64,000 bases of DNA from contig NZ_JAJFZN010000001.1 in assembly GCF_020731145.1 (NCBI RefSeq), positions 558,001-622,000 of the forward strand, read 5' to 3'. The notes below the pieces were generated by a model. That model saw only the letters and a list, made by a program, of their open reading frames with translations, ran no database searches and was not told where the DNA came from. Below, piece after piece: positions 1-64,000 of this stretch (positions are counted from its first letter, which is position 1; each line of letters starts with the position of its first letter). Source of the stretch: Sneathiella sp. HT1-7. GTDB taxonomy: Bacteria > Pseudomonadota > Alphaproteobacteria > Sneathiellales > Sneathiellaceae. Both the position numbers and the translations under genes were made by a program.

Positions 1-33
1 TTTGAAAACAAAAAACATTGGTGAACCGGACTT

Positions 34-939
34 ATGGAAACTCTGATTGGCGACGGTGCCGTTACAAGCGATGACTTGATCAAGGATGGCTCTACAGAGG
101 GCTTTATGCAGGACGTGGTCGAGGCGAGCAAGGAGACTCTGGTCCTTGTTGATCTCTGGGCACCTTGGTGCGGCCCGTGCAAACAGCTTGGCCCAATGAT
201 TGAAAAGGTAGTCACCGACGCGAAAGGCACCGTTAAGCTCGTCAAGATTGATATTGACCAGCACCCGCAGATCGCCCAGAGCCTCCAGGTACAATCCATC
301 CCGGCGGTATTCGCCTTTAAAGATGGTCAGCCTGTAGACGGCTTCATGGGCGCGCTGCCGGAAAGCAAGATCAAGGAATTTGTGGAGAAGCATGCGGGTC
401 CAATTGGGCCGTCCCCAATCGACGAAGCATACGGCTCCGGCACGGAAGCATTAGAGGCAGGGGACACGGAAGTCGCACTCACCGCCTTCGCAAAAATACT
501 GGAACTGGACCCGGACCATGTTGATGCAAAAGCGCAGCTTGCCCGGGTATATGTCAAGCTCGGGGAACTTGACGCCGCCAAGAGCCTGATGGCTACACTT
601 CCGGAAGACGTCAAGCAAACCCCCGCCGTTACAGCCGCGCTCGCCGCTATCTCAATCGCTGAAAATGCGGCAGATGCCGGCGAACTGGAACCGCTCCGCC
701 AAAAGGTTGAGGAGAACCCCGATGACCTTGCAGCCCGACTTGAATACGGAATTGCGCTCGCGGGCAGTGCCGACTATGAAGCCGGCGGGGCAGAGTTTCT
801 GGAAATTATCCGCCGGGACCGGGACTGGAATGAGGCCGCAGGACGGCAGGAACTCCTCAAAATGCTGGAAGTGATGGGGCCGGCTGACCCGCTTACCAAA
901 AGCCTTCGTCGGCAACTGTCATCGATCCTATTCGCATGA
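34..939 (+). CDS. cnoX: Thioredoxin-TPR co-chaperone (CnoX/YbbN family)
   Basis: A 301-residue protein with an N-terminal thioredoxin fold (about residues 20-125) carrying the redox motif WCGPC at C46/C49, followed by a TPR-rich C-terminal half (about 130-295). Family members act in the cytoplasm as holdases that protect proteins from oxidative aggregation and hand them to GroEL or DnaK. Unlike the E. coli member, which has a damaged motif, both cysteines are present here, so real redox activity is possible. Its stop overlaps the next start (ATGA at 936-939), showing translational coupling with the Lon-N gene. The start at 34 is the first in-frame ATG; only 33 bases of upstream sequence are visible. 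Confidence 0.9.
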   Translation: METLIGDGAVTSDDLIKDGSTEGFMQDVVEASKETLVLVDLWAPWCGPCKQLGPMIEKVVTDAKGTVKLVKIDIDQHPQIAQSLQVQSIPAVFAFKDGQPVDGFMGALPESKIKEFVEKHAGPIGPSPIDEAYGSGTEALEAGDTEVALTAFAKILELDPDHVDAKAQLARVYVKLGELDAAKSLMATLPEDVKQTPAVTAALAAISIAENAADAGELEPLRQKVEENPDDLAARLEYGIALAGSADYEAGGAEFLEIIRRDRDWNEAAGRQELLKMLEVMGPADPLTKSLRRQLSSILFA

Positions 940-1595
940 CGGACACGGGCGCAAATACAGGACTGGAAGAACTTCCGACTGCCCTGCCGATCTTTCCATT
1001 GACCGGCGCCCTTCTGTTGACGAATGGACATTTACCGCTGAATATTTTCGAGCCGCGCTACCTTGCCATGGTGCAGGACGCTATGGCAACGCATCGCCTG
1101 ATCGGCATGATCCAGCCGCGCGACCCAGAAACCAACCATATGACTCCAGAGACCTACCAAATTGGCTGCGCCGGTAAGATCTGCGAATATGGCGAACTAC
1201 CGAATGGAATGCTACGCATTACACTGGAAGGCATTTGCAGATTCGAAGTTATTGAAGAACTCAATGTGGCCACGCCCTACCGACAAGTTAAAGCGGCGTA
1301 CCGCAAATTCATTCATGATATGGAACCGCTACAACAAAATTGCGTGGATCGCTTGGCCCTGCACGAAGCATTGCATCATTTTCTGGAATTTGAAGAAGAG
1401 GCTAGCGACTGGCAAACTCTCGACCATCTGGACGACGATAGCCTGGTAAATTCCCTTTCCATGATCTGCCCCTTTTCCCCTGTCGAAAAACAGGCTCTGC
1501 TTGAAGCTGTAGATATTTCAGCCAGATCAGATTTGTTGATCAGCCTGCTGCAAATGATGCTCCAACAGGTAGAAACACACCGCACCGTGCAATAA
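936..1595 (+). CDS. Lon N-terminal (LAN) domain protein
   Basis: A 219-residue protein made almost entirely of the substrate-binding N-terminal domain of Lon protease (about residues 15-210), with no ATPase or protease domain. Typical strands are visible, for example PIFPLTGALLLTNGHLPLNIFEPRY near residues 18-42 (quoted in part as PLNIFEPRYLAMV). Stand-alone LAN-domain proteins are common in proteobacteria; their exact role is unknown, although substrate binding in proteostasis is presumed. The four-base overlap with the upstream thioredoxin-TPR gene and the 21-base gap to the Trm112-like gene indicate one operon. The downstream leader contains the sequence AAAGAGACACCC ahead of the next start. 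Confidence 0.85.
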   Translation: MTDTGANTGLEELPTALPIFPLTGALLLTNGHLPLNIFEPRYLAMVQDAMATHRLIGMIQPRDPETNHMTPETYQIGCAGKICEYGELPNGMLRITLEGICRFEVIEELNVATPYRQVKAAYRKFIHDMEPLQQNCVDRLALHEALHHFLEFEEEASDWQTLDHLDDDSLVNSLSMICPFSPVEKQALLEAVDISARSDLLISLLQMMLQQVETHRTVQ

Positions 1596-1616
1596 CCTCT
1601 ACTTAAAGAGACACCC

Positions 1617-1817
1617 ATGTCCGACAACAAGACGTTAGCCGTTGATCCAAAACTTCTAGAGATCCTTGTCTGCCCCCTCACCAAGGGACCATTGATTTTT
1701 GATCGGGAGAATAATGAGCTAGTCAGTAAGAGTGCAAATCTCGCCTACCCGATACGAAACGGCATTCCCATCATGCTCGTGGATGAAGCACGCGAGATTG
1801 ACGAGACGACGGGCTAA
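1617..1817 (+). CDS. Trm112 family (UPF0434) small protein
   Basis: A 66-residue protein of the Trm112/YcaR family. The core [13 protein letters not shown] (from about residue 14) is followed by the characteristic [12 protein letters not shown] segment. Only the first cysteine (C19) of the usual CPxC site is present, and the second position is a threonine, a pattern I regard as common in alphaproteobacterial members, so zinc binding is doubtful. Eukaryotic and archaeal Trm112 activates methyltransferases; the bacterial role is not settled. The final stop overlaps the start of the DUF971 gene by one base, continuing the operon. Confidence 0.88.
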
Positions 1818-2200
1818 TGAGCGGTGAAATTTATGACGAGGCAGGTCGCCCGAAACCGACCGAGGTCCGCCTGAAAAAAGCTGAGAAAACGTTGGCTGTT
1901 TCGTTCGAAGATGGCCATTCATTCCAATTCCCGGCAGAGCTTTTACGCGTGGAAAGCCCCTCCGCGGAGGTTCAGGGCCACGGGGCAAGCCAAAAACAGA
2001 CCGTTGCAGGACGGCGACATGTCGGGATTATGGGCCTGGAACCGGTTGGCAACTACGCGGTGCGCATCAGTTTCGATGACTTGCATGATACAGGCCTGTT
2101 TTCCTGGGCCTATCTTTATGAACTCGGCCTCAATCAGGAAACTATCTGGGAGGCATACCTCGACAATCTTGCGAAAGCCGGTCTTAGCCGGGATCCATAA
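1817..2200 (+). CDS. DUF971 (GBBH-like N-terminal domain) protein
   Basis: A 127-residue protein whose whole length matches the DUF971 / gamma-butyrobetaine hydroxylase-like N-terminal fold. The pattern RPTEVRLKKAEKTLAVSFEDG-type start (residues about 12-32), the FPAELLRVESPSAEVQGHG segment and the late GLFSWAYLYELG segment are characteristic. In eukaryotes this domain precedes a dioxygenase; stand-alone bacterial copies have been linked to iron-sulfur or metal metabolism, but no function can be read from this sequence. It is the last gene of the four-gene operon and converges with the ubiquinone hydroxylase gene seven bases away. Confidence 0.85.
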   Translation: MSGEIYDEAGRPKPTEVRLKKAEKTLAVSFEDGHSFQFPAELLRVESPSAEVQGHGASQKQTVAGRRHVGIMGLEPVGNYAVRISFDDLHDTGLFSWAYLYELGLNQETIWEAYLDNLAKAGLSRDP

Positions 2201-2207
2201 ACTGCGA

Positions 2208-3437
2208 CTATAGCGCCTCGCCCCGCAGCAGACGTGGCATTTTTCCGACCGTACCGCGCGCATGTTCCATGAACAACCCTTTGAGCTTGGGCATCCGGTT
2301 TACCGCAGCAAGCCCCACATCACGGGCTATCCGGATCGGCACAACATTATTTGTAAAGAGCCGGTTTAATCCATCAGTAATTGCCAGCAGGACAACACTG
2401 TCCAACCTGCGCCAGCGCTGATAGTCCTCCAGCACCGTGCCTCCCCCTATATCCTGCCCAAGCCGGGCCGCGTCGATAACCACTTCCGCAAGTGCCGCCA
2501 CATCCCTTAGGCCAAGGTTTAGTCCCTGCCCGGCAATCGGATGCATGCCATGCGCCGCATCCCCGATGAGCGCGAGCCGTAAATCGGCATATCGTTCCGC
2601 CTGATGCAGATTGAGAGGGTAGCCCCAGCGCGGACCAACCACTTTAAGATCACCCAGATAATCGCCGAAGCGTTTAGTCATCTCCCGGTGAAATTCAGGC
2701 TCCGGCAGCGCCATAATGACTTTCGCACGCTCCGTTTGTTCCGTCCAGACAAGAGAGGACCGGTTCCCCGTCATTGGCAAAATTGCAAAGGGTCCGGGCT
2801 TCAAAAACCGCTCCTGCGCTACACCGTGATGCGGTTTCTCGTGCGCGATGGTGCAGACAATACCCATTTGATCATAGGACCAGCCAACGGATTTAATTCC
2901 GGCCTGTTTCCTGATCGGTGAATTGCGGCCATCCGCAGCAACGATAAGACGCGCGGTTACCGCCTCACCTGAAACAAGATGCGCCGTAACACCTGAACAA
3001 TCTCGAACAATCTCGCTATATTCCGCAGGAGCCTTAATGGTAAGCGTGGGGATTTCCGCTGCCCGCGCATACAACGCTTGGCGAAGATGCCGGTTTTCCA
3101 CCATATGGCCAAAGGGCTCATCACCAAGTTGGCGATGATCGTAATGAAGGAAGAAATTTGAGGGGCCGTCTGTAATCCGAATATCCAGCATCGGCTCTGC
3201 TGCTTTAACGTGATCCCAGATACCGCAAGCACGGAAAAGATTTCGCGATGCATGAGCAATTGCCGAAACTCGACCATCGAATTCCGCATCCACAAGATGT
3301 GTCGGCTCCTCTCTCTCCAGAACCAATACGTCCAGCCCAGCAGACGCGACAGCAATAGCGAATGGCAGCCCGTTCAGGCCACCACCCACCACTAGCACAT
3401 CCACTTTATTTAATTTTCCCGTCATCATTTCCGCCAT
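2208..3437 (-). CDS. UbiH/UbiF/COQ6-type FAD monooxygenase
   Basis: A 409-residue flavoprotein monooxygenase of ubiquinone biosynthesis. The FAD-binding dinucleotide motif GGGLNG lies at residues 18-23, the DG motif at about 169-170, and the second FAD motif GDAAHGMHPIAGQGLNLG starts at about 292. These enzymes hydroxylate the aromatic ring of the quinone precursor using O2 and NAD(P)H. The regiospecificity (C1, C5 or C6) cannot be told from sequence, so no ubi letter is assigned. It diverges from the amidase gene with a 58-base spacer holding both promoters. The start at 3437 is chosen because it gives a normal family length; ATG codons at 3428 and 3425 are alternatives. Confidence 0.88.
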   Translation of the reverse strand: MAEMMTGKLNKVDVLVVGGGLNGLPFAIAVASAGLDVLVLEREEPTHLVDAEFDGRVSAIAHASRNLFRACGIWDHVKAAEPMLDIRITDGPSNFFLHYDHRQLGDEPFGHMVENRHLRQALYARAAEIPTLTIKAPAEYSEIVRDCSGVTAHLVSGEAVTARLIVAADGRNSPIRKQAGIKSVGWSYDQMGIVCTIAHEKPHHGVAQERFLKPGPFAILPMTGNRSSLVWTEQTERAKVIMALPEPEFHREMTKRFGDYLGDLKVVGPRWGYPLNLHQAERYADLRLALIGDAAHGMHPIAGQGLNLGLRDVAALAEVVIDAARLGQDIGGGTVLEDYQRWRRLDSVVLLAITDGLNRLFTNNVVPIRIARDVGLAAVNRMPKLKGLFMEHARGTVGKMPRLLRGEAL

Positions 3438-3459
3438 GTGAACAAATTCACCAGATTAC

Positions 3460-3487
3460 TTGCCACTAATTAAGATATATGTCTAAT
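3460..3487 (+). promoter_or_regulatory. Possible -35/-10 promoter giving a leaderless amidase mRNA
   Basis: TTGCCA at 3460-3465 and TCTAAT at 3482-3487 are separated by 16 bases. The amidase ATG is at 3496, so transcription from this element would begin at or within a few bases of the start codon. There is no Shine-Dalgarno sequence before that ATG. This is pattern matching only. Confidence 0.35.
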
Positions 3488-3495
3488 TTGCTGTC

Positions 3496-4863
3496 ATGGC
3501 AAAGCATTGGCACGAAATGACAGCCCTGGAACTTGGGCACCTTATAGGCGAAGGGACGATTGATCCAATCGAACTTGCGCAATATTTTTTCGAACGGATT
3601 AAAAAACTCGATCCGGAACATAAAATATATGTCCGCCTAACTGAAGAACGCGCTTTAAGCGAAGCAAAAGCCGCTGCAATCCGGGCGGCGATTGGAAGAC
3701 GGCTCAGCCCGCTGGATGGTGTGCCGATTTCTTGGAAAGACCTATTTGATACGGCAGGCGTCGAGACGGAAGCCGGTACGCGGCTTTATGAAGGGCGTAT
3801 ACCGGCGACGGACGCAGAATGCCTGACACGGGCAAGCCGCGCCGGGCTTGTCTGTCTTGGCAAAACGAATATGCCAGATATTGCCTTTTCTGGTATCGGC
3901 GTAAACCCGTGGACAGGAACCGGAGCTAATCCCTTTGATCGAGAAATTGATCGGGTTCCAGGCGGATCGTCGGCAGGTGCAGCTCTCTCCATTGCAGAAG
4001 GGCTGGCGCCGGCGGCTATCGGATCAGACACAGCTGGCTCCGTCCGGATCCCGGCGGCATGGTGCGGTGTCACTGGCCTCAAAACAACATATGGACAGAT
4101 TTCGCTGGAAGGAGCCGTCCCGCTCTCCTATTCTCAGGACACCATCGGCCCTCTCACCAAGGACATAGCCGATGCGAATATTCTCTACAGCATTCTTTCC
4201 GGCAGGCCAGCCGCCGACCTTTCTGGCTCTTCATTAGAAGGTGTACGGATCCTACGCGCGACAAGCCAGTTCGATGAACTGTCCGATCCCGCCATTACGG
4301 AACAGGTGAAAAAGGGCCTCTCCCTTTTAGCAGCCGCCGGCGCAATCGTGACAGAAGGGCCGGTACCGGCATTCGATGACGTTGTCGCATTAACGGCCAA
4401 GCATGGCAGCCCGGCTGCCATAGAGGCCTGCATGATGTATGGCGATCAAATTCGCGCCAATCGCGGCTGCATGTATGAACCGATTGAAGAACGAATCCTA
4501 GCTGCGGACAAACTCACAGCGGTCGACGCCGCCGCACTCTACCACGGGCTGGAAACATTAACCGCAGATTATATTGATCAAACCGCTGGCTATGATCTGG
4601 TGGTCGGCCCAACACAGCCCGAGCATCCTCCCGCGATAGCGCCGCTCCTTCAAAGTGTCGATGCTTACTTAAGAGCGACAATGATGTCGATCAGCCTCAC
4701 GCGTCTGGCAAATTTACTTCGGTTGTGCGCAACAACTCTCCCTTGCGGCCTTGAAAGCGGCTTTCCCGTCGGCCTGATGCTGATGGCGCCAGGTGATACC
4801 GAAGGAAAGCTGCTGCGTCTGTCCACCGCAGCGGAAGTTGCCCTCAGACCTCTAAATGCCTAA
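3496..4863 (+). CDS. Amidase signature family amidohydrolase
   Basis: A 455-residue amidase of the GatA/amidase-signature family. The Ser-cisSer-Lys triad is visible: K81 in SWKDLFD, S158 in PGGSSAG and the nucleophile S182 in GSDTAGSVRIPAA; the 24-residue spacing of the serines matches characterised members. It hydrolyses a carboxylic amide to acid and ammonia; the substrate is unknown. No gatB or gatC is adjacent, so a stand-alone amidase is more likely than the tRNA amidotransferase subunit. The nitrile hydratase genes, whose amide product an enzyme like this could use, lie more than 30 kb away, so a link is only speculative. The next gene is glnK. Confidence 0.85.
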   Translation: MAKHWHEMTALELGHLIGEGTIDPIELAQYFFERIKKLDPEHKIYVRLTEERALSEAKAAAIRAAIGRRLSPLDGVPISWKDLFDTAGVETEAGTRLYEGRIPATDAECLTRASRAGLVCLGKTNMPDIAFSGIGVNPWTGTGANPFDREIDRVPGGSSAGAALSIAEGLAPAAIGSDTAGSVRIPAAWCGVTGLKTTYGQISLEGAVPLSYSQDTIGPLTKDIADANILYSILSGRPAADLSGSSLEGVRILRATSQFDELSDPAITEQVKKGLSLLAAAGAIVTEGPVPAFDDVVALTAKHGSPAAIEACMMYGDQIRANRGCMYEPIEERILAADKLTAVDAAALYHGLETLTADYIDQTAGYDLVVGPTQPEHPPAIAPLLQSVDAYLRATMMSISLTRLANLLRLCATTLPCGLESGFPVGLMLMAPGDTEGKLLRLSTAAEVALRPLNA

Positions 4864-4877
4864 AAATTAGGCTTTTT
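4858..4877 (+). terminator. Short intrinsic terminator at the amidase stop codon
   Basis: GCCTAA (4858-4863) and TTAGGC (4867-4872) form a 6-bp stem with an AAA loop, followed directly by TTTTT. The stop codon TAA is inside the left arm. The stem is short, so strength is uncertain. Confidence 0.5.
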
Positions 4878-4967
4878 GTCATATTTGATTAAATTTTGTG
4901 CATTTTTATAGGCTATCGGCGCTCAATTTTTTGGCACCATATGCTTAATACATTGATAACACTATAA

Positions 4968-5405
<438 letters not shown>

Positions 5406-5412
5406 GAGATTA

Positions 5413-6741
5413 ATGATGCGTAATTTGAAATATATAAAAACTGCCGCCGCATCCTTTGCGGCATTCGCTCTTATTGGCGCGGCGCCCGCTTTTGCCGCAG
5501 TTGATAGCGAAACGGCCTATGTTCTCAACACATTCTCATTCCTTGTAAACGGCGCGCTCGTTATGTGGATGGCTGCTGGTTTTGCCATGCTCGAAAGCGG
5601 ACTTGTTCGTTCCAAGAATACGGCGACCATTTGCCTTAAGAATATCGCCCTTTACTCGGTTGCCGGACTGACCTTCTATCTCGTCGGCTATAACCTCATG
5701 TATATGGATGTGACCGGCTATATTGGAAGCTTCAGCCCATTCTGGGGCCCAGATGATACGGAAGCATTGTCCGGCACCTTCGCAGATGGCGGCTATTCCG
5801 CATCTTCCGATTGGTTCTTCCAGATGGTTTTTGTTGCAACGGCAGCTTCCATCGTATCAGGTACATTGGCTGAGCGGATCAAGCTCTGGTCATTCCTCGC
5901 CTTCGTCGTCCTGTTGACCGCTATTATCTATCCGATCCAGGGTTCTTGGGTATGGGGCGGCGGCTGGCTCGCAGAAATGGGCTTCTCCGACTATGCCGGC
6001 TCAACGCTTGTGCATTCCGTTGGTGGCTGGGCTGCATTGACTGGCGCGATCATCCTTGGTGCCCGTAAAGGCAAATATTCTGCCGAAGGCAAAGTTCACC
6101 CGATCCCCGGGGCAAACCTGCCGCTTGCAACACTTGGTACTTTCGTCCTGTGGCTTGGTTGGTTCGGCTTTAACGGTGGTTCCGTACTTGCGCTCGGATC
6201 TGCTGCCAGCGCCATCGAGATGGCAAATGTCTTCGCCAATACCAACATGGCGGCAGCCGGTGGTGTTCTCGCAGCCATGATCGTTACGCAGATCATGTAC
6301 AAGAAAGTCGACCTAACGCTGGCCTTGAACGGTGCGATCGGCGGTCTTGTATCAATCACTGCTGAACCTGCTGATCCAACAATCGGAATGGCCATTATCA
6401 TTGGCGCCATTGGTGGTGCAATTGTGGTCTTTGCGGTTCCACTGCTCGACAAGTTGAAAATCGACGATGTTGTCGGTGCCATCCCGGCCCATCTCTTCTG
6501 TGGTATCTGGGGTACGATTGCGGTTGTCATTTCCGATCCGGATGCGACACTCGTTACACAGCTGACCGGCATTGTCTCAATCGGTATCTTCGTACTTGTC
6601 CTTAGCAGCATCTTCTGGCTGATCCTGAAATATACGATGGGTATCCGGGCGAGCGAAGAGGACGAAGTCGAAGGCCTCGACAAGGCGGAACTTGGGCTTG
6701 AAGCCTATCCTGAATTTGGGCAAGGCTCACAATCCTTCTAA
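5413..6741 (+). CDS. amtB: Ammonium transporter AmtB
   Basis: A 442-residue Amt/MEP/Rh channel. Residues 1-28 form a signal peptide ending AFA, followed by about eleven membrane helices. The two pore histidines are seen in STLVHSVGGWAA and IPAHLFCGIWG, and the C-terminal tail GIRASEEDEVEGLD matches the GlnK-binding region. It conducts ammonium into the cell and is closed by unmodified GlnK. The start is placed at the ATG pair 5413/5416 behind TAGGAGA; a longer reading frame from 5359 would overlap glnK and hide the signal peptide. It is cotranscribed with glnK from the sigma-54-like site at 4987-5004. Confidence 0.95.
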   Translation: MMRNLKYIKTAAASFAAFALIGAAPAFAAVDSETAYVLNTFSFLVNGALVMWMAAGFAMLESGLVRSKNTATICLKNIALYSVAGLTFYLVGYNLMYMDVTGYIGSFSPFWGPDDTEALSGTFADGGYSASSDWFFQMVFVATAASIVSGTLAERIKLWSFLAFVVLLTAIIYPIQGSWVWGGGWLAEMGFSDYAGSTLVHSVGGWAALTGAIILGARKGKYSAEGKVHPIPGANLPLATLGTFVLWLGWFGFNGGSVLALGSAASAIEMANVFANTNMAAAGGVLAAMIVTQIMYKKVDLTLALNGAIGGLVSITAEPADPTIGMAIIIGAIGGAIVVFAVPLLDKLKIDDVVGAIPAHLFCGIWGTIAVVISDPDATLVTQLTGIVSIGIFVLVLSSIFWLILKYTMGIRASEEDEVEGLDKAELGLEAYPEFGQGSQSF

Positions 6742-6746
6742 ACGAC

Positions 6747-6769
6747 ACTGGGCGGCAATGCCGCCCAGT
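6747..6769 (+). terminator. Perfect 10-bp hairpin after amtB
   Basis: ACTGGGCGGC (6747-6756) and GCCGCCCAGT (6760-6769) pair completely around an AAT loop. No T-run follows, so this may be an mRNA 3'-end stabiliser or Rho-linked pause rather than an intrinsic terminator on its own. Confidence 0.55.
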
Positions 6770-6777
6770 ACTTACGC

Positions 6778-6825
6778 AAATGCCCAATTTTTAGTCCTGA
6801 ATATGGTTAAAAATTGGGCATTTTT
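6778..6825 (+). terminator. Strong intrinsic terminator after amtB
   Basis: A perfect 16-bp inverted repeat: left arm 6778-6793 beginning AAATGCCCAATTTTTA, right arm 6808-6823, loop of 14 bases. A run of T ends at 6825 and the left arm begins with A, so it could work on both strands. Together with the hairpin at 6747-6769 it should separate amtB from amt2 transcription. Confidence 0.75.
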
Positions 6826-6845
6826 CGTTTGTGGTTACTCAAGCT

Positions 6846-6872
6846 TTGCCCAAAAGCACCAAAAATGGGCAA
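6846..6872 (+). promoter_or_regulatory. Inverted repeat TTGCCCA/TGGGCAA upstream of the amt2 promoter
   Basis: TTGCCCA (6846-6852) and TGGGCAA (6866-6872) flank GCACCA, which resembles one half of an NtrC site (GCACCA...TGGTGC). It ends only 8 bases before the -24 element, closer than activator sites usually lie. An operator role is possible but unproven. Confidence 0.3.
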
Positions 6873-6880
6873 GATCAAAC

Positions 6881-6898
6881 TTGGCACGCTCCTTGATT
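6881..6898 (+). promoter_or_regulatory. Sigma-54-like promoter of the second ammonium transporter
   Basis: TTGGCACG at 6881-6888 and TTGA at 6893-6896 give GG-N10-GA, the same form as the site before glnK. The predicted start is near 6908, about 47 bases before the ATG at 6955, and a GGGAG Shine-Dalgarno lies in that leader. Confidence 0.62.
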
Positions 6899-6954
6899 AA
6901 CAAAGACTAATCCGCGCCCCAACGCGGCAAAAGAATATGAGGGAGCTAAGTTGA

Positions 6955-8184
6955 ATGTCTGAGGGAATTACAGGCACGGACGTCCTGTTCGTGCTAATAG
7001 GTGCTATTCTTGTTTTTGCCATGCATGCCGGTTTTGCTTTTTTAGAAGTTGGTACGGTCCGGCGAAAAAATCAGGTTAATGCCCTGGTTAAAATCATTAC
7101 CGATTTCGGCGTTTCAACAATCAGTTACTTCTTTGTCGGCTACGCAGTTGCCTATGGCGTTGATTTTCTGGTGGATGCCGCCGTTCTTTCCGGCGAGTCA
7201 GAAGCAGATGGATATGCCTTTTCCAGCAACGGATATGATCTGGTCAAATTTTTTTTCCTGCTGACATTTGCCGCTGCCATCCCGGCCATTATATCGGGCG
7301 GTATCGCTGAACGTGCGAAATTCTGGCCGCAGCTTATGGCCACCGCGATCCTGACCGCCTTGATATACCCCTTCTTGGAGGGGATCATCTGGAATGGCAA
7401 TTTTGGTATCCAGGGATATATCGAAGATATGTTCGGGGTGGGTTTTCACGATTTCGCCGGATCGATTGTCGTTCATGCTGTTGGCGGATGGATCGCCCTT
7501 GGCGCCGTTTTGCTACTTGGGGCCCGGCAAGGACGCTATACAAAAGATGGTCGCGTAAATGGTATCCCGCCATCAAATATCCCGTTTCTCGCCCTTGGCT
7601 CCTGGATCCTGTGCATCGGGTGGTTTGGCTTTAACGTCGTGAGCGCGCAAACAGTTGGCGGGATTTCCGGCCTCGTTGCCATGAACTCCCTCATGGCCAT
7701 GGTCGGCGGGATCGTCGCCGCGCTTTTCGCCGGACGCAATGACCCGGGATTTGTGCATAACGGTGCGCTTGCCGGCCTTGTCGCTGTCTGCGCCGGTTCG
7801 GATATCATGCATCCCATCGGGGCACTCCTGACAGGTGGGATCGCGGGTGGATTGTTCGTATTTGCCTTTACCTATTGTCAGAACAAGCTGAAAATTGATG
7901 ACGTGCTGGGCGTTTGGCCATTGCACGGACTCTGCGGGCTGTGGGGCGGCATCGCTGCCGGCATCTTCGGGCTGGAGGCACTTGGTGGTCTCGGCGGTGT
8001 CAGCTTTATGGCTCAACTTTTGGTCAGTCTTCTCGCGAGTAGTTACGCACTGTTCGCAGGCTTCCTCGTCTATGGCCTGCTAAAAAAGGTCAGCGGTATC
8101 CGATTATCGGAAGAGGATGAATTTATCGGCGCTGATCTCAGCATCCATAAAATCGGTGCCTATCCGGAACAAGACTTGAGCTGA
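6955..8184 (+). CDS. Second ammonium transporter (Amt family)
   Basis: A 409-residue Amt protein with about eleven membrane helices. The pore histidines are present in GSIVVHAVGGW and WPLHGLCGLWGG, and the C-terminal GIRLSEEDEFIGADLS tail is kept, so PII control is plausible. It differs from AmtB in lacking a cleavable signal peptide: the first helix begins at about residue 8. It has its own sigma-54-like promoter and GGGAG Shine-Dalgarno 8 bases before ATG 6955. No PII gene accompanies it. A tandem pair of amt genes suggests transporters with different affinity or a sensor-transporter split; sequence alone does not tell which. Confidence 0.9.
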   Translation: MSEGITGTDVLFVLIGAILVFAMHAGFAFLEVGTVRRKNQVNALVKIITDFGVSTISYFFVGYAVAYGVDFLVDAAVLSGESEADGYAFSSNGYDLVKFFFLLTFAAAIPAIISGGIAERAKFWPQLMATAILTALIYPFLEGIIWNGNFGIQGYIEDMFGVGFHDFAGSIVVHAVGGWIALGAVLLLGARQGRYTKDGRVNGIPPSNIPFLALGSWILCIGWFGFNVVSAQTVGGISGLVAMNSLMAMVGGIVAALFAGRNDPGFVHNGALAGLVAVCAGSDIMHPIGALLTGGIAGGLFVFAFTYCQNKLKIDDVLGVWPLHGLCGLWGGIAAGIFGLEALGGLGGVSFMAQLLVSLLASSYALFAGFLVYGLLKKVSGIRLSEEDEFIGADLSIHKIGAYPEQDLS

Positions 8185-8195
8185 TAGGCATCATG

Positions 8196-8253
8196 ACGCC
8201 CGAAAGGCGTGGTATAAAAGCAAGAAGTCGCGAATTATACCTCCTTTCGGCGT
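8196..8253 (+). terminator. Large imperfect inverted repeat after amt2
   Basis: Left arm 8196-8217 and right arm 8235-8253 pair over about 18 positions: GGTATAA with TTATACC, CGAAAGG with CCTTTCG, and ACG with CGT, interrupted by a small internal loop and one bulge. A smaller alternative hairpin ACGCC-CGAAA-GGCGT (8196-8210) competes with it. No T-run follows. Confidence 0.45.
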
Positions 8254-8331
8254 GTTGCCGCTTGTATACCCGGGGTGATTTAACTAAGTTCGGAGGCCGT
8301 TTATCCCCTTCGACATCGGTATCCTGGGTAT

Positions 8332-9525
8332 ATGATTAACTCCGAACTATCCCATTTACGCGGATCTCCCTTCGATGCTCTGCGCTCGCTTCTTGATCCT
8401 CTGAATCCGGCTCAAGGTTTTGAGCCTACCCTTCTAACGATTGGCGAGCCGCAACATAAGCCGCCGCAGTTGATGAATGATGCGTTGCGCGCCAATGAAC
8501 ATCTTTACGGAAAATATCCCCCTGTTGGCGGTACCCCCGGCTTACGAAGCGCAATCACGGGATGGCTTACCCGCCGATACGCGCTAACTGATGGAATGAT
8601 CGAGGCCGATCAGAATATTGCGCCGGTGAATGGAACCAAAGAAGCTCTCTATATGATCGCATCCGTGATTACGGAGCGAGCGGGCCACAATCAGCCAAAG
8701 CCAGTTATTCTCCTACCGACGCCCTATTACCATGTCTATCATGCCGCCGCCGTCATGGCCGGGGCGGAACCTGTTTTTCTGCCCGCAGGGCCGGACACTC
8801 ATTTCTTTCCGGATCTGGACGCGCTCACACCGGAACTTCTCAATCGCGCAACCGCCTTTTACTTATGCAATCCTTCAAATCCACAAGGAACCGTTGCAAG
8901 CGCGGAATATCTGACGGCTGCCCTCGCCCTCGCTCGCAAGCATGATTTCATGCTGATCGTCGATGAATGCTATTCAGAGATTTATGATAAAACACCGCCG
9001 ACTGGTATTCTTGAAATCTGCGCGAAGGCTGGCGGCGCACTTGACCATGTGCTTGCATTTCATTCTCTCTCAAAGCGCTCTAGCGCCGCAGGGCTGAGAT
9101 CCGGCTTTTGCGTTGGCGAAAGCGATATTATCAAGACTTTTCTCAATTTACGGAATTTTGCTGGCGCAGCGTCCCCCCTCCCCGTTTGTGCAGCGGCAGC
9201 GGCACTCTGGAATGACGATACTCATGTAGTGGAAAATCGTGCTCTGTACCGCCAGAAATTTGATATTGCTGAAAAAATATTCGGATCAAAGTTTGGCTTT
9301 TACCGTCCTGAAGGGGGATTTTTTCTCTGGTTGGATGTCGGCGACGGTGTCGAGGCCGCAATACGTCTCTGGACGAAGGCCGCAATCCGGGTCCTGCCAG
9401 GAAAGTTTTTGAGTGTTGCCGATTCAGATGGCATCAATCCCGGTGATCCATATATTCGAATTGCTCTGGTCTCGGCGCCAGAGGACAGTAAAGAGGCTTT
9501 AACTAGACTCGCCAATAGCTTATAG
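8332..9525 (+). CDS. PLP aminotransferase, probable succinyldiaminopimelate transaminase (DapC-like)
   Basis: A 397-residue fold-type I aminotransferase. The PLP lysine is in HSLSKRSSAAGLRSG (about residue 247); NPSNPQGT and the terminal IRIALV arginine are also present. The opening TIGEPQHKPP and YGKYPPVGGTPGLR segments are like those of DapC enzymes, which transfer an amino group to N-succinyl-2-amino-6-ketopimelate in lysine and peptidoglycan precursor synthesis. Other dap genes are not nearby, so the substrate call is moderate. It is followed nine bases later by ftsK, and an operon is likely. Confidence 0.8.
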   Translation: MINSELSHLRGSPFDALRSLLDPLNPAQGFEPTLLTIGEPQHKPPQLMNDALRANEHLYGKYPPVGGTPGLRSAITGWLTRRYALTDGMIEADQNIAPVNGTKEALYMIASVITERAGHNQPKPVILLPTPYYHVYHAAAVMAGAEPVFLPAGPDTHFFPDLDALTPELLNRATAFYLCNPSNPQGTVASAEYLTAALALARKHDFMLIVDECYSEIYDKTPPTGILEICAKAGGALDHVLAFHSLSKRSSAAGLRSGFCVGESDIIKTFLNLRNFAGAASPLPVCAAAAALWNDDTHVVENRALYRQKFDIAEKIFGSKFGFYRPEGGFFLWLDVGDGVEAAIRLWTKAAIRVLPGKFLSVADSDGINPGDPYIRIALVSAPEDSKEALTRLANSL

Positions 9526-9534
9526 AATGTCCGT

Positions 9535-11910
9535 ATGATGTTTAGATCAAAAGGTTCCAAATCGATTTCCCTATTGCCGAGTGGAAGTGTAGATTTTCTC
9601 CACCGTCGGCTCGTTGAACTGTGCGGACTGGCGTTATTGCTGCTGGCATTCATTTGCGTACTGGCACTTGTTTCCTATTCTCCGGATGATCCCAATTTCA
9701 ATCACGCGACATCAAACCCAGCGAGTAATTTTCTCGGGCTTGGCGGCGCTCATCTTGCGGATTTATTGCTGCAAACCATCGGGTTTGGTTCCATTGCCCT
9801 GGTCCTCGGCCTTGTCGCTTGGTCATGGCGGGTGATGTCACATCGGGGATTGCGGTGGGGCTGGGTGCATCTTGCCGTGCTTCCCTTTGGCGTGTCATTC
9901 ACTTCCGCTGCGCTTGCCGCACTTCCTGTTGCAGAAAGCTGGCCGCTGAACTCCGGCTATGGTGGCATCGTTGGCGAAGTTATTTTCAATTCGATCATCG
10001 TTGGCGGTCAACAGATCGGCCTTGATATTCATGCGGCAATCCTCGGCCCTATTTTGGCAATCATCGCAATTGCCCTCCTTTTAATATCCTTTGGCGTCTC
10101 GAAGCAGGAATGGCGTGTTATCGGCCTGTCGCTTAAAGCCGTCGTGCAAACGCTTCTGCTTGCGCCGGGATATCTTCGTGATTTCCGCTTCCGCCGCGAG
10201 ATAGAAGACGAAGATGATAATGAGCCACTGGGTACAAGCGCTCCCGCCAAGAAGAAGAAAGTCCGGATTAAAAAAGAAAAGGCCCCTGTTGTCCGCAAGG
10301 CGGTAGAACCACAAATCGAACAACGAAAAACCGGAACCACTGTCGGCAAGCGCGTTGCGGCAGAAAAACAGCCCGCGCTCGATTTGGGTCCGGCCGGGGA
10401 ATATCAGCTTCCGCCGCTTGATCTGCTTGCGCTTCCTGATGCGAAACTTGTCTCCAAACCAGTTAGCGAGGAGGCTCTTTCTAAGAATGCACGACTGTTG
10501 GAATCTGTGCTGGATGATTATGGAATTAAGGGGGATATCAGCCGGGTCCGTCCGGGACCGGTTGTCACGCTTTATGAGTTGGAACCGGCACCGGGCCTTA
10601 AAAGTTCCCGTGTAATCGGCCTCGCGGATGACATCGCCCGATCCATGAGCGCCATATCAACCCGTATTGCCGTCATTCCCGGTCGCAACGCCATCGGTAT
10701 CGAGCTTCCCAATCAGCGCCGAGAAACCGTCTTCTTGCGCGAACTGCTCTCCGCTGCAGCCTATGAGAGTACGAATTCCAAACTGACCCTCGCCCTTGGC
10801 AAGGACATTGGTGGCGACTTGGTCGTCGCTGATCTGGCCCGAATGCCGCATCTTCTGATCGCCGGTACGACCGGTTCGGGTAAGTCTGTCGCCGTCAACA
10901 CAATGATCCTGTCGCTGCTTTATCGACTGTCACCGAATGAGTGCCGTTTCATCATGATTGATCCAAAAATGCTGGAACTCTCGGTTTATGACGGCATTCC
11001 GCATTTGTTGGCGCCGGTGGTAACGGAACCTGGCAAAGCCGTTGTCGCACTTAAATGGGCGGTTAAGGAGATGGAGGACCGCTATCGCAAGATGGCCGAA
11101 CTGGGTGTGCGAAACGTCGATGGTTATAACCAGCGCATCCGTGAAGCACAGAAAAAGGGTGAAGTGCTGAAGCGTACTGTGCAGACAGGCTTTGATGCCG
11201 CCAGCGGCGAACCTGTATTTGAGGAACGCGCGCTAGATACAGAGCCATTGCCGATGATCGTGATCATCGTCGATGAGATGGCGGACCTAATGATGGTGGC
11301 CGGCAAGGATATCGAGGTGGCAGTGCAACGCCTCGCCCAGATGGCCCGTGCTGCCGGACTTCATGTGGTTATGGCAACGCAGCGACCTTCGGTTGATGTC
11401 ATCACTGGTACGATCAAGGCCAACTTCCCGACCCGTATCAGCTTTCAGGTAACGTCCAAGATCGACAGCCGGACCGTGCTGGGCGAACAGGGTGCTGAAC
11501 AGCTCCTCGGACAGGGTGACATGCTTTATATGCCAGGTGCCGGTCGCGTACAGCGCGTCCACGGACCGTTCGTTTCCGATGAGGAAGTCGAGCAAGTCGT
11601 AAATTTCCTGAAAGCGCAAGGCGAACCGGATTATAAACAGGAAGTCACCGAAGAGAGCCAAGGTGAATTCGACGGAATGTCCGGCGGCGGCGGCGGTAAT
11701 TCGGGCGATGAGCTCTATGATCGCGCCGTCGAACTGGTCTGTCGGGAGCGCAAGGCCTCCACCAGCTTCGTGCAACGTCATTTGCAAATCGGATATAACC
11801 GCGCCGCGCGCATCATCGATCAGATGGAGAAAGAGGGGGTGATCGGCTCCGCCAACCATGTCGGGAAACGCGAAGTGCTGGCCCGCGACATCGATGATCG
11901 CGAACGGTAA
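9535..11910 (+). CDS. ftsK: DNA translocase FtsK
   Basis: A 791-residue septal DNA pump. About four N-terminal membrane helices (residues 25-185) anchor it, a short charged linker rich in Lys/Glu follows (about 220-290), and the RecA-like motor has Walker A GTTGSGKS at 444-451 and Walker B with D580 in IVDEMADLM. The C-terminal gamma winged helix (from about 725, GDELYDRAVELV) reads KOPS sequences and activates XerCD. It clears chromosome termini from the division septum. The linker is short compared with E. coli FtsK, as is usual in alphaproteobacteria. Two ATGs (9535, 9538) can serve as the start. Confidence 0.95.
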   Translation: MMFRSKGSKSISLLPSGSVDFLHRRLVELCGLALLLLAFICVLALVSYSPDDPNFNHATSNPASNFLGLGGAHLADLLLQTIGFGSIALVLGLVAWSWRVMSHRGLRWGWVHLAVLPFGVSFTSAALAALPVAESWPLNSGYGGIVGEVIFNSIIVGGQQIGLDIHAAILGPILAIIAIALLLISFGVSKQEWRVIGLSLKAVVQTLLLAPGYLRDFRFRREIEDEDDNEPLGTSAPAKKKKVRIKKEKAPVVRKAVEPQIEQRKTGTTVGKRVAAEKQPALDLGPAGEYQLPPLDLLALPDAKLVSKPVSEEALSKNARLLESVLDDYGIKGDISRVRPGPVVTLYELEPAPGLKSSRVIGLADDIARSMSAISTRIAVIPGRNAIGIELPNQRRETVFLRELLSAAAYESTNSKLTLALGKDIGGDLVVADLARMPHLLIAGTTGSGKSVAVNTMILSLLYRLSPNECRFIMIDPKMLELSVYDGIPHLLAPVVTEPGKAVVALKWAVKEMEDRYRKMAELGVRNVDGYNQRIREAQKKGEVLKRTVQTGFDAASGEPVFEERALDTEPLPMIVIIVDEMADLMMVAGKDIEVAVQRLAQMARAAGLHVVMATQRPSVDVITGTIKANFPTRISFQVTSKIDSRTVLGEQGAEQLLGQGDMLYMPGAGRVQRVHGPFVSDEEVEQVVNFLKAQGEPDYKQEVTEESQGEFDGMSGGGGGNSGDELYDRAVELVCRERKASTSFVQRHLQIGYNRAARIIDQMEKEGVIGSANHVGKREVLARDIDDRER

Positions 11911-12001
11911 GTCGACGTCAATTTGCTGGCATTTTTCTGCACCTCTCCCATATCAGAAAGAGCAGTCCCAGCTAATAAGATTTAACCTGAAGTGAGACGT
12001 T

Positions 12002-12619
12002 ATGCGTTTTATACGAAATACGGCCCAGATACTTTTTGCGGTACTTATCGCGACAGCGGTGTCCTCCCCTGCCCTTTCCGCACCGACGACAGAGGATCAG
12101 GCCCAGATTGCGCGCGTCGAAGCCTATCTAGATACTATTAAAACCATGCAGGCGGATTTCCTGCAGATTGACTCTGCTGGCGGTATCGCGGAAGGCGCGG
12201 TGTTTATGCGAAAGCCCGGCCGGATGCGCTTTGAATATAAGCCACCCGCGCAAATTCTCGTCGTTGCGGATGGCCTTTGGCTTGTTTTTCACGATAAAGA
12301 ACTGAAAGAGACAACCCGTTTGCCGCTTTCCGCCACTCCGGTTAGCATTCTACTCGAAGAAGACGTCGAGTTGAGCGGCGATGTAACCGTGACAAAGGTA
12401 GAGCATGATGCCAATACCCTGCGCTTAACTATCGTCGATACGGATAACCCTGATGAGGGGAATATTGTCCTGATCTTCAGCGATAATCCGTTGCAGTTGC
12501 GTCAATGGTTGGTGACCGACGCCCAAGGTCAGGTTACGAGCATTAGTCTCGGTAAGGTCGAAAAAAACATCAAGCTAAAGCCAGAACTCTTCACCTTCTT
12601 CGATAGCGATTACGAATAA
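12002..12619 (+). CDS. lolA: LolA-type outer membrane lipoprotein carrier protein
   Basis: A 205-residue protein with a signal peptide (residues 1-26, ending ALSA) and a LolA fold. Recognisable segments are TIKTMQADFLQ, RMRFEYKPPAQILVVADG and LLLEE/SILLEEDVELSG. LolA accepts lipoproteins from LolCDE at the inner membrane and carries them through the periplasm. The nearby gene order ftsK-lolA is common in proteobacteria. GAAGTGAG about 8 bases upstream serves as the ribosome site. Confidence 0.87.
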   Translation: MRFIRNTAQILFAVLIATAVSSPALSAPTTEDQAQIARVEAYLDTIKTMQADFLQIDSAGGIAEGAVFMRKPGRMRFEYKPPAQILVVADGLWLVFHDKELKETTRLPLSATPVSILLEEDVELSGDVTVTKVEHDANTLRLTIVDTDNPDEGNIVLIFSDNPLQLRQWLVTDAQGQVTSISLGKVEKNIKLKPELFTFFDSDYE

Positions 12620-12682
12620 ACATGAAGCGACATGTAAATCCATGGTACATAGTTCGGCATGCTGATTAACCGAGAGACCAAC

Positions 12683-13276
12683 ATGGATTATGACGACGAT
12701 TTCGATGAAGACCTGCCCGATATCGAAGACTATCCGACCCTGATATCCGTTGTTCGCTTTAACAAGCTCATCCCGTCAATTCCATGGTTTGAAGATGTCG
12801 GTGAGCCTTTGCCTCAAGAGGCGCTGACAACGGCCCGCGATTATATGGACATGCTCGGCTTTCCAGATGCCTTTGTAGCCGAAGTGGAAAACTGGGAAGA
12901 TGCGGCGTTCGCCGCGAGCAATCCGGAATTTAACAGCGACTGGTGGGAAGCTGAAGAACAGCTTCGCATGGGCCTGACAACCATGGCGCTCGAACTCATG
13001 AGTGAGGAAGATTTAAACCTCGCCCTCACTCAAGTCTCTGCAACGGCATCCGATATTGTTTCCAAGGCAGTGGACGCAATGGCGGAAGAGGCTGGCATCG
13101 AAGATCAGGAACTTATCCGCGCCGCGACTGGCTCCGCATTGCAAAGCTGCCACCAGGCCGCGCTTGTTCTTGCCGCAGGAGAGGAAGATGCGCACCCGTT
13201 TGCGCTAAAATACAAGCTGTTTGAACAGGGGCACTGGCCAATCGCCATTACAGGCAGTAGCTTTAATATATTCTGA
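12683..13276 (+). CDS. Acidic protein of unknown function
   Basis: About 197 residues, very acidic at the N-terminus (MDYDDDFDEDLPDIEDYP). It has a central acidic, aromatic-containing stretch NPEFNSDWWEAEEQLR and a helical, alanine-rich C-terminal half ending GHWPIAITGSSFNIF. No signal peptide or membrane helix is visible. I do not recognise the family. The ATG at 12683 is preferred because GAGAG lies upstream; an in-frame ATG at 12659 would add eight residues. It sits between lolA and xthA with short gaps and is probably cotranscribed; that context does not define a role. Confidence 0.75.
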   Translation: MDYDDDFDEDLPDIEDYPTLISVVRFNKLIPSIPWFEDVGEPLPQEALTTARDYMDMLGFPDAFVAEVENWEDAAFAASNPEFNSDWWEAEEQLRMGLTTMALELMSEEDLNLALTQVSATASDIVSKAVDAMAEEAGIEDQELIRAATGSALQSCHQAALVLAAGEEDAHPFALKYKLFEQGHWPIAITGSSFNIF

Positions 13277-13298
13277 GAAATTCCGAGAAAGATCCGTA

Positions 13299-14111
13299 AT
13301 GAACGATTTGCGCCTTGTCACATGGAACGTCAATTCCGTACGCGCCCGCCTTGCCCATGTGGAAAAATTCGTGGCGGAACACCAACCCGATGTTCTCTGC
13401 CTTCAGGAAACCAAGGTGACCGATAACGAGTTTCCTCTCAAAGCCTTTGCAAAAATGGGGTTTGCGCATCATGCTATCGCTGGACAAAAAAGCTATAACG
13501 GCGTGGCGATCTTTTCCAAATTGCCATTTGTTCCCACTGATAGCAGACTCTGGTGCGGTAAGGATGACAAGCGGCACCTCGCCGTTACGTTAGAAAACGG
13601 TGTCGAGATACATAATTTCTATGTGCCGGCCGGCGGCGATGTCGCGGATGTAACGCAAAATGAAAAGTTTGCACATAAGCTGGATTTCATGACAGAAATG
13701 GCCAACTGTTTCACAGAGCGGCGGTCGGACAGCAACAAGCTGATTCTGGTTGGGGATCTTAACGTCGCCCCGTTTGAAACTGACGTCTGGAACCATAAGC
13801 AGCTTTTAAAAGTCGTCAGCCATACACCAATAGAGGTGGAGCATATGGCACGTATTTATCAGTCCCATGACTGGGTCGATGCGATGCGCCATTTCGTGCC
13901 GGAGCCAGAGCCACTTTATTCCTGGTGGAGCTATCGCGCCCGGGACTGGCGCGCGTCAAACCGGGGGCGCCGTCTGGATCATGTCTGGGTAACACCTGCT
14001 CTCAAATCGCATTTAAAAGCAATGGACATCACTCTGAATGCACGCGACTGGGAAAAGCCCTCGGATCATGCACCCGTCGTTGTCGATTTTGATTTTTCTA
14101 ACCTGCAATAG
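13299..14111 (+). CDS. xthA: Exodeoxyribonuclease III
   Basis: A 270-residue endonuclease/exonuclease/phosphatase-fold enzyme of the XthA/APE1 family. The motifs LVTWNVNSVRARL at the N-terminus, LCLQETKV (metal-binding Glu), LVGDLNVAP, GRRLDHVWVTP and the terminal SDHAPVV are intact. It cuts DNA at abasic sites and removes 3' blocking groups in base-excision repair. The start at 13299 fits the family length; an upstream in-frame start at 13221 would overlap the preceding gene and add no recognisable sequence. Confidence 0.95.
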   Translation: MNDLRLVTWNVNSVRARLAHVEKFVAEHQPDVLCLQETKVTDNEFPLKAFAKMGFAHHAIAGQKSYNGVAIFSKLPFVPTDSRLWCGKDDKRHLAVTLENGVEIHNFYVPAGGDVADVTQNEKFAHKLDFMTEMANCFTERRSDSNKLILVGDLNVAPFETDVWNHKQLLKVVSHTPIEVEHMARIYQSHDWVDAMRHFVPEPEPLYSWWSYRARDWRASNRGRRLDHVWVTPALKSHLKAMDITLNARDWEKPSDHAPVVVDFDFSNLQ

Positions 14112-14164
14112 ATTACGCATCATCTGGACTTGTCAATGTTGCTGTTTGACAGGATAGTTATTTG

Positions 14165-15403
14165 ATGAGCCAGAAAGAAAAAACCAAAGATATTCCTCGG
14201 TTGAGCATAGGCGAAGCAAGCAAAAGAGATACGGAACTCTCACACCAGCTTCTGGTACTCTGCGCCGTCATGATGGCGATACCCGCGTTTTTCTGGGGCG
14301 GCATCTATGCCTATTTCGGGGAGTACAGGGCCGCTGTCATCGCCTGGGCCTTTACCGTCATTTCCATTTGCACACTGGTTTTATTCCGAAAGGAAAGAGG
14401 CTTCCAGCTTCTCCGGGAAAGTCAGCTATTTCTCACCCTGATGCTGCCCTTTCTGGTAATGCTTGAACTCGGCGGATTTATCAATTCTTCAACTGTCATT
14501 GTCTGGTCGCTGATCAGCCCGATGGGCGCACTGGTATTCGCCAATCGTAAAATTGCCACATACTGGTTTGTTGCCTTTATCCTCTTGCTCCTGATTGGTG
14601 CCACCCACAATTTCTTAACCCCATCCTCCGAAAACGGTCTTCCGCCGGAGCTGGTTAATATTCTTTTCGTGATGAACTTAAGCGGCGTTTCGATCGTTGC
14701 TTTTGTGCTGCTTGTTTATTTTGTCAGCCAGAAAGAGAAAACTTTCTCGCTTCTGGCAGAAGAACGGCAGCGCAGCGAAAATCTGATCCGCAATATGCTG
14801 CCCGAAGCGATTGGCGAGCGCCTAAAAAAGGATCAACAACCAATTGCCGACAGGCTGGATAACATTACGATCCTGTTTGCAGATATCTCCGGCTTTACCA
14901 GCTATGCGATGAACCGTCCACCGGAGGAAGTAGTCACCCTGCTGGATACGATCTTTTCTCATTTCGACAACCTCCTCAGCAGGCGCGGCTTGGAAAAAAT
15001 CAAAACCATCGGTGATGCTTATATGGTATGCGGTGGCATGGATGGAGATGCAGAAACTGGCGCCAAAGAAGCGGCGGAGTTTGCCCTGGAAACTATGGCC
15101 TATGTAAATGAACTATCCGGGCCGTCAACAGGATCTCTGGGATTAAGAACCGGAATTAATACAGGATCGGTCGTTGCCGGTGTCATCGGCCACAGCAAAT
15201 ATTCCTATGACATCTGGGGTGATGCCGTGAATATTGCCGCGCGTCTTCAACAAACGGCCCGGACGGGCGACATTCTCATTTCCGAAACGACGGCGAAATT
15301 ATTAAATGGCGAATTCAGATTGAAACCGCAAGGAGAAGCTGAACTGAAAGGCCATACACCCGTCGTGACCTACACCTTATTGCCGAAATCTTCCGGCGGT
15401 TAG
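14165..15403 (+). CDS. Membrane-anchored class III adenylate cyclase
   Basis: About 412 residues: some five to six membrane helices (residues about 30-195), a short linker, then a class III cyclase domain (about 215-405). Both metal aspartates are present (ILFADISGF and KTIGDAYM). The substrate lysine (in EKIKTIGD), the adenine-selecting Asp in YDIWGDAVN, and the Asn and Arg of VNIAARLQ are also there, so one chain carries a full active-site set and should work as a homodimer making cAMP. The membrane part resembles none of the well-known sensor domains that I can name. ATG 14165 is chosen over the TTG just before it. Confidence 0.87.
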   Translation: MSQKEKTKDIPRLSIGEASKRDTELSHQLLVLCAVMMAIPAFFWGGIYAYFGEYRAAVIAWAFTVISICTLVLFRKERGFQLLRESQLFLTLMLPFLVMLELGGFINSSTVIVWSLISPMGALVFANRKIATYWFVAFILLLLIGATHNFLTPSSENGLPPELVNILFVMNLSGVSIVAFVLLVYFVSQKEKTFSLLAEERQRSENLIRNMLPEAIGERLKKDQQPIADRLDNITILFADISGFTSYAMNRPPEEVVTLLDTIFSHFDNLLSRRGLEKIKTIGDAYMVCGGMDGDAETGAKEAAEFALETMAYVNELSGPSTGSLGLRTGINTGSVVAGVIGHSKYSYDIWGDAVNIAARLQQTARTGDILISETTAKLLNGEFRLKPQGEAELKGHTPVVTYTLLPKSSGG

Positions 15404-15465
15404 GGCTTGCCGAAGACGAAGGCTTACGGCAAAGTTAGGGAAAAATAATAAAAAGGGAGGGGAAC

Positions 15466-16263
15466 ATGCTGCAAGGATCACCAAACAATGGCCGCCTTGA
15501 GGGGAAAATCGCGCTGATCACAGGCGCGGCGTCTGGCATCGGCAAAGCGACCGCGGAACGGTTCGCTCGCGAAGGCGCAAAAGTTGCCCTTACCGATATC
15601 GACCCGGATAAAGGCGAGACGCTGGCGGAAGAATTAATAAAGTCAGGGCATGAAGCCTTTTATCAGAATCTTGATGTAGTGAACCCGGAGGAATGGCGCA
15701 CTGTTGTCGAGTCAGTCATCAACCGCTGGGATCGGCTTGATATTCTGGTCAATTCCGCCGGGATCGGACGGGCAAAAGGCCTTCTCGAGATGAGCTATGA
15801 TTTCTGGCGCCAGACAATATCCATTAATCTGGATGGGACATTCCTCGGCACACAGGCCGCCGTTGACAGCATGAAGGATACGGGTGGTGGTGCCATCGTC
15901 AATATTTCTTCCGTTCTCGGCTTTGTCGGCATGTCCAATATTTCGGCCTATGCCGCAAGCAAGGGTGGCGTTCGGCTATTCACAAAGGCTGCTGCCATTG
16001 AATGCGCAAACAAGAGATATAATGTGCGCGTAAACTCAGTGCATCCGGGATATATCGAAACGCCAATGGTTATGCGTCGGTTCGATAAAATCGCAGAGGC
16101 CGAGCGAGAGGCTGAAGAAACTAGATTAAAGGAATCCCACCCTCTCGGGCGTCTCGGCAAACCAGAGGAGATTGCGTCAATGATCCTTTATCTTGCCTCC
16201 GACGAAGCGGCGTTTGTGACTGGCGCAGAGTTTGTTGCCGATGGCGGCTATCTCGCCCAATAG
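15466..16263 (+). CDS. Short-chain dehydrogenase/reductase
   Basis: A 265-residue classical SDR. TGAASGIG binds the nucleotide cofactor, SAGIG and the catalytic Ser-Tyr-Lys (ISSVLGF, then YAASKGG) are in place, and the end VTGAEFVADGGYLAQ is typical. The aspartate after beta-2 (LTDID) favours NAD(H). The protein is similar in type to the SDR at 56025-56795; sequences such as AAIECANKRYNVRVNSVHPGYIETP echo bile-acid or cyclic-alcohol dehydrogenases. The substrate is unknown. A GGGAGGGG Shine-Dalgarno lies just before ATG 15466. Confidence 0.87.
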   Translation: MLQGSPNNGRLEGKIALITGAASGIGKATAERFAREGAKVALTDIDPDKGETLAEELIKSGHEAFYQNLDVVNPEEWRTVVESVINRWDRLDILVNSAGIGRAKGLLEMSYDFWRQTISINLDGTFLGTQAAVDSMKDTGGGAIVNISSVLGFVGMSNISAYAASKGGVRLFTKAAAIECANKRYNVRVNSVHPGYIETPMVMRRFDKIAEAEREAEETRLKESHPLGRLGKPEEIASMILYLASDEAAFVTGAEFVADGGYLAQ

Positions 16264-16269
16264 CACCAA

Positions 16270-16764
16270 TTACATCTGGCGATATATGTGATAGCGGCCT
16301 TCGGCAACACCTTCAGGAAGCCGAAGGGATTGCCAGCTTGGCACCTCAAATGGCTGGTCACTGACAATTATCGCGCCCGTGACCAGCAGCTTTGGAAGAC
16401 TTTCACCAAGCATTCTGGCAAGCGCGACACTGGCCGCCTTGTCGCCGGAACCAATATCGCAATGGGCAAGGACAGCCTTGTCCGTCATCTTCTCTAGCGC
16501 GGTCGGAACGGTTTCAAGAAAATTACCGACGATCATATGATCGGAATCCGGAATGCAATCAGGGTGCGCCTTTACATGACGGTCGAACACATAGATATCC
16601 CGCTCCGGCATCAGACTGCGGAGATGATCAAATGTTCGGCCGTTGCCCAGGCCGAGTTCTAACACACTTCCCGGTTTATCCTCGATAATGGCAGCGGCAT
16701 GGTTCAGGCAATCACGCTGTGCACTAATGCGCCGGATAAAACTTTCAAGCCTGCTCATTCTCAT
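16270..16764 (-). CDS. Class I SAM-dependent methyltransferase-like protein
   Basis: A 164-residue protein with a Rossmann-type SAM site: [17 protein letters not shown] near residues 33-49 (motif I) and an acidic residue at the end of strand 2 (VFDRH). It is short and lacks an obvious substrate domain, so the target is unknown. Its start overlaps the end of queG by 20 bases, so it is the last gene of a minus-strand operon with gst and queG. A tRNA or small-molecule substrate is equally possible. Confidence 0.72.
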
Positions 16765-17911
16765 TCCCTTTACTTAAAAACCATTCCGTCCGCACCGCGT
16801 CGTCCGTTTCCTGTCCTACCAGAATATCAAAATGCTGGCCATAAATCTCAGGTGTGGCCAGCTGCCCCAGAGCCCAAACTGCAGCAACCCGTATAATTGC
16901 CGATCTATCGCTCAAAAGCGGTGTTACTACTTCCAGAAAAGCCAAATGGCCGCTGTTTCCTATCGCAATCAGGACATTGCGCAAGAACCGGTTCCTCCCC
17001 AGTCTCTTAACGGGCGAACCCGAAAATAGAGCCCGAAATGCCGCGTCATCGAGTGTTGCGAGTTCTGCAAGCGATGGCGCAATGAGTTCCGAGCGAGCCC
17101 GGAGCTTCAGTTCACGTGCTGTTTTCGCATACTTGTTCCAGGGACAGACAGCCAGGCAATCATCGCAACCGTAGATCCGGTTACCGATTAACGGCCTCAT
17201 ATGCCGATCAATATGTGCCTTTGTCTCAATCGTGAGATAGGAGATGCAGCGCCTCGCATCAAGCTGATACGGCTCAGGAAAGGCATTCGTCGGGCAGATA
17301 TCAAGACATTCCGTACATGAGCCGCAACTCCCCTCCGTCGCCAGGTCAGGCGTGATTTCATGCGTGGTGAAGATACATCCAAGGAACAGCCATGAGCCAA
17401 AATCCCTGCTTAAGAGATTGGTATGCTTTCCCTGCCAGCCAAGACCTGCTTTAGCCGCCAATGGTTTTTCCATCACCGGTGCCGTATCAACGAAGACTTT
17501 TACGTCTCCGCCATAATCCCGGACGATTCCGCGGGCGATGCGTTTGAGCTTCTTCTTGACGACATCATGATAATCCCGGCCTTGCGCATAGACGGAAATG
17601 ACCCCGTGTTCGCTCTCTTCTGTATAGGCAAGCGGGTCAATCTCCGGGCCGTAATTGAGTCCAAGCATGATAACCGATTTAGCTTCCGGCCAAAGAGCCT
17701 GTGGATGATGACGGCGTGCAGCTTTCTCGACAATCCAGTCCATGTCGCCATGACGTCCGGCCGAGATAAACTCTTTCAGATGTTTTCCGGGGATATCTCC
17801 GATATCAGCAGACACAAACCCAATCGCGTCAAATCCTTCGGCACGCGCAGCCGTGCGAAGTGCTGCTTTGTCCACGGACACTGGAAAGGAACTAGAAATC
17901 GAGATCGGCAT
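16745..17911 (-). CDS. queG: Epoxyqueuosine reductase QueG
   Basis: About 388 residues. QueG reduces epoxyqueuosine to queuosine in tRNA, the last step of Q synthesis, using cobalamin and two 4Fe-4S clusters. The cluster ligands are in [16 protein letters not shown] and [14 protein letters not shown], and a HEAT-like C-terminus (about 300-380) follows. The reading frame is open further upstream, but ATG 17911 gives the normal N-terminus ([20 protein letters not shown]); this start lies inside the end of the gst gene, a 20-base overlap. Other que genes are not in the window. Confidence 0.92.
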
Positions 17912-18560
17912 AATGTGAGGGCGCTGGCATTCCCGGCAGGTTATCCGCGAGGATCGCACGGAAACTCGGGCGCGATTTTGCCCGCGCATACCATATCTTG
18001 GCTGAGGGATGCTGCTCCCATGGGACATCGCCGAGATAATCCACACTAGAGAGCTGCGCCGCTGCCGCGATGTCAGCTAGGCTGAATTGATCGCCCGCCA
18101 GCCAAGACCGCCGCTCCACTAAATAGGAAATATATTCTAGATGGTAGTGAATATTATGATGGCCTGCGCGGATGGCGGCCGTATTTGGTGTTCCCGATTT
18201 CGTTAACCGCTTCATGATCTTTTCTTCGACGAGATTATCGGTCACCTCACTAAAGAATTTCCGATCAAACCAGCCAATAAGGCGCCTTGTTTCTGCGCGA
18301 TCAAGTCGGTCTTCGGGTAGCAACCGGATATCTTCATAGGTTTCTTCTAGATACTCGCAAATTGCTTGGCTGTCGGCCAATGTGATCTCATTCTCATCGA
18401 TTAGCACCGGAACTTCCCCTGCGGGGTTTCTGGCCAGCAAGCCCGGGCGCCGTTCCCAAGGCTTTTCGATTTTCAGCTCAAACTTTAGCTCTTTTTCGGC
18501 AAGGGCGAGACGCACCTTGCGGCAAGCAGGAGATATCCAGAAATGATAGAGTGTACGCAT
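17892..18560 (-). CDS. Glutathione S-transferase family protein
   Basis: A 222-residue GST. The N-terminal thioredoxin-like domain has [11 protein letters not shown] (active-site region) and the cis-proline segment [26 protein letters not shown]; an all-helical C-terminal domain follows. It probably conjugates or reduces electrophiles with glutathione; the substrate is unknown. The gene order gst-queG with overlapping ends is common in alphaproteobacteria and does not by itself imply shared function. Confidence 0.87.
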
Positions 18561-18645
18561 GGGGCGACATTACCCCATGCGGAAGGAATGTAGAATAGGC
18601 TGAATGGACGATTTTGCGAAAAATTTGTATTAATCGGCATGTTGG

Positions 18646-18918
18646 TTAGTTAACAGGATAAATCCTGAGATTTTCACTCCGTTTCAAGAGCCGCGCACAT
18701 TCACGTCGAACACGGTCAAACATTTCTGCAATACGAATTTTCCCAAGTCCGTCAAGACGCGTGACCTGTTTAAGGGCCATTTCCGGCGCCTCTTCCCCAT
18801 AGATCAGAATGAAACGTCGTGCCGCCCATTTTACATATTCTGTGCTGATTATCGGATCCGCAAGTTTAGGCGGTAAAGTTCCCATATCATTCGTATCAAA
18901 GGCAGCTACATTTTCCAT
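18646..18918 (-). CDS. Small basic-helical protein of unknown function
   Basis: About 90 residues starting MENVAAFDTNDMG, with an AGGAGA ribosome site eight bases before the ATG at 18918; an upstream extension of the frame lacks such a site. The second half is helical and basic (RIAEMFDRVRRECARLLKR), perhaps a small DNA- or membrane-associated protein, but I do not recognise a family. It lies between the gltB terminator and gst on the same strand as gst. Confidence 0.6.
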   Translation of the reverse strand: MENVAAFDTNDMGTLPPKLADPIISTEYVKWAARRFILIYGEEAPEMALKQVTRLDGLGKIRIAEMFDRVRRECARLLKRSENLRIYPVN

Positions 18919-19071
18919 TTCTGTTTCTCCTGTGTGAACTTGCAACATTTTACTACCTGAAACAAAGCAAACACCGTGCCAGAACATCGCCGTTATCAAC
19001 CGCCATCAATTAGCGTAAATCTATAATTACGGCGGCAATTTCGCCTCTTTGCAGGGAAATTTCTACCCATT

Positions 19072-19103
19072 AAAAAAGCCGAGATAGCAGTATCTCGGCT
19101 TTT
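19072..19103 (-). terminator. Intrinsic terminator of gltB
   Basis: A 13-bp perfect stem, AAAAGCCGAGATA (19074-19086) with TATCTCGGCTTTT (19091-19103), and a GCAG loop. Read on the minus strand it ends in a run of six T (positions 19077-19072), 23 bases past the gltB stop codon. Confidence 0.85.
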
Positions 19104-19125
19104 CTATCATACGTAAATGACGCTT

Positions 19126-22100
19126 CTAGGCTCGCTGCTGAGCAATTTCATCAGAAATCGGATGCTCAAGCTTGTTCAGCATCTCCTTAGGGCAAACCTG
19201 GTAAAAGCGATCCCGCTCCCACCCCCAATCGGCAAGCAGCGCCTGAGCAAACTTGGAGTGAGTATTTTCGGCATGTTCCGCTATCATCTCTTTCAGAACG
19301 CCTTCCCAATAGCTGGACGCGAGTCGCTGATAGACAACGGATTCATCGTTAATATGAACAGGCAGGACGTCGTCGACATCATAAACAAACGCCATACCGC
19401 CGGTCATACCGGCGCCGAAGTTATCACCGACAGCGCCCAGAATTGCCACCATGCCACCCGTCATATACTCGCAGCCATTAGTGCCGCATCCTTCAACGAC
19501 TGAAGTAGCGCCAGAATTTCGAACCGCAAACCGCTCTCCTGCTTGACCGGCGGCATAAAGCTCGCCTGATGTCGCCCCATATAGAACCGTATTGCCGATG
19601 ATGGCGTTCTCGTTCCACTTGAGAGGGCTGGATGTAACAGGCCGAACCACAATTGTCCCGCCGGATAACCCCTTACCGCAGTAATCATTGGCATCCCCCA
19701 GTACTTCCAGCTTCAGGCCCTGAACCGCGAAGGCACCAAGAGACTGACCAGCTGAGCCGCGCAAGCGCACCGTAATATGACCGGGCTCAAGGCCGGTCAT
19801 TCCGAATTTTCGAACAATCCGGGACGACAGCTTGGTACCAATGGCCCGATGCGTATTGCGAATGCTGTAGGCAAGCTGCTTTTTCTCGCCGCCTTTGTTA
19901 AAGACACTCGCCGCGTCCATGATCATCTGCGCATCCAATGTTTCAGGAACAGGAACCGGTCCCTCATTGACGCAATATCTGGGGTTATTTCCTGCATCGG
20001 CTTCCGCCAATAACGGGTTCAGATCGAGATCATCAAGATGCGCCGAACCACGACTGACCTGAGAAAGCAGACCGCTCTGCCCGATAATCTCTTGCAGGGA
20101 TCGATAGCCAAGCTGGGCCAGAATCTCCCGCACCTCTTCCGCGAGGAAACTGAAGAGATTGACGACCTTATCCGCATTCCCTTCATATTTTTTACGCAAT
20201 TCCTCATCCTGCGTGCAGATACCGACTGGGCAGGTATTGGAATGACATTGCCGCACGAGAATACAGCCAAGCGCAACCAGCGCGCCTGTCCCAAGGCCAT
20301 ACTCTTCGCCCCCCATCATGGCGCTGATAACGATATCACGGCCGGTCTTCATCCCGCCATCGACCCGGAGCAACACCCCATGGCGAAGCTTATTCAGGGT
20401 CAACACCTGATTGACTTCGGGCAGGCCCATTTCCCAAGGGACACCCGCGTATTTAAGTGATGTCTGCGGGCTCGCCCCGGTCCCGCCAGAGTTTCCGGAA
20501 ATCATGATGACATCAGCTTTCGCCTTGGCGACGCCCGCAGCAACCGTTCCGATGCCAGCTTCCGCCACCAGCTTGACGCAAACCCGCGCCTCAGGATTGA
20601 TCTGTTTCAGGTCGTAAATAAGCTGCGCCAGATCCTCAATAGAATAGATATCATGATGTGGCGGCGGTGAAATCAGGGTCACTCCCGGCGTTGAGTTCCG
20701 CAGTTTCGCAATCATTTCCGACACCTTGAAGCCGGGAAGTTGCCCGCCTTCACCCGGCTTGGCGCCCTGTGCAATCTTAATCTCAATCTCTTCACAGTTA
20801 TTGAGATATTCCGCCGTTACGCCGAACCGGCCCGAAGCAATCTGCTTGATTGCAGAGCTGGGGTTGTCACCATTGGGGCGCGGCTTAAACCGGCTCACAT
20901 CTTCGCCTCCCTCGCCACTATCGGACTTGCCCCCAATCCGGTTCATGGCGATGGCTAAAGTCTCATGCGCCTCCTTACTGAGCGCGCCAAGGCTCATCGC
21001 GCCGGTTACGAACCGCTTGCGAATTTCCGTAATGCTTTCAACTTCGTCAATCGGGATCGGCTGACGCGGTGACTTGAAATCCAGCAAATCACGCAGGTTC
21101 ACCGGCGCCATCTTGCTCATTCCCTCGCTATACTTCTTATAGAGAGAATAGCTGTCCTTTTCGACGGCCGATTGCAGCAGATGGACCAATTCTCCATCGA
21201 AAGAATGCACCTCACCGGAAGCTCTGTAGCGGTACAATCCCCCAACAGGCAGGCTAATTACATCCTCGCGATAGGCTTTTTCATGCTGCTCAAGCACCTT
21301 ATGCTGGATACCAGGAAGACCGATGCCAGAAATCCGCGAGGGCATGCCCGGGAAAAATTCTGCGACCAGCGCACGCGACAGACCAACGGCCTCGAAATTA
21401 TAACCACCACGATAGGAACTGATCACCGAAATGCCCATTTTGGACATAACTTTCAACAAGCCCTGATCGACCGCCTCTTTCGCGCGCTGAAGGCAGGACT
21501 TGATATCAAGTCCCGGAAACAAACCTCGTTCATGGCGATCCATGATCGTTTCTTGCAACAGATAGGCGTTTACCGTTGTTGCGCCTACTCCAATGAGAAC
21601 GGCGAAATACTGAACATCCAGACATTCGCCTGAACGAATATTAATTGAAGTAAAAGTACGCAGCCCTTCGCTCACCAAATGCGTGTGAACCCCTGCCGCC
21701 GCCAAAATTGACGGAATAGGCGCACGTGTCGGCCCCGTATTCATATCGCTCAAGATCAAATGGGCGCAGCCGCCACGTACCGCGTTTTCCGCCTCAGCAC
21801 GGATATAGCGGAGCGCTTTGGTAAGGGCTTCCGGACCGTCCGTGACATCAAAGGTGCAGTCAATTTCCTGCGCGGTATCGCCCATATATTTTTGCATGGC
21901 GTCGAACTCACCATTCGTCAGAACCGGCGACTCAAGCGACAGGATTTCCGCCTGGCTCTTGTCCTCATCCAGAATGTTATTCAGATTGCCCAGCCGGGTC
22001 TTCAAGGTCATAACACGGCGTTCGCGCAGGCTGTCAATCGGCGGGTTTGTCACCTGACTGAAACGCTGCCGGAAATAATGATGCAAGCCCCGGTAATGCT

Positions 22101-23688
22101 TGGAGAGGACAGCAAGCGGCGTGTCATCCCCCATAGAGCCGATAGCCTCTTTTCCATCTTCGGCCATGGGCTGTACGATCAATTCCAGATCTTCCAGTGA
22201 CCAGCCGGAGCAAAGCTGCCGTTTACGGAGATCTTTACGGTCAAAATGATGTGGTTCGTCGGCGCCTTCAAGCCGGCTGCCAAGATCAACCGTATTTTCG
22301 ATCCATTTTTCGAAGGGCTGGGCGTTAGCCATCTTGTCCTTCAATTCGCGATCAAAAAAGAACCGGCCTTTCTTCAAATCCACGCCGATCATTTCGCCCG
22401 GGCCAACCCGGCCCTTGCGCACGATTTTGGATTCATTGACAGGCACCATGCCCGTCTCCGACCCCACCAGCAATAGATTGTCGCCGGTAATTGTATAGCG
22501 AAGCGGGCGCAGGCCATTCCGATCCAATCCGGCGATGACCCAACGACCGTCAGTCGCACAGACGGCGGCAGGACCATCCCATGGTTCCATAACCGAATTA
22601 CAATAGGCATAAAGGGCTTTATGCTTTGCTGGCATATTTTCCTTGTTACCCCAGCTTTCCGGGATCAGGAGTGTTTTCGCCATTGGCGCGCTACGTCCGG
22701 CGCGGACAAGCACTTCAAACACGGCATCAAGGGCCGAGCTGTCTGAACTACCCGCCTGTACAATGGGTTTTACGTCATCTGATTTATCGCCGAAGGTGTC
22801 AGACACCATCCGGATCTCATGGCTTTTCATCCAGTTGACATTGCCCCGTATGGTGTTGATTTCACCATTGTGGGCAAGCATCCGGAAAGGCTGCGCCAGG
22901 TTCCAGGTTGGGAAGGTGTTAGTCGAATAACGCTGATGATAGATCGCGAAGGTCGAAACGAACCGCTCGTCAAGCAGGTCAGGGTAAAAGCTCGACAACT
23001 GTTCGGCTAGAAACATTCCCTTATAGATAATCGACCGGCAGGACAGTGTGCAAATATAAAAGCCACTGATATGCGCCGCCAGTACTTTCTTTTCGATCCT
23101 GCGACGGATGATATAAAGGTCGCGTTCGAACTCGTCATCATCGACGCCACGCGTATTGGCGATCATGATCTGCTCGATCTCGGGGCGTGTCGCATTGGCC
23201 TTTTCACCAATAATGCTCGCGTCCACCGGCACCTGCCGCCAGCCATAGATATAATAGCCAAATGCAAGAATTTCACTCTCAACGATTGTCCGGCATGTCT
23301 CCTGCGCCTCGAAATTCGTTTTAGGCAGGAACACCATCCCAACAGCCAGCTTTCCGTCGATCGGCTCATGACCGGTCCGCATAATATGCTCTTTGAAGAA
23401 ATCCTGCGGAATTTGAACGTGAATGCCACAGCCGTCGCCGGTCTTCCCATCGGCATCAACTGCCCCTCGGTGCCAGACAGCTTTCAGGGCATCGATCCCG
23501 GCCACAACGACAGCGCGCGAAGCCTTGCCATCAATCGCCGCGACGAGACCCACGCCGCAATTGTCTTTTTCCTCAGCCGGGTCGTAGAGTCCGTTAGCCT
23601 GTAAATGCGTTGCGTTTTCCGTCCAAGATTTAACGAATTCTTCGCCTGAGGAGAGATTGGCTTGTTGATTTTCAATTTGCTTTTTCAT
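19126..23688 (-). CDS. gltB: Glutamate synthase (NADPH) large subunit
   Basis: A 1520-residue GOGAT alpha subunit. The class II glutaminase domain starts at C44 in NCGVGLVA, so the mature protein would lose a 43-residue propeptide. The central and FMN-binding synthase domains follow, with the 3Fe-4S ligands in CHSNTCPVGIC and the C-terminal GXGXG beta-helix. It moves the amide nitrogen of glutamine to 2-oxoglutarate, completing the ammonia-assimilation cycle. gltD lies 16 bases upstream on the same strand, so the order is gltD-gltB, and a strong terminator follows. Confidence 0.96.
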   Translation of the reverse strand: MKKQIENQQANLSSGEEFVKSWTENATHLQANGLYDPAEEKDNCGVGLVAAIDGKASRAVVVAGIDALKAVWHRGAVDADGKTGDGCGIHVQIPQDFFKEHIMRTGHEPIDGKLAVGMVFLPKTNFEAQETCRTIVESEILAFGYYIYGWRQVPVDASIIGEKANATRPEIEQIMIANTRGVDDDEFERDLYIIRRRIEKKVLAAHISGFYICTLSCRSIIYKGMFLAEQLSSFYPDLLDERFVSTFAIYHQRYSTNTFPTWNLAQPFRMLAHNGEINTIRGNVNWMKSHEIRMVSDTFGDKSDDVKPIVQAGSSDSSALDAVFEVLVRAGRSAPMAKTLLIPESWGNKENMPAKHKALYAYCNSVMEPWDGPAAVCATDGRWVIAGLDRNGLRPLRYTITGDNLLLVGSETGMVPVNESKIVRKGRVGPGEMIGVDLKKGRFFFDRELKDKMANAQPFEKWIENTVDLGSRLEGADEPHHFDRKDLRKRQLCSGWSLEDLELIVQPMAEDGKEAIGSMGDDTPLAVLSKHYRGLHHYFRQRFSQVTNPPIDSLRERRVMTLKTRLGNLNNILDEDKSQAEILSLESPVLTNGEFDAMQKYMGDTAQEIDCTFDVTDGPEALTKALRYIRAEAENAVRGGCAHLILSDMNTGPTRAPIPSILAAAGVHTHLVSEGLRTFTSINIRSGECLDVQYFAVLIGVGATTVNAYLLQETIMDRHERGLFPGLDIKSCLQRAKEAVDQGLLKVMSKMGISVISSYRGGYNFEAVGLSRALVAEFFPGMPSRISGIGLPGIQHKVLEQHEKAYREDVISLPVGGLYRYRASGEVHSFDGELVHLLQSAVEKDSYSLYKKYSEGMSKMAPVNLRDLLDFKSPRQPIPIDEVESITEIRKRFVTGAMSLGALSKEAHETLAIAMNRIGGKSDSGEGGEDVSRFKPRPNGDNPSSAIKQIASGRFGVTAEYLNNCEEIEIKIAQGAKPGEGGQLPGFKVSEMIAKLRNSTPGVTLISPPPHHDIYSIEDLAQLIYDLKQINPEARVCVKLVAEAGIGTVAAGVAKAKADVIMISGNSGGTGASPQTSLKYAGVPWEMGLPEVNQVLTLNKLRHGVLLRVDGGMKTGRDIVISAMMGGEEYGLGTGALVALGCILVRQCHSNTCPVGICTQDEELRKKYEGNADKVVNLFSFLAEEVREILAQLGYRSLQEIIGQSGLLSQVSRGSAHLDDLDLNPLLAEADAGNNPRYCVNEGPVPVPETLDAQMIMDAASVFNKGGEKKQLAYSIRNTHRAIGTKLSSRIVRKFGMTGLEPGHITVRLRGSAGQSLGAFAVQGLKLEVLGDANDYCGKGLSGGTIVVRPVTSSPLKWNENAIIGNTVLYGATSGELYAAGQAGERFAVRNSGATSVVEGCGTNGCEYMTGGMVAILGAVGDNFGAGMTGGMAFVYDVDDVLPVHINDESVVYQRLASSYWEGVLKEMIAEHAENTHSKFAQALLADWGWERDRFYQVCPKEMLNKLEHPISDEIAQQRA

Positions 23689-23704
23689 TTTTCATCCCAC
23701 TCCG

Positions 23705-25147
23705 CTACGAAGCCAGCACTGTTTGTTCATTCATCTGTTTATGGGTCAGGAACCGATGGACAGACTGCGCGGCATCGCGCCCGTCACGAATAGCCCAGAC
23801 CACCAGGGACGCCCCGCGGACAATATCACCTACGGCAAATACCCCTTCCAGATTGGTCATTCCCGTTTTGAAGTTGACCGAAACAGTGCCCCAGTTGGAA
23901 ACTTCAAGACCCGGCTCGTCAAACAGTTGAGGAATATCCTCTGCATCAAAGCCAAGCGCCTTGATCGCCAGATCGCACGGAATGTCATATTCCGATCCCT
24001 CAATTTCGACCGGCACCTGTCGGCCAGTGGAATCGGCAATGCCCAAATGCATCTCGATTGCCTTGACACCGTTTACTTGCCCATCGCCAAGAAAGGCCTT
24101 CGGCGCGGAGAGCCAGACAAATTCAACACCCTCCTCTTCCGCGTTCAAAACCTCACGGAGTGAGCCCGGCATATTCTTGCGGTCCCGGCGATAAAGGCAT
24201 TTAACAGATTTCGCTCCCTGCCGGATAGCTGTCCGGACGCAGTCCATCGCCGTATCACCACCGCCAATAACAACAACATTCTTACCCGAAGCATTCAGTG
24301 TTCCATCCTCAAAAGCCGGGACGTCATCGCCGAGGCCTTTCCGGTTCGACGCCGTCAGATATTCCAGCGCCGGCACAATTCCGCCAAGACCACTTCCTGG
24401 TACCGCTATGTCCCGAGATTTATAAACACCGGTCGCAATAACGATCGAGTCATGTTTCGCCCGAAGATCGGCAAGCGTTGCATCGCGACCTATTTCGAAA
24501 TTCAGATGGAAGGTTACTCCGCTGTCGCTCAGCAACTTGGCTCGCTTCTCAACCACATCCTTTTCCAGCTTAAAGCTTGGGATACCATAGATCATGAGGC
24601 CGCCGACGCGATCATAACGATCATAGACATGAACCTGATAGCCTCTCTTGCGCAGTTCGTCCGCTGCTGCTAAGCCACCCGGACCTGCGCCGATAACACC
24701 AACGGACTGTTCGCGCTCGACACTTGGAACAGTCGGCTTGACCCAACCTTTTTCCCAGGCAGTGTCCGTAATATACTTTTCAACGGCTCCGATTGTGACC
24801 GATTCAAAGCCCTTCTCAATGACACAGGAACCTTCGCAAAGCCTGTCCTGCGGGCAGATGCGACCACAGATTTCCGGGAAATTGTTTGTGGACTGGCTAA
24901 CTTCATACGCCTCTTCCAGGCGACCTGCCGCCGTCATCATCAACCAGTCCGGAATATTATTCTGGACGGGACAATGAACCTGACAATAGGGGATACCGCA
25001 TTGCGAACAACGGCTTGACTGCTCCGTGGCCCGGTCACTATCAAACTCGTCATAAATTTCGTCGAAATCCTGGCGGCGCGTCTCTGCGGTGCGCTTGGAT
25101 GGCATTTTCTTATCCAGAGAGACAAACTTTAGCATTTTTTCAGTCAT
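23705..25147 (-). CDS. gltD: Glutamate synthase (NADPH) small subunit
   Basis: A 480-residue GOGAT beta subunit. Its N-terminus holds the cysteine-rich 4Fe-4S ligands (CSQCGIPYCQVHCP and CGRICPQDRLCEGSC), followed by an FAD motif (GAGPGGLAAADELRKRG) and an NADPH motif (VVIGGGDTAMDCVRTA). It passes electrons from NADPH to the GltB flavin and iron-sulfur centre. The gene is first in the gltDB unit; a 9-bp hairpin sits 13 bases before its ATG, with GGGA as the ribosome site between them. Confidence 0.95.
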   Translation of the reverse strand: MTEKMLKFVSLDKKMPSKRTAETRRQDFDEIYDEFDSDRATEQSSRCSQCGIPYCQVHCPVQNNIPDWLMMTAAGRLEEAYEVSQSTNNFPEICGRICPQDRLCEGSCVIEKGFESVTIGAVEKYITDTAWEKGWVKPTVPSVEREQSVGVIGAGPGGLAAADELRKRGYQVHVYDRYDRVGGLMIYGIPSFKLEKDVVEKRAKLLSDSGVTFHLNFEIGRDATLADLRAKHDSIVIATGVYKSRDIAVPGSGLGGIVPALEYLTASNRKGLGDDVPAFEDGTLNASGKNVVVIGGGDTAMDCVRTAIRQGAKSVKCLYRRDRKNMPGSLREVLNAEEEGVEFVWLSAPKAFLGDGQVNGVKAIEMHLGIADSTGRQVPVEIEGSEYDIPCDLAIKALGFDAEDIPQLFDEPGLEVSNWGTVSVNFKTGMTNLEGVFAVGDIVRGASLVVWAIRDGRDAAQSVHRFLTHKQMNEQTVLAS

Positions 25148-25160
25148 CAGGCATTCCCAT

Positions 25161-25186
25161 CCCGAACCTCAATATAAAGGCTCGGG
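25161..25186 (-). promoter_or_regulatory. Leader hairpin directly upstream of gltD
   Basis: CCCGAACCT (25161-25169) and AGGCTCGGG (25178-25186) form a 9-bp stem with one G-U pair and an 8-base loop. On the mRNA it ends 13 bases before the gltD start codon, where it could affect ribosome access. No T-run follows, so it is not an intrinsic terminator. Confidence 0.4.
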
Positions 25187-25447
25187 TAAAAACAGTCATA
25201 TTGATCAAATTACAAATTAAGACATAGCAGCGAGCGGGCGGGTCATTCTTGAATGTCCCCTCAAGAAGCGCGAAGCCGCGAAAATCTCTCAGTTATTGAT
25301 TTGAATAACCTAATTGCTCGCAAAATACCAGCAAAAAAATCATTATATGTCAGCACTACTGACGTATAATTCGTTCATTTTTGCAGCTTACCGTTTTAGG
25401 GTCGCAATTTTTCCATAATTTCCCAAATACATAAGTCCGATACGGAC
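25187..25447. other. Long non-coding gap between NDUFA9-like gene and gltD
   Basis: No credible gene lies here. An AT-rich part carries TATAAT on the minus strand (25347-25342) and on the plus strand (25370-25365 region), separated by the dyad GTCAG-N5-CTGAC (25349-25363). The minus-strand copy could be a gltD -10 element, but no good -35 partner is present. I see no sigma-54 match. Confidence 0.35.
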
Positions 25448-26401
25448 CTATTGTGCGGCAATGGAATTCAGGCCGCCGCCCCGACGATAGCGTCGCAGAT
25501 ATTCCGGCACCACTGCATCAATCGTGTTTGGTTGAATCCCGATATCCTCAAGATTCGGGAAATTGCCACTCGCCACATTATCTTCCTGCAGCATCTTGAC
25601 CTGATCCGAAGTCAATTGCGGCCGCCCTGGTGCAAGGGCCATAAAACCCGCCATAACTGACATAATGGCTGAGGGTACCGGCAACAGTACACATTTACGC
25701 CCCGTAAATTCGAGAACCTTCTCCATAAGTTCCTTGAAGCTATAAACATCCGGACCTGTCAGTTCCCAGATTTTTCCCTGCTGCGACGGCGTTTCAATGA
25801 TCCTGACGATTGCATCCGCGAGATCCTCCACCCAGATCGGCTGCATCTTCGTCTTACCGCCATCCGCCAACGGAAAGACCGGTGCCAAAGACAAAATAGT
25901 TGCAAAGCGGTTAAAAAAATCGTCATCACAACCAAACACGACCGACGGACGGAGAATGGTCGCGCCCGGAAATTCCTTGGCTGCCAGTTCTTCCCCAACG
26001 GCCTTACTACGCGCATAGGCCGCCTCATGATCTTTTCGGGCGCCAAGCGCAGACATATGAATAAGCTGCGTCGCACCTGCCGCCTTTGCCGCAGCAGCAA
26101 TGCGCTCTGCCGCATCGACGTGAAGTCGCCCAAAATTCTGCGCGCCCTTCTCATAAAGTACGCCAACAAGATTAATCACGATGTCCGCGCCCGCGACCGC
26201 CCGATCGACAGACCGCTGATCCCGGACATTCGTTTTGACTCCGGCGATCTGGCCAACGACGCCCTGCGTCATCAATTGGGCCGCGCTTTCCGGGTCACGC
26301 ACAGCGAGGCGGACTTGATACCCCTTCGCTGCCAGACGACCAACCAGATGCCGGCCGATAAAGCCGGACCCGCCGAAAATGGTAATCAAATGACCCGACA
26401 T
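25448..26401 (-). CDS. NDUFA9-like complex I-associated NAD(P)-binding protein
   Basis: A 317-residue atypical short-chain epimerase-like protein of the NDUFA9 family. The N-terminal motif FGGSGFIGRHLVGRLA binds the nucleotide; the usual catalytic YxxxK pattern is degenerate (YARSKAVGE). Alphaproteobacterial members are related to the mitochondrial complex I accessory subunit that holds NADPH. There is no nuo gene in the window, so a direct tie to complex I is by homology only. The gene lies upstream of gltD on the same strand with 300 bases between. Confidence 0.82.
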   Translation of the reverse strand: MSGHLITIFGGSGFIGRHLVGRLAAKGYQVRLAVRDPESAAQLMTQGVVGQIAGVKTNVRDQRSVDRAVAGADIVINLVGVLYEKGAQNFGRLHVDAAERIAAAAKAAGATQLIHMSALGARKDHEAAYARSKAVGEELAAKEFPGATILRPSVVFGCDDDFFNRFATILSLAPVFPLADGGKTKMQPIWVEDLADAIVRIIETPSQQGKIWELTGPDVYSFKELMEKVLEFTGRKCVLLPVPSAIMSVMAGFMALAPGRPQLTSDQVKMLQEDNVASGNFPNLEDIGIQPNTIDAVVPEYLRRYRRGGGLNSIAAQ

Positions 26402-26534
26402 TCCCTAGTTCCTCTACTTACGGCGAGGTCTTGCACCCACCCGAAATACCTCAGTTAATGCCAATATCTACCCGTTTAGCTCTGCAACGCCAAGGGCAAA
26501 CCGTAAATTTCTTCAATTCTTTTGACGAAGTTTG

Positions 26535-26561
26535 TTGACATACGGCCATGCGCTTTATATC
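26535..26561 (+). promoter_or_regulatory. Promoter of tRNA-Leu
   Basis: A consensus TTGACA (26535-26540) is followed after 15 bases by TATATC (26556-26561); with a 17-base spacer the -10 would be TATCAG. Transcription would begin about 10 bases before the tRNA. Confidence 0.55.
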
Positions 26562-26578
26562 AGAGGCGACGATAAGTT

Positions 26579-26665
26579 GCCCAGGTGGCGGAATTGGTAG
26601 ACGCGCTAGCTTCAGGTGCTAGTTTCTGTATGGAAGTGGAAGTTCGAGTCTTCTCCTGGGCACCA
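26579..26665 (+). tRNA. tRNA-Leu (anticodon CAG)
   Basis: An 87-base class II tRNA. Acceptor arms GCCCAGG (26579-26585) and CCTGGGC pair, the CCA end is encoded (to 26665), and D-arm, long variable arm and TTCGAGTC T-loop are in place. The anticodon CAG is at 26613-26615 in the loop TTCAGGT. It reads CUG leucine codons. Confidence 0.96.
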
Positions 26666-26733
26666 ATGCTTTAGCATATATTTACGGTTATGCCCCATCC
26701 TTCTCGCTGCACTAGCCGTTACCGGAGGATGAA

Positions 26734-27348
26734 ATGGCAATTTTTCTACATCATGGCGACCTTCCTGACGATGTCGATCTCGGACCGTCCATTGCAGTGG
26801 ACAGTGAGACAATGGGACTTCTCCCGCATCGTGACAGGCTTTGTCTTGTTCAGCTTTCGTCCGGCGATGGGAACGCACATCTCGTCAAGTTCAATGGGCA
26901 AAGCTATGATGCACCAAATCTCGTCCGGCAGCTTAGTGATCCGGAACGGCTCAAAATTTTCCATTTCGGCCGGTTCGATATTGCCGTGTTGGAACATTAT
27001 CTCAATGTGACCTGCGCGCCAGTTTACTGCACAAAAATCGCCTCCCGCCTGATCAGGACCTACACCGATCGGCATGGGCTGAAGAACCTCTGTCAGGAGG
27101 TTCTTGGCATTGATATCTCAAAGCAACAGCAATCTTCCGACTGGGGCGCGGATGAGCTTAGCGATGCGCAAATGGAATATGCCGCATCCGATGTTCTCTA
27201 TCTGCATCAGCTGAAAGAACGCCTTGATGAAATGCTAATACGCGAAGGGCGAGCGGTGATTGCAGCGCAATGTTTCAAATTTTTGCCAACGCGTGCACAA
27301 CTCGATCTTGCAGGATGGCCAGACACAGACATCTTCGCACATAGTTAG
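26734..27348 (+). CDS. Ribonuclease D family 3'-5' exonuclease
   Basis: A 204-residue DEDDy exonuclease. The acidic motifs are AVDSETMG (Exo I), FHFGRFDIAVL (Exo II) and YAASDVLYLHQL (Exo III). It lacks the HRDC domains of long RNase D, so it is the short alphaproteobacterial type. It likely trims 3' ends of tRNA or other stable RNA, and it lies just after a tRNA gene. A GGAGGATGA Shine-Dalgarno immediately precedes ATG 26734. Confidence 0.88.
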   Translation: MAIFLHHGDLPDDVDLGPSIAVDSETMGLLPHRDRLCLVQLSSGDGNAHLVKFNGQSYDAPNLVRQLSDPERLKIFHFGRFDIAVLEHYLNVTCAPVYCTKIASRLIRTYTDRHGLKNLCQEVLGIDISKQQQSSDWGADELSDAQMEYAASDVLYLHQLKERLDEMLIREGRAVIAAQCFKFLPTRAQLDLAGWPDTDIFAHS

Positions 27349-27419
27349 GGTATAGTGGCAAAGCGCTATTAACCTTGTTAAGAAGGCACAATTTTCTTAT
27401 ATATTGGTGAAGTTCAGCG

Positions 27420-28481
27420 ATGGCGCGTCGGCCCGATTTTTTTGGCGCCGGGAAACGCAAACAGATGACGGATCGGCTAATGGCAATTTCAAAGGGCGCG
27501 GCAACGATGGGAGTTGACGAAACGAACGACCTTGTTGCCGCCCGAAAAGTCCTGAGAACAGAGGCCGATGCGATTTTGCAGCTGCTGGAAGATCTCAACG
27601 ATGAATTTATCAAAGCCTTAGATTTTATCTTTAAGGCACGTGGCCGGGTCATTGTCAGCGGCATGGGCAAAAGCGGGCATATCGGCAATAAGATTGCCGC
27701 GACACTTGCGTCCACGGGCACACCTGCGCAATTCGTTCATCCAGCAGAGGCAAGCCACGGCGATCTTGGCATGATCACCAAGGACGATGTCGTGATATGT
27801 CTGTCGAATTCCGGTGGCACGAAAGAGCTAAGCGATATCATTGCCTATACCCGGCGGTTCCATATCCCGCTTATCGCGATCGTTGGCAAGGCGGATAGTA
27901 CACTTGGCCGACGCGCCGATGCGCTGTTACTCCTGCCGGATGTTCCGGAGGCCTGCCCGATGGGTCTGGCGCCGACAACCTCGACAACGGCTACCTTGGC
28001 GATGGGGGATGCGTTGGCGGTTGCTCTGCTTTCCCGCCGTGGTTTCGATGCAGAACAGTTCCGCGTCTTTCACCCGGGCGGGAAGCTTGGCGGCTCCCTG
28101 ATCAAGGTTGCCGACCTAATGCATACCGGAGAGGCCATGCCACTTGTCGGTGAAAACACATTGATGAGCGAAGCGCTGATAGAAATATCAACGAAAAGCT
28201 TCGGCTGCGTTGGCATTCTAAATGCGAACGAAGCGCTTATCGGAATCATTACGGATGGTGACTTGCGGCGCCATATGGGCGCAGACCTTCTCGGCAAACC
28301 CGTTAGTGAAGTCATGACACGCGACCCGCAGACGATTACGTCCAGAGCGCTTGCAGGTGAAGCCCTCGCCCAGATGAATTCCACCGGCTTTAACGGCATT
28401 ACTTGTCTTTTCGTGGTCGATGACGGCCAGACGATTGGCATCATCAGCGTACATGACTGCCTGCGCAGCGGGGTCATGTAA
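27420..28481 (+). CDS. kdsD: Arabinose-5-phosphate isomerase KdsD
   Basis: Up to 353 residues: a SIS sugar-isomerase domain (with GMGKSGHIGNKIAATLASTGT and LSNSGGTKEL) and two C-terminal CBS domains. It converts ribulose 5-phosphate to arabinose 5-phosphate, the first step of Kdo synthesis for LPS. The first ATG at 27420 gives a longer N-terminus than usual; starts at 27465 or 27510 would give closer to the family length of about 330. It leads directly into lptC with a three-base gap, so this unit couples Kdo synthesis to LPS export. Confidence 0.92.
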   Translation: MARRPDFFGAGKRKQMTDRLMAISKGAATMGVDETNDLVAARKVLRTEADAILQLLEDLNDEFIKALDFIFKARGRVIVSGMGKSGHIGNKIAATLASTGTPAQFVHPAEASHGDLGMITKDDVVICLSNSGGTKELSDIIAYTRRFHIPLIAIVGKADSTLGRRADALLLLPDVPEACPMGLAPTTSTTATLAMGDALAVALLSRRGFDAEQFRVFHPGGKLGGSLIKVADLMHTGEAMPLVGENTLMSEALIEISTKSFGCVGILNANEALIGIITDGDLRRHMGADLLGKPVSEVMTRDPQTITSRALAGEALAQMNSTGFNGITCLFVVDDGQTIGIISVHDCLRSGVM

Positions 28482-28484
28482 AAC

Positions 28485-29162
28485 ATGAAGCGCGTAGATG
28501 CCCTACCAACAAAAGATGAAATCTCCAACGAGACACTTGCCGGCACAGCGGACTTCGTTGGCACACCGGGTCTGGCTGAATTGAAGTTCAACGCCCGATA
28601 CAGTCATTTTGTTTCCGTTATCAAATTCATACTGTTGGGACTTGCAATCCTTCTGGTCGGCCTGGCATTTATCCTCCCCAATCTTGATAAGCCCGAAGGC
28701 TTCAAGCTCGACTATGCGGATGTCACGGTATCCGATGACGGGCTGACGATGAAAAATCCGCAGTATGTCGCAAGTGATATTAACGAGCGGCAATATGTCG
28801 TGACGGCGGATACAGCGACGCAGAAGACAGCAACGGCCTCTCTTGTCTCACTTACGAATATTCAGGCAGATATCACACTTCCCAGTAAAGACTGGATTTC
28901 AATCTCTGCGCCAGCGGGTGAACTGGACACGGAAACCGGCGTGCTCGATCTCTATGGCGTGATTGACATTTTCAGCGACAGTGGCAACCAGTTCTCTGCC
29001 AATTCAGCTCAGGTCAACCTGAAGAAACGGACAATCACAAGCGACAATCGACTGAAAGGTCACGGCCCGCTCGGGGCCATTGAAGCGGATGGTCTTGCCG
29101 CGGACCAGATTACTGGTAACATACGATTTGACGGTAATGTCAAAATGACTATCAATCCTTAA
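28485..29162 (+). CDS. lptC: LPS export protein LptC
   Basis: A 225-residue bitopic protein. An N-terminal cytoplasmic piece of about 45 residues precedes one membrane helix (IKFILLGLAILLVGLAFI, about 46-63), then a periplasmic beta-jellyroll matching LptC (for example MKNPQYVASDINERQYVV). It connects the LptBFG transporter to LptA. It stands in the conserved order kdsD-lptC-lptA-lptB; lptF and lptG are not in this window. Confidence 0.88.
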   Translation: MKRVDALPTKDEISNETLAGTADFVGTPGLAELKFNARYSHFVSVIKFILLGLAILLVGLAFILPNLDKPEGFKLDYADVTVSDDGLTMKNPQYVASDINERQYVVTADTATQKTATASLVSLTNIQADITLPSKDWISISAPAGELDTETGVLDLYGVIDIFSDSGNQFSANSAQVNLKKRTITSDNRLKGHGPLGAIEADGLAADQITGNIRFDGNVKMTINP

Positions 29163-29185
29163 TAAAGAATCTTGGACATCCCCAA

Positions 29186-29743
29186 ATGCGCAGGCTGACA
29201 AAAAAAGTGAATATACTGACCCTTGCCATTGGCCTGCTTTTAATCGGCCTGCCACAAAGCACATTGGCGCAATCTGCACTCACGGGGGGTAGCATTGACA
29301 CCAACCAGCCGATTGAGATCACGGCAGACTCGTTAGAAGTGCAGCAAGCCAACCAGCTTGCCATTTTTGAGGGGAATGTTCAGGTTGTTCAGGGCGAGAT
29401 CAGGATGCGGGCCGCCAAGCTGATGGTGCATTATTCCGACAAAAACCAGTCAACAAATGGAGAGCCCGCCAACATTCGCCAGATCGACGCCTTAGGGGAT
29501 GTTTTTCTCTCCAGCCCGCGCGAAACAGCGCAGGGCGACAAAGGCGTCTACGATGTTACAAATAAGCAAATTGATTTGCAGGGAAATGTGGTATTAACGC
29601 AGGGAAAGAATGTTCTGCGTGGCAACAAGCTGACCCTGGATCTGATCACCGGCAAAAGCCGCGTTGAAGGCGGCGGCGCGACAGATGGCAGCACAGGCCG
29701 TGTAAAAGGGATTTTTGTTCCTGAAAAGAAAGCCGGCGAGTAG
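29186..29743 (+). CDS. lptA: LPS transport bridge protein LptA
   Basis: A 185-residue periplasmic protein. A signal peptide (about 1-28, ending LAQSA) precedes an OstA/LptA jellyroll with repeated beta strands such as [15 protein letters not shown] and [18 protein letters not shown]. LptA units form the bridge that carries LPS from LptC to LptD in the outer membrane. It is in the operon between lptC and lptB. Confidence 0.9.
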
Positions 29744-29757
29744 AGTTAGAGACGGAT

Positions 29758-30531
29758 ATGACAACAGGAACAGAGGAATTGGATCGGGGCCCGCGACTGG
29801 TAGCAGAAAATTCCGGCCTGAGAGCGCAAAACATCGGGAAGTCTTTTAAAAAGAGACCGATCCTTCGTGGCGTTGACATAACCGTCAACCGCGGTGAGGC
29901 CGTTGGCCTTTTGGGTCCAAACGGTGCCGGTAAGACAACCAGCTTCTATATCATTTCAGGATTACTGCGCCCAGACTACGGGACGATTTATCTTGACGGT
30001 CGCGATGTTACGGACCTCCCCATGTATCGTCGCGCCCGACTTGGTATCGGTTATCTGCCGCAGGAAGCATCGATTTTCCGTGGCATGAATGTAGAGCAGA
30101 ATATTCGATCCGTTCTTGAACTTATTGAGCCAGTCCGCGAAAAGCGCGAGAACCAGTTAGAGAGCCTGCTGGCAGAGTTTTCCATCTCACACCTTCGTCG
30201 CACGCCGTCGATTGCCCTGTCGGGTGGGGAGCGTCGCCGGGTTGAAATTGCACGCGCACTGGCGGGCCAGCCGAACTACATCATGCTGGACGAGCCCTTG
30301 GCGGGCATCGATCCAATCGCAGTCGGCGACATTCGCGATCTGGTTTCTCATCTCAAAGACAGGGGAATAGGTGTTCTGATTACGGAACATAATGTGCGTG
30401 AAACGCTTGATATCATTGACCGTGCATATATTCTTAACGAAGGACGTGTCATAAAGGAAGGAAATCCGTCGGAAATCGTATCCGATGAAGGAGTGAGACG
30501 CGTATATTTGGGGGATCGCTTCAATCTCTAG
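29758..30531 (+). CDS. lptB: LPS export ABC ATPase LptB
   Basis: A 257-residue ABC ATPase with Walker [10 protein letters not shown], signature ALSGGERRR, and Walker [13 protein letters not shown] followed by the switch histidine in ITEHNV. It powers LPS extraction by LptFG. An extended N-terminus of about 20 residues precedes the core. It is 14 bases after lptA and 33 bases before rpoN, the usual neighbour. Confidence 0.94.
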
Positions 30532-30564
30532 ACAGCTTGAGATTGACGGGGATCAGGAGAGACA

Positions 30565-32112
30565 ATGGCGCTAACGCCCAGACTTGATCTAAGGCAAAGC
30601 CAGCAACTTGTGATGACACCACAGTTGCAGCAAGCAATTAAGCTGTTGCAATTGTCCAATCTCGACCTTGCCGCCTATGTGGAGCAAGAACTGGAGAAAA
30701 ACCCCCTCCTTGAACGCGATGAGACGCACCCCGATGAGGAAGAGTATCTTACTGCGGATAACGATAGAGACATCGAAAATGACAGGGATTCTACACCGCT
30801 TGAAGAAATAACCATTTCTGACGAAGCCCCCCTTTCAGCCGCTGAAAATACTGCCATCGACACAGATTACGACAATATCTATACAAGTGACGCCGCTCTC
30901 GATGCCCCGTCGGATGTGATTGGCGCGGATGCCGCCAATACCGGCGTTCTGGCGGCAAGTTCAGGGGGAAGCAGTTCCTTTTCCGGAACTGACCTCAATC
31001 TTGAGAATACATTGAGTGAGGAACTGTCACTTCACGACCATCTCAGTCAGCAGCTAAATCTCCTATCTCTGTCGCCAGCAGACAAACTGATTGCGTCATA
31101 CTTAATCGATATGGTGAGTGATGCGGGATACCTTGTTGGCGATCTAGGCAACGCGGCAGAAAATCTAGGCTGCACGACAGAAAGACTTCAGTCAGTTTTA
31201 GAAACGTTGCGCGGCTTGGAGCCAACCGGCGTTTTCGCTACTGATCTTACGGAATGCCTTGCTTTACAGCTAAAGGAAAAAAACCGCTACGATCCGGCCA
31301 TTGCAGCACTTCTTCAAAACCTGCCGATGCTGGCCGAAGGAAACCTCAAAGGTTTGCTGGAGGTTTGCGGCGTCGATCAGGAAGATCTCGCCGAAATGAT
31401 TGCGGAAATCAAGGCCCTCGATCCAAAGCCCGGACTGCAATTCGGCGGCGAGGTGGCCCAGACTGTAGTGCCCGATGTTTTCGTTCACCGGCGGCCGGAC
31501 GGTGGCTGGCAGATAGAGCTAAACAGCGAAACTCTGCCCAAGGTACTGGTTAACAATCGCTATTATTCGGTTATCAACAACAAATCGCGGCGTAAGGAAG
31601 AGAAAGAATATCTGTCCGAATGCCTGAACTCCGCCAACTGGCTGGTAAAATCCCTCGACCAGCGGGCGCATACTATACTAAAGGTTGCCACCGCGCTTGT
31701 CGAAGAGCAGGAAATGTTCTTCACTCAAGGCATTGAATTCCTCCGCCCGCTTAACCTTAAAACAATTGCCGAGGCGATCTCGATGCATGAGAGCACCGTC
31801 AGTCGCGTCACGTCCAATAAGTATCTGGCTACGTCCCGCGGAGTGTTTGAGTTAAAATACTTCTTCACTTCCGCCATCAACTCGACATCCGGTGGCGATT
31901 CCCATTCAGCTGCGTCCGTCCGGCATAAATTAAAACAGCTTGTGAATGATGAAGCCCCAAATCGTATTCTTTCCGACGACAAAATCGTTGAATTGATGAA
32001 ACTTCAGGGGATAGATATTGCACGGCGGACCGTTGCAAAGTATCGTGATGCTATGAATATTCCGTCGTCCGTGGAAAGACGGAGAATGAAGAAGCAGTTG
32101 ATTGCTTCATAA
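30565..32112 (+). CDS. rpoN: RNA polymerase sigma-54 factor
   Basis: A 515-residue sigma factor. Region I is the Gln-rich activator-contact helix (LRQSQQLVMTPQLQQAIKLL), region II is acidic, and region III holds the core- and DNA-binding parts ending in the RpoN box ARRTVAKYRDAMNIPSS. It directs transcription from -24/-12 promoters that need AAA+ activators. Two such sites occur in this window, before glnK-amtB and amt2. The acidic stretch between about residues 55 and 145 is long. It lies in the conserved order lptB-rpoN-hpf-ptsN. Confidence 0.96.
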   Translation: MALTPRLDLRQSQQLVMTPQLQQAIKLLQLSNLDLAAYVEQELEKNPLLERDETHPDEEEYLTADNDRDIENDRDSTPLEEITISDEAPLSAAENTAIDTDYDNIYTSDAALDAPSDVIGADAANTGVLAASSGGSSSFSGTDLNLENTLSEELSLHDHLSQQLNLLSLSPADKLIASYLIDMVSDAGYLVGDLGNAAENLGCTTERLQSVLETLRGLEPTGVFATDLTECLALQLKEKNRYDPAIAALLQNLPMLAEGNLKGLLEVCGVDQEDLAEMIAEIKALDPKPGLQFGGEVAQTVVPDVFVHRRPDGGWQIELNSETLPKVLVNNRYYSVINNKSRRKEEKEYLSECLNSANWLVKSLDQRAHTILKVATALVEEQEMFFTQGIEFLRPLNLKTIAEAISMHESTVSRVTSNKYLATSRGVFELKYFFTSAINSTSGGDSHSAASVRHKLKQLVNDEAPNRILSDDKIVELMKLQGIDIARRTVAKYRDAMNIPSSVERRRMKKQLIAS

Positions 32113-32170
32113 ATGGGATGCAACAAAGGATGCCTCTGGCACGGCGTTTTTCCGTTTCAAATAGCGTGTG

Positions 32171-32199
32171 TTGACATTGCCACGCGCAAAAACTATGGT
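32171..32199 (+). promoter_or_regulatory. Sigma-70-type promoter of hpf
   Basis: TTGACA (32171-32176) and TATGGT (32194-32199) are exactly 17 bases apart. Transcription would start near 32206, giving a leader of about 65 bases. This lets hpf-ptsN be expressed apart from rpoN. Confidence 0.65.
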
Positions 32200-32271
32200 C
32201 CCGCCCTCAAATGGAATTTAGCGCTATTTTTGGCGGGTATTGGCCTCACTTCTTAAGATTGGATCATTGAG

Positions 32272-32865
32272 ATGCATGTGATTGTAAAAGGTAAGCAGAT
32301 TGATGTCGGCGATGCCCTTCGCGAGCATATCGAAGGGAGTCTGGAAAACGGCGTTTCCAAATATTTCGATAATGCCATCGACGCTCAAGTAACACTGAGC
32401 AAGAACAGCCATAACTTTCACACAGAATGTAATGTTCATATCGGCTCTGGCATTGACGTTGCGGCCTCGGCCGATCATACGGATGCCTATAGCAGTTTCG
32501 ACGCTGCTTTAGAGCGCGTTGAGAAACAGCTCCGCCGGTATAAACGCCGACTTAAAAGCCATCACGGTAAAGAACGGTATCAGGCAAAAATGGCCTTTGC
32601 CGCCCAAAGCTATGTTCTGGCACCAGAGCCAGAAGAAGACCCATCCGAAACGGACGCCCAGGACGATTGGCAACCCATGATCATTGCGGAAAGTAGCGCA
32701 AATATTCCCGACTGCTCGGTGGGCGAAGCCGTAATGCGGATGGATCTTGCAAATCTGCCCGCCATGATGTTTCAGAACTCCTCCACGCGGGAACTGAATG
32801 TGGTGTATCGGCGGCCCGACGGCAATATCGGCTGGATCGACCCCAAAGTCGAAAAGTCCGCATAA
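32272..32865 (+). CDS. hpf: Ribosome hibernation promoting factor, long form
   Basis: A 197-residue protein with the S30AE domain at residues 1-105 (MHVIVKGKQIDVGDALREHI and the basic RRYKRRLKSHH end) and the C-terminal dimer domain (about 135-190, ending YRRPDGNIGWIDP). Long HPF joins two 70S ribosomes into inactive 100S particles in stationary phase or starvation. It lies between rpoN and ptsN and has its own consensus promoter. Confidence 0.92.
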   Translation: MHVIVKGKQIDVGDALREHIEGSLENGVSKYFDNAIDAQVTLSKNSHNFHTECNVHIGSGIDVAASADHTDAYSSFDAALERVEKQLRRYKRRLKSHHGKERYQAKMAFAAQSYVLAPEPEEDPSETDAQDDWQPMIIAESSANIPDCSVGEAVMRMDLANLPAMMFQNSSTRELNVVYRRPDGNIGWIDPKVEKSA

Positions 32866-32906
32866 ATTTTATTTGCCGTCTTAATTCAGCAACCAGATCA
32901 GGTATC

Positions 32907-33371
32907 ATGGAAATCAGTGATCTTATTCAGCCGCAGACTGTCTTTGCGGATCTGAAAGCAACCAGCAAAAAGCAGGCATTGCAGGAGTTGGCTCGCCGCG
33001 CCGCTGTTGTAACCGGCTGCGCCGAGCGGGACATTCTGGACGTTCTGATTGAACGCGAGCGTCTAGGCACCACAGGTATCGGCAAGGGCATTGCAATCCC
33101 TCACGGCAAACTTCCCGGAATTGACAAGGTGTATGGCATATTCGCGAAGCTGAGCACTAGCGTCGATTTCGATTCGATGGACAACCTGCCGGTCGATCTC
33201 ATGTTTTTGCTGCTGGCTCCTGAATCATCCGGCGCCGATCATCTCAAGGCTCTCGCCCGCGTATCCCGCACGCTACGGGACAAGGGGCGATGTGAAAAAC
33301 TGAGGGGCAGCCAGGATGCGGACGCTTTATACGCAATTCTGACCGAAGAAGGCGCACAGTCCGCCGCCTAA
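32907..33371 (+). CDS. ptsN: PTS-Ntr IIA protein PtsN
   Basis: A 154-residue EIIA-Ntr with the phosphorylated histidine H66 in IPHGKLPG and the GTTGIGKGIA approach strand. In the nitrogen PTS it takes phosphate from PtsP via NPr and regulates potassium transport, sigma-54 functions and stringent response. Neither ptsP nor ptsO is in the window. It ends the kdsD-to-ptsN gene line and converges with DUF1150. Confidence 0.93.
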   Translation: MEISDLIQPQTVFADLKATSKKQALQELARRAAVVTGCAERDILDVLIERERLGTTGIGKGIAIPHGKLPGIDKVYGIFAKLSTSVDFDSMDNLPVDLMFLLLAPESSGADHLKALARVSRTLRDKGRCEKLRGSQDADALYAILTEEGAQSAA

Positions 33372-33401
33372 TCCTATTGAGAGAAAATTTCGCTGCCGCG
33401 C

Positions 33402-33620
33402 CTAGTTAACCAGAAACGCCTCAAAATCATTCTGGCGAGCGACAACCATTGCGGCATCGGCTGATTTTTCTTCTCCGAGTTGCTGGCCATTGGCGGCGAA
33501 AATGCGAAACACAACGGCATCGTTTTCTCCAACGGCACGGATATAAGCCATATCCATAGATCCCAGCATACCAAAGGCAGCGGGACTTAGCTGGCGGAGA
33601 GTAGCTTCCTGATATTGCAT
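33402..33620 (-). CDS. DUF1150 family protein
   Basis: A 72-residue protein that matches the DUF1150 family of alphaproteobacteria (SPAAFGMLGSMDMAYIRAV, then a short beta-rich end). Its function is unknown. It lies 33 bases downstream of hsp20 on the same strand, the usual arrangement, so it is probably heat-induced with it. Confidence 0.82.
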   Translation of the reverse strand: MQYQEATLRQLSPAAFGMLGSMDMAYIRAVGENDAVVFRIFAANGQQLGEEKSADAAMVVARQNDFEAFLVN

Positions 33621-33653
33621 TTATAATACTCCTTAACGCGACCCAATAAATTA

Positions 33654-34112
33654 TTATTCAATAAATTCTGACGAATTGACGGGCTTCATTTCTTTTTTTG
33701 AACTTTTCTTTCTGATCTTGATTTGATGGCTTTCAGTTTTCGGCGTGGGCAACTGCAATTCAATATGTAGAAGGCCGTTTTCCATATCGGCGCCGGTAAC
33801 TTTCAACCCTTCCGCAAGAACAAATTTACGCTGGAACTGGCGGGCCGCGATTCCACGGTGAAGAAACACACGCTCCGACTCGTCCTTCTGCTTACCATGA
33901 ATGATAAGTTGGTTTTGTTCCAGTGTTATCTGAAGGTCGTCCTCGGTGAAACCGGCAACAGCAAGCGTGATGCGCAACTCTCTATCGCCCATCTGCTCAA
34001 TATTATAGGGCGGATAACCTTCCTTCGAAGATTTCGACAACTGGTCGAGAATCTGGTCAAACCGGTCAAAGCCGAGCATCAGCGGGTGATTAAATGATGA
34101 TGCACGCGGCAT
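33654..34112 (-). CDS. Small heat-shock protein Hsp20/IbpA
   Basis: A 152-residue alpha-crystallin-type chaperone. The N-terminus PLMLGFDRFDQILDQL is typical of the IbpA class; the alpha-crystallin domain spans about 38-130, and the conserved AxxxxGLL pattern is seen as GADMENGLLHIEL. It binds unfolding proteins during heat stress. Expression appears heat-controlled twice: an RpoH-type promoter and a ROSE-like hairpin that hides the ribosome site. Confidence 0.92.
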   Translation of the reverse strand: MPRASSFNHPLMLGFDRFDQILDQLSKSSKEGYPPYNIEQMGDRELRITLAVAGFTEDDLQITLEQNQLIIHGKQKDESERVFLHRGIAARQFQRKFVLAEGLKVTGADMENGLLHIELQLPTPKTESHQIKIRKKSSKKEMKPVNSSEFIE

Positions 34113-34116
34113 ACAT

Positions 34117-34140
34117 ATTCTCCTCCAAATGAGCGAGCCT
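34117..34140 (-). promoter_or_regulatory. ROSE-like RNA thermometer over the hsp20 ribosome site
   Basis: On the minus strand TCGCT (34136-34132) fits the ROSE consensus UYGCU and can pair with AGGA (34124-34121) of the Shine-Dalgarno, leaving G34134 unpaired. C34137-G34120 and C34131-G34125 extend the stem; the loop has five bases. The start codon is six bases past the SD. This is the family's typical layout, within a leader of about 80 bases. Confidence 0.65.
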
Positions 34141-34200
34141 GCTGCCGATCAGTTATTAACCGCAGCTTTGAATAGCCCAATAAGGCACTATCATTAAGTC

Positions 34201-34229
34201 ATGTAAGGATTCCCTGCCCTAGCATCAAG
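34201..34229 (-). promoter_or_regulatory. RpoH (sigma-32)-type promoter of hsp20
   Basis: On the minus strand CTTG (34229-34226) and CTTACAT (34207-34201) are 18 bases apart, matching the alphaproteobacterial heat-shock form CTTG-N17/18-CYTATNT except one base. Transcription would start near 34194. Confidence 0.6.
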
Positions 34230-34292
34230 GTAGGGTTTTACAAATTTCATGCGCACGGTATAAGTCGGTCATAACTTTCTACAAGAACAATA

Positions 34293-35816
34293 ATGGAAAA
34301 TAGAATGAGTATCGACCCGCAAAAGCAGGATTTAAAGATTGGTATCGTCGGCGCCGGCGCAATGGGCCGGGGCATCGCACAGGTATCCGCAACCGGCGGC
34401 ATGCTGGTTTATATTTTCGACGCCGCTGAAGGTGCCGCGGCAACAGCGAAAGATTTTATCACTTCCATGATAAGTCGTTCCGTTGAAAAAGGCCGCATGG
34501 AGAAAAGTGAAGGCGACGCAGCGATTGGGCGCCTTCATGTTGCTGAGGGCATCGACGGACTTTCGGAGTGCGATCTGGTCGTCGAGGCCATTGTCGAGAA
34601 TATCGACATCAAACAGAAGGTGTTCCAGCAACTCGAAAATATTGTCAGCCCAGACACCATTATCGCCTCCAACACATCAAGTATCCGAATTTCCTCCATA
34701 GCCTCGGCCTGCACCCATCGCGGTCGGATCGCGGGCCTGCATTTCTTCAACCCGGTCCCGCTGATGAAGCTGGTCGAGGTCATTAATGGCACAGACACAA
34801 GCGAAGATGTAACCAAGGCGCTTGAAGTCATCGGAAAGCGGATGGGCCGCGTTCCCGTCGTGGTCAAGGACGCACCCGGCTTCCTGGTTAATCTTGGTGG
34901 CCGTGCCTATACGACGGAAGCACTGAGGATCGTCTCTGAAGGCGTTGCAACACCGTTCCAGGTGGACGCCATCATGCGAGAAGCCTGCGGTTTCCGCATG
35001 GGCCCGTTCGAGCTTATTGACCTAACGGGGATTGACGTTAATTTTCCGGTCAGCCAGATTATTTACAACGGCTATTTTCAGGATAAGCGCCTGTCTACCT
35101 ATCCTCTGCATGAAAGCATGATGGAGGCGGGTCGCCTTGGTAAAAAAACCAAGGCCGGTTTTTACGAATATACCGAGGACAGCACAATCATCCGCCCGGA
35201 CGTAGAAGAGAAAATCTCCGCGAGCCCTGCGCGTCGTGTTGTGCTCGCGGAGCCTTCTGCCGCGCTGGATGGTTTGCTGCGGGATCTGGGCGTGAGTGTT
35301 CTTTCTGAGGACGATGGCACATCGCCTATTCTCGCTGATCCAATTGGAGAAGACTGCACGGCACTATGTGTCCGCCTCGGTCTTGATCCGAAACGTCTTG
35401 TCGCCATCGATACCCATACAGGCGTTTTCTCCCGCGCGACTGTTATGGCCGCCCCCGGTGCCAACGAAGAAATCGTTCAATCCGTTATGGCAATGTTGAG
35501 CGAGGTTTCCGGCGGCGTGACGCGTATCAAGGATAACCCGGGTTTCGTTGCCCAGCGTATCCGCGCGATGATCGCAAATCTTGGCTGTGAAATGGCCCAG
35601 ATCGGCGTTGCCACTCCGGAAGATATCGATAAAGGCATGAAGCTGGGGCTCAATTACCCATTAGGTTCAGTTGAGCTTGCAGATAATATGGGTACCCGGA
35701 ATTGCTTGACGATTATGGAAAAGCTGCAGGAAATTACCGGGGAAGATCGTTACCGACCAAGCCAATGGCTCCGCCGTCGCGCACTTCTGGACCTACCAAT
35801 CCACACATTGGATTAA
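34293..35816 (+). CDS. 3-hydroxyacyl-CoA dehydrogenase (double 3HCDH, PaaH-like)
   Basis: A 507-residue NAD-dependent dehydrogenase. The Rossmann motif IGIVGAGAMGRGIAQVS starts near residue 16, SNTSSIRIS and LHFFNPVPLMKLVEVI are the catalytic-domain landmarks, and two C-terminal 3HCDH domains (about 205-300 and 420-500) are present. It oxidises 3-hydroxyacyl-CoA in fatty acid, phenylacetate or butyrate metabolism; which one is not clear because no thiolase or hydratase is near. ATG 34293 or 34305 could be the start. A hairpin terminator follows its stop. Confidence 0.88.
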   Translation: MENRMSIDPQKQDLKIGIVGAGAMGRGIAQVSATGGMLVYIFDAAEGAAATAKDFITSMISRSVEKGRMEKSEGDAAIGRLHVAEGIDGLSECDLVVEAIVENIDIKQKVFQQLENIVSPDTIIASNTSSIRISSIASACTHRGRIAGLHFFNPVPLMKLVEVINGTDTSEDVTKALEVIGKRMGRVPVVVKDAPGFLVNLGGRAYTTEALRIVSEGVATPFQVDAIMREACGFRMGPFELIDLTGIDVNFPVSQIIYNGYFQDKRLSTYPLHESMMEAGRLGKKTKAGFYEYTEDSTIIRPDVEEKISASPARRVVLAEPSAALDGLLRDLGVSVLSEDDGTSPILADPIGEDCTALCVRLGLDPKRLVAIDTHTGVFSRATVMAAPGANEEIVQSVMAMLSEVSGGVTRIKDNPGFVAQRIRAMIANLGCEMAQIGVATPEDIDKGMKLGLNYPLGSVELADNMGTRNCLTIMEKLQEITGEDRYRPSQWLRRRALLDLPIHTLD

Positions 35817-35824
35817 CGCTGAAG

Positions 35825-35845
35825 CGCCCGTCTACTGGACGGGCG
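35825..35845 (+). terminator. Hairpin terminator between convergent genes
   Basis: CGCCCGTC (35825-35832) and GACGGGCG (35838-35845) form a perfect 8-bp GC-rich stem with loop TACTG, followed by TTTCGTCTT on the plus strand. It overlaps the last codon of the minus-strand gene ending at 35832. Confidence 0.65.
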
Positions 35846-36095
35846 TTTCGTCTTCACGTTCCGACGCCATCTGCGCCATTTCCTGAAGAGCGCCTGCAGC
35901 ATTGCCGCCGAGGCTGGTTTCTACCGCCTGCATCATAGTCGCAATCACGGCCGCCGTGAAATGTTCACGCTCAAGCCCGGCGGATACACAATCCTGCAAA
36001 GCTTTGTCGAGATGACCCGTGATTATCTCGGCAGCTTTATCCAGCTTGTCTTTAATTTCGGGATCAGGCGATGGCGGTGAAAAATTATCAGACAC
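35832..36095 (-). CDS. Small helical protein of unknown function
   Basis: An 87-residue acidic, alanine-rich, helical protein. Segments such as IKDKLDKAAEIITGHLDKAL and FTAAVIATMMQAVETSLG (about residues 14-33 and 46-63) suggest a small helical bundle. There is no signal peptide. I do not recognise the family. It lies 65 bases downstream of the nitrile hydratase operon on the same strand and may be cotranscribed, though nothing connects it to nitrile metabolism. Confidence 0.6.
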   Translation of the reverse strand: MSDNFSPPSPDPEIKDKLDKAAEIITGHLDKALQDCVSAGLEREHFTAAVIATMMQAVETSLGGNAAGALQEMAQMASEREDETPVQ

Positions 36096-36160
36096 ATGCT
36101 TTCCAGTTTTCTAGTTTCATTTGACCAGAGACATAAGACTTTGGAACACTATACGCAAAT

Positions 36161-36523
36161 CTATTTCGATGATTTACGGATTTCAATTGGCTGACCATGC
36201 GGCGTATGTTCCGACGCTTCTCGCCACTCTGCCTTTCGCGCAGAAAGCTGTTCAGGCGTGAGTAATGCTTTTTGATCGACGATTTTTTCTAGTGCCGAAA
36301 GCCAGCATTGGTAATAGGCAGCATTCCCGACACCTTGCCCCGACACTGTATCCGCTGCGATTTCAGCACCGAATACTTCCGCCCATTCACTCCAGCTAAA
36401 TTGGCCCCCTTCATTCAGTTTGACTGTCATGGCAAACGCCTGAGCTTGCCATGGCTCATCAAACACAGGTCCCTCTTCATCCTGCGGGATATTGATGGAT
36501 TGCAGAACTGGATCAAGCGCCAT
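36161..36523 (-). CDS. Nitrile hydratase accessory (activator) protein
   Basis: About 120 residues, matching the small beta-like activator that loads cobalt into the alpha subunit by subunit swapping (pattern GPVFDEPWQAQAFAMTVKL, WSEWAEVFGAEI, YYQCWLSALEKIV). The start at 36523 overlaps the beta gene by 11 bases; a longer open frame upstream runs inside the beta gene and is not typical. The order alpha-beta-activator is that of cobalt nitrile hydratases. Confidence 0.87.
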   Translation of the reverse strand: MALDPVLQSINIPQDEEGPVFDEPWQAQAFAMTVKLNEGGQFSWSEWAEVFGAEIAADTVSGQGVGNAAYYQCWLSALEKIVDQKALLTPEQLSARKAEWREASEHTPHGQPIEIRKSSK

Positions 36524-37190
36524 CGCCAGTCGCCTCCAGATAATCATCCCACAGATCGATATAAACATAGTCGCCTTCGGTGCCATCCGGCCCCCAAAGT
36601 TCCGTAGAGGCAAACTTCACACTGTAGAGAGGTTGCGGATTGCTTTTGCCATGTGCGCTTGCATCCGGAAAGATATGCGGACCATAGTCGGCAAAGATCT
36701 CGCCAACATGCCCTCGTGCATACCGTGGTAGGCGCGTATGCCCAATTGGGTGGAAATTTTTTGCCCGCACTTTGTCCCCTACCTTGAAACGGCTCGGCTT
36801 TCCATCCTCAGTAATATAGGTTCCGCCTTTGTCCATAACTGTATCGACGTCCCGGCCTTTCAGGGCCGGACGTGGCGTCGTTACCGGCGCCGGCGGAATA
36901 TCGCCTGAGAGCTCCTCTTCCGAAATCATGCCTTTTTCACTCAGTATTCGGATAAGGCCATCCAGCCAGATTTCATAGTAGCTACTGGCAAGATATGTCG
37001 CCGGATCCATGCGTTCCCGGGCATGGCGTGATTCATCAAGATTGCGAACGCCCACAGCAGAAATCGCATTGTTCATGGCAAACATCCGCTTTTCCCAGTC
37101 TGCATGGAAAACCGGTTCATTCTCCTCAAGTTCTATCGGACCCATGCCATGCATACCGCCCATATCATGAATACCATCCATATCAGACAC
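36513..37190 (-). CDS. nthB: Nitrile hydratase subunit beta
   Basis: A 225-residue beta subunit starting [19 protein letters not shown], a typical opening. The C-terminal SH3-like barrel (from about residue 130, [20 protein letters not shown] to [11 protein letters not shown]) packs on the alpha subunit. With the alpha subunit it hydrates nitriles to amides. Its start overlaps the alpha stop by eight bases. Confidence 0.94.
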
Positions 37191-37803
37191 CCTCCACCGT
37201 AGCCGGGCTATCCGCTTCGCGCGTGCCGATCATGCTGTCACGATTGACAAGCTCCGCAAGTGCCCCTTCATCTAAGCCTTCCGTGCCTTCAGGTCTTTTT
37301 GGGATAACAAGATAACGGGTTTCCGCCGTACTATCCCACACCCGCACCTCCTGACTCTGCGGAAGCTGGGTTCCAAACTCCTCCAGTACTTTTCGGGGTT
37401 CACGAACAACGCGCGCGCGATAGGGCGCGGATTTATACCAGACCGGCGGCAGGCCCAGTACTGGCCAAGGGTAGCAAGAGCATAATGTGCAGACTACGAC
37501 ATTGTGGATATTGTCCGTATTCTCGACCGCCACCAATTCTTCCCCTTGCGCACCTGTAAACCCAAACTCAGCGACTGCCGAAGTCGCATCTTTCAAAAGC
37601 CGCTCGCGATACGCCGCGTCCACCCAGGCTCGTGCGACGACTTTTGCGCCATTCCTAGGCCCCACCTTGTTTTCATATCTGTCAATCAAAGCATCGAGTG
37701 CCTCTGCCTCAACAAGCCCTTTTTCAATAAGCAGGGATTCAAGGCTCTTCACCCGAAGAACTGTCTCCGGTAGTGGATCGCCATGCTTGTGTTTAGCTGC
37801 CAT
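37183..37803 (-). CDS. nthA: Nitrile hydratase subunit alpha, cobalt type
   Basis: A 206-residue catalytic subunit. The metal-binding claw [10 protein letters not shown] holds C105, C108, S109 and C110; threonine between the first cysteines and tyrosine after the last mark the Co(III) type rather than the Fe type. Two of these cysteines are normally oxidised after translation. It is the first gene of the operon, divergent from the CMD-family gene. No amidase or aldoxime dehydratase gene is close by. Confidence 0.94.
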
Positions 37804-37974
37804 TTCACCTCTCCCGACTGAATGAGTTTTCTTAAGACTTCGTTAAGGTTCTATCAGCGAATATAGGCTGCAATTTTATGGAGCACAAAAGCATTTGCGA
37901 AAAATATGCCGGATCCTTGCCGCGCGTCTTTGTGCTGTGCCGTCTGCCTGGTACGCATTTGCGAGGGAAACGAA

Positions 37975-38553
37975 ATGACCTGGATCAGAACTATCCCGAT
38001 GGAACATGCGGACGGTCCTCTTAAAAGCCTTTATGAGCGCATCAGAGGTGAGGACGGGGAACTCGATACTGTTATGGTCGCCCATTCCCTACGCCCGCAT
38101 ATGATGGAAGGGCATATGATCCTATCCCAACATGTACTGAACAACAGTGCCAACGCGCTCGCGAAATGGAAAATTGATGCGATCGGGGTCTATGTCAGCC
38201 TATTAAATGGTTGTGACTACTGCGCAGATTTTTACTTCAAGGGCCTCTCCGATCTTTTAGATGATGAAGATTATTCAAACAGACTCTGGACCGCATTTGA
38301 AGCAGACCAGCCGGATCATATTCTCGCCGGTCCGGATCTCGCAATGATGCTCTATGCCAATCTGTTAACGACACGACCAAACCAGATTTCCGTGAATATG
38401 ATTGATGAACTTCGAAATTCGGGGCTCTCAGATGGCGAAATCCTCGAGATAAATCAGGCGGTTTCCTATTTCTCGTATGTCAACCGCACCGTACTTGGCC
38501 TTGGTGTGTATGAACAGAATGACCCGGACAACACCGAGCCGACTTACACCTAA
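37975..38553 (+). CDS. Carboxymuconolactone decarboxylase/AhpD-like family protein
   Basis: About 192 residues of the alkylhydroperoxidase D-like fold. The redox-type motif GCDYCADFYF (CxxC) sits near residue 80, in a helical domain typical of peroxidase-related proteins. It may reduce peroxides or act as a thiol-linked enzyme; the true substrate is unknown. The start at 37975 follows GAGGGAAA; a longer frame from 37906 is rich in Cys and Arg and looks non-coding. It is divergent from the nitrile hydratase operon and is followed by the ABC genes after 100 bases. Confidence 0.75.
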   Translation: MTWIRTIPMEHADGPLKSLYERIRGEDGELDTVMVAHSLRPHMMEGHMILSQHVLNNSANALAKWKIDAIGVYVSLLNGCDYCADFYFKGLSDLLDDEDYSNRLWTAFEADQPDHILAGPDLAMMLYANLLTTRPNQISVNMIDELRNSGLSDGEILEINQAVSYFSYVNRTVLGLGVYEQNDPDNTEPTYT

Positions 38554-38653
38554 TTCCTCAGTAAACAACCAAAACTCAATATTGAAGACCAAAGTCTTGC
38601 CCTTTGAGGTCAAACTCCATACCCTCCCGCTCTGATAGCGCAAGAGGGACCCC

Positions 38654-39556
38654 ATGGAGAGCACAGCCGTCATCACCGCAACTAATCTTGTCAAACGTTA
38701 CGGCAAGCTTGAAGTGGTCAAGGGAATCGATTTTTCCGTACCGGCAGGACAGTGTTTCGGCCTGCTTGGACCCAACGGCGCGGGCAAGTCCACGACCATG
38801 CGTATGATCATGGGCCTATCTGAAGTTACCTCTGGGGAACTGAAAGTTTTCGGCGAGCCCGCCAGCCGAATGAGACGGGAGATAAAGGCGAAAATCGGCC
38901 TTGTACCGCAGGAAAGTAATCTCGACCCGGACATCACGGTTCAGGAAAATCTTGTCGCGTTTGGCCGATATTTTGCGCTTTCCAAATCTGCTATTGATCA
39001 GCGAACGGCTGAACTGCTCGATTTCATGCAACTCAATGACAAGAAATTTGCGCCGGTAAATGCTCTTTCCGGCGGGATGAAGCGGCGGCTAACGATTGCA
39101 CGAGCCCTTATTGGCAGCCCTGAAATGGTGATCCTTGATGAGCCGACAACCGGGCTCGATCCGCAGGCCCGCGTGCTCATCTGGAAACAGCTGACGGAAC
39201 TCAAAAAGGAGGGGCGCACCCTTTTGCTAACCACGCATTATATGGATGAAGCGCAGCGGCTTTGTGACCAGATTGTCGTTATTGATAACGGCACAATCCT
39301 AGATCAGGGCACGCCAAAGGAATTGATCGCACGCCATGTGAAAGGTTTTGTGTTCGAAGTGCAAAAACCCAACCTCGCCGCCTCTTCCGAAAATCGGTGG
39401 GATCAGGAGGACATTGGCGATTCCGTGCTCTATTTTGTCGATGACACTGCAGAATTTATTGCTGATCTGCCCGAAGAGGCGATCTATCTGCATCGACCCG
39501 CCAATCTTGAGGATGTTTTCCTACGCCTGACCGGGCGAAAACTGAGGGAGAATTGA
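38654..39556 (+). CDS. ABC transporter ATP-binding protein (NodI/DRR-type)
   Basis: A 300-residue ABC ATPase: Walker A GPNGAGKST, signature LSGGMKRR, Walker B VILDEPTTGLDP, and switch histidine in TTHYMDEA. The C-terminal extension of about 75 residues is as in NodI and drug-exporting DrrA proteins. It pairs with the permease that starts right at its stop codon. Export of a lipophilic or oligosaccharide compound is likely; the substrate is unknown. Confidence 0.88.
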   Translation: MESTAVITATNLVKRYGKLEVVKGIDFSVPAGQCFGLLGPNGAGKSTTMRMIMGLSEVTSGELKVFGEPASRMRREIKAKIGLVPQESNLDPDITVQENLVAFGRYFALSKSAIDQRTAELLDFMQLNDKKFAPVNALSGGMKRRLTIARALIGSPEMVILDEPTTGLDPQARVLIWKQLTELKKEGRTLLLTTHYMDEAQRLCDQIVVIDNGTILDQGTPKELIARHVKGFVFEVQKPNLAASSENRWDQEDIGDSVLYFVDDTAEFIADLPEEAIYLHRPANLEDVFLRLTGRKLREN

Positions 39557-39561
39557 GCCCG

Positions 39562-40338
39562 ATGAAAATGCCGGAATCTGTTTATGTATTGGCGGTCTAT
39601 GATCGCCAGTATCGAGTGTTCAGAAAGCTTCTGGGCTCTTCTCTCGTGTCGAACGTCGCCAACCCTATTCTGTTCCTGTTCGCCTTTGGATTTGGCATGG
39701 GATCCTTCATCGACACAATGTCGGGGATGAGTTACCTGACGTTCGTTGTCGCAGGTATGATCGGATATTCGGCTGCCTTCGCGGCAAGTTTCGAGACATC
39801 AATTGGCGCTTTCACTCGCTATTTCCTACAGAAAAACTGGGATGCTATTCTCTCGACTCCAGTTACATTAGCAGAATTAATGATGGGAGAAATCCTCTGG
39901 GCGTCGGTGAAGGCCCTATTCTCGGCCATTTGTGTCCTGGTTGTTGGCTGGCTATGGGGCGGCGTCCCGACTTCTTTTGAACCGCTCCTGACCCTGCCAA
40001 TCGTGTTTCTGGGTTCAATCTGTTTTGCCTGTGCGGGACTGGTCGCGACCGCCTACGCCAAGGGATATGAATTCTTCGCCTATTTCTTCACTTTCTGGGT
40101 GACACCCATGTTCGTGTTCTGTGGCGTCTTCTTCGACATTGGCCGCTTCCCAGAATTCGTCCAGTATTTTGCCTGGTTTTTCCCCATGACGCATCTCGTA
40201 GCAGCCATCCGTCCACTCACCGCCGGCACGGAGTTGGATGTCGCCACCATCATGCTACATATCATCTACATCGTTGTGTTCAGCGCCGCAGCATTCTGGA
40301 TTGCTCACAGAAAGCTACACCAGAGGCTATATGATTAA
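39562..40338 (+). CDS. ABC-2 type transporter permease (NodJ-type)
   Basis: About 258 residues with six membrane helices, ABC-2 fold. ATG 39562 lies six bases past the ATPase stop (TGA 39554-39556) with GGGAGAA as ribosome site; a TTG at 39553 overlapping that stop is less likely. It forms the channel for the preceding ATPase, probably as a homodimer in the inner membrane. The motif pattern TPMFVFCGVFFDIGRFPEF matches NodJ-like exporters. Confidence 0.85.
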   Translation: MKMPESVYVLAVYDRQYRVFRKLLGSSLVSNVANPILFLFAFGFGMGSFIDTMSGMSYLTFVVAGMIGYSAAFAASFETSIGAFTRYFLQKNWDAILSTPVTLAELMMGEILWASVKALFSAICVLVVGWLWGGVPTSFEPLLTLPIVFLGSICFACAGLVATAYAKGYEFFAYFFTFWVTPMFVFCGVFFDIGRFPEFVQYFAWFFPMTHLVAAIRPLTAGTELDVATIMLHIIYIVVFSAAAFWIAHRKLHQRLYD

Positions 40339-40353
40339 GACATAGGCTATTCG

Positions 40354-42621
40354 TTACTGACTAGCCTCATGCGCGGCAAGCGCCGCCATGTTGACCAGAT
40401 CGGAAACGGTTGCACCGATGGGAACAATCTGTACCGGCTTTGACAACCCGACAAGCAACGGGCCAATCACTTTGCTCTCTCCCAACACCGGTAACAGTTT
40501 CGCTGCGATATTGGCGGAATGCAGGCCGGGCATAACCAGAACATTGGCCGGTCCGGACAAGCGGCAGAATGGATAGAAGCTCGCCATCAAGTCGGGGTCC
40601 AGCGCGACATCTGCGGAAATATCGCCCTCATATTCGAAATCAAGCTCTTCGCGATCCATCATCTCAACGGCGTCGCGAATGCTGTCGGCCGTGTAATGCT
40701 TCGGATTGCCAAAATTGGAATAGGACAGAAGCGCAACACGCGGCTCATGGCCTAAGCGTCTCGCTACCTCAGCTGTTTCCTTGGAAATGGCGACAAGCTC
40801 TTCCGCCGTTGGCAAGGTAGTAACAGTCGTGTCGGCCATGAAGACAGTACGATCACGACCAACAATAACGGAAACGCCAATCACAAGCTGATCCGGTTTT
40901 GGATCGATCACTTTCTGGATTTCCTTGAACGCGACAGAGAAGCGCCTGGTAACACCCGTGAGAACCGCGTCGGCATCTCCCATGGCGACCATGCAGGCAG
41001 CAAAAATATTTCGATCCCGATTTACAAGGCGAGCACAATCCCGAAGCAAATAGCCTTTCCGCTGCAGCCGCTCATAGAGAAATTTATAATATTTCTCGCG
41101 ATTCTCCATCTCCCGCGCATTATAAATCTCTATGTTTTCAGAGCCTTCAATGCCGATCTCGGCCATGATTTTACGAATTTCATCCTCGCGTCCGATCAGG
41201 ACCGGAATGCCATATCCTGCTTTTTGGAATTCGACGGCGGCGCGGATAACCTTTTCTTCCTCACCTTCGGCGAAGACAACACGGCGCGGCGCGGCGCGCA
41301 CTTCATCGAGGATAAGCTGCAAGGAGCCTGCCGTCGGATCGAGACGCGCCCGAAGCTCGTTACGATAGGCCAGTTCGTCGATGATGGGACGACGAGCAAC
41401 GCCGCTATCCATGGCCGCTTTTGCGACCGCCGTCGGCACATGGCTGATAAGCCGCGGATCGAATGGCACGGGGATAATATAATCCGGGCCATAGATCGGC
41501 CGCTTACCTTTGTAGGCGGCGGCGACTTCATCGGGGACATCCTCCCGCGCGAGTTCGGCCAATGCCTCCGCAGCGGCGATCTTCATTTCCTCATTGATCG
41601 TTGTCGCCCGCACATCTAGTGCCCCGCGGAAGATATACGGAAATCCGAGAACATTGTTCACCTGATTCGGATAGTCAGAGCGTCCCGTCGCAACGATCGC
41701 ATCTTTACGAACTTCAGCAATTTCCTCCGGGCGGATCTCTGGGTCCGGGTTGGCCATGGCGAAAATAATTGGCTTATCTGCCATAGTCCCGACCATTTCC
41801 TTGCTAACGGCATCTTTTACGGATAGTCCGAGGAATATATCCGCGCCCTCCATCGCCTCTTCCAGTGTGCGGGTTTCTGTTTCAACCGCATGGGCCGATT
41901 TCCACTGGTTCATCCCGTCTTCACGGCCCTGATAGATCACACCCTTGGTATCGCAAAGGATGGCGTTGTTATGCGGCAAACCCATCGCCTTGATCAGTTC
42001 AAGACAGGCGATTGCCGCAGCGCCCGCACCGTTGACCACGACTTTGCAGTTCTTGAGTGACCGCCCCGTCAAGTCCAGCGCATTAATAATCCCCGCCGCG
42101 CAGATAATTGCTGTGCCATGCTGGTCATCATGAAAGACAGGAATATCCATAAGCTCGCGCAGGCGTTGCTCGATAATAAAACACTCGGGCGCCTTGATAT
42201 CTTCCAAATTGATACCGCCAAAACTAGGTCCCATCAGGCGAACGCAATTGACAATCTCATCAACGTTTTCGGTATCAAGCTCTAAATCAAAGCAGTCGAT
42301 ATCGGCAAAGCGCTTAAACAGGACTGCCTTTCCCTCCATCACAGGCTTGGACCCAAGTGCACCAAGGTTGCCAAGGCCAAGCACGGCAGTACCATTGGAT
42401 ATGACGGCAACGCGATTGCCCTTCGTCGTGTAGTCATACACTCGCTCCGGATCGTCCGCGATGGCAAGGCACGGTCCGGCGACACCCGGTGAATAAGCAA
42501 GAGAGAGATCCTGCTGGGTCGCAACGGCCTTGGTCGCGACAATTTCAAGTTTTCCGGGTTTGCCCTGCGCGTGATAGCGCAACGCCTCTTCATATTGGCT
42601 GAAATCCGGTTTATCGCTCAT
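40354..42621 (-). CDS. maeB: NADP-dependent malic enzyme with phosphotransacetylase-like domain
   Basis: A 755-residue hybrid. The malic enzyme part (about 1-425) has TAYSPGVAGPC-like SLAYSPGVAGPC, VLGLGNLGALGSKPVMEGK and the metal and NADP regions; the C-terminal half (about 430-755) is a phosphotransacetylase-like domain, regulatory in this class. It decarboxylates malate to pyruvate with NADPH formation. It diverges from mutS by 96 bases and converges with the ABC permease gene. Confidence 0.94.
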   Translation of the reverse strand: MSDKPDFSQYEEALRYHAQGKPGKLEIVATKAVATQQDLSLAYSPGVAGPCLAIADDPERVYDYTTKGNRVAVISNGTAVLGLGNLGALGSKPVMEGKAVLFKRFADIDCFDLELDTENVDEIVNCVRLMGPSFGGINLEDIKAPECFIIEQRLRELMDIPVFHDDQHGTAIICAAGIINALDLTGRSLKNCKVVVNGAGAAAIACLELIKAMGLPHNNAILCDTKGVIYQGREDGMNQWKSAHAVETETRTLEEAMEGADIFLGLSVKDAVSKEMVGTMADKPIIFAMANPDPEIRPEEIAEVRKDAIVATGRSDYPNQVNNVLGFPYIFRGALDVRATTINEEMKIAAAEALAELAREDVPDEVAAAYKGKRPIYGPDYIIPVPFDPRLISHVPTAVAKAAMDSGVARRPIIDELAYRNELRARLDPTAGSLQLILDEVRAAPRRVVFAEGEEEKVIRAAVEFQKAGYGIPVLIGREDEIRKIMAEIGIEGSENIEIYNAREMENREKYYKFLYERLQRKGYLLRDCARLVNRDRNIFAACMVAMGDADAVLTGVTRRFSVAFKEIQKVIDPKPDQLVIGVSVIVGRDRTVFMADTTVTTLPTAEELVAISKETAEVARRLGHEPRVALLSYSNFGNPKHYTADSIRDAVEMMDREELDFEYEGDISADVALDPDLMASFYPFCRLSGPANVLVMPGLHSANIAAKLLPVLGESKVIGPLLVGLSKPVQIVPIGATVSDLVNMAALAAHEASQ

Positions 42622-42717
42622 CGACCCGTGTCCTCACAAAACTTTTGTCATTTATTTCTAGGTTAAAAATTACGATTAAGCAGTTGGCAAAATGGCCTGC
42701 TATGGTAGTTTTCCTTC

Positions 42718-45384
42718 ATGCCTACCTTAGTCAAAACCAAGTCGCAACCGAATAAATCAGTAACCCCCATGATGGAACAGTATCTCGCCATCAAGGAGGC
42801 GCATCCTGGCAGCTTGCTGTTTTATCGGATGGGTGATTTTTACGAGTTGTTTTTTGACGACGCCGAAATCGCCTCAAAAGCACTTGATATAGCGTTGACG
42901 AAACGAGGAAAGCACGAAGGCGATGACATTCCCATGTGTGGTGTTCCCGTTCATGCGGCGGATAACTATCTGCAAAAGCTGATCCGTAAAGGACATCGGG
43001 TCGCGGTTGCTGAACAAACGGAAAGTCCGGCGGAGGCGAAGAAGCGCGGCTATAAAGCCGTGGTTGCGCGAGAGGTTGTGCGACTGGTTACGCCGGGCAC
43101 CATTACCGAAGACAGCCTTCTTGATGCCAGAAGCCATAATTTTCTGCTCGCGCTCGCACGGGCTGGAAAAGATTATGCCATGGCCTGGCTTGATATATCT
43201 ACCGGTGAGTTTTTTACGGTTGGTACCGAACTGGATGATCTGCCTACCCAGATTGCACGCCTCCAGCCCGGTGAAATTCTGGTTTCGGATAAGTGGTTGG
43301 ATGAAGAGAATTTTTCGGAGCTTATGAACGACTGGGGAAAAGCGCTGACTCCACTGCCGTCTGTCCGTTTTGATAGCCAAAATGGCGAAAAACGCCTCAA
43401 AGTGCTGTTCGATGTGGCAACCCTTGATGCTTTCGGTGCCTTCAATCGAGCAGAGCTGGCTGCAGCGGGCGCACTGGTTGACTATGTAGAGCTGACGCAG
43501 AAGGGTAAGTTCCCCCTGATCAAAGCACCGGTGAAGCTCGCCGCCTCAGATGTTATGTCCATCGATGCCGCAACCCGCCGCAATCTTGAGCTAACCCGCA
43601 CAATGACTGGAGAGAAAAGCGGAAGTCTGCTCGCCACAATCGACCGGACGGTCACTGGCGGTGGAGGTCGTCGCCTCGCCGCAGATTTATCAAGCCCTCT
43701 TACTGATCCTGCAAAAATCACCGAACGGCTCGATATGGTGAGCTTCTTTACCAGCGACCATGGCCGGCGGGAGCGGCTTCGCGAGATCCTGCGGCGCTGC
43801 CCGGATACTGAGCGGGCGCTTTCTCGCCTGACACTGGGGCGGGGTGGGCCACGTGACCTCGCTGTAATTCGCGATGGCCTTGCGGAGACAGCGAATATTC
43901 GGGAATGTATGGCCACAAGCGGTCTTGATTCCCTGCCCGCTGGTCTGACAGAGGCAAGTGAACGGCTTGGATATCACGCGGAAATTGTTGAACTCTTGCG
44001 CGCGGCCCTCTCGCCGGATGTCCCTTTACTGGCGCGAGATGGCGGCTTTATCGCTCGCGGTTTTCGTGCCGATTTGGAGGAATTCCGCACGCTCCGCGAT
44101 GAAAGCCGTCGGCATATTGCTAATCTGCAAGCGGCATACGCGAAGGAAGTTGATGTCCCCTCTCTCAAGATCAAGCATAACAATGTGCTTGGCTATTTTA
44201 TCGAGATCACACCGCGATTCGCCGACAAAATGACGGAACATTTCATCCACCGTCAGACCATGGCAAATGCAGTGCGCTATTCGACAGTTGAACTTGGCGA
44301 GCTGGAGGACAAAATCTCACGCGCGGCGGATCGGGCGCTGGCGATGGAAATTTCCTTATTCGATGAGCTGGTCGAAAAAGTGAAAAAGGCCGGACCGGCA
44401 ATCCTCGCCGCGGCCGAAGCCATTGCCCGTATTGACGTCGCCGCAAGCAATGCAGAATTGGCGACAGAACAATCCTACTGTCGCCCTGTCGTGGATAATA
44501 GCCTTTGCTTTGATATCGCCGGAGGTCGACATTCGGTCGTCGAAGCCGCACTTAAAGCCAGCGCCGAAGCCGATTTTGTTGCCAACGACTGTTGCCTCAA
44601 CGAAGCGCAGCGGCTCTGGCTTCTGACTGGCCCGAATATGGCCGGTAAGAGCACATTTTTACGGCAGAACGCACTGATTACAATATTGGCGCAGATGGGC
44701 GCTTTCGTACCCGCAAATGCCGCCCATATTGGCATAGTTGATCGGCTTTTTAGCCGCGTTGGCGCCGCCGATGATCTCGCCCGTGGTCGTTCAACCTTTA
44801 TGGTCGAAATGGTGGAGACTGCCTCAATCCTCAATCAGGCGGGCCCGCGCGCCCTTGTCATCCTTGATGAGATTGGTCGGGGAACCGCTACATATGACGG
44901 TCTGTCCATTGCATGGGCGACGGTTGAAAACCTGCATGACATCAATCAGTGCCGGGCTCTGTTCGCAACCCATTATCACGAATTAACGGCGCTCGCCGCC
45001 AAGCTTGATGCGCTTCAGAACCACAGCATGCGTGTACGGGAGTGGAAAGGTGATGTCATCTTCCTGCATGAAGTTGGAGACGGATCGGCAGATAGGTCCT
45101 ATGGCATTCAGGTTGCGAAATTAGCTGGCCTTCCCAAAACCGTCATAAAGCGGGCGGAGGCCGTTCTGGCTGCGTTAGAAGAAAAGGATCAGGGCTCGGC
45201 GGCAACGCGGCTCGCCAACGACCTCCCGCTTTTTTCTACGGTGATTGCGGAAACGGCGGCGCAGGAAAAGACAAAAACGCCATCCAAGCTTGAAGAGCGC
45301 GTCAAGACCATCAATGTTGACGACCTTTCACCTCGCGAGGCGCTCAACCTGCTTTATGAACTCAAGAAACTGAGCCGTGACTGA
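42718..45384 (+). CDS. mutS: DNA mismatch repair protein MutS
   Basis: An 888-residue mismatch sensor. The mismatch-contact motif FYE is within [12 protein letters not shown] (near residue 40), and Walker [11 protein letters not shown] and Walker [12 protein letters not shown] lie near residues 640-720. It binds mispairs and starts repair with MutL. Only about 12 bases separate TATGGT (42701-42706) from the ATG, and no Shine-Dalgarno is apparent, so the message could be leaderless. Confidence 0.96.
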
Positions 45385-45470
45385 CCAACTAATTAATGAC
45401 AACGCAGTCACAACTCATTAGGTTTCAACTCAGAATAAACCACTAAAAATAACAATAAGGGAGACATAAT

Positions 45471-46241
45471 ATGTTTGATCTGACCGGCAAAAATATTGTC
45501 ATTACCGGCTCCAGCAAGGGCATCGGCAAGGCAATTGCCCATCAAATGGCACTGGCAGGGGCAAAGGTTACGATTTCAAGCCGGAAGGCAGAAGTTTGCG
45601 AAGAAGTGGCGAAGGAAATCAATGATAGCCTGCCAGAGGGAAGCAGCGGTCAGGCAATTGTCATCCCCTGCAACATCAATTCTAAGGAGTCACTGCAAAA
45701 CCTTGTGGATGAAGCTCATAAACAGATGGGCGAAATCCATGTACTGGTTTGCAATGCAGCCCTCAACCCCTTCTTTGGCCCGTCCACAGACATCCCCGAT
45801 GATGCGTTTGACAAAATTATGGCCGCCAATATCAAGTCAAACCACTGGCTCTGCAATATGGTTCTGCCTGAAATGAAGGCCCGCAAGGATGGCGCCATCA
45901 TCATTGTCTCCTCAATTGGCGGCATTCGAGGTTCGGCTGTTCTGGGGGCCTACAGCATTTCCAAGGCAGCAGATATGCAGCTCGTCCGCAACCTTGCCGT
46001 TGAACATGGCGCAGACAATATTCGCATCAATGCGATCGCTCCAGGTTTGATCCAGACAAATTTTGCGCGGGCACTTTGGGAAGACCCGGAAATTCTGAAA
46101 CGTGCAACATCACGTGCGCCGCTGCAACGGATCGGGCAGCCAGAAGAGATTGCTGGCGCCGCCATATTGATGGCCTCTGATGCCGGGACGTTCCTGACAG
46201 GCCAAACAATCGTGATTGATGGCGGCCAGACGATCACCTGA
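45471..46241 (+). CDS. Short-chain dehydrogenase/reductase (DHRS4-like)
   Basis: A 256-residue classical SDR. TGSSKGIGKA binds the cofactor, the catalytic set is SSIGG then YSISKAADM, and the Arg after beta-2 (SSRKAE) points to NADP(H). Segments VCNAALNPFFG resemble the DHRS4/carbonyl reductase group. The substrate is unknown. GGGAGACA is the ribosome site for ATG 45471. Confidence 0.86.
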   Translation: MFDLTGKNIVITGSSKGIGKAIAHQMALAGAKVTISSRKAEVCEEVAKEINDSLPEGSSGQAIVIPCNINSKESLQNLVDEAHKQMGEIHVLVCNAALNPFFGPSTDIPDDAFDKIMAANIKSNHWLCNMVLPEMKARKDGAIIIVSSIGGIRGSAVLGAYSISKAADMQLVRNLAVEHGADNIRINAIAPGLIQTNFARALWEDPEILKRATSRAPLQRIGQPEEIAGAAILMASDAGTFLTGQTIVIDGGQTIT

Positions 46242-46249
46242 TCCAGCCT

Positions 46250-46879
46250 TTAATCTATTGCGGCCAGCTGATCATAAATAAGGCTGGCCGCAATAAAAAA
46301 CATCATCGTGGCGACAATCAACTCGAGGCAGCGGGCACCCGTCCGGTTCTGCATTACTGGCGCAAATAGTCGCGCGCCATATCCAATAGCGAAAAACCAG
46401 ACGAAAGATGCAACGACCGCTCCGATCACAAAGTAAATCCGCGCATTTATTGCATATCCCGAGGCGATACTACCCAGCAAAATCACCGTATCCAGATAGA
46501 CATGCGGATTTAAGAATCCAAACGCGAGCGTCAATAGAATTGCTTTTCGGGTTGAGGTAATAAACGGTATTTCATCAATTGCCTGAATGGGCTCCGGCCA
46601 GATTGCCCGCCGACAGGAAAGAAAACCGAATAGGATCAGGAAAAGCGCGCCGCCCCAGCTCGCCCATGGCACCAGCGCGGGAAAAGCCGCAATGAAAGAG
46701 CCAAGTCCCATCGCCCCTAACAGGATTAACGATGCGTCAATCAAGGATGATAACAGGCAGATGATGAATATCTGGTCGCGCCGTGCACCCTGACGCAGGA
46801 CAAACAGGTTCTGCGCGCCGATGGCAATGATAAGTGCGGCACCCATTACCGCGCCATCTACTAAGGCCCAAAAATCCAT
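46250..46879 (-). CDS. LysE/ArgO family amino acid exporter
   Basis: A 209-residue membrane protein with six helices and the family's opening GAVMGAALIIAIGAQNLFVLRQG. Members export basic amino acids such as lysine or arginine. It converges with the SDR gene. The 3' end of its coding DNA forms a perfect 12-bp inverted repeat. Confidence 0.88.
   Translation of the reverse strand: MDFWALVDGAVMGAALIIAIGAQNLFVLRQGARRDQIFIICLLSSLIDASLILLGAMGLGSFIAAFPALVPWASWGGALFLILFGFLSCRRAIWPEPIQAIDEIPFITSTRKAILLTLAFGFLNPHVYLDTVILLGSIASGYAINARIYFVIGAVVASFVWFFAIGYGARLFAPVMQNRTGARCLELIVATMMFFIAASLIYDQLAAID
46257..46294 (-). terminator. Perfect 12-bp hairpin within the 3' end of the LysE-type gene
   Basis: ATTGCGGCCAGC (46257-46268) and GCTGGCCGCAAT (46283-46294) pair fully around a 14-base loop. 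It lies between the convergent SDR and exporter stop codons region and could act as an mRNA end on either strand; no T-run follows in either direction. Confidence 0.4.
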
Positions 46880-46883
46880 AAGG

Positions 46884-47306
46884 TCAAGCCTTGAATACGT
46901 TGGATTTGCGCCGGTGATACGTCAACGCCGCGGTGATAAATTCCCGAAGCTCCGGAGTTGCAAGGGTACTATCAGACTCAAAAAAAATAGCGCGCGTCCC
47001 GCTATAATGAAAAGTATCCGGATACCGATCTCTGAATTCATTAATAAGGCTGGTCTGACAATGCACGAATAGACCACACATATTCTTTTCCTTGGACGGC
47101 GCAAGCCGGATTGGCGTGCCCGCCTTGCCACTTGCATTATAGCTTGGCTCCCCCCATTTCAACGTTTCACTCAATTTCATATCGCCGATTGTTTCGGCAG
47201 TCTCGAATATAAGCTGCCTTAGCGCCAAAAGTTTATTTCTTTGTTCTTTGGGATAGGATTTATATGCTGCGGCAACCGACAAATCGTCAATATCGAACTG
47301 TTTCAT
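46884..47306 (-). CDS. DUF1801 family protein
   Basis: A 140-residue protein with the YdhG-like DUF1801 fold. The segment TLKWGEPSYNASG and the later GTRAIFFESDSTLATPEL pattern are typical. The function is unknown; it is related to iron-chaperone frataxin-like folds by structure only. It lies four bases upstream of the exporter start and is likely cotranscribed. Confidence 0.78.
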   Translation of the reverse strand: MKQFDIDDLSVAAAYKSYPKEQRNKLLALRQLIFETAETIGDMKLSETLKWGEPSYNASGKAGTPIRLAPSKEKNMCGLFVHCQTSLINEFRDRYPDTFHYSGTRAIFFESDSTLATPELREFITAALTYHRRKSNVFKA

Positions 47307-47458
47307 AACAGGGGACCTGTTGGTAAGATTCCGTACTTCAAAATATCAATGATCATATAATTCGGGCTTTTGGTCCCAATATTTGCTAAATAGCGTTTCA
47401 ATAAAGTTTAAAAGGCAGCCAGTCATATAGCAAGGCCGGCAGGCCAATTGGATTGCAA

Positions 47459-50251
47459 ATGGAAAAAATTCCAAATCAGAAAGAAATTATCGACCGTCGC
47501 GCATTAGTCCAGTCGATCGCCGAGACAGCTGATAAGTTCGATACGAGTAGCGTTGAATTCCGACAGGAAATTTTACGCCAGCTTAAGGTGCGCCTCGACC
47601 ATGGCAGCGACGTTGTAAAACAGCGCTTCCAGCAATCCAATAAAGGCCGGGCAATGATGTATGCCCAGTGCTTCCTGGTCGATCAGCTAATTCGTGCTAT
47701 TTTCGATGTTGCGGCCCAATATGTCTATCAATTGAGCAACCCGACTCCAGAAGAAAAGCTGTCGCTCGTTGCGGTTGGGGGATATGGCCGGGGGGAGCTG
47801 GCACCCTTCTCCGATGTCGATCTGCTCTTTCTCTTTCCCTACAAACAGACCTCCTGGTGTGAGCAGGTAATCGAGTTTGTGCTCTATATGCTTTGGGATC
47901 TCGGCCTGAAAGTCGGGCATTCCACCCGTACCGTTGATGAATGCGTCCGCCTCGCTAAAAAAGACACAACAATCCAGACCGCCCTGCTAGAGGCACGCTA
48001 TGTCTGGGGCGATCAGGAAATGTTCACGGAGATGTATCGCAAATATATGAAGGAGGTTGTTTCCGGACACAGCCGCGAGTTTATCGAAGCAAAGCTGAAG
48101 GAAAGAAAAGAGCGTCATGATCGTTTTGGCAATTCCCGCTATGTCGTTGAACCCAACATCAAGGAGGGAAAAGGCGGTCTCCGTGATATGCAAACCCTGT
48201 TCTGGATCGCGAAATTTCTGCATGGGACGACGGATATATCAAAGCTTGTGAAACTCGGTGTTTTTACCGAGAAGGAGCGCCGCAGATTTACCAAGGCATC
48301 AAATTTCCTTCGTACCGTGCGGTGTCATCTTCACTATCTGACAGGGCGTCCGGAAGAACGGATCACCTTTGACGTTCAAACGGAACTCGCTAAACGGTTG
48401 CTCTATAAAGATCATGCCGGGTCCAGCGGCGTGGAACGGTTCATGAAGCATTACTTCCTCGTCGCGAAGGATGTTGGGGACCTGACGCGTATTTTCTGCG
48501 CCAATCTTGAGGCAGAGCAACAGAAGAAAAGCCGTCTGCCGATCCCTCGTTTCGGGCTTGCCAGACGGAAGTTAAAAGGCTACGTCGTCGAAAGCGGACG
48601 CATTGACGTGGCCCACGAAGATGATTTTAAAAAAGATCCGATACGGATGCTGGAACTGTTCCATCTGGCTCAGGAAAAGGGCCTGGATGTCCATCCAAAT
48701 GCACTCCGTCTAATCCGACAGGATCTCAAGCTGATCAATCGCAGTGTTCGCAATGATGAGCGGGCAAACCAACTCTTCCTTGAGATGATGACCAGTCGCA
48801 AAGATCCGGAAACAACCCTCCGACGCCTGAACGAGGCCGGTGTCTTCGGCCGGTTTATTCCCGATTTCGGCCGTGTCGTTGCCCAAATGCAGCATGATAT
48901 GTATCATGTCTATACCGTGGATGAGCACACCATTCGGGCAATCGGCATCATTTCGCAGATTGAAGATGGTGCCTTGCAAAGTGAACACCCTCTTTCTCAC
49001 AATATTATGCCCAAGATCGTGTCACGAAATGTCCTCTACTGCGCCGTATTGATCCATGATATCGCGAAGGGACGCGGCGGAGATCACTCAATCCTCGGGG
49101 CCGAGGTAGCAGAAAAACTCTGTCCCCGGCTCGGGCTGTCGCCGTCAGAGACGGAAACGGTGGCATGGCTCGTGCGATATCATCTGGCGTTCAGCGCCTT
49201 TGCCTTCAAACGGGATATCTCAGACCCAAAAACTATTGAGGATTTTGTCAAAATCGTTCAAAGCCCTGAGCGGTTACGGCTTCTGCTGGTCCTGACAGTC
49301 GCGGATATCCGAGCGGTTGGGCCAAATGTCTGGAACGGCTGGAAAGGTCAGCTTCTGCGTGAACTTTACTACGCCTCGGAAAATGCCTTGACCGGCGGTC
49401 ATATTTCAGAAGGCCGGGCGGAGCGGGCCAAGCATTACCAGGAAGAATTACGCGAACTTCTAAGGTCATGGCAAAAAGGCGATATTGATGCCCATATCCG
49501 GCGTTTCTATCAATCCTACTGGATCGGCACCAGCAGTGAAGACCGCGTCACCCATGCGGAGCTAATGCGAAAAGCGGACAAGGAGAAAGCGCTTTTCACC
49601 ATCGAGTCAAAAAGCGACCCCTTCCGTTCAATAACGGAAGTTATTGTTTATACTGCCGATCATCCAGGTCTCTTTTCCCGGATCACTGGCGCCATGTCGA
49701 TAAGCGGCGCGAATATCGTGGATGCGAAAATTCATACTACGACGGACGGTATGGCGCTCGATACATTTTTTATTCAGGATTCTGAAGGCAAGGTTTACGA
49801 TCAACGGGGACGCATGAAAAAATTGCACCAGGCGATCGAGGACACGCTTCAGGGCTCCCGAAAACCTCACTTGGAAATAGTGGAGCTGCGGGAATCAAGC
49901 CTACCGAGCAGAACGGAAGTCTTTACCGTACAGCCCGCAATAATTCTGGATAACAAGGCATCGAACACCCATACCGTGATTGAGGTGCGGGGACGCGATC
50001 GACCCGGCTTGCTTGCCAAGCTGACCCGAACATTATTCACGCTTTCCCTGTCCATCTCGTCGGCTCATATTGCGACCTATGGTGAACGAGCGGTTGACGT
50101 TTTCTATGTAAAAGACAGTTTCGGCCTGAAAATTACCAACAAAGTCAAGCTTGCAAATATAGAGAAGAAACTGCTTCTTGCTCTTACCGAAGATATGAAA
50201 CCAAAAAGAAAAGCAACCCGTACAAAAAAAGCAGCGAGTAGCGGAAGCTGA
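47459..50251 (+). CDS. glnD: PII uridylyltransferase/uridylyl-removing enzyme GlnD
   Basis: A 930-residue sensor enzyme. The nucleotidyltransferase motif GGYGRGELAPFSDVDLLFL appears near residues 103-121, the HD domain in LIHDIAKGRGGDHS near 520-535, and two ACT domains fill the C-terminus (about 720-910). It adds UMP to GlnK at low glutamine and removes it at high glutamine. ATG 47459 is preferred over TTG two codons before. Its target GlnK (Y51) is encoded at 5.1 kb. MurJ follows 36 bases later, a frequent alphaproteobacterial pair. Confidence 0.95.
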   Translation: MEKIPNQKEIIDRRALVQSIAETADKFDTSSVEFRQEILRQLKVRLDHGSDVVKQRFQQSNKGRAMMYAQCFLVDQLIRAIFDVAAQYVYQLSNPTPEEKLSLVAVGGYGRGELAPFSDVDLLFLFPYKQTSWCEQVIEFVLYMLWDLGLKVGHSTRTVDECVRLAKKDTTIQTALLEARYVWGDQEMFTEMYRKYMKEVVSGHSREFIEAKLKERKERHDRFGNSRYVVEPNIKEGKGGLRDMQTLFWIAKFLHGTTDISKLVKLGVFTEKERRRFTKASNFLRTVRCHLHYLTGRPEERITFDVQTELAKRLLYKDHAGSSGVERFMKHYFLVAKDVGDLTRIFCANLEAEQQKKSRLPIPRFGLARRKLKGYVVESGRIDVAHEDDFKKDPIRMLELFHLAQEKGLDVHPNALRLIRQDLKLINRSVRNDERANQLFLEMMTSRKDPETTLRRLNEAGVFGRFIPDFGRVVAQMQHDMYHVYTVDEHTIRAIGIISQIEDGALQSEHPLSHNIMPKIVSRNVLYCAVLIHDIAKGRGGDHSILGAEVAEKLCPRLGLSPSETETVAWLVRYHLAFSAFAFKRDISDPKTIEDFVKIVQSPERLRLLLVLTVADIRAVGPNVWNGWKGQLLRELYYASENALTGGHISEGRAERAKHYQEELRELLRSWQKGDIDAHIRRFYQSYWIGTSSEDRVTHAELMRKADKEKALFTIESKSDPFRSITEVIVYTADHPGLFSRITGAMSISGANIVDAKIHTTTDGMALDTFFIQDSEGKVYDQRGRMKKLHQAIEDTLQGSRKPHLEIVELRESSLPSRTEVFTVQPAIILDNKASNTHTVIEVRGRDRPGLLAKLTRTLFTLSLSISSAHIATYGERAVDVFYVKDSFGLKITNKVKLANIEKKLLLALTEDMKPKRKATRTKKAASSGS

Positions 50252-50287
50252 TGGGCAGCTCTAGCGCGCCTGTGCTATAGGGGGTTC

Positions 50288-51844
50288 ATGAGTTTGATTA
50301 AGTCCGTGGCCACAGTCGGTGGCTTTACCATGATCAGTCGCGTCCTCGGATTTTTACGCGATATTTTGATGGCGTCTGTGTTAGGTGCCGGGCCGGTGGC
50401 GGACGCTTTCTTTGTTGCCTTTCGCATTCCGAACATGTTTCGCCGCCTGGTGGCGGAAGGCGCGTTTTCTGCCGCCTTCATCCCTCTGTTTGCGCGCAAA
50501 CTAGAAGCGGAGGGCAAAGATCCAGCACTCGAATTTGCGGGCCATGCGCTCAGCATTCTTGTCGGTTTTCTTCTTATCTTTTCAGCCCTTTTCATGATCT
50601 TCATGCCGGTCATGATGCTGATGCTGGCACCCGGCTTTGCCCCGGACGGATCACGGTTTGAGCTGGCCGTCGAATTTACCCGCGTCACATTTCCCTACCT
50701 GATTGCAATGGCCATCGTTGCACTTCTGGGAGGCATATTAAATGCCTTTTATAAATTTGCGGCGATGGCCGCAGCGCCAATCCTGCTCAATATTATTCTT
50801 ATTGCCTGCCTGCTGATTGGAATAGGCCGTACAGAAGCCGATGTCGGCATGCTGCTCGCTATAGGCGTTGCGATTGCTGGTGTGGCTCAGGTAATATTTC
50901 TTGCCATCGCGTGCAAACGGGCGGAGATCGGTATCAAACTCCGTTGGCCCGCCTTCAATTCCGACATCAAACGCCTCTTCCGCCTGATGCTTCCCGGTGC
51001 GCTTGGTGCCGGCGTGATGCAGATCAATATCCTGGTTGGAACGATTATTGCGTCCTTCCTGGCGACGGGATCTATTTCCTATCTGTACTACGCTGATCGG
51101 GTGTATCAACTTCCACTGGGCGTGATCGGTATTGCGGTCGGCACCGCACTGTTGCCGATGCTTTCGCGGCAACTTCGGTCAGGCGAAGAAGAAACAGCGA
51201 TGAACAGCATGAACCGCGCGATGGAACTTTCCATGCTCCTCACCTTGCCAGCGGCAGCCGCGTTAATTGTCATCCCGGAGGAAATTACGTCCGTCCTGTT
51301 TCAGCATGGAGAATTTACCTTAGAAGCAAGCCGCGCAACAGCGGCGGCCCTGCTTGCCTTCGCAACCGGGCTTCCCGCCTATGTGCTTGTTAAAATTCTT
51401 GCACCGGGATTTTTTGCGCGGGAGGATACCACAACGCCGGTGGTTGTCGGCGTTCTCGCCATGATACTGAATGTAGTTTTGAGCCTCATACTGATCCGCT
51501 ATCTGGAGCATGTGGGGATCGCACTCGCGACCTCTCTTTCCTCCTGGTTTAATGTCGTGTTACTATTCTTAATTCTCCGACGGCGCGGCCATTATACCGC
51601 GGATTCACGTCTCCTCCGACGGTTCGCGGGTATGATTGTTGCTTCCGCTATCATGGCCGCCGGACTCTATTTCGCCCGTGAATATCTGGCCAATGCTTTT
51701 TCCGGTGACATGACAGAGAGAGTAGGCGCCCTCATCTCACTGGTGATTGGCGGCGGCGTATTATATGCCGTCAGCAGCCTTCTCACCGGCACTGCGCGCC
51801 TGCAAGAAATAAAATCCATGCTGAAACGCCGCCCGAACGCGTAA
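50288..51844 (+). CDS. murJ: Lipid II flippase MurJ
   Basis: A 518-residue MOP-family membrane protein with about fourteen helices. The opening SVATVGGFTMISRVLGFLRD with the conserved Arg-rich motif and the RIPNMFRRLVAEGAFSAAFIP segment mark MurJ. It flips lipid II to the periplasm for peptidoglycan synthesis and is essential in most bacteria. AGGGGG precedes ATG 50288, four bases away. Confidence 0.94.
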   Translation: MSLIKSVATVGGFTMISRVLGFLRDILMASVLGAGPVADAFFVAFRIPNMFRRLVAEGAFSAAFIPLFARKLEAEGKDPALEFAGHALSILVGFLLIFSALFMIFMPVMMLMLAPGFAPDGSRFELAVEFTRVTFPYLIAMAIVALLGGILNAFYKFAAMAAAPILLNIILIACLLIGIGRTEADVGMLLAIGVAIAGVAQVIFLAIACKRAEIGIKLRWPAFNSDIKRLFRLMLPGALGAGVMQINILVGTIIASFLATGSISYLYYADRVYQLPLGVIGIAVGTALLPMLSRQLRSGEEETAMNSMNRAMELSMLLTLPAAAALIVIPEEITSVLFQHGEFTLEASRATAAALLAFATGLPAYVLVKILAPGFFAREDTTTPVVVGVLAMILNVVLSLILIRYLEHVGIALATSLSSWFNVVLLFLILRRRGHYTADSRLLRRFAGMIVASAIMAAGLYFAREYLANAFSGDMTERVGALISLVIGGGVLYAVSSLLTGTARLQEIKSMLKRRPNA

Positions 51845-51981
51845 ATCTGTTGACGATACCGAAGGCGCCTGCAATAAGGCCGAGATCAATTCCCGGGCAG
51901 CAGCCCATCCCGGTCCCGATGGCCTGATGATCAGTCCGTCAATTTTGGGGCCCGTGTCCAAAGCGTGAGGAGCTTTTAGTC

Positions 51982-52980
51982 ATGTCTCGTATTTTCTCCG
52001 GCGTTCAGCCAAGCGGAAATCTTCATCTCGGTAACTATCTCGGCGCGATCCGCAATTTTGTTGGATTGCAGGAAGATTATGAATGTATTTACTGCGCTGT
52101 TGATATGCACGCCATCACGGTCTGGCAGGATCCGGCAGACTTACGCAGTAATACGCGGGAAGTGGCGGCGGCATACATTGCTGCCGGAGTGGATCCAAAG
52201 CGATCGATTATTTTCGCGCAAAGCACTGTCGCGGCCCACGCAGAACTCGCCTGGATATTCAATTGCGTTGCGCGCCTCGGCTGGTTAAATCGCATGACCC
52301 AGTTCAAGGAGAAGGCTGGTAAAAATCGCGAAAATGCGTCCGTCGGCCTTTATGCCTATCCCTCCCTGATGGCGGCAGATATCCTCGCCTACAAGGCAAC
52401 CCATGTTCCGGTTGGTGAAGATCAGAAGCAGCATCTTGAGCTGACCCGTGATATTGCGCAGAAGTTCAACAACGATTACGAGACCGAAACCTTTCCGCTC
52501 GTAGAACCATTGATCTTTGGCGCGGCAACGCGGGTCATGTCCCTGCGGGACGGATCCAAGAAAATGTCAAAGTCTGATCCGAGTGATTATTCGCGCATCA
52601 CCTTTACGGATGATCGCGACAGTATCGCAAAAAAACTCCGCAAGGCGCGAACGGATGCCGATCCGCTACCTGAAACGGAAGAGGGTCTGAAAGGTCGGCC
52701 GGAGGCGGCCAATCTCGTTGGCATCTATGCGGCGCTTGCCGATCTTAGCAAGCAGGCGGTTCTCGATGAGTTCGCCGGAGCTGCATTTTCTACCTTCAAG
52801 CCAGCGCTTACCGAACTGGCCGTTGAGAAATTCGGCCCCATCGGAGAAGAAATGAAAAGACTCATGGCGGATCCTGCGCATGTGGATACTATCCTTAAAG
52901 AAGGAGCGGAACGCGCTGCCGCCCTCGCCGCGCCGGTCATGGCAGAGGTCAAAGAAGTAGTCGGATTTATTCGCCCTTAA
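51982..52980 (+). CDS. trpS: Tryptophanyl-tRNA synthetase
   Basis: A 332-residue class I synthetase. The HIGH-type motif is [10 protein letters not shown] near residue 12, and the KMSKS motif is exact in [11 protein letters not shown] near residue 195. It charges tRNA-Trp. The 137-base gap before it has no clear gene; the ribosome site is GAGGAGC. The start VSR/MSR at 51982 gives a normal length. Confidence 0.95.
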
Positions 52981-53067
52981 GGAAGGCAACTTGTAAGTCT
53001 GACCGAAACAACATACATCTTTGTATGAAGCCAGATGAACGGATCACTCGGTTACGGGGCAGGATAG

Positions 53068-54057
53068 ATGAGCGAAATCGGCAGTAGCGGGAAGGAGACG
53101 AAACGGATCGGGCGGCGGGCCGCGACGGTTCGAGAAAGCGCGAAGCGGAGCTGGAAAGTATTCGCGTTGCTTATTCTGCTTTTCTTGGTTCTTTATTATC
53201 CCGTCGGCATGATCATGATCAACAACATTGAGGACGACACCGATTTTGTGCCGACCGGTACCAATGTTGTTGCCGGGGGCAGCCATGCGGTGGATATGAT
53301 GGCCGGTCTTATTGACAGGGAAATCAATGTCAATCGTTGGACAGCGAACGATCCTTTCTTCATGCCCTCTGCCGCCCTCGACAATATGCCGAATTACCAG
53401 CAGGGAATAATTTCCGCGCTTGCCCGGTTCGGGTTTGAATTGACTGATCAGATTGGCCGGACACGCGGCTCCAGCCAGACGGACCCCGACTTACAGGAAG
53501 CGGCAGGTTTGCTGCAATATTCAGGCACAAAATGGGCTTGGGATCCGTCCGTCTCTCTGCTGCCTACTGCGGCTTCTGAGGAGCAGTATGAAAAGGCCCG
53601 GACCTCTTTGATCAGCTATAACAAGCGGCTCGCTGAAGGCAAAGCCGTATTCGAGAAACGCGCCGATAATCTGTTGGCAACGCTTGACCGGATTGCCCTT
53701 GATATCGGATCGTCGACCGCAACAATCGACAAGCATATCGATGAAAATTCAGGCGATCTCATTGATTTTCAGGCGGATAATATTTTCTATGGCGTTAAAG
53801 GGCAGGCGTATGGCTACTACTTACTGCTAAAGGCGCTGTCGCAAGACTATGAGAGCCTGATCAAGGAGCGTGGACTTACCAACGCCTGGGCGCAAATGCT
53901 TGCAAGTCTTAAATCGGTAATTGACCTTGATCCATTTATTGTCGTCAATGCTACGCCGGATTCCCAGTTTCTCCCTAATCATCTGACGGCTCAAGGCTTC
54001 TATGTCTTGCGCGCCCGGACACAGCTGCAAGAGATCAGCAACATTCTCTTGAAATAA
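53068..54057 (+). CDS. DUF2333 family membrane-anchored protein
   Basis: A 329-residue protein with an N-terminal basic tail, one membrane helix (about residues 28-50, FALLILLFLVLYYPVGMIM) and a long periplasmic, mostly helical part. It matches the DUF2333 family by the ending VNRWTANDPFFMPSAALDNMPN and the late LKALSQDYE region. The function is unknown. It is followed by a universal stress protein after 52 bases, suggesting an operon. Confidence 0.82.
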   Translation: MSEIGSSGKETKRIGRRAATVRESAKRSWKVFALLILLFLVLYYPVGMIMINNIEDDTDFVPTGTNVVAGGSHAVDMMAGLIDREINVNRWTANDPFFMPSAALDNMPNYQQGIISALARFGFELTDQIGRTRGSSQTDPDLQEAAGLLQYSGTKWAWDPSVSLLPTAASEEQYEKARTSLISYNKRLAEGKAVFEKRADNLLATLDRIALDIGSSTATIDKHIDENSGDLIDFQADNIFYGVKGQAYGYYLLLKALSQDYESLIKERGLTNAWAQMLASLKSVIDLDPFIVVNATPDSQFLPNHLTAQGFYVLRARTQLQEISNILLK

Positions 54058-54109
54058 CTGTGCCGATAGTGGCAGGATAATTTTCCCGAAAACAACTGAC
54101 GGAGTCTTT

Positions 54110-54595
54110 ATGTCAGAGGAGACCCAGAGCGGCGTGCGCAACAAGTTTCTTGTCGTCGTCGACGAAACGCCGGAATGCAAATCGGCTATCCGCTTCGCCA
54201 GCCGTCGGGCATGGCACGTTGGCGGCGGCGTGATTCTGCTCTATGTCATTGAACCGCCTGAGTTCCAACACTGGATGGGGGTGGAGCAAGCAATGCGAGA
54301 AGAAGCCCGTGAGGGCGCCGAAGAGCTCTTGCAATACCTCGCGGAGGAAATTCAGAAGGAAACGACCATCGTGCCGGAATTCGTCATCCGCGACGGACAT
54401 AAAAAGGAAGAAGTCTTGGCACTGATTGAGGAAGACTCCGATATCCGCGTCCTTGTGCTTGCGGCATCCCCAGATACTGTCGGGCCCGGCCCCTTGATCA
54501 AAAGCCTTGTTGGCGAAATGTCCGGTACATTTGCAATCCCGATTACCGTTGTACCAGGCAATCTGACAACTCGGCAGCTGGATGCGGTGACATGA
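54110..54595 (+). CDS. Universal stress protein family protein
   Basis: A 161-residue UspA-fold protein. Strand 1 KFLVVVDETPECKSAIRFA and the late loop VLAASPDTVGPGPL are visible, but the ATP-binding GxxGxxxxxxxxxG(S/T) pattern is only partly kept, so ATP binding is uncertain. It may aid survival under stress. A ribosome site GACGGAG precedes the start. Confidence 0.82.
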   Translation: MSEETQSGVRNKFLVVVDETPECKSAIRFASRRAWHVGGGVILLYVIEPPEFQHWMGVEQAMREEAREGAEELLQYLAEEIQKETTIVPEFVIRDGHKKEEVLALIEEDSDIRVLVLAASPDTVGPGPLIKSLVGEMSGTFAIPITVVPGNLTTRQLDAVT

Positions 54596-54900
54596 TCTCG
54601 GTATTCCTGTTTTCGCTTATACCAACTTCTTGATTCGCTATTTAGCCCATTTTAATTTGGCCCAAATTCGCGCTAAATAGATGGAAATTTTATAACCAGT
54701 TGAATCAATTACTAAAATTACACAAGATAAATCTTCTCTTGATATCGTAGATAGAGACTCACATATTCCATTTTCGGCTCAAAGTGCATTAAAACGCATT
54801 TTGAGCCTATATATTGTGTAAAAGAACGGCAGCACATCTACATATTGTATTCTCGGCAGTTGGCTCATTTCGATGGCTAGGACACTACGCAAATTTAATT
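54596..54900. other. Gap of 305 bases rich in inverted repeats
   Basis: There is no credible gene here. CTATTTAGC (54638-54646) and GCTAAATAG (54672-54680) enclose a second dyad AATTTG-GCC-CAAATT (54654-54668), making a nested palindrome. Further on, arms 54776-54787 and 54796-54807 form a 12-bp stem with one G-U pair. Neither is followed by a T-run. The rest is AT-rich. Confidence 0.55.
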
Positions 54901-55881
54901 ATGCAGCTTTTTAGATCTGGTATTAAATCAAACAAGATCGTGACATTGGCAGGCGTAGTTCTGGCGACGGCGTATCTGGTGCCTGAGCTTATTGACAGTG
55001 CACATAATGTCAGCTTTTCTTCCTACGGCGAGAGCAGGGCATTGTTCGCAAAACGCACCCCCGCGAGCTCTCAAACGCGGGAGCAATCCGATCAATTCGA
55101 CATGGCTTCTCTTGATACAGCTCTGAGTCAGGTAGACTACCAGTTGCAGGATATTCGCAACGGACAGCCTGTTCCGCGCTTTTACGTCGAGCAGGTTCCG
55201 GTTGATATTGCTGACGTTACAGATGTAGACCAGCGCAAAAAGGCGTTTATCAAGATCGTTTTACCCCTCATCCTGAGCACCAATGAGAAAATCTTGGATC
55301 GGCGGGAGCGCCTTTCAACCCTCCTTCAAGATAATACAGGGTTTGACAACCTCCGCGCCACCGACAGGAAATGGCTTGATGAAATGGCCATTCGTTACCG
55401 GGAAGAAACGACTGATCTTGAACAGCTTTTGCTAAAAGTCGATGAAGTCCCTGTACCACTGGCGCTTGCTCAGGCTGTGGAAGAATCCGGTTGGGGAACG
55501 TCTCGTTTCGCTCGCGAAGGAAACGCCCTTTTCGGACAGCGAGTCTGGTCTGCAGGTAAGGGAATTGTCCCGGACGAAAGGGCCGATGATGAAACCCATG
55601 AAGTTAAGGCATTCAACTCTATCGCCGACTCGATTGCCGCCTATGTTCATAATCTGAATTCCCATGCGGCCTATGCCGAGTTCCGGGAAATTCGTGCCCG
55701 CCGTCATACAGGCCCGAAACTCACCTATGATACTGCCCCTCTCGTTGATACGCTGCATGTATATTCCGAGAAAGGGCAGGAATATGTGGATAATCTGCGA
55801 TCATTGATTGAAATAAACCAGTTCGACGATTTCGAAGATGCTAACCTTGCTCCCGAGCGATTGGCCGCGAACCGCCCGTAA
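54901..55881 (+). CDS. Glucosaminidase (Bax/FlgJ-like) cell wall hydrolase
   Basis: About 326 residues. A membrane-anchor or signal segment (KIVTLAGVVLATAYLVPELI, about 11-30) leads to a linker and a C-terminal mannosyl-glycoprotein endo-beta-N-acetylglucosaminidase domain (about 185-315). The catalytic region shows VPLALAQAVEESGWGTSRFA with the likely active Glu and GNALFGQRVW. It cuts peptidoglycan. The start is unsure: 54901 gives the natural membrane segment, but has no good SD; the frame is open to 54814 without an ATG. Confidence 0.8.
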   Translation: MQLFRSGIKSNKIVTLAGVVLATAYLVPELIDSAHNVSFSSYGESRALFAKRTPASSQTREQSDQFDMASLDTALSQVDYQLQDIRNGQPVPRFYVEQVPVDIADVTDVDQRKKAFIKIVLPLILSTNEKILDRRERLSTLLQDNTGFDNLRATDRKWLDEMAIRYREETTDLEQLLLKVDEVPVPLALAQAVEESGWGTSRFAREGNALFGQRVWSAGKGIVPDERADDETHEVKAFNSIADSIAAYVHNLNSHAAYAEFREIRARRHTGPKLTYDTAPLVDTLHVYSEKGQEYVDNLRSLIEINQFDDFEDANLAPERLAANRP

Positions 55882-56024
55882 ATTCACCCTGACCTGTTCA
55901 ATTTCTATTCCTGCGACTTTCCATCTCGCAAATTACGGTGCTATGTGGAAAGATAACAGCATAACAAATCTGAACAAGGACGCCGCTTCTTCCAGGGCGC
56001 CATAAGAATAATAAAGGGGAGATC

Positions 56025-56795
56025 ATGGGTAGATTAGCAAACAAGGTCGCGCTGATAACAGGGGCTGCAACCGGTATCGGACTTGCGACCACCCGACGTT
56101 TTGTCGAGGAAGGGGCTTATGTCCTGATGACCGACAAAAACACAGAGGTAGGGGAAGCCGCTGTGAAGGAGTTTGGCGAAAATGCCCGTTTCATTGCTCA
56201 GGACGTCACAAAAGAAGAAGACTGGCAGCAGGTAATGGCGACGATCACCTCTGATACCAAGGGGCTCGATATTCTCGTAAACAATGCTGGTATTCTCTCC
56301 ATCGGGGACCATCAAACAATTGAAGATACGGATCTGGCCCATTGGCAGGCTATCCAGAAGGTGAATGTCGAAGGTGTCTTCCTGGGTTGTCAGTCCGCGA
56401 TCAAAGCCATGAAAGACCGAGGCGGCGCCATCGTCAATATTTCCTCTGTTGCGGCGATAATCGGCACACCTACACTCGCGGCCTATGGCGCCTCAAAAGC
56501 AGCTGTTCGGCAGCTCACCAAAACGGTCGCCATTCATTGCGCCAATAAGGAATATGGCATTCGCTGCAATTCCGTGCATCCCGACCCGGTCCGCACTAAT
56601 ATGGGTGATGAGCTGATGGAGATGTATGGCGGGAATATCGAAAAAGGCTGGGACGCTATTCCCGGGCGTGTTCCCCTAAAAGCTGCCGCAGAGCCCGTCG
56701 ACATTGCAAATTGCATTCTGTTCCTTGCCTCCGACGAGGCACGCCACGTCACAGGGTCCGAACTTGTGGTCGATGGCGGAATGACAGCGATATAA
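56025..56795 (+). CDS. Short-chain dehydrogenase/reductase (cyclic alcohol DH-like)
   Basis: A 256-residue classical SDR. TGAATGIGLAT binds the cofactor; the catalytic set is SSVAAI and YGASKAAV; the Asp after beta-2 (MTDKNTE) favours NAD(H). The segment HCANKEYGIRCNSVHPDPVRTNM resembles that in the SDR at 15466-16263, so the two are related types. It lies 30 bases before an Ldh-type dehydrogenase, so an operon for a hydroxy compound is likely. GGGGAG is the ribosome site. Confidence 0.86.
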   Translation: MGRLANKVALITGAATGIGLATTRRFVEEGAYVLMTDKNTEVGEAAVKEFGENARFIAQDVTKEEDWQQVMATITSDTKGLDILVNNAGILSIGDHQTIEDTDLAHWQAIQKVNVEGVFLGCQSAIKAMKDRGGAIVNISSVAAIIGTPTLAAYGASKAAVRQLTKTVAIHCANKEYGIRCNSVHPDPVRTNMGDELMEMYGGNIEKGWDAIPGRVPLKAAAEPVDIANCILFLASDEARHVTGSELVVDGGMTAI

Positions 56796-56825
56796 ATAAA
56801 AACCAATAGCGGGAGAAACCGATCT

Positions 56826-57869
56826 ATGCGTATTGAGCATGACGTCTTGCAGGACTTCGTTGAGAAAATATTCAAGGCGGCAGGAAGTGAACCGATTGAG
56901 GCCGCGATCGTTGCCGATCACCTCGTCCTTGCCAACCTTTCCGGTCATGATAGCCATGGTGTCGGGATGATCCCCCGCTATATCGACAACATCAAGGCTG
57001 GCGCCCTCCATCCCAATGAGCATGTGGAGCAGATCAAGAAGGATGGTTCAATTCTGGTTTTTGACGGCAGAGCCGGATTTGGGCAGGTCGTCGCCCGCGA
57101 AGCAATGGCGCAGGCCATCTCCGTCGCGAAGGAAACTGGCCTCGCGCTCTCTGCCCTGCGAAATGCCCACCATATCGGCCGTGTTGGAACCTATGGGGAA
57201 CAATGCGCTGATGCGGGCCTTGTCTCAATTCATTTTGTCAATGTCACGGGGCATAGAGGCCTCGTCGCGCCACATCGTGGTGCGGATGCCCGCTACGGTA
57301 CGAATCCGATCTGTGTTTCCCTCCCCGATACCGCGGAAGAGCCGCGCATCATCCTTGATTTCGCAACGAGCAAGGTCGCACTAGGGAAAATTCGGGTCGC
57401 CCATAACAGTGGCAAAAAGTTGGAGGAAGGACTGCTTATCGATAAAGACGGTAACGCGACAACAGATCCGGGCGTTATGTTCTCTGACGAGGTTGGCTCT
57501 CTTCTCCCATTGGCAGAGCATAAGGGATATGGTCTGGCATTGATGTGTGAGTTATTGACCGGCGCGATCGGCGGCGGTGGCACGATCCAGCCGAAGAATG
57601 TCCGCGACACCCGCATTATTAATAATATGCTCTCCATCATCATAGATCCAACTCGTCTGACGGATACGGACTATATCGCGAGCGAGATGAAGGCGATGTG
57701 CGATTACGTGCGCGATTCTCCGCCGCGTGCAGGTTATGACAACGTGATCGTTCCGGGCGATCCGGAACGAGAGCAGCGGGAGCAACGCCGTGCCGAGGGC
57801 ATCGACATTGACGAGGAAACCTGGCGTCAGATCACCGAAGCCGCCGCTAGCCATAACGTGACACTTTAA
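56826..57869 (+). CDS. Malate/lactate/ureidoglycolate dehydrogenase family (Ldh2) enzyme
   Basis: A 347-residue member of the Ldh_2 NAD(P)-dependent oxidoreductase family. Landmarks are HDSHGVGMIPRYIDNI (about residue 40), ALRNAHHIGRVGTYGE (catalytic His), GTNPICVSLP and EHKGYGLALMCELLTGAIGG. It oxidises a 2-hydroxy acid such as malate, sulfolactate or ureidoglycolate. With the SDR before it and the HpcH/HpaI-type aldolase converging behind, a hydroxyacid or aromatic-side-product pathway is possible. Confidence 0.88.
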   Translation: MRIEHDVLQDFVEKIFKAAGSEPIEAAIVADHLVLANLSGHDSHGVGMIPRYIDNIKAGALHPNEHVEQIKKDGSILVFDGRAGFGQVVAREAMAQAISVAKETGLALSALRNAHHIGRVGTYGEQCADAGLVSIHFVNVTGHRGLVAPHRGADARYGTNPICVSLPDTAEEPRIILDFATSKVALGKIRVAHNSGKKLEEGLLIDKDGNATTDPGVMFSDEVGSLLPLAEHKGYGLALMCELLTGAIGGGGTIQPKNVRDTRIINNMLSIIIDPTRLTDTDYIASEMKAMCDYVRDSPPRAGYDNVIVPGDPEREQREQRRAEGIDIDEETWRQITEAAASHNVTL

Positions 57870-57913
57870 CCGGATCCAACTGCCTGCAGAGGAATTACGT
57901 CGGACGGATGTCG

Positions 57914-58690
57914 CTATTTCTTGATATTTTTCAGGAGTTCGTCTGCAGCGCTTGAAACCAGCCCTGTATCCCCGGTGCAAAGAAGAAAATCAAACCCTTG
58001 CGAGAAAAGGTCGCTGGTTTGTGTCGCCCCCTTCGATATGCAACCGAGATAGGCTGGGCTCGCCTTAATGCGATCCCGCGCCTCCTCAAATAGAGCCTTG
58101 ACTTCAGGGTCATCAAATTCGCCGAGCTTGTTGATGCTGCCGGATAGATCGTTGGGCCCAATAAACAGCATATCAACACCGTCGACAGCTGCGATTTCCT
58201 CAATATTTCCAACGGCTTCCTTGGTTTCAATCTGGCATATGATCATCAAGTCATTGTCGAGATTGTCTCGATATGATCGCGCCGTCCGGCCATATCCTCC
58301 CGCCCGTGCCGCGCCAAACCCTGCACTTCGTATACCCGTCGGGGGGTAGCGGCAGGCTGCAACGGCGACCTTTGCTTCCTCTGCGGTGTTAACGGATGGC
58401 ACCATAATTCCGTCCATTCCGCTATCCAGCGCACGTTTAATCAGAACAGTATCGTTCCAGGGAACCCGCATCAGAACAGTCACGTCACTGACGGATCGCA
58501 CTGCCCGGTGCTGATCAATCGCAGTCTCTAAACTGCCTGAACCATGCTCATGATCAATCATAAGCGCATCGAAACCTGCCCCTGCTACAATCTCCGCCAT
58601 GTCCGAGGAATTTGAGAATATCCAGCAGGCCGCGGCCTTTTCCCCCGCCTTCAGGTGCTCTTTTAGTTTGTTCGGGCGATACATCGGCAT
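57914..58690 (-). CDS. HpcH/HpaI family aldolase
   Basis: A 258-residue class II 2-keto-3-deoxy acid aldolase. The base in DHEHGSG, the metal Glu in CQIETKEAVGN and Asp in LFIGPNDLSGS are in place. It splits or forms a hydroxy-oxo acid with pyruvate as product. It is the last gene of a minus-strand group with the deacetylase and dipeptidase (18-base gap), and converges with the Ldh-type gene 44 bases away. Confidence 0.86.
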   Translation of the reverse strand: MPMYRPNKLKEHLKAGEKAAACWIFSNSSDMAEIVAGAGFDALMIDHEHGSGSLETAIDQHRAVRSVSDVTVLMRVPWNDTVLIKRALDSGMDGIMVPSVNTAEEAKVAVAACRYPPTGIRSAGFGAARAGGYGRTARSYRDNLDNDLMIICQIETKEAVGNIEEIAAVDGVDMLFIGPNDLSGSINKLGEFDDPEVKALFEEARDRIKASPAYLGCISKGATQTSDLFSQGFDFLLCTGDTGLVSSAADELLKNIKK

Positions 58691-58708
58691 TCCCCTTTCT
58701 GATTGCTA

Positions 58709-59749
58709 TTATTTCGGGATGTAGAATAGTGAGCCAAACCAGCGCCAGCGCCGGTCCGGACCAAGAAGAGTACAGTTTATGCGGCCGCGTCCCGGTTTGA
58801 AGGCCGAGGCGAGCCGTATCTCAATCCGTGCGTCGCCGATTTTCTCAATTGGCACTGCACCTCCGGTCTGATTAGATGAAAAACAGGAAAGACCATTGAG
58901 GTTGCCGTAATCTTCGGCAATGGTAAATCCAAAATTGGGCGGATTACGTTTCAGGACGTTATCAGACGGTGTCACGTCCGTGACCCGAAGCGGCAACGCA
59001 TTCGCCGCCAAACGAAAGCGTCCAATGCCGCCATAATTCTCACTCATTGCAAAGCGCGGAAGTTCAAGACGGTCGTGACCGGAATAAGAAACACCCGATT
59101 GCTGACCGAACGCGGCCTTGAAGCCAAGTTTGCGAATAATTGTTTTTACGTCGTTGCCATATTCACCATAGGGATAGGCAAATATTGCGGGAACAAAGCC
59201 CAGTTCCGCTTCATACCGTTCACTTGCGAGGTTAATGTCAGCTTCAATTTCATCCTGACTCAGAAGCGGCAAATGAGTATGCGAATAGGTGTGATGACCG
59301 ATATGGACGCCCGCATCGCGGAGTTCCCGGACCTGATCCCAGTTCATATAACCTGGAAGATTCTTGTCCACACCTTCGACAGCAACAAATATCGTAAACG
59401 GAAGTTTTGCTTCCCGCAGTATTGGCCAGGCAACATTATAGACCGAGGCATAGGCATCATCGATGGTCAGCGCAACGGTGCGATCGGGAAGGTCCTCACC
59501 TTTTTCAAGGCGGTCGACAATCTCGTTAAGCGGTAAAACGGTATACTCTCCATTTTGCAGTTCCAGAATATGTTCCTTGAACTGTTCAACGCGGATGTTG
59601 GTCGACGTATATTGATCTTCCCCGAAACGGTGATACATGATCACACTGGCCCAGTCAGCGGCTTGTGCAAGACTGCTCATGCCCAGAAAGGCGATGGCCA
59701 TTAAGATGGCCCTTAAGGTGCGTGTTGTTGCTTTTTCTGTCTGTCTCAT
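58709..59749 (-). CDS. Polysaccharide deacetylase family protein
   Basis: A 346-residue exported protein. A signal peptide (about 1-30) is followed by a NodB-type domain (about 70-240) with the catalytic aspartates in VALTIDDAYAS and the metal His motif HIGHHTYSHTHL. It probably removes acetyl groups from a peptidoglycan or exopolysaccharide in the periplasm. The C-terminal 100 residues are a beta-rich extra domain. It lies eight bases after the dipeptidase gene. Confidence 0.87.
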   Translation of the reverse strand: MRQTEKATTRTLRAILMAIAFLGMSSLAQAADWASVIMYHRFGEDQYTSTNIRVEQFKEHILELQNGEYTVLPLNEIVDRLEKGEDLPDRTVALTIDDAYASVYNVAWPILREAKLPFTIFVAVEGVDKNLPGYMNWDQVRELRDAGVHIGHHTYSHTHLPLLSQDEIEADINLASERYEAELGFVPAIFAYPYGEYGNDVKTIIRKLGFKAAFGQQSGVSYSGHDRLELPRFAMSENYGGIGRFRLAANALPLRVTDVTPSDNVLKRNPPNFGFTIAEDYGNLNGLSCFSSNQTGGAVPIEKIGDARIEIRLASAFKPGRGRINCTLLGPDRRWRWFGSLFYIPK

Positions 59750-59757
59750 AACTCTCT

Positions 59758-60348
59758 CTAGCCCGCCTCTGAATGGCTGGCGCTGTCCATCATCCGGGTG
59801 CCGGCTGCCTTGTCTGAGAGGGTAGGGTATCGGCGGGGTCTAAACAATTGGTAATGCCACCATTCATTTCGATAAAAATCCCAGCCCGCAGCCGACATAA
59901 TACCCAGCAATATGGCCCGGTTCCGCTGCGCCTCTGCTGAAATGTCGCGTGCGCCATGATAGGAGGTGGGCGTCATCGCATCAAACCCCGTTCCCATCTC
60001 AAGTTCCTGCCCGGCGCCGTCAATCAGGGTGAGATCAATTGCCGCCCCTCTCGAATGCGGAGAACCACTGCTCGGGGCGGAAAGAAAATTCGGGTTCGGT
60101 GTATGGTCCCAGAGCGCTTGTACCGCCTCTGTCGGGCGAAAACCGTCAAAGAGCTTAAAACGCAAGCCGATATCCGCCGCCAGATCCACCGCGCGGCGCA
60201 AATTCTCTCCCGCCTCTAAGTTCAGGAAACAGGCTCCTCTGCTATATATCGCCCTGCCGGTGAAATTATTCGTTGAAGCATAGCGCAGATCCAGATCAAC
60301 ATTGAAGTCTTCGGCGGTTATTTCAACTAAACTCTCATTTAAGGGCAT
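59758..60348 (-). CDS. D-alanyl-D-alanine dipeptidase (VanX/DdpX family)
   Basis: A 196-residue M15D zinc peptidase. The motif SPHSRGAAIDLTL gives the first His and Asp, and EWWHYQLF gives the catalytic Glu and third ligand. It cleaves D-Ala-D-Ala, recycling cell wall or, in vancomycin-resistant strains, lowering the target. No vanHA genes are present, so recycling is more likely. No signal peptide is evident, suggesting a cytoplasmic enzyme. It is the first gene of a minus-strand group with the deacetylase. Confidence 0.88.
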   Translation of the reverse strand: MPLNESLVEITAEDFNVDLDLRYASTNNFTGRAIYSRGACFLNLEAGENLRRAVDLAADIGLRFKLFDGFRPTEAVQALWDHTPNPNFLSAPSSGSPHSRGAAIDLTLIDGAGQELEMGTGFDAMTPTSYHGARDISAEAQRNRAILLGIMSAAGWDFYRNEWWHYQLFRPRRYPTLSDKAAGTRMMDSASHSEAG

Positions 60349-60440
60349 CTTGAACCTGCTGGCTTGAAATCACGCGGCATTGAGCGTAACACTCTCGCCT
60401 CACGGTGACCCTACATGGCTAGATTACGGAAGGCAATATA

Positions 60441-61145
60441 ATGAAGATACTGGCATTTGATACAGCCCTGAATGCCTGTTCTGTTGCCGTAGCCGACGGA
60501 AACAATATCCTTGCCCATGATCATGAGAACCGCCGGCGCGGACATGCGGAAGCCCTGCTACCGATGATAGAGGCCCAAATGAAGTCAGCAGCAATGATAT
60601 ATAAAGACCTTGATCTGATTGCTGTCACTGTCGGTCCCGGTACTTTTACAGGGCTGCGGATCGGCCTCGCCGCCGCGCGCGGAATAGCTGTTGCCGCGAA
60701 AAAGCCGGTTATCGGTATTACCACACTTGAAGCACTTGCCGCCGCTGTACCCGTTTTAGCAACAAAGGGCCGCGCGATAATCGCCACCGCCGATGCCCGA
60801 CGCGGAGAAGTTTATATTCAGGCATTCAATCGTCTGCAAAAGGATGAGGAAATTTCTCCGATAGATGCGCCCGCCGCAATCAAGACAGAACAGGCGTTGG
60901 CATCTCTTGATATAGAGACCGCTGTGCTTGTTGGTTCGGGCGCGCGCCTTCTGGAAAACATGCCGGGATTTGATGCTGAAGCATACAAAATCCTGAACTT
61001 ACCCGACGACCCGGACGCTGTTGATCTTGTCCGTCTTGCCGCCGTGCGCGGATTACCGGCCCCATATGCGCCGCCTCCTGCCCCGCTCTATCTTCGGGCA
61101 CCGGACGCAAAGTTACCGGGCGGCAAAGACCCGGTAGCGAACTGA
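60441..61145 (+). CDS. tsaB: tRNA t6A modification protein TsaB
   Basis: A 234-residue Kae1-like paralogue with ASKHA fold. The segments ILAFDTALNACSVAV and VTVGPGTFTGLRIGLAAARG are diagnostic. With TsaD and TsaE it helps make t6A37 on ANN-reading tRNAs. It is followed by rimI in the usual order. GGAAGG is the ribosome site. Confidence 0.93.
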   Translation: MKILAFDTALNACSVAVADGNNILAHDHENRRRGHAEALLPMIEAQMKSAAMIYKDLDLIAVTVGPGTFTGLRIGLAAARGIAVAAKKPVIGITTLEALAAAVPVLATKGRAIIATADARRGEVYIQAFNRLQKDEEISPIDAPAAIKTEQALASLDIETAVLVGSGARLLENMPGFDAEAYKILNLPDDPDAVDLVRLAAVRGLPAPYAPPPAPLYLRAPDAKLPGGKDPVAN

Positions 61146-61157
61146 TCGAGACGGGCC

Positions 61158-61616
61158 ATGCAAAAAGACAGAATATCCAACAACTTCTTCACCGACGCAT
61201 CTGCCGTACCCCTCGTAACGGCAATGCATGCCCGTTGCTTCATGGCAAGCTGGAGTGAAGTCGAGTTTACCTCCGCGCTTAGCATTCCGGGCACTCTACT
61301 GCAGATATTAAGTAGCGACCAAGAACCTGTGGGCCTTTCACTTTACCGGATTGTCTCGGATGAAGCGGAGATACTGACTCTTGGTACCTTACCGGAATTT
61401 CGCGGGAAGGGATTTGCCGCACAACTTCTTGCCGCAGGTATTGAGAAATTAAAAGACACGGGTGTTAGGTTTGTGTTTCTCGAAGTAGGTTCACAAAATT
61501 TCACAGCCATACGTCTTTATACTACGGGAAGATTTGAAGAAATCGGCCGTCGAAAAAATTATTACAACCGAAACGGGAATCCGGAAGATGCCATTATAAT
61601 GAAAAGAATTATTTAA
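61158..61616 (+). CDS. rimI: Ribosomal protein S18 alanine N-acetyltransferase RimI
   Basis: A 152-residue GNAT. The acetyl-CoA loop is in EFRGKGFAAQLL (Q/RxxGxG/A-like) and the C-terminal GRRKNYYNRNGNPEDAIIMKR is the RimI ending. It acetylates the N-terminal alanine of ribosomal protein S18. It follows tsaB by 12 bases. Confidence 0.88.
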   Translation: MQKDRISNNFFTDASAVPLVTAMHARCFMASWSEVEFTSALSIPGTLLQILSSDQEPVGLSLYRIVSDEAEILTLGTLPEFRGKGFAAQLLAAGIEKLKDTGVRFVFLEVGSQNFTAIRLYTTGRFEEIGRRKNYYNRNGNPEDAIIMKRII

Positions 61617-61757
61617 CCCACTAATCGCAACAAACAGAAAATCGGAATAAATGTTAGCTTAAAATATTTTTTTCTTTATTCTATTTAATATTTCGTTCTT
61701 TCACTTATATTGATTATACACTTTAAGTCATCCGATATTGAGGGAGGGATACTATTA

Positions 61758-62174
61758 ATGTCCGAAAAAATAGAAAAGCTGGAGCTTCTTGCTCTGACGA
61801 CGGATATCGTTACCTCGCATTTGTCTCGCAATCCTGTCAGTACTGGAGAAATTTCTTCACTGATTAGTGATGTATATAAGACTCTTTCAACCATTGGTGA
61901 AGCAGCTGAAGAAGAAGACAAACCAGAGCCGGTTGTCGCCATCCGTAAATCCGTTAATCCGGATTACATCATTTGCCTGGAAGACGGTAAAAAGCTGAAA
62001 ATGCTCAAACGGCACCTCAAAACGTCTTACGACATGACCCCGGATGAATATCGGGAGCGTTGGGGCCTACCGTCCGACTACCCAATGGTTGCCCCCAATT
62101 ATGCCGAGCAGCGCCGTAATCTTGCGAAAAAAATTGGTCTTGGAACCCGCCGCAAGAAAGCAAAGAGCAAGTAA
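61758..62174 (+). CDS. mucR: MucR/Ros family transcriptional regulator
   Basis: A 138-residue regulator with the Ros/MucR DNA-binding domain at about residues 65-130. The Zn-type signature CLEDGKKLKMLKRHL (C73, D76, H86) lacks two of the Ros ligands: the second Cys is Asp and the last His is replaced by Ser/Tyr (S90, Y91), a form I know from other alphaproteobacterial MucR proteins. The DYPMVAPNYAEQRRNLAKKIGLG tail is conserved. It binds AT-rich DNA, and its own upstream region (61617-61757) is very AT-rich. The start is placed at 61758 behind AGGGAGGGAT. Confidence 0.93.
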   Translation: MSEKIEKLELLALTTDIVTSHLSRNPVSTGEISSLISDVYKTLSTIGEAAEEEDKPEPVVAIRKSVNPDYIICLEDGKKLKMLKRHLKTSYDMTPDEYRERWGLPSDYPMVAPNYAEQRRNLAKKIGLGTRRKKAKSK

Positions 62175-62266
62175 TATCCACTTTCGCTGGCCCTAAAAAA
62201 TAAATTGTATAAAATCAGGACTGCTGACAGCAAGTCAGTGGTCGTTGAATGTTAACAGAGGTTCAT

Positions 62267-62752
62267 ATGCCAACTCGTTTGGAACAAGTCTGCCTTGAAA
62301 AAGGCCTGCGCATGACGGAACAACGCCGCGTAATTGCGCGTGTTCTTTCGGAATCACAAGACCATCCTGATGTTGAGTTGGTTTATAAACGGGCCTCGGA
62401 GCTTGATGACACCATCAGCATATCCACTGTTTATCGCACGGTTCGTATGTTTGAGGAAAACGGGATTCTTGAGCGTCACGACTTCGGCGACGGTCGGGCT
62501 CGCTATGAGGAAGTCTCCGAAGATCATCATGATCATCTGATCAATGTACAAACAGGACAGGTGATTGAATTTACGAGTGAACAGATTGAAGAACTGCAGA
62601 AGAAAATTGCAAAGGAGCTTGGTTTCGAGTTGATAGATCATCGGCTCGAGCTTTACGGAAAGCCTCTGTTAAAATCGAAGATGACAAAGGTCTCGCCCGA
62701 AGAATCAGTCGTCAACATCAAGCAGACAATCCATAGCAAGAAATTCAATTAA
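62267..62752 (+). CDS. fur: Fur family transcriptional regulator
   Basis: About 161 residues. The winged helix has TEQRRVIARVL and the recognition region SISTVYRTVRMFEENGIL; the metal site shows EDHHDHLINVQTGQVIEF. The usual CxxC structural zinc site after that segment is absent, as in alphaproteobacterial Fur/Mur proteins that sense iron or manganese. The start at 62267 follows AGAGG, six residues inside the open frame. It lies between mucR and plsC. Confidence 0.9.
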   Translation: MPTRLEQVCLEKGLRMTEQRRVIARVLSESQDHPDVELVYKRASELDDTISISTVYRTVRMFEENGILERHDFGDGRARYEEVSEDHHDHLINVQTGQVIEFTSEQIEELQKKIAKELGFELIDHRLELYGKPLLKSKMTKVSPEESVVNIKQTIHSKKFN

Positions 62753-62773
62753 TGGTACCATGCGTCCACGCAT

Positions 62774-63556
62774 ATGAGTAACATCCGCCCAATTCTTACT
62801 GTGCTGGCCGTTCTTCTATGGGTGGCGGTTCTGGTCCCCGCCCAGATAATGGTTCTGCTGTTCTTCAAACAATACCGATACCGTATTCCGCAAATTTTCC
62901 ATGCGGGGATTTGCTGGCTGCTGCGAGTGAAGGTTGTAGTCTCAGGCAAGATTGAGCATGGAGACCCGACATTGTTCGTGCTCAACCACATCTCATGGCT
63001 CGATATTCCGGTGGTCGGGAAGGTTCTCCCGGGCAGCTTTGTCGCCAAGAAAGAGGTGGAAAAATATCCGCTTGTCGGGGCGATCTCCAAATTACAGCAG
63101 ACAATCTTTATCGAACGTACTCGCCCTGCGATCAAGGGCCATAAGGGTGAAATGCAGGAACATCTTGAAAATGGTGACAACCTGTTCCTGTTCCCGGAAG
63201 GCACATCGTCAAACGGGATCATTATCCAGAATTTCAAAAGTGCATATTTCGGCCTAGCGGAACGGGAGATTAACGGCGGCCATCTTCTCGTGCAGCCTGT
63301 CACCGTTGCCTACAGCCGGTTAAATGACATTCCGCTGACACGGGGCACGATGAGGATTGTTGCCTGGGTCGGGGATGAAGAACTGCTCAGCCATGTATGG
63401 GAGTTTCTTAAGCGGGGCACTATTACGGCGGAGCTGCGGTTTCATCCGCCGGTGACAATTGATGACTATGATTCTCGGAAAACAATGGCAAGTGATTGTC
63501 AATTGACCATCGCGAAAAGCCTTAGCCGTGCATTAACCGGAAGAGAAGAGCCTTAA
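62774..63556 (+). CDS. plsC: 1-acyl-sn-glycerol-3-phosphate acyltransferase PlsC
   Basis: A 260-residue acyltransferase. An N-terminal hydrophobic helix is followed by the active-site NHISWLD (HX4D) and FPEGTSS motifs. It makes phosphatidic acid from lysophosphatidic acid in the inner membrane. It is separated from fur by 21 bases and from miaB by about 160 bases that carry a hairpin. Confidence 0.9.
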   Translation: MSNIRPILTVLAVLLWVAVLVPAQIMVLLFFKQYRYRIPQIFHAGICWLLRVKVVVSGKIEHGDPTLFVLNHISWLDIPVVGKVLPGSFVAKKEVEKYPLVGAISKLQQTIFIERTRPAIKGHKGEMQEHLENGDNLFLFPEGTSSNGIIIQNFKSAYFGLAEREINGGHLLVQPVTVAYSRLNDIPLTRGTMRIVAWVGDEELLSHVWEFLKRGTITAELRFHPPVTIDDYDSRKTMASDCQLTIAKSLSRALTGREEP

Positions 63557-63561
63557 TGTTC

Positions 63562-63608
63562 CGTAATTTCAGGAAAAATGCGCATTTGGCGATTTTTCCC
63601 GTGAATTA
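63562..63608 (+). terminator. Hairpin after plsC
   Basis: GGAAAAAT (63571-63578) pairs with ATTTTTCC (63591-63598), with CGC and GCG inside and a five-base loop; GTAATT (63562-63567) and AATTAC (63603-63608) add an outer stem. The A-run and T-run in opposite arms fit a two-way intrinsic terminator starting six bases past the plsC stop. Confidence 0.5.
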
Positions 63609-63718
63609 CAGGCCCCGCTTCTCTATTTGTCATATAATTGCTAATTTACCCATGATAAAGAACGGTTTTACAGATTGATGGATAAGACCTTCTGTACCGG
63701 TGAGGTTGACTAGGACGC

Positions 63719-64000
63719 GTGAATAAAAAACTTTATATCTCGACATATGGCTGCCAGATGAATGTCTATGATTCAGCCCGCATGGCAGACTTGATGGGCC
63801 CCCTTGGCTACTCCCTGACAGACAAACCCGCAGATGCGGATATGGCAATTCTCAATACCTGTCACATTCGCGAAAAGGCATCGGAGAAGACATTTTCCGA
63901 GCTGGGGCGCCTGCGCAATATGCGCGCCGATAAAAAATCCCGCGAGGAAGGCGACATGATTATCGCCGTTGCCGGATGCGTCGCGCAGGCCGAAGGAGCG
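63719..64000 (+). CDS. miaB: tRNA-2-methylthio-N6-isopentenyladenosine synthase MiaB (partial)
   Basis: The first 94 codons of a gene that runs off the window end. It starts at GTG 63719; an in-frame stop at 63707-63709 lies upstream and AGGA precedes the start. The N-terminal MTTase domain shows [14 protein letters not shown] and [11 protein letters not shown], with three Cys ligands (CQMN, TCHI and AGCVAQ) for the auxiliary 4Fe-4S cluster. It methylthiolates A37 of tRNAs. The radical-SAM CxxxCxxC site would lie beyond the end. Confidence 0.93.

Follow-up and report, generated by a model that had tools for sequence, protein, structure and literature searches.

Double control of small heat-shock genes by RpoH and ROSE elements is established, and the surveys that describe it name class A (IbpA-type) genes (PMC3989490; PMC2873474; PMC4166951). 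The stated hallmark of ROSE-like elements is a U(U/C)GCU motif on the Shine-Dalgarno (SD) sequence, and in Pseudomonas ibpA, short ROSE-like stems that leave the AUG free give temperature-dependent translation (PMC3669281). A different small heat-shock gene, Caulobacter shsp2, is followed by larA, whose product is a DUF1150 protein and an allosteric activator of Lon; the shsp2-larA operon is reported to be directly sigma32-regulated, and an RNA thermometer is not mentioned (0 occurrences) in the paper that describes it (PMC10665427). Here, we describe the region upstream of the orthologous gene pair in Sneathiella sp. HT1-7, within a window of 64,000 nucleotides (the whole stretch of DNA that was analysed; contig NZ_JAJFZN010000001.1, positions 558,001 to 622,000). 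It is highly probable that this region provides sHSP2-larA-type operon control with a double heat response, through sigma32 and through an RNA thermometer. The leader family is of interest for how widely it occurs, for its absence from Rfam and for its link to the larA operon.

Promoter, leader and three hairpins

The initial annotation had proposed that the hsp20 leader combines an RpoH-type promoter with a ROSE-like thermometer. Its promoter, CTTG-N18-CTTACAT on the minus strand with a start near 34194, is correct in coordinates and motifs on direct reading of the sequence, while its leader length of about 80 bases requires a small correction to about 82 nt (Table 1). The extent of the leader is predicted from the promoter position, from which transcription is expected to start at approximately 34194. 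The alphaproteobacterial sigma32 promoter consensus consists of a CTTG -35 element and a C-rich, TA-containing -10 element at a spacing of 17–19 nt. The hsp20 promoter agrees with this consensus as a sequence match enriched over shuffles: 21 of the 23 family leaders, counting the window's, contain the pattern where shuffles predict 0.12, as do 31 of 78 leaders from other Alphaproteobacteria, where 0.23 are predicted. Across the 23 readable family leaders, the window's included, the -35 element is CTTGATG (CTTGATC in one), followed after approximately 15 bases by a TACAT-like box, and every one of the 23 contains (C/T)TCGCTC-loop-GAGGAG. The spacing is near-constant, given that hairpin 3 begins 88–96 bases past the -35 box in family leaders. 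We infer use of the promoter by sigma32 by analogy with the orthologous Caulobacter operon, which is reported to be directly sigma32-controlled. An alternative start codon at 34116 (ATGTATG) lies in another frame and lacks conservation, and the hsp20 start was therefore placed at 34112.

Table 1 Features of the hsp20 locus, in window coordinates
Feature	Position	Strand	Details
RpoH (sigma32)-type promoter	34201–34229	-	-35 CTTG 34229–34226, N18, -10 CTTACAT 34207–34201; from sequence
Predicted hsp20 5' leader, ~82 nt	34113–34194	-	Predicted start to the base before ATG
Hairpin 1	34171–34192	-	GAUAGU-(G)-CC uuauu GGGCUAUU; 8 pairs, bulged G34186; covariation in 6 of 8 pairs
Hairpin 2	34141–34166	-	GCUGCGGUUA auaac UGAUC-(G)-GCAGC; varies among clades; minimum-energy fold
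Hairpin 3 (SD hairpin)	34120–34137	-	CUC-(G34134)-CUC auuug GAGGAG; anti-SD UCGCU on SD AGGA; core nearly invariant, flanks covary
Shine-Dalgarno GGAGGAG	34120–34126	-	8 nt to ATG counted from AGGA; from sequence
hsp20, small heat-shock protein	33654–34112	-	152 aa; orthologue of alphaproteobacterial sHSP2; PF00011 3.4e-17
DUF1150 protein, LarA relative	33402–33620	-	72 aa; PF06620 2.7e-05, 24.6 bits (cut-off 25)

Pair counts back three hairpins in the leader, a number within the two to four of ROSE-like elements, and in the 3'-most of these UCGCU pairs imperfectly with the SD, leaving out G34134. This is the pairing first proposed, and it can be read directly in the sequence as TCGCT (34136–34132) against AGGA (34124–34121). 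The flanking C-G pairs that were said to extend the stem are C34137-G34120 and C34131-G34125, which bring it to 6 bp around the loop AUUUG. Promoter, leader length and 3' hairpin agree with one another as claimed, and that interpretation is largely right. The counterpart of hairpin 2 covaries in the model alignment, in which the window's own clade is poorly aligned at this hairpin.

A bulged G beside a CC/GG or C/G step is present in each of the three hairpins in many relatives, in the forms UGCC-loop-GGG, UGCC-loop-GGA and UCGCU-loop-AGGA, as if a small module had been repeated.

The genome has a size of 3.83 Mb, and its best named relative in the genome collection is a Sneathiella metagenome genome with a 96% identical Hsp20. 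Between hsp20 and a divergent 3-hydroxyacyl-CoA dehydrogenase gene (34293–35816) lies TTTACA-N16-TATAAG (34238–34265, plus strand), which is partly conserved in close relatives and is probably the sigma70-type promoter of the dehydrogenase gene. Further along the window, two adjacent minus-strand frames (36513–37803) resemble the beta and alpha subunits of nitrile hydratase, the alpha-like one with a VCTLCSC that we take to be the cobalt-type metal motif.

Conservation, covariation and distribution of the leader

The hsp20 leader is conserved beyond chance. The UCGCU/AGGA core is nearly invariant and covariation comes from the flanks of the core and from hairpins 1 and 2. Near-invariance is expected of a core that contains the Shine-Dalgarno, and hence we tested the flanking bases instead, choosing the core blind to the flanks, which yielded a hairpin in 84 of 101 leaders. 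Pairing of the outer flank is seen in 76 of these 84, where shuffling predicts 40, and pairing of the inner flank in 81, where it predicts 65; in both cases 0 of 5,000 shuffles are as high, statistics that are inflated by sequence kinship. The outer flanks are C-G in 45 leaders, G-C in 27 and A-U in 3, and the inner flanks C-G in 49, U-A in 25 and U-G in 6. Double changes also occur within one family, as in the GUCGCUU...AAGGAC and AUCGCU...AGGAU of Rhodobacteraceae. Covariation of the stem in related genomes, on which the initial annotation had made its proposal depend, is thus present at the pairs flanking the core.

A covariance model (R1) was built from the leaders of six relatives placed in register, with the window excluded. 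It matches the window at 24.8 bits, the sole match above 4 bits in its neighbourhood, and in 387 kb it has 47 matches, among them the window and another 40 leaders, every one located upstream of hsp20 as expected. Among the 47 matches, 16 of 20 pairs have changes in both partners, and the paired share of cells is 97% versus 84% after shuffling and 47–61% with slid partners; because the structure guided this alignment, the pair count leans towards it, a bias of which the flank test is free. RNAalifold on a MAFFT alignment recovered hairpin 1 only, missing hairpin 3 because differences in loop length misalign it, which the in-register R1 remedied. The span of the window matched by R1 and by a second model, R2, is 34204–34117 on the minus strand.

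Promoter and leader recur in 22 family relatives and in many other alphaproteobacterial orthologues. R2 was built from 38 leaders, the window's included, and the hsp20 leader is its only match up to E 10 when the entire genome is searched (E 5.7e-8, with the window in the training set). Among 387 genomes sampled from the class Alphaproteobacteria, R2 detects the leader in no fewer than 71, with one match each, and these are missed by the library (Rfam) model. The count is a lower bound because the filters are strict and many Rhodobacterales leaders of the GUCGCUU...AAGGAC form score low. All 30 class matches that were fetched as loci lie directly before hsp20. In a phylum-wide sample of 199 genomes, R2 matches 5. 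The single one of these from beyond the class (L156, E 0.009) is in a stretch without hsp20 and was taken as chance.

Relation to ROSE elements and known thermometers

The Rfam model of ROSE, RF00435, with which the initial annotation had proposed to scan the leader, has no match in the window leader at the gathering score (45 bits) or up to E 10, and none in 20 orthologous leaders. The leader nevertheless shares several features with RF00435 elements such as that of Bradyrhizobium hspA and the rhizobial IbpA-type leaders. It precedes a small heat-shock gene, its hairpin 1 has the same topology of six pairs, a bulged G and two pairs (xGCC-loop-GGx), and its 3' hairpin sets U(U/C)GCU against AGGA. 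It differs from them in that the last stem has 6 bp and ends at the SD, whereas the long last stem of the ROSE model covers the AUG; in the CTC/GAG clamps around the core; and in a gene of the sHSP2 type rather than the IbpA type. The description as a ROSE-like thermometer is largely right: covarying flanks and an independent covariance model speak for it, but the Rfam ROSE model does not match. Because of this failure to match, and because the stem stops short of the AUG, we describe the leader as ROSE-like and not as a member of RF00435.

On the leaders of IbpA-type paralogues in sister species, RF00435 scores up to 40.7 bits (cut-off 45), and these leaders are in turn the best matches of R2, at 22.7 to 13.3 bits. 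This cross-detection, together with the shared topology of hairpin 1, indicates a relationship between the two leader types. The Sneathiella genome itself has a second, IbpA-type hsp20 (G000:C5:337313-337693, L031, minus strand; 52% identical over 115 aa), preceded by a ROSE-type leader of its own that ends in UUGCU...AGGA. The leader also resembles the Pseudomonas ibpA thermometers in the U(U/C)GCU on the SD, the short 3' hairpin and the unpaired AUG (PMC3669281), although those have two hairpins before a gammaproteobacterial ibpA, in contrast to three before an alphaproteobacterial shsp2.

Proposed heat control of hsp20 and the larA operon

In the mechanism that we propose, sigma32 (RpoH) would start transcription at CTTG-N18-CTTACAT and the leader would fold into its three hairpins, the last pairing UCGCU with the SD AGGA with one G left out. 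At low temperature the SD hairpin would keep ribosomes off hsp20, and a rise in temperature would loosen the imperfect stem and let hsp20 translation begin. The SD hairpin probably melts with warmth, and hsp20 translation would then depend on temperature; energy calculations do not settle either point.

Nearest-neighbour folding is ambiguous, given that the SD hairpin depends on the chosen 3' end. The minimum-energy structure of 34194–34107, the RNA that the initial annotation had suggested folding, has a z of -0.97 and is without hairpin 3, its competing fold using the GCC at the start codon and leaving the SD in a loop. When the RNA ends at the start codon, hairpin 3 is present, with an occupancy that falls from 0.99 at 25 °C through 0.96 (37 °C) to 0.89 (45 °C). 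Because the outcome flips with the 3' end, minimum-energy folding was used as evidence neither for nor against the hairpin. The competing fold requires a GGC ahead of UCGCU that is missing in relatives such as L008, and hence we do not regard it as the evolved structure. For some members of the Rhodobacteraceae, hairpin 3 comes out almost unoccupied in the energy model.

A first alternative is that the structured leader serves chiefly to bind Hsp20, which would repress its own translation until denatured proteins draw it away, so that protein damage would be sensed, or both damage and temperature. E. coli IbpA does repress its own translation via a ROSE-like leader, with an essential Arg93 that is conserved in alphaproteobacterial IbpAs (PMC10474464). 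The R91-x3-R95-K96 spacing in the window's Hsp20 equals that of R93/R97/K98 in E. coli IbpA, the residues needed for self-repression, with R91 unchanged throughout the family alignment. However, the match is one of spacing and not of structure, self-repression has been demonstrated for gammaproteobacterial IbpA only, and it would supplement the thermometer more than displace it; as a main explanation, we consider it unlikely.

A second alternative, which we regard as more improbable still, is that the SD hairpin lowers hsp20 translation at every temperature and that heat induction is wholly transcriptional via sigma32. The sigma32-type promoter fits such a view, as does the modest melting computed between 25 and 45 °C: the stem energy of hairpin 3 changes from -6.0 kcal/mol at 25 °C to -3.4 kcal/mol at 42 °C, and the SD is still mostly paired at 45 °C. 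However, the same motif is thermosensitive in other small heat-shock leaders (PMC3669281), and the unpaired G34134, which costs approximately 4 kcal/mol (-10.0 for the stem without it versus -6.0 kcal/mol, at 25 °C), is conserved in an otherwise perfect potential stem, which suggests selection for a weakened, openable hairpin. That the conserved block is a DNA-level signal or chance complementarity to the SD, with no RNA structure, is hardly credible and largely refuted: the barely varying UCGCU/AGGA core has little covariation of its own, but its flanks covary as CG, GC and AU, hairpin 1 covaries, and the slid and shuffled controls collapse.

Under the double control by sigma32 and an RNA thermometer that we favour, the gene downstream of hsp20 is also of interest. 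An Hsp20 match was found in 25 of 25 relatives searched (in two, the IbpA-type paralogue only), and 121 of 133 loci have a LarA-like frame close to hsp20, with a few genomes counted twice. The DUF1150/larA relative in the window probably shares an operon with hsp20. It has an AAGGAG site of its own, so that control by the thermometer may or may not extend to LarA. Replacing the last histidine of Caulobacter LarA by aspartate reduces Lon binding and abolishes Lon activation (PMC10665427). Ends of the VSVH type with this terminal histidine are the commonest elsewhere in Alphaproteobacteria, and 89 of the 121 frames end in H. In contrast, the LarA relatives of Sneathiella (the window's, and L004-L025) end FLVN, YLVS or FLVC and are thus without the histidine that Caulobacter LarA needs for contact with Lon, so that Lon activation is not to be assumed there.

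It is a possible but doubtful extension that the entire shsp2-larA operon is controlled across Alphaproteobacteria by a family of ROSE-like thermometers that Rfam lacks, gating the chaperone and, through coupled translation, the Lon activator. The leader described here would extend ROSE-type control from IbpA-type (class A) genes to the sHSP2-larA operon. This suggests that LarA, so far studied at the transcriptional and proteolytic level, may sit behind a translational heat switch.
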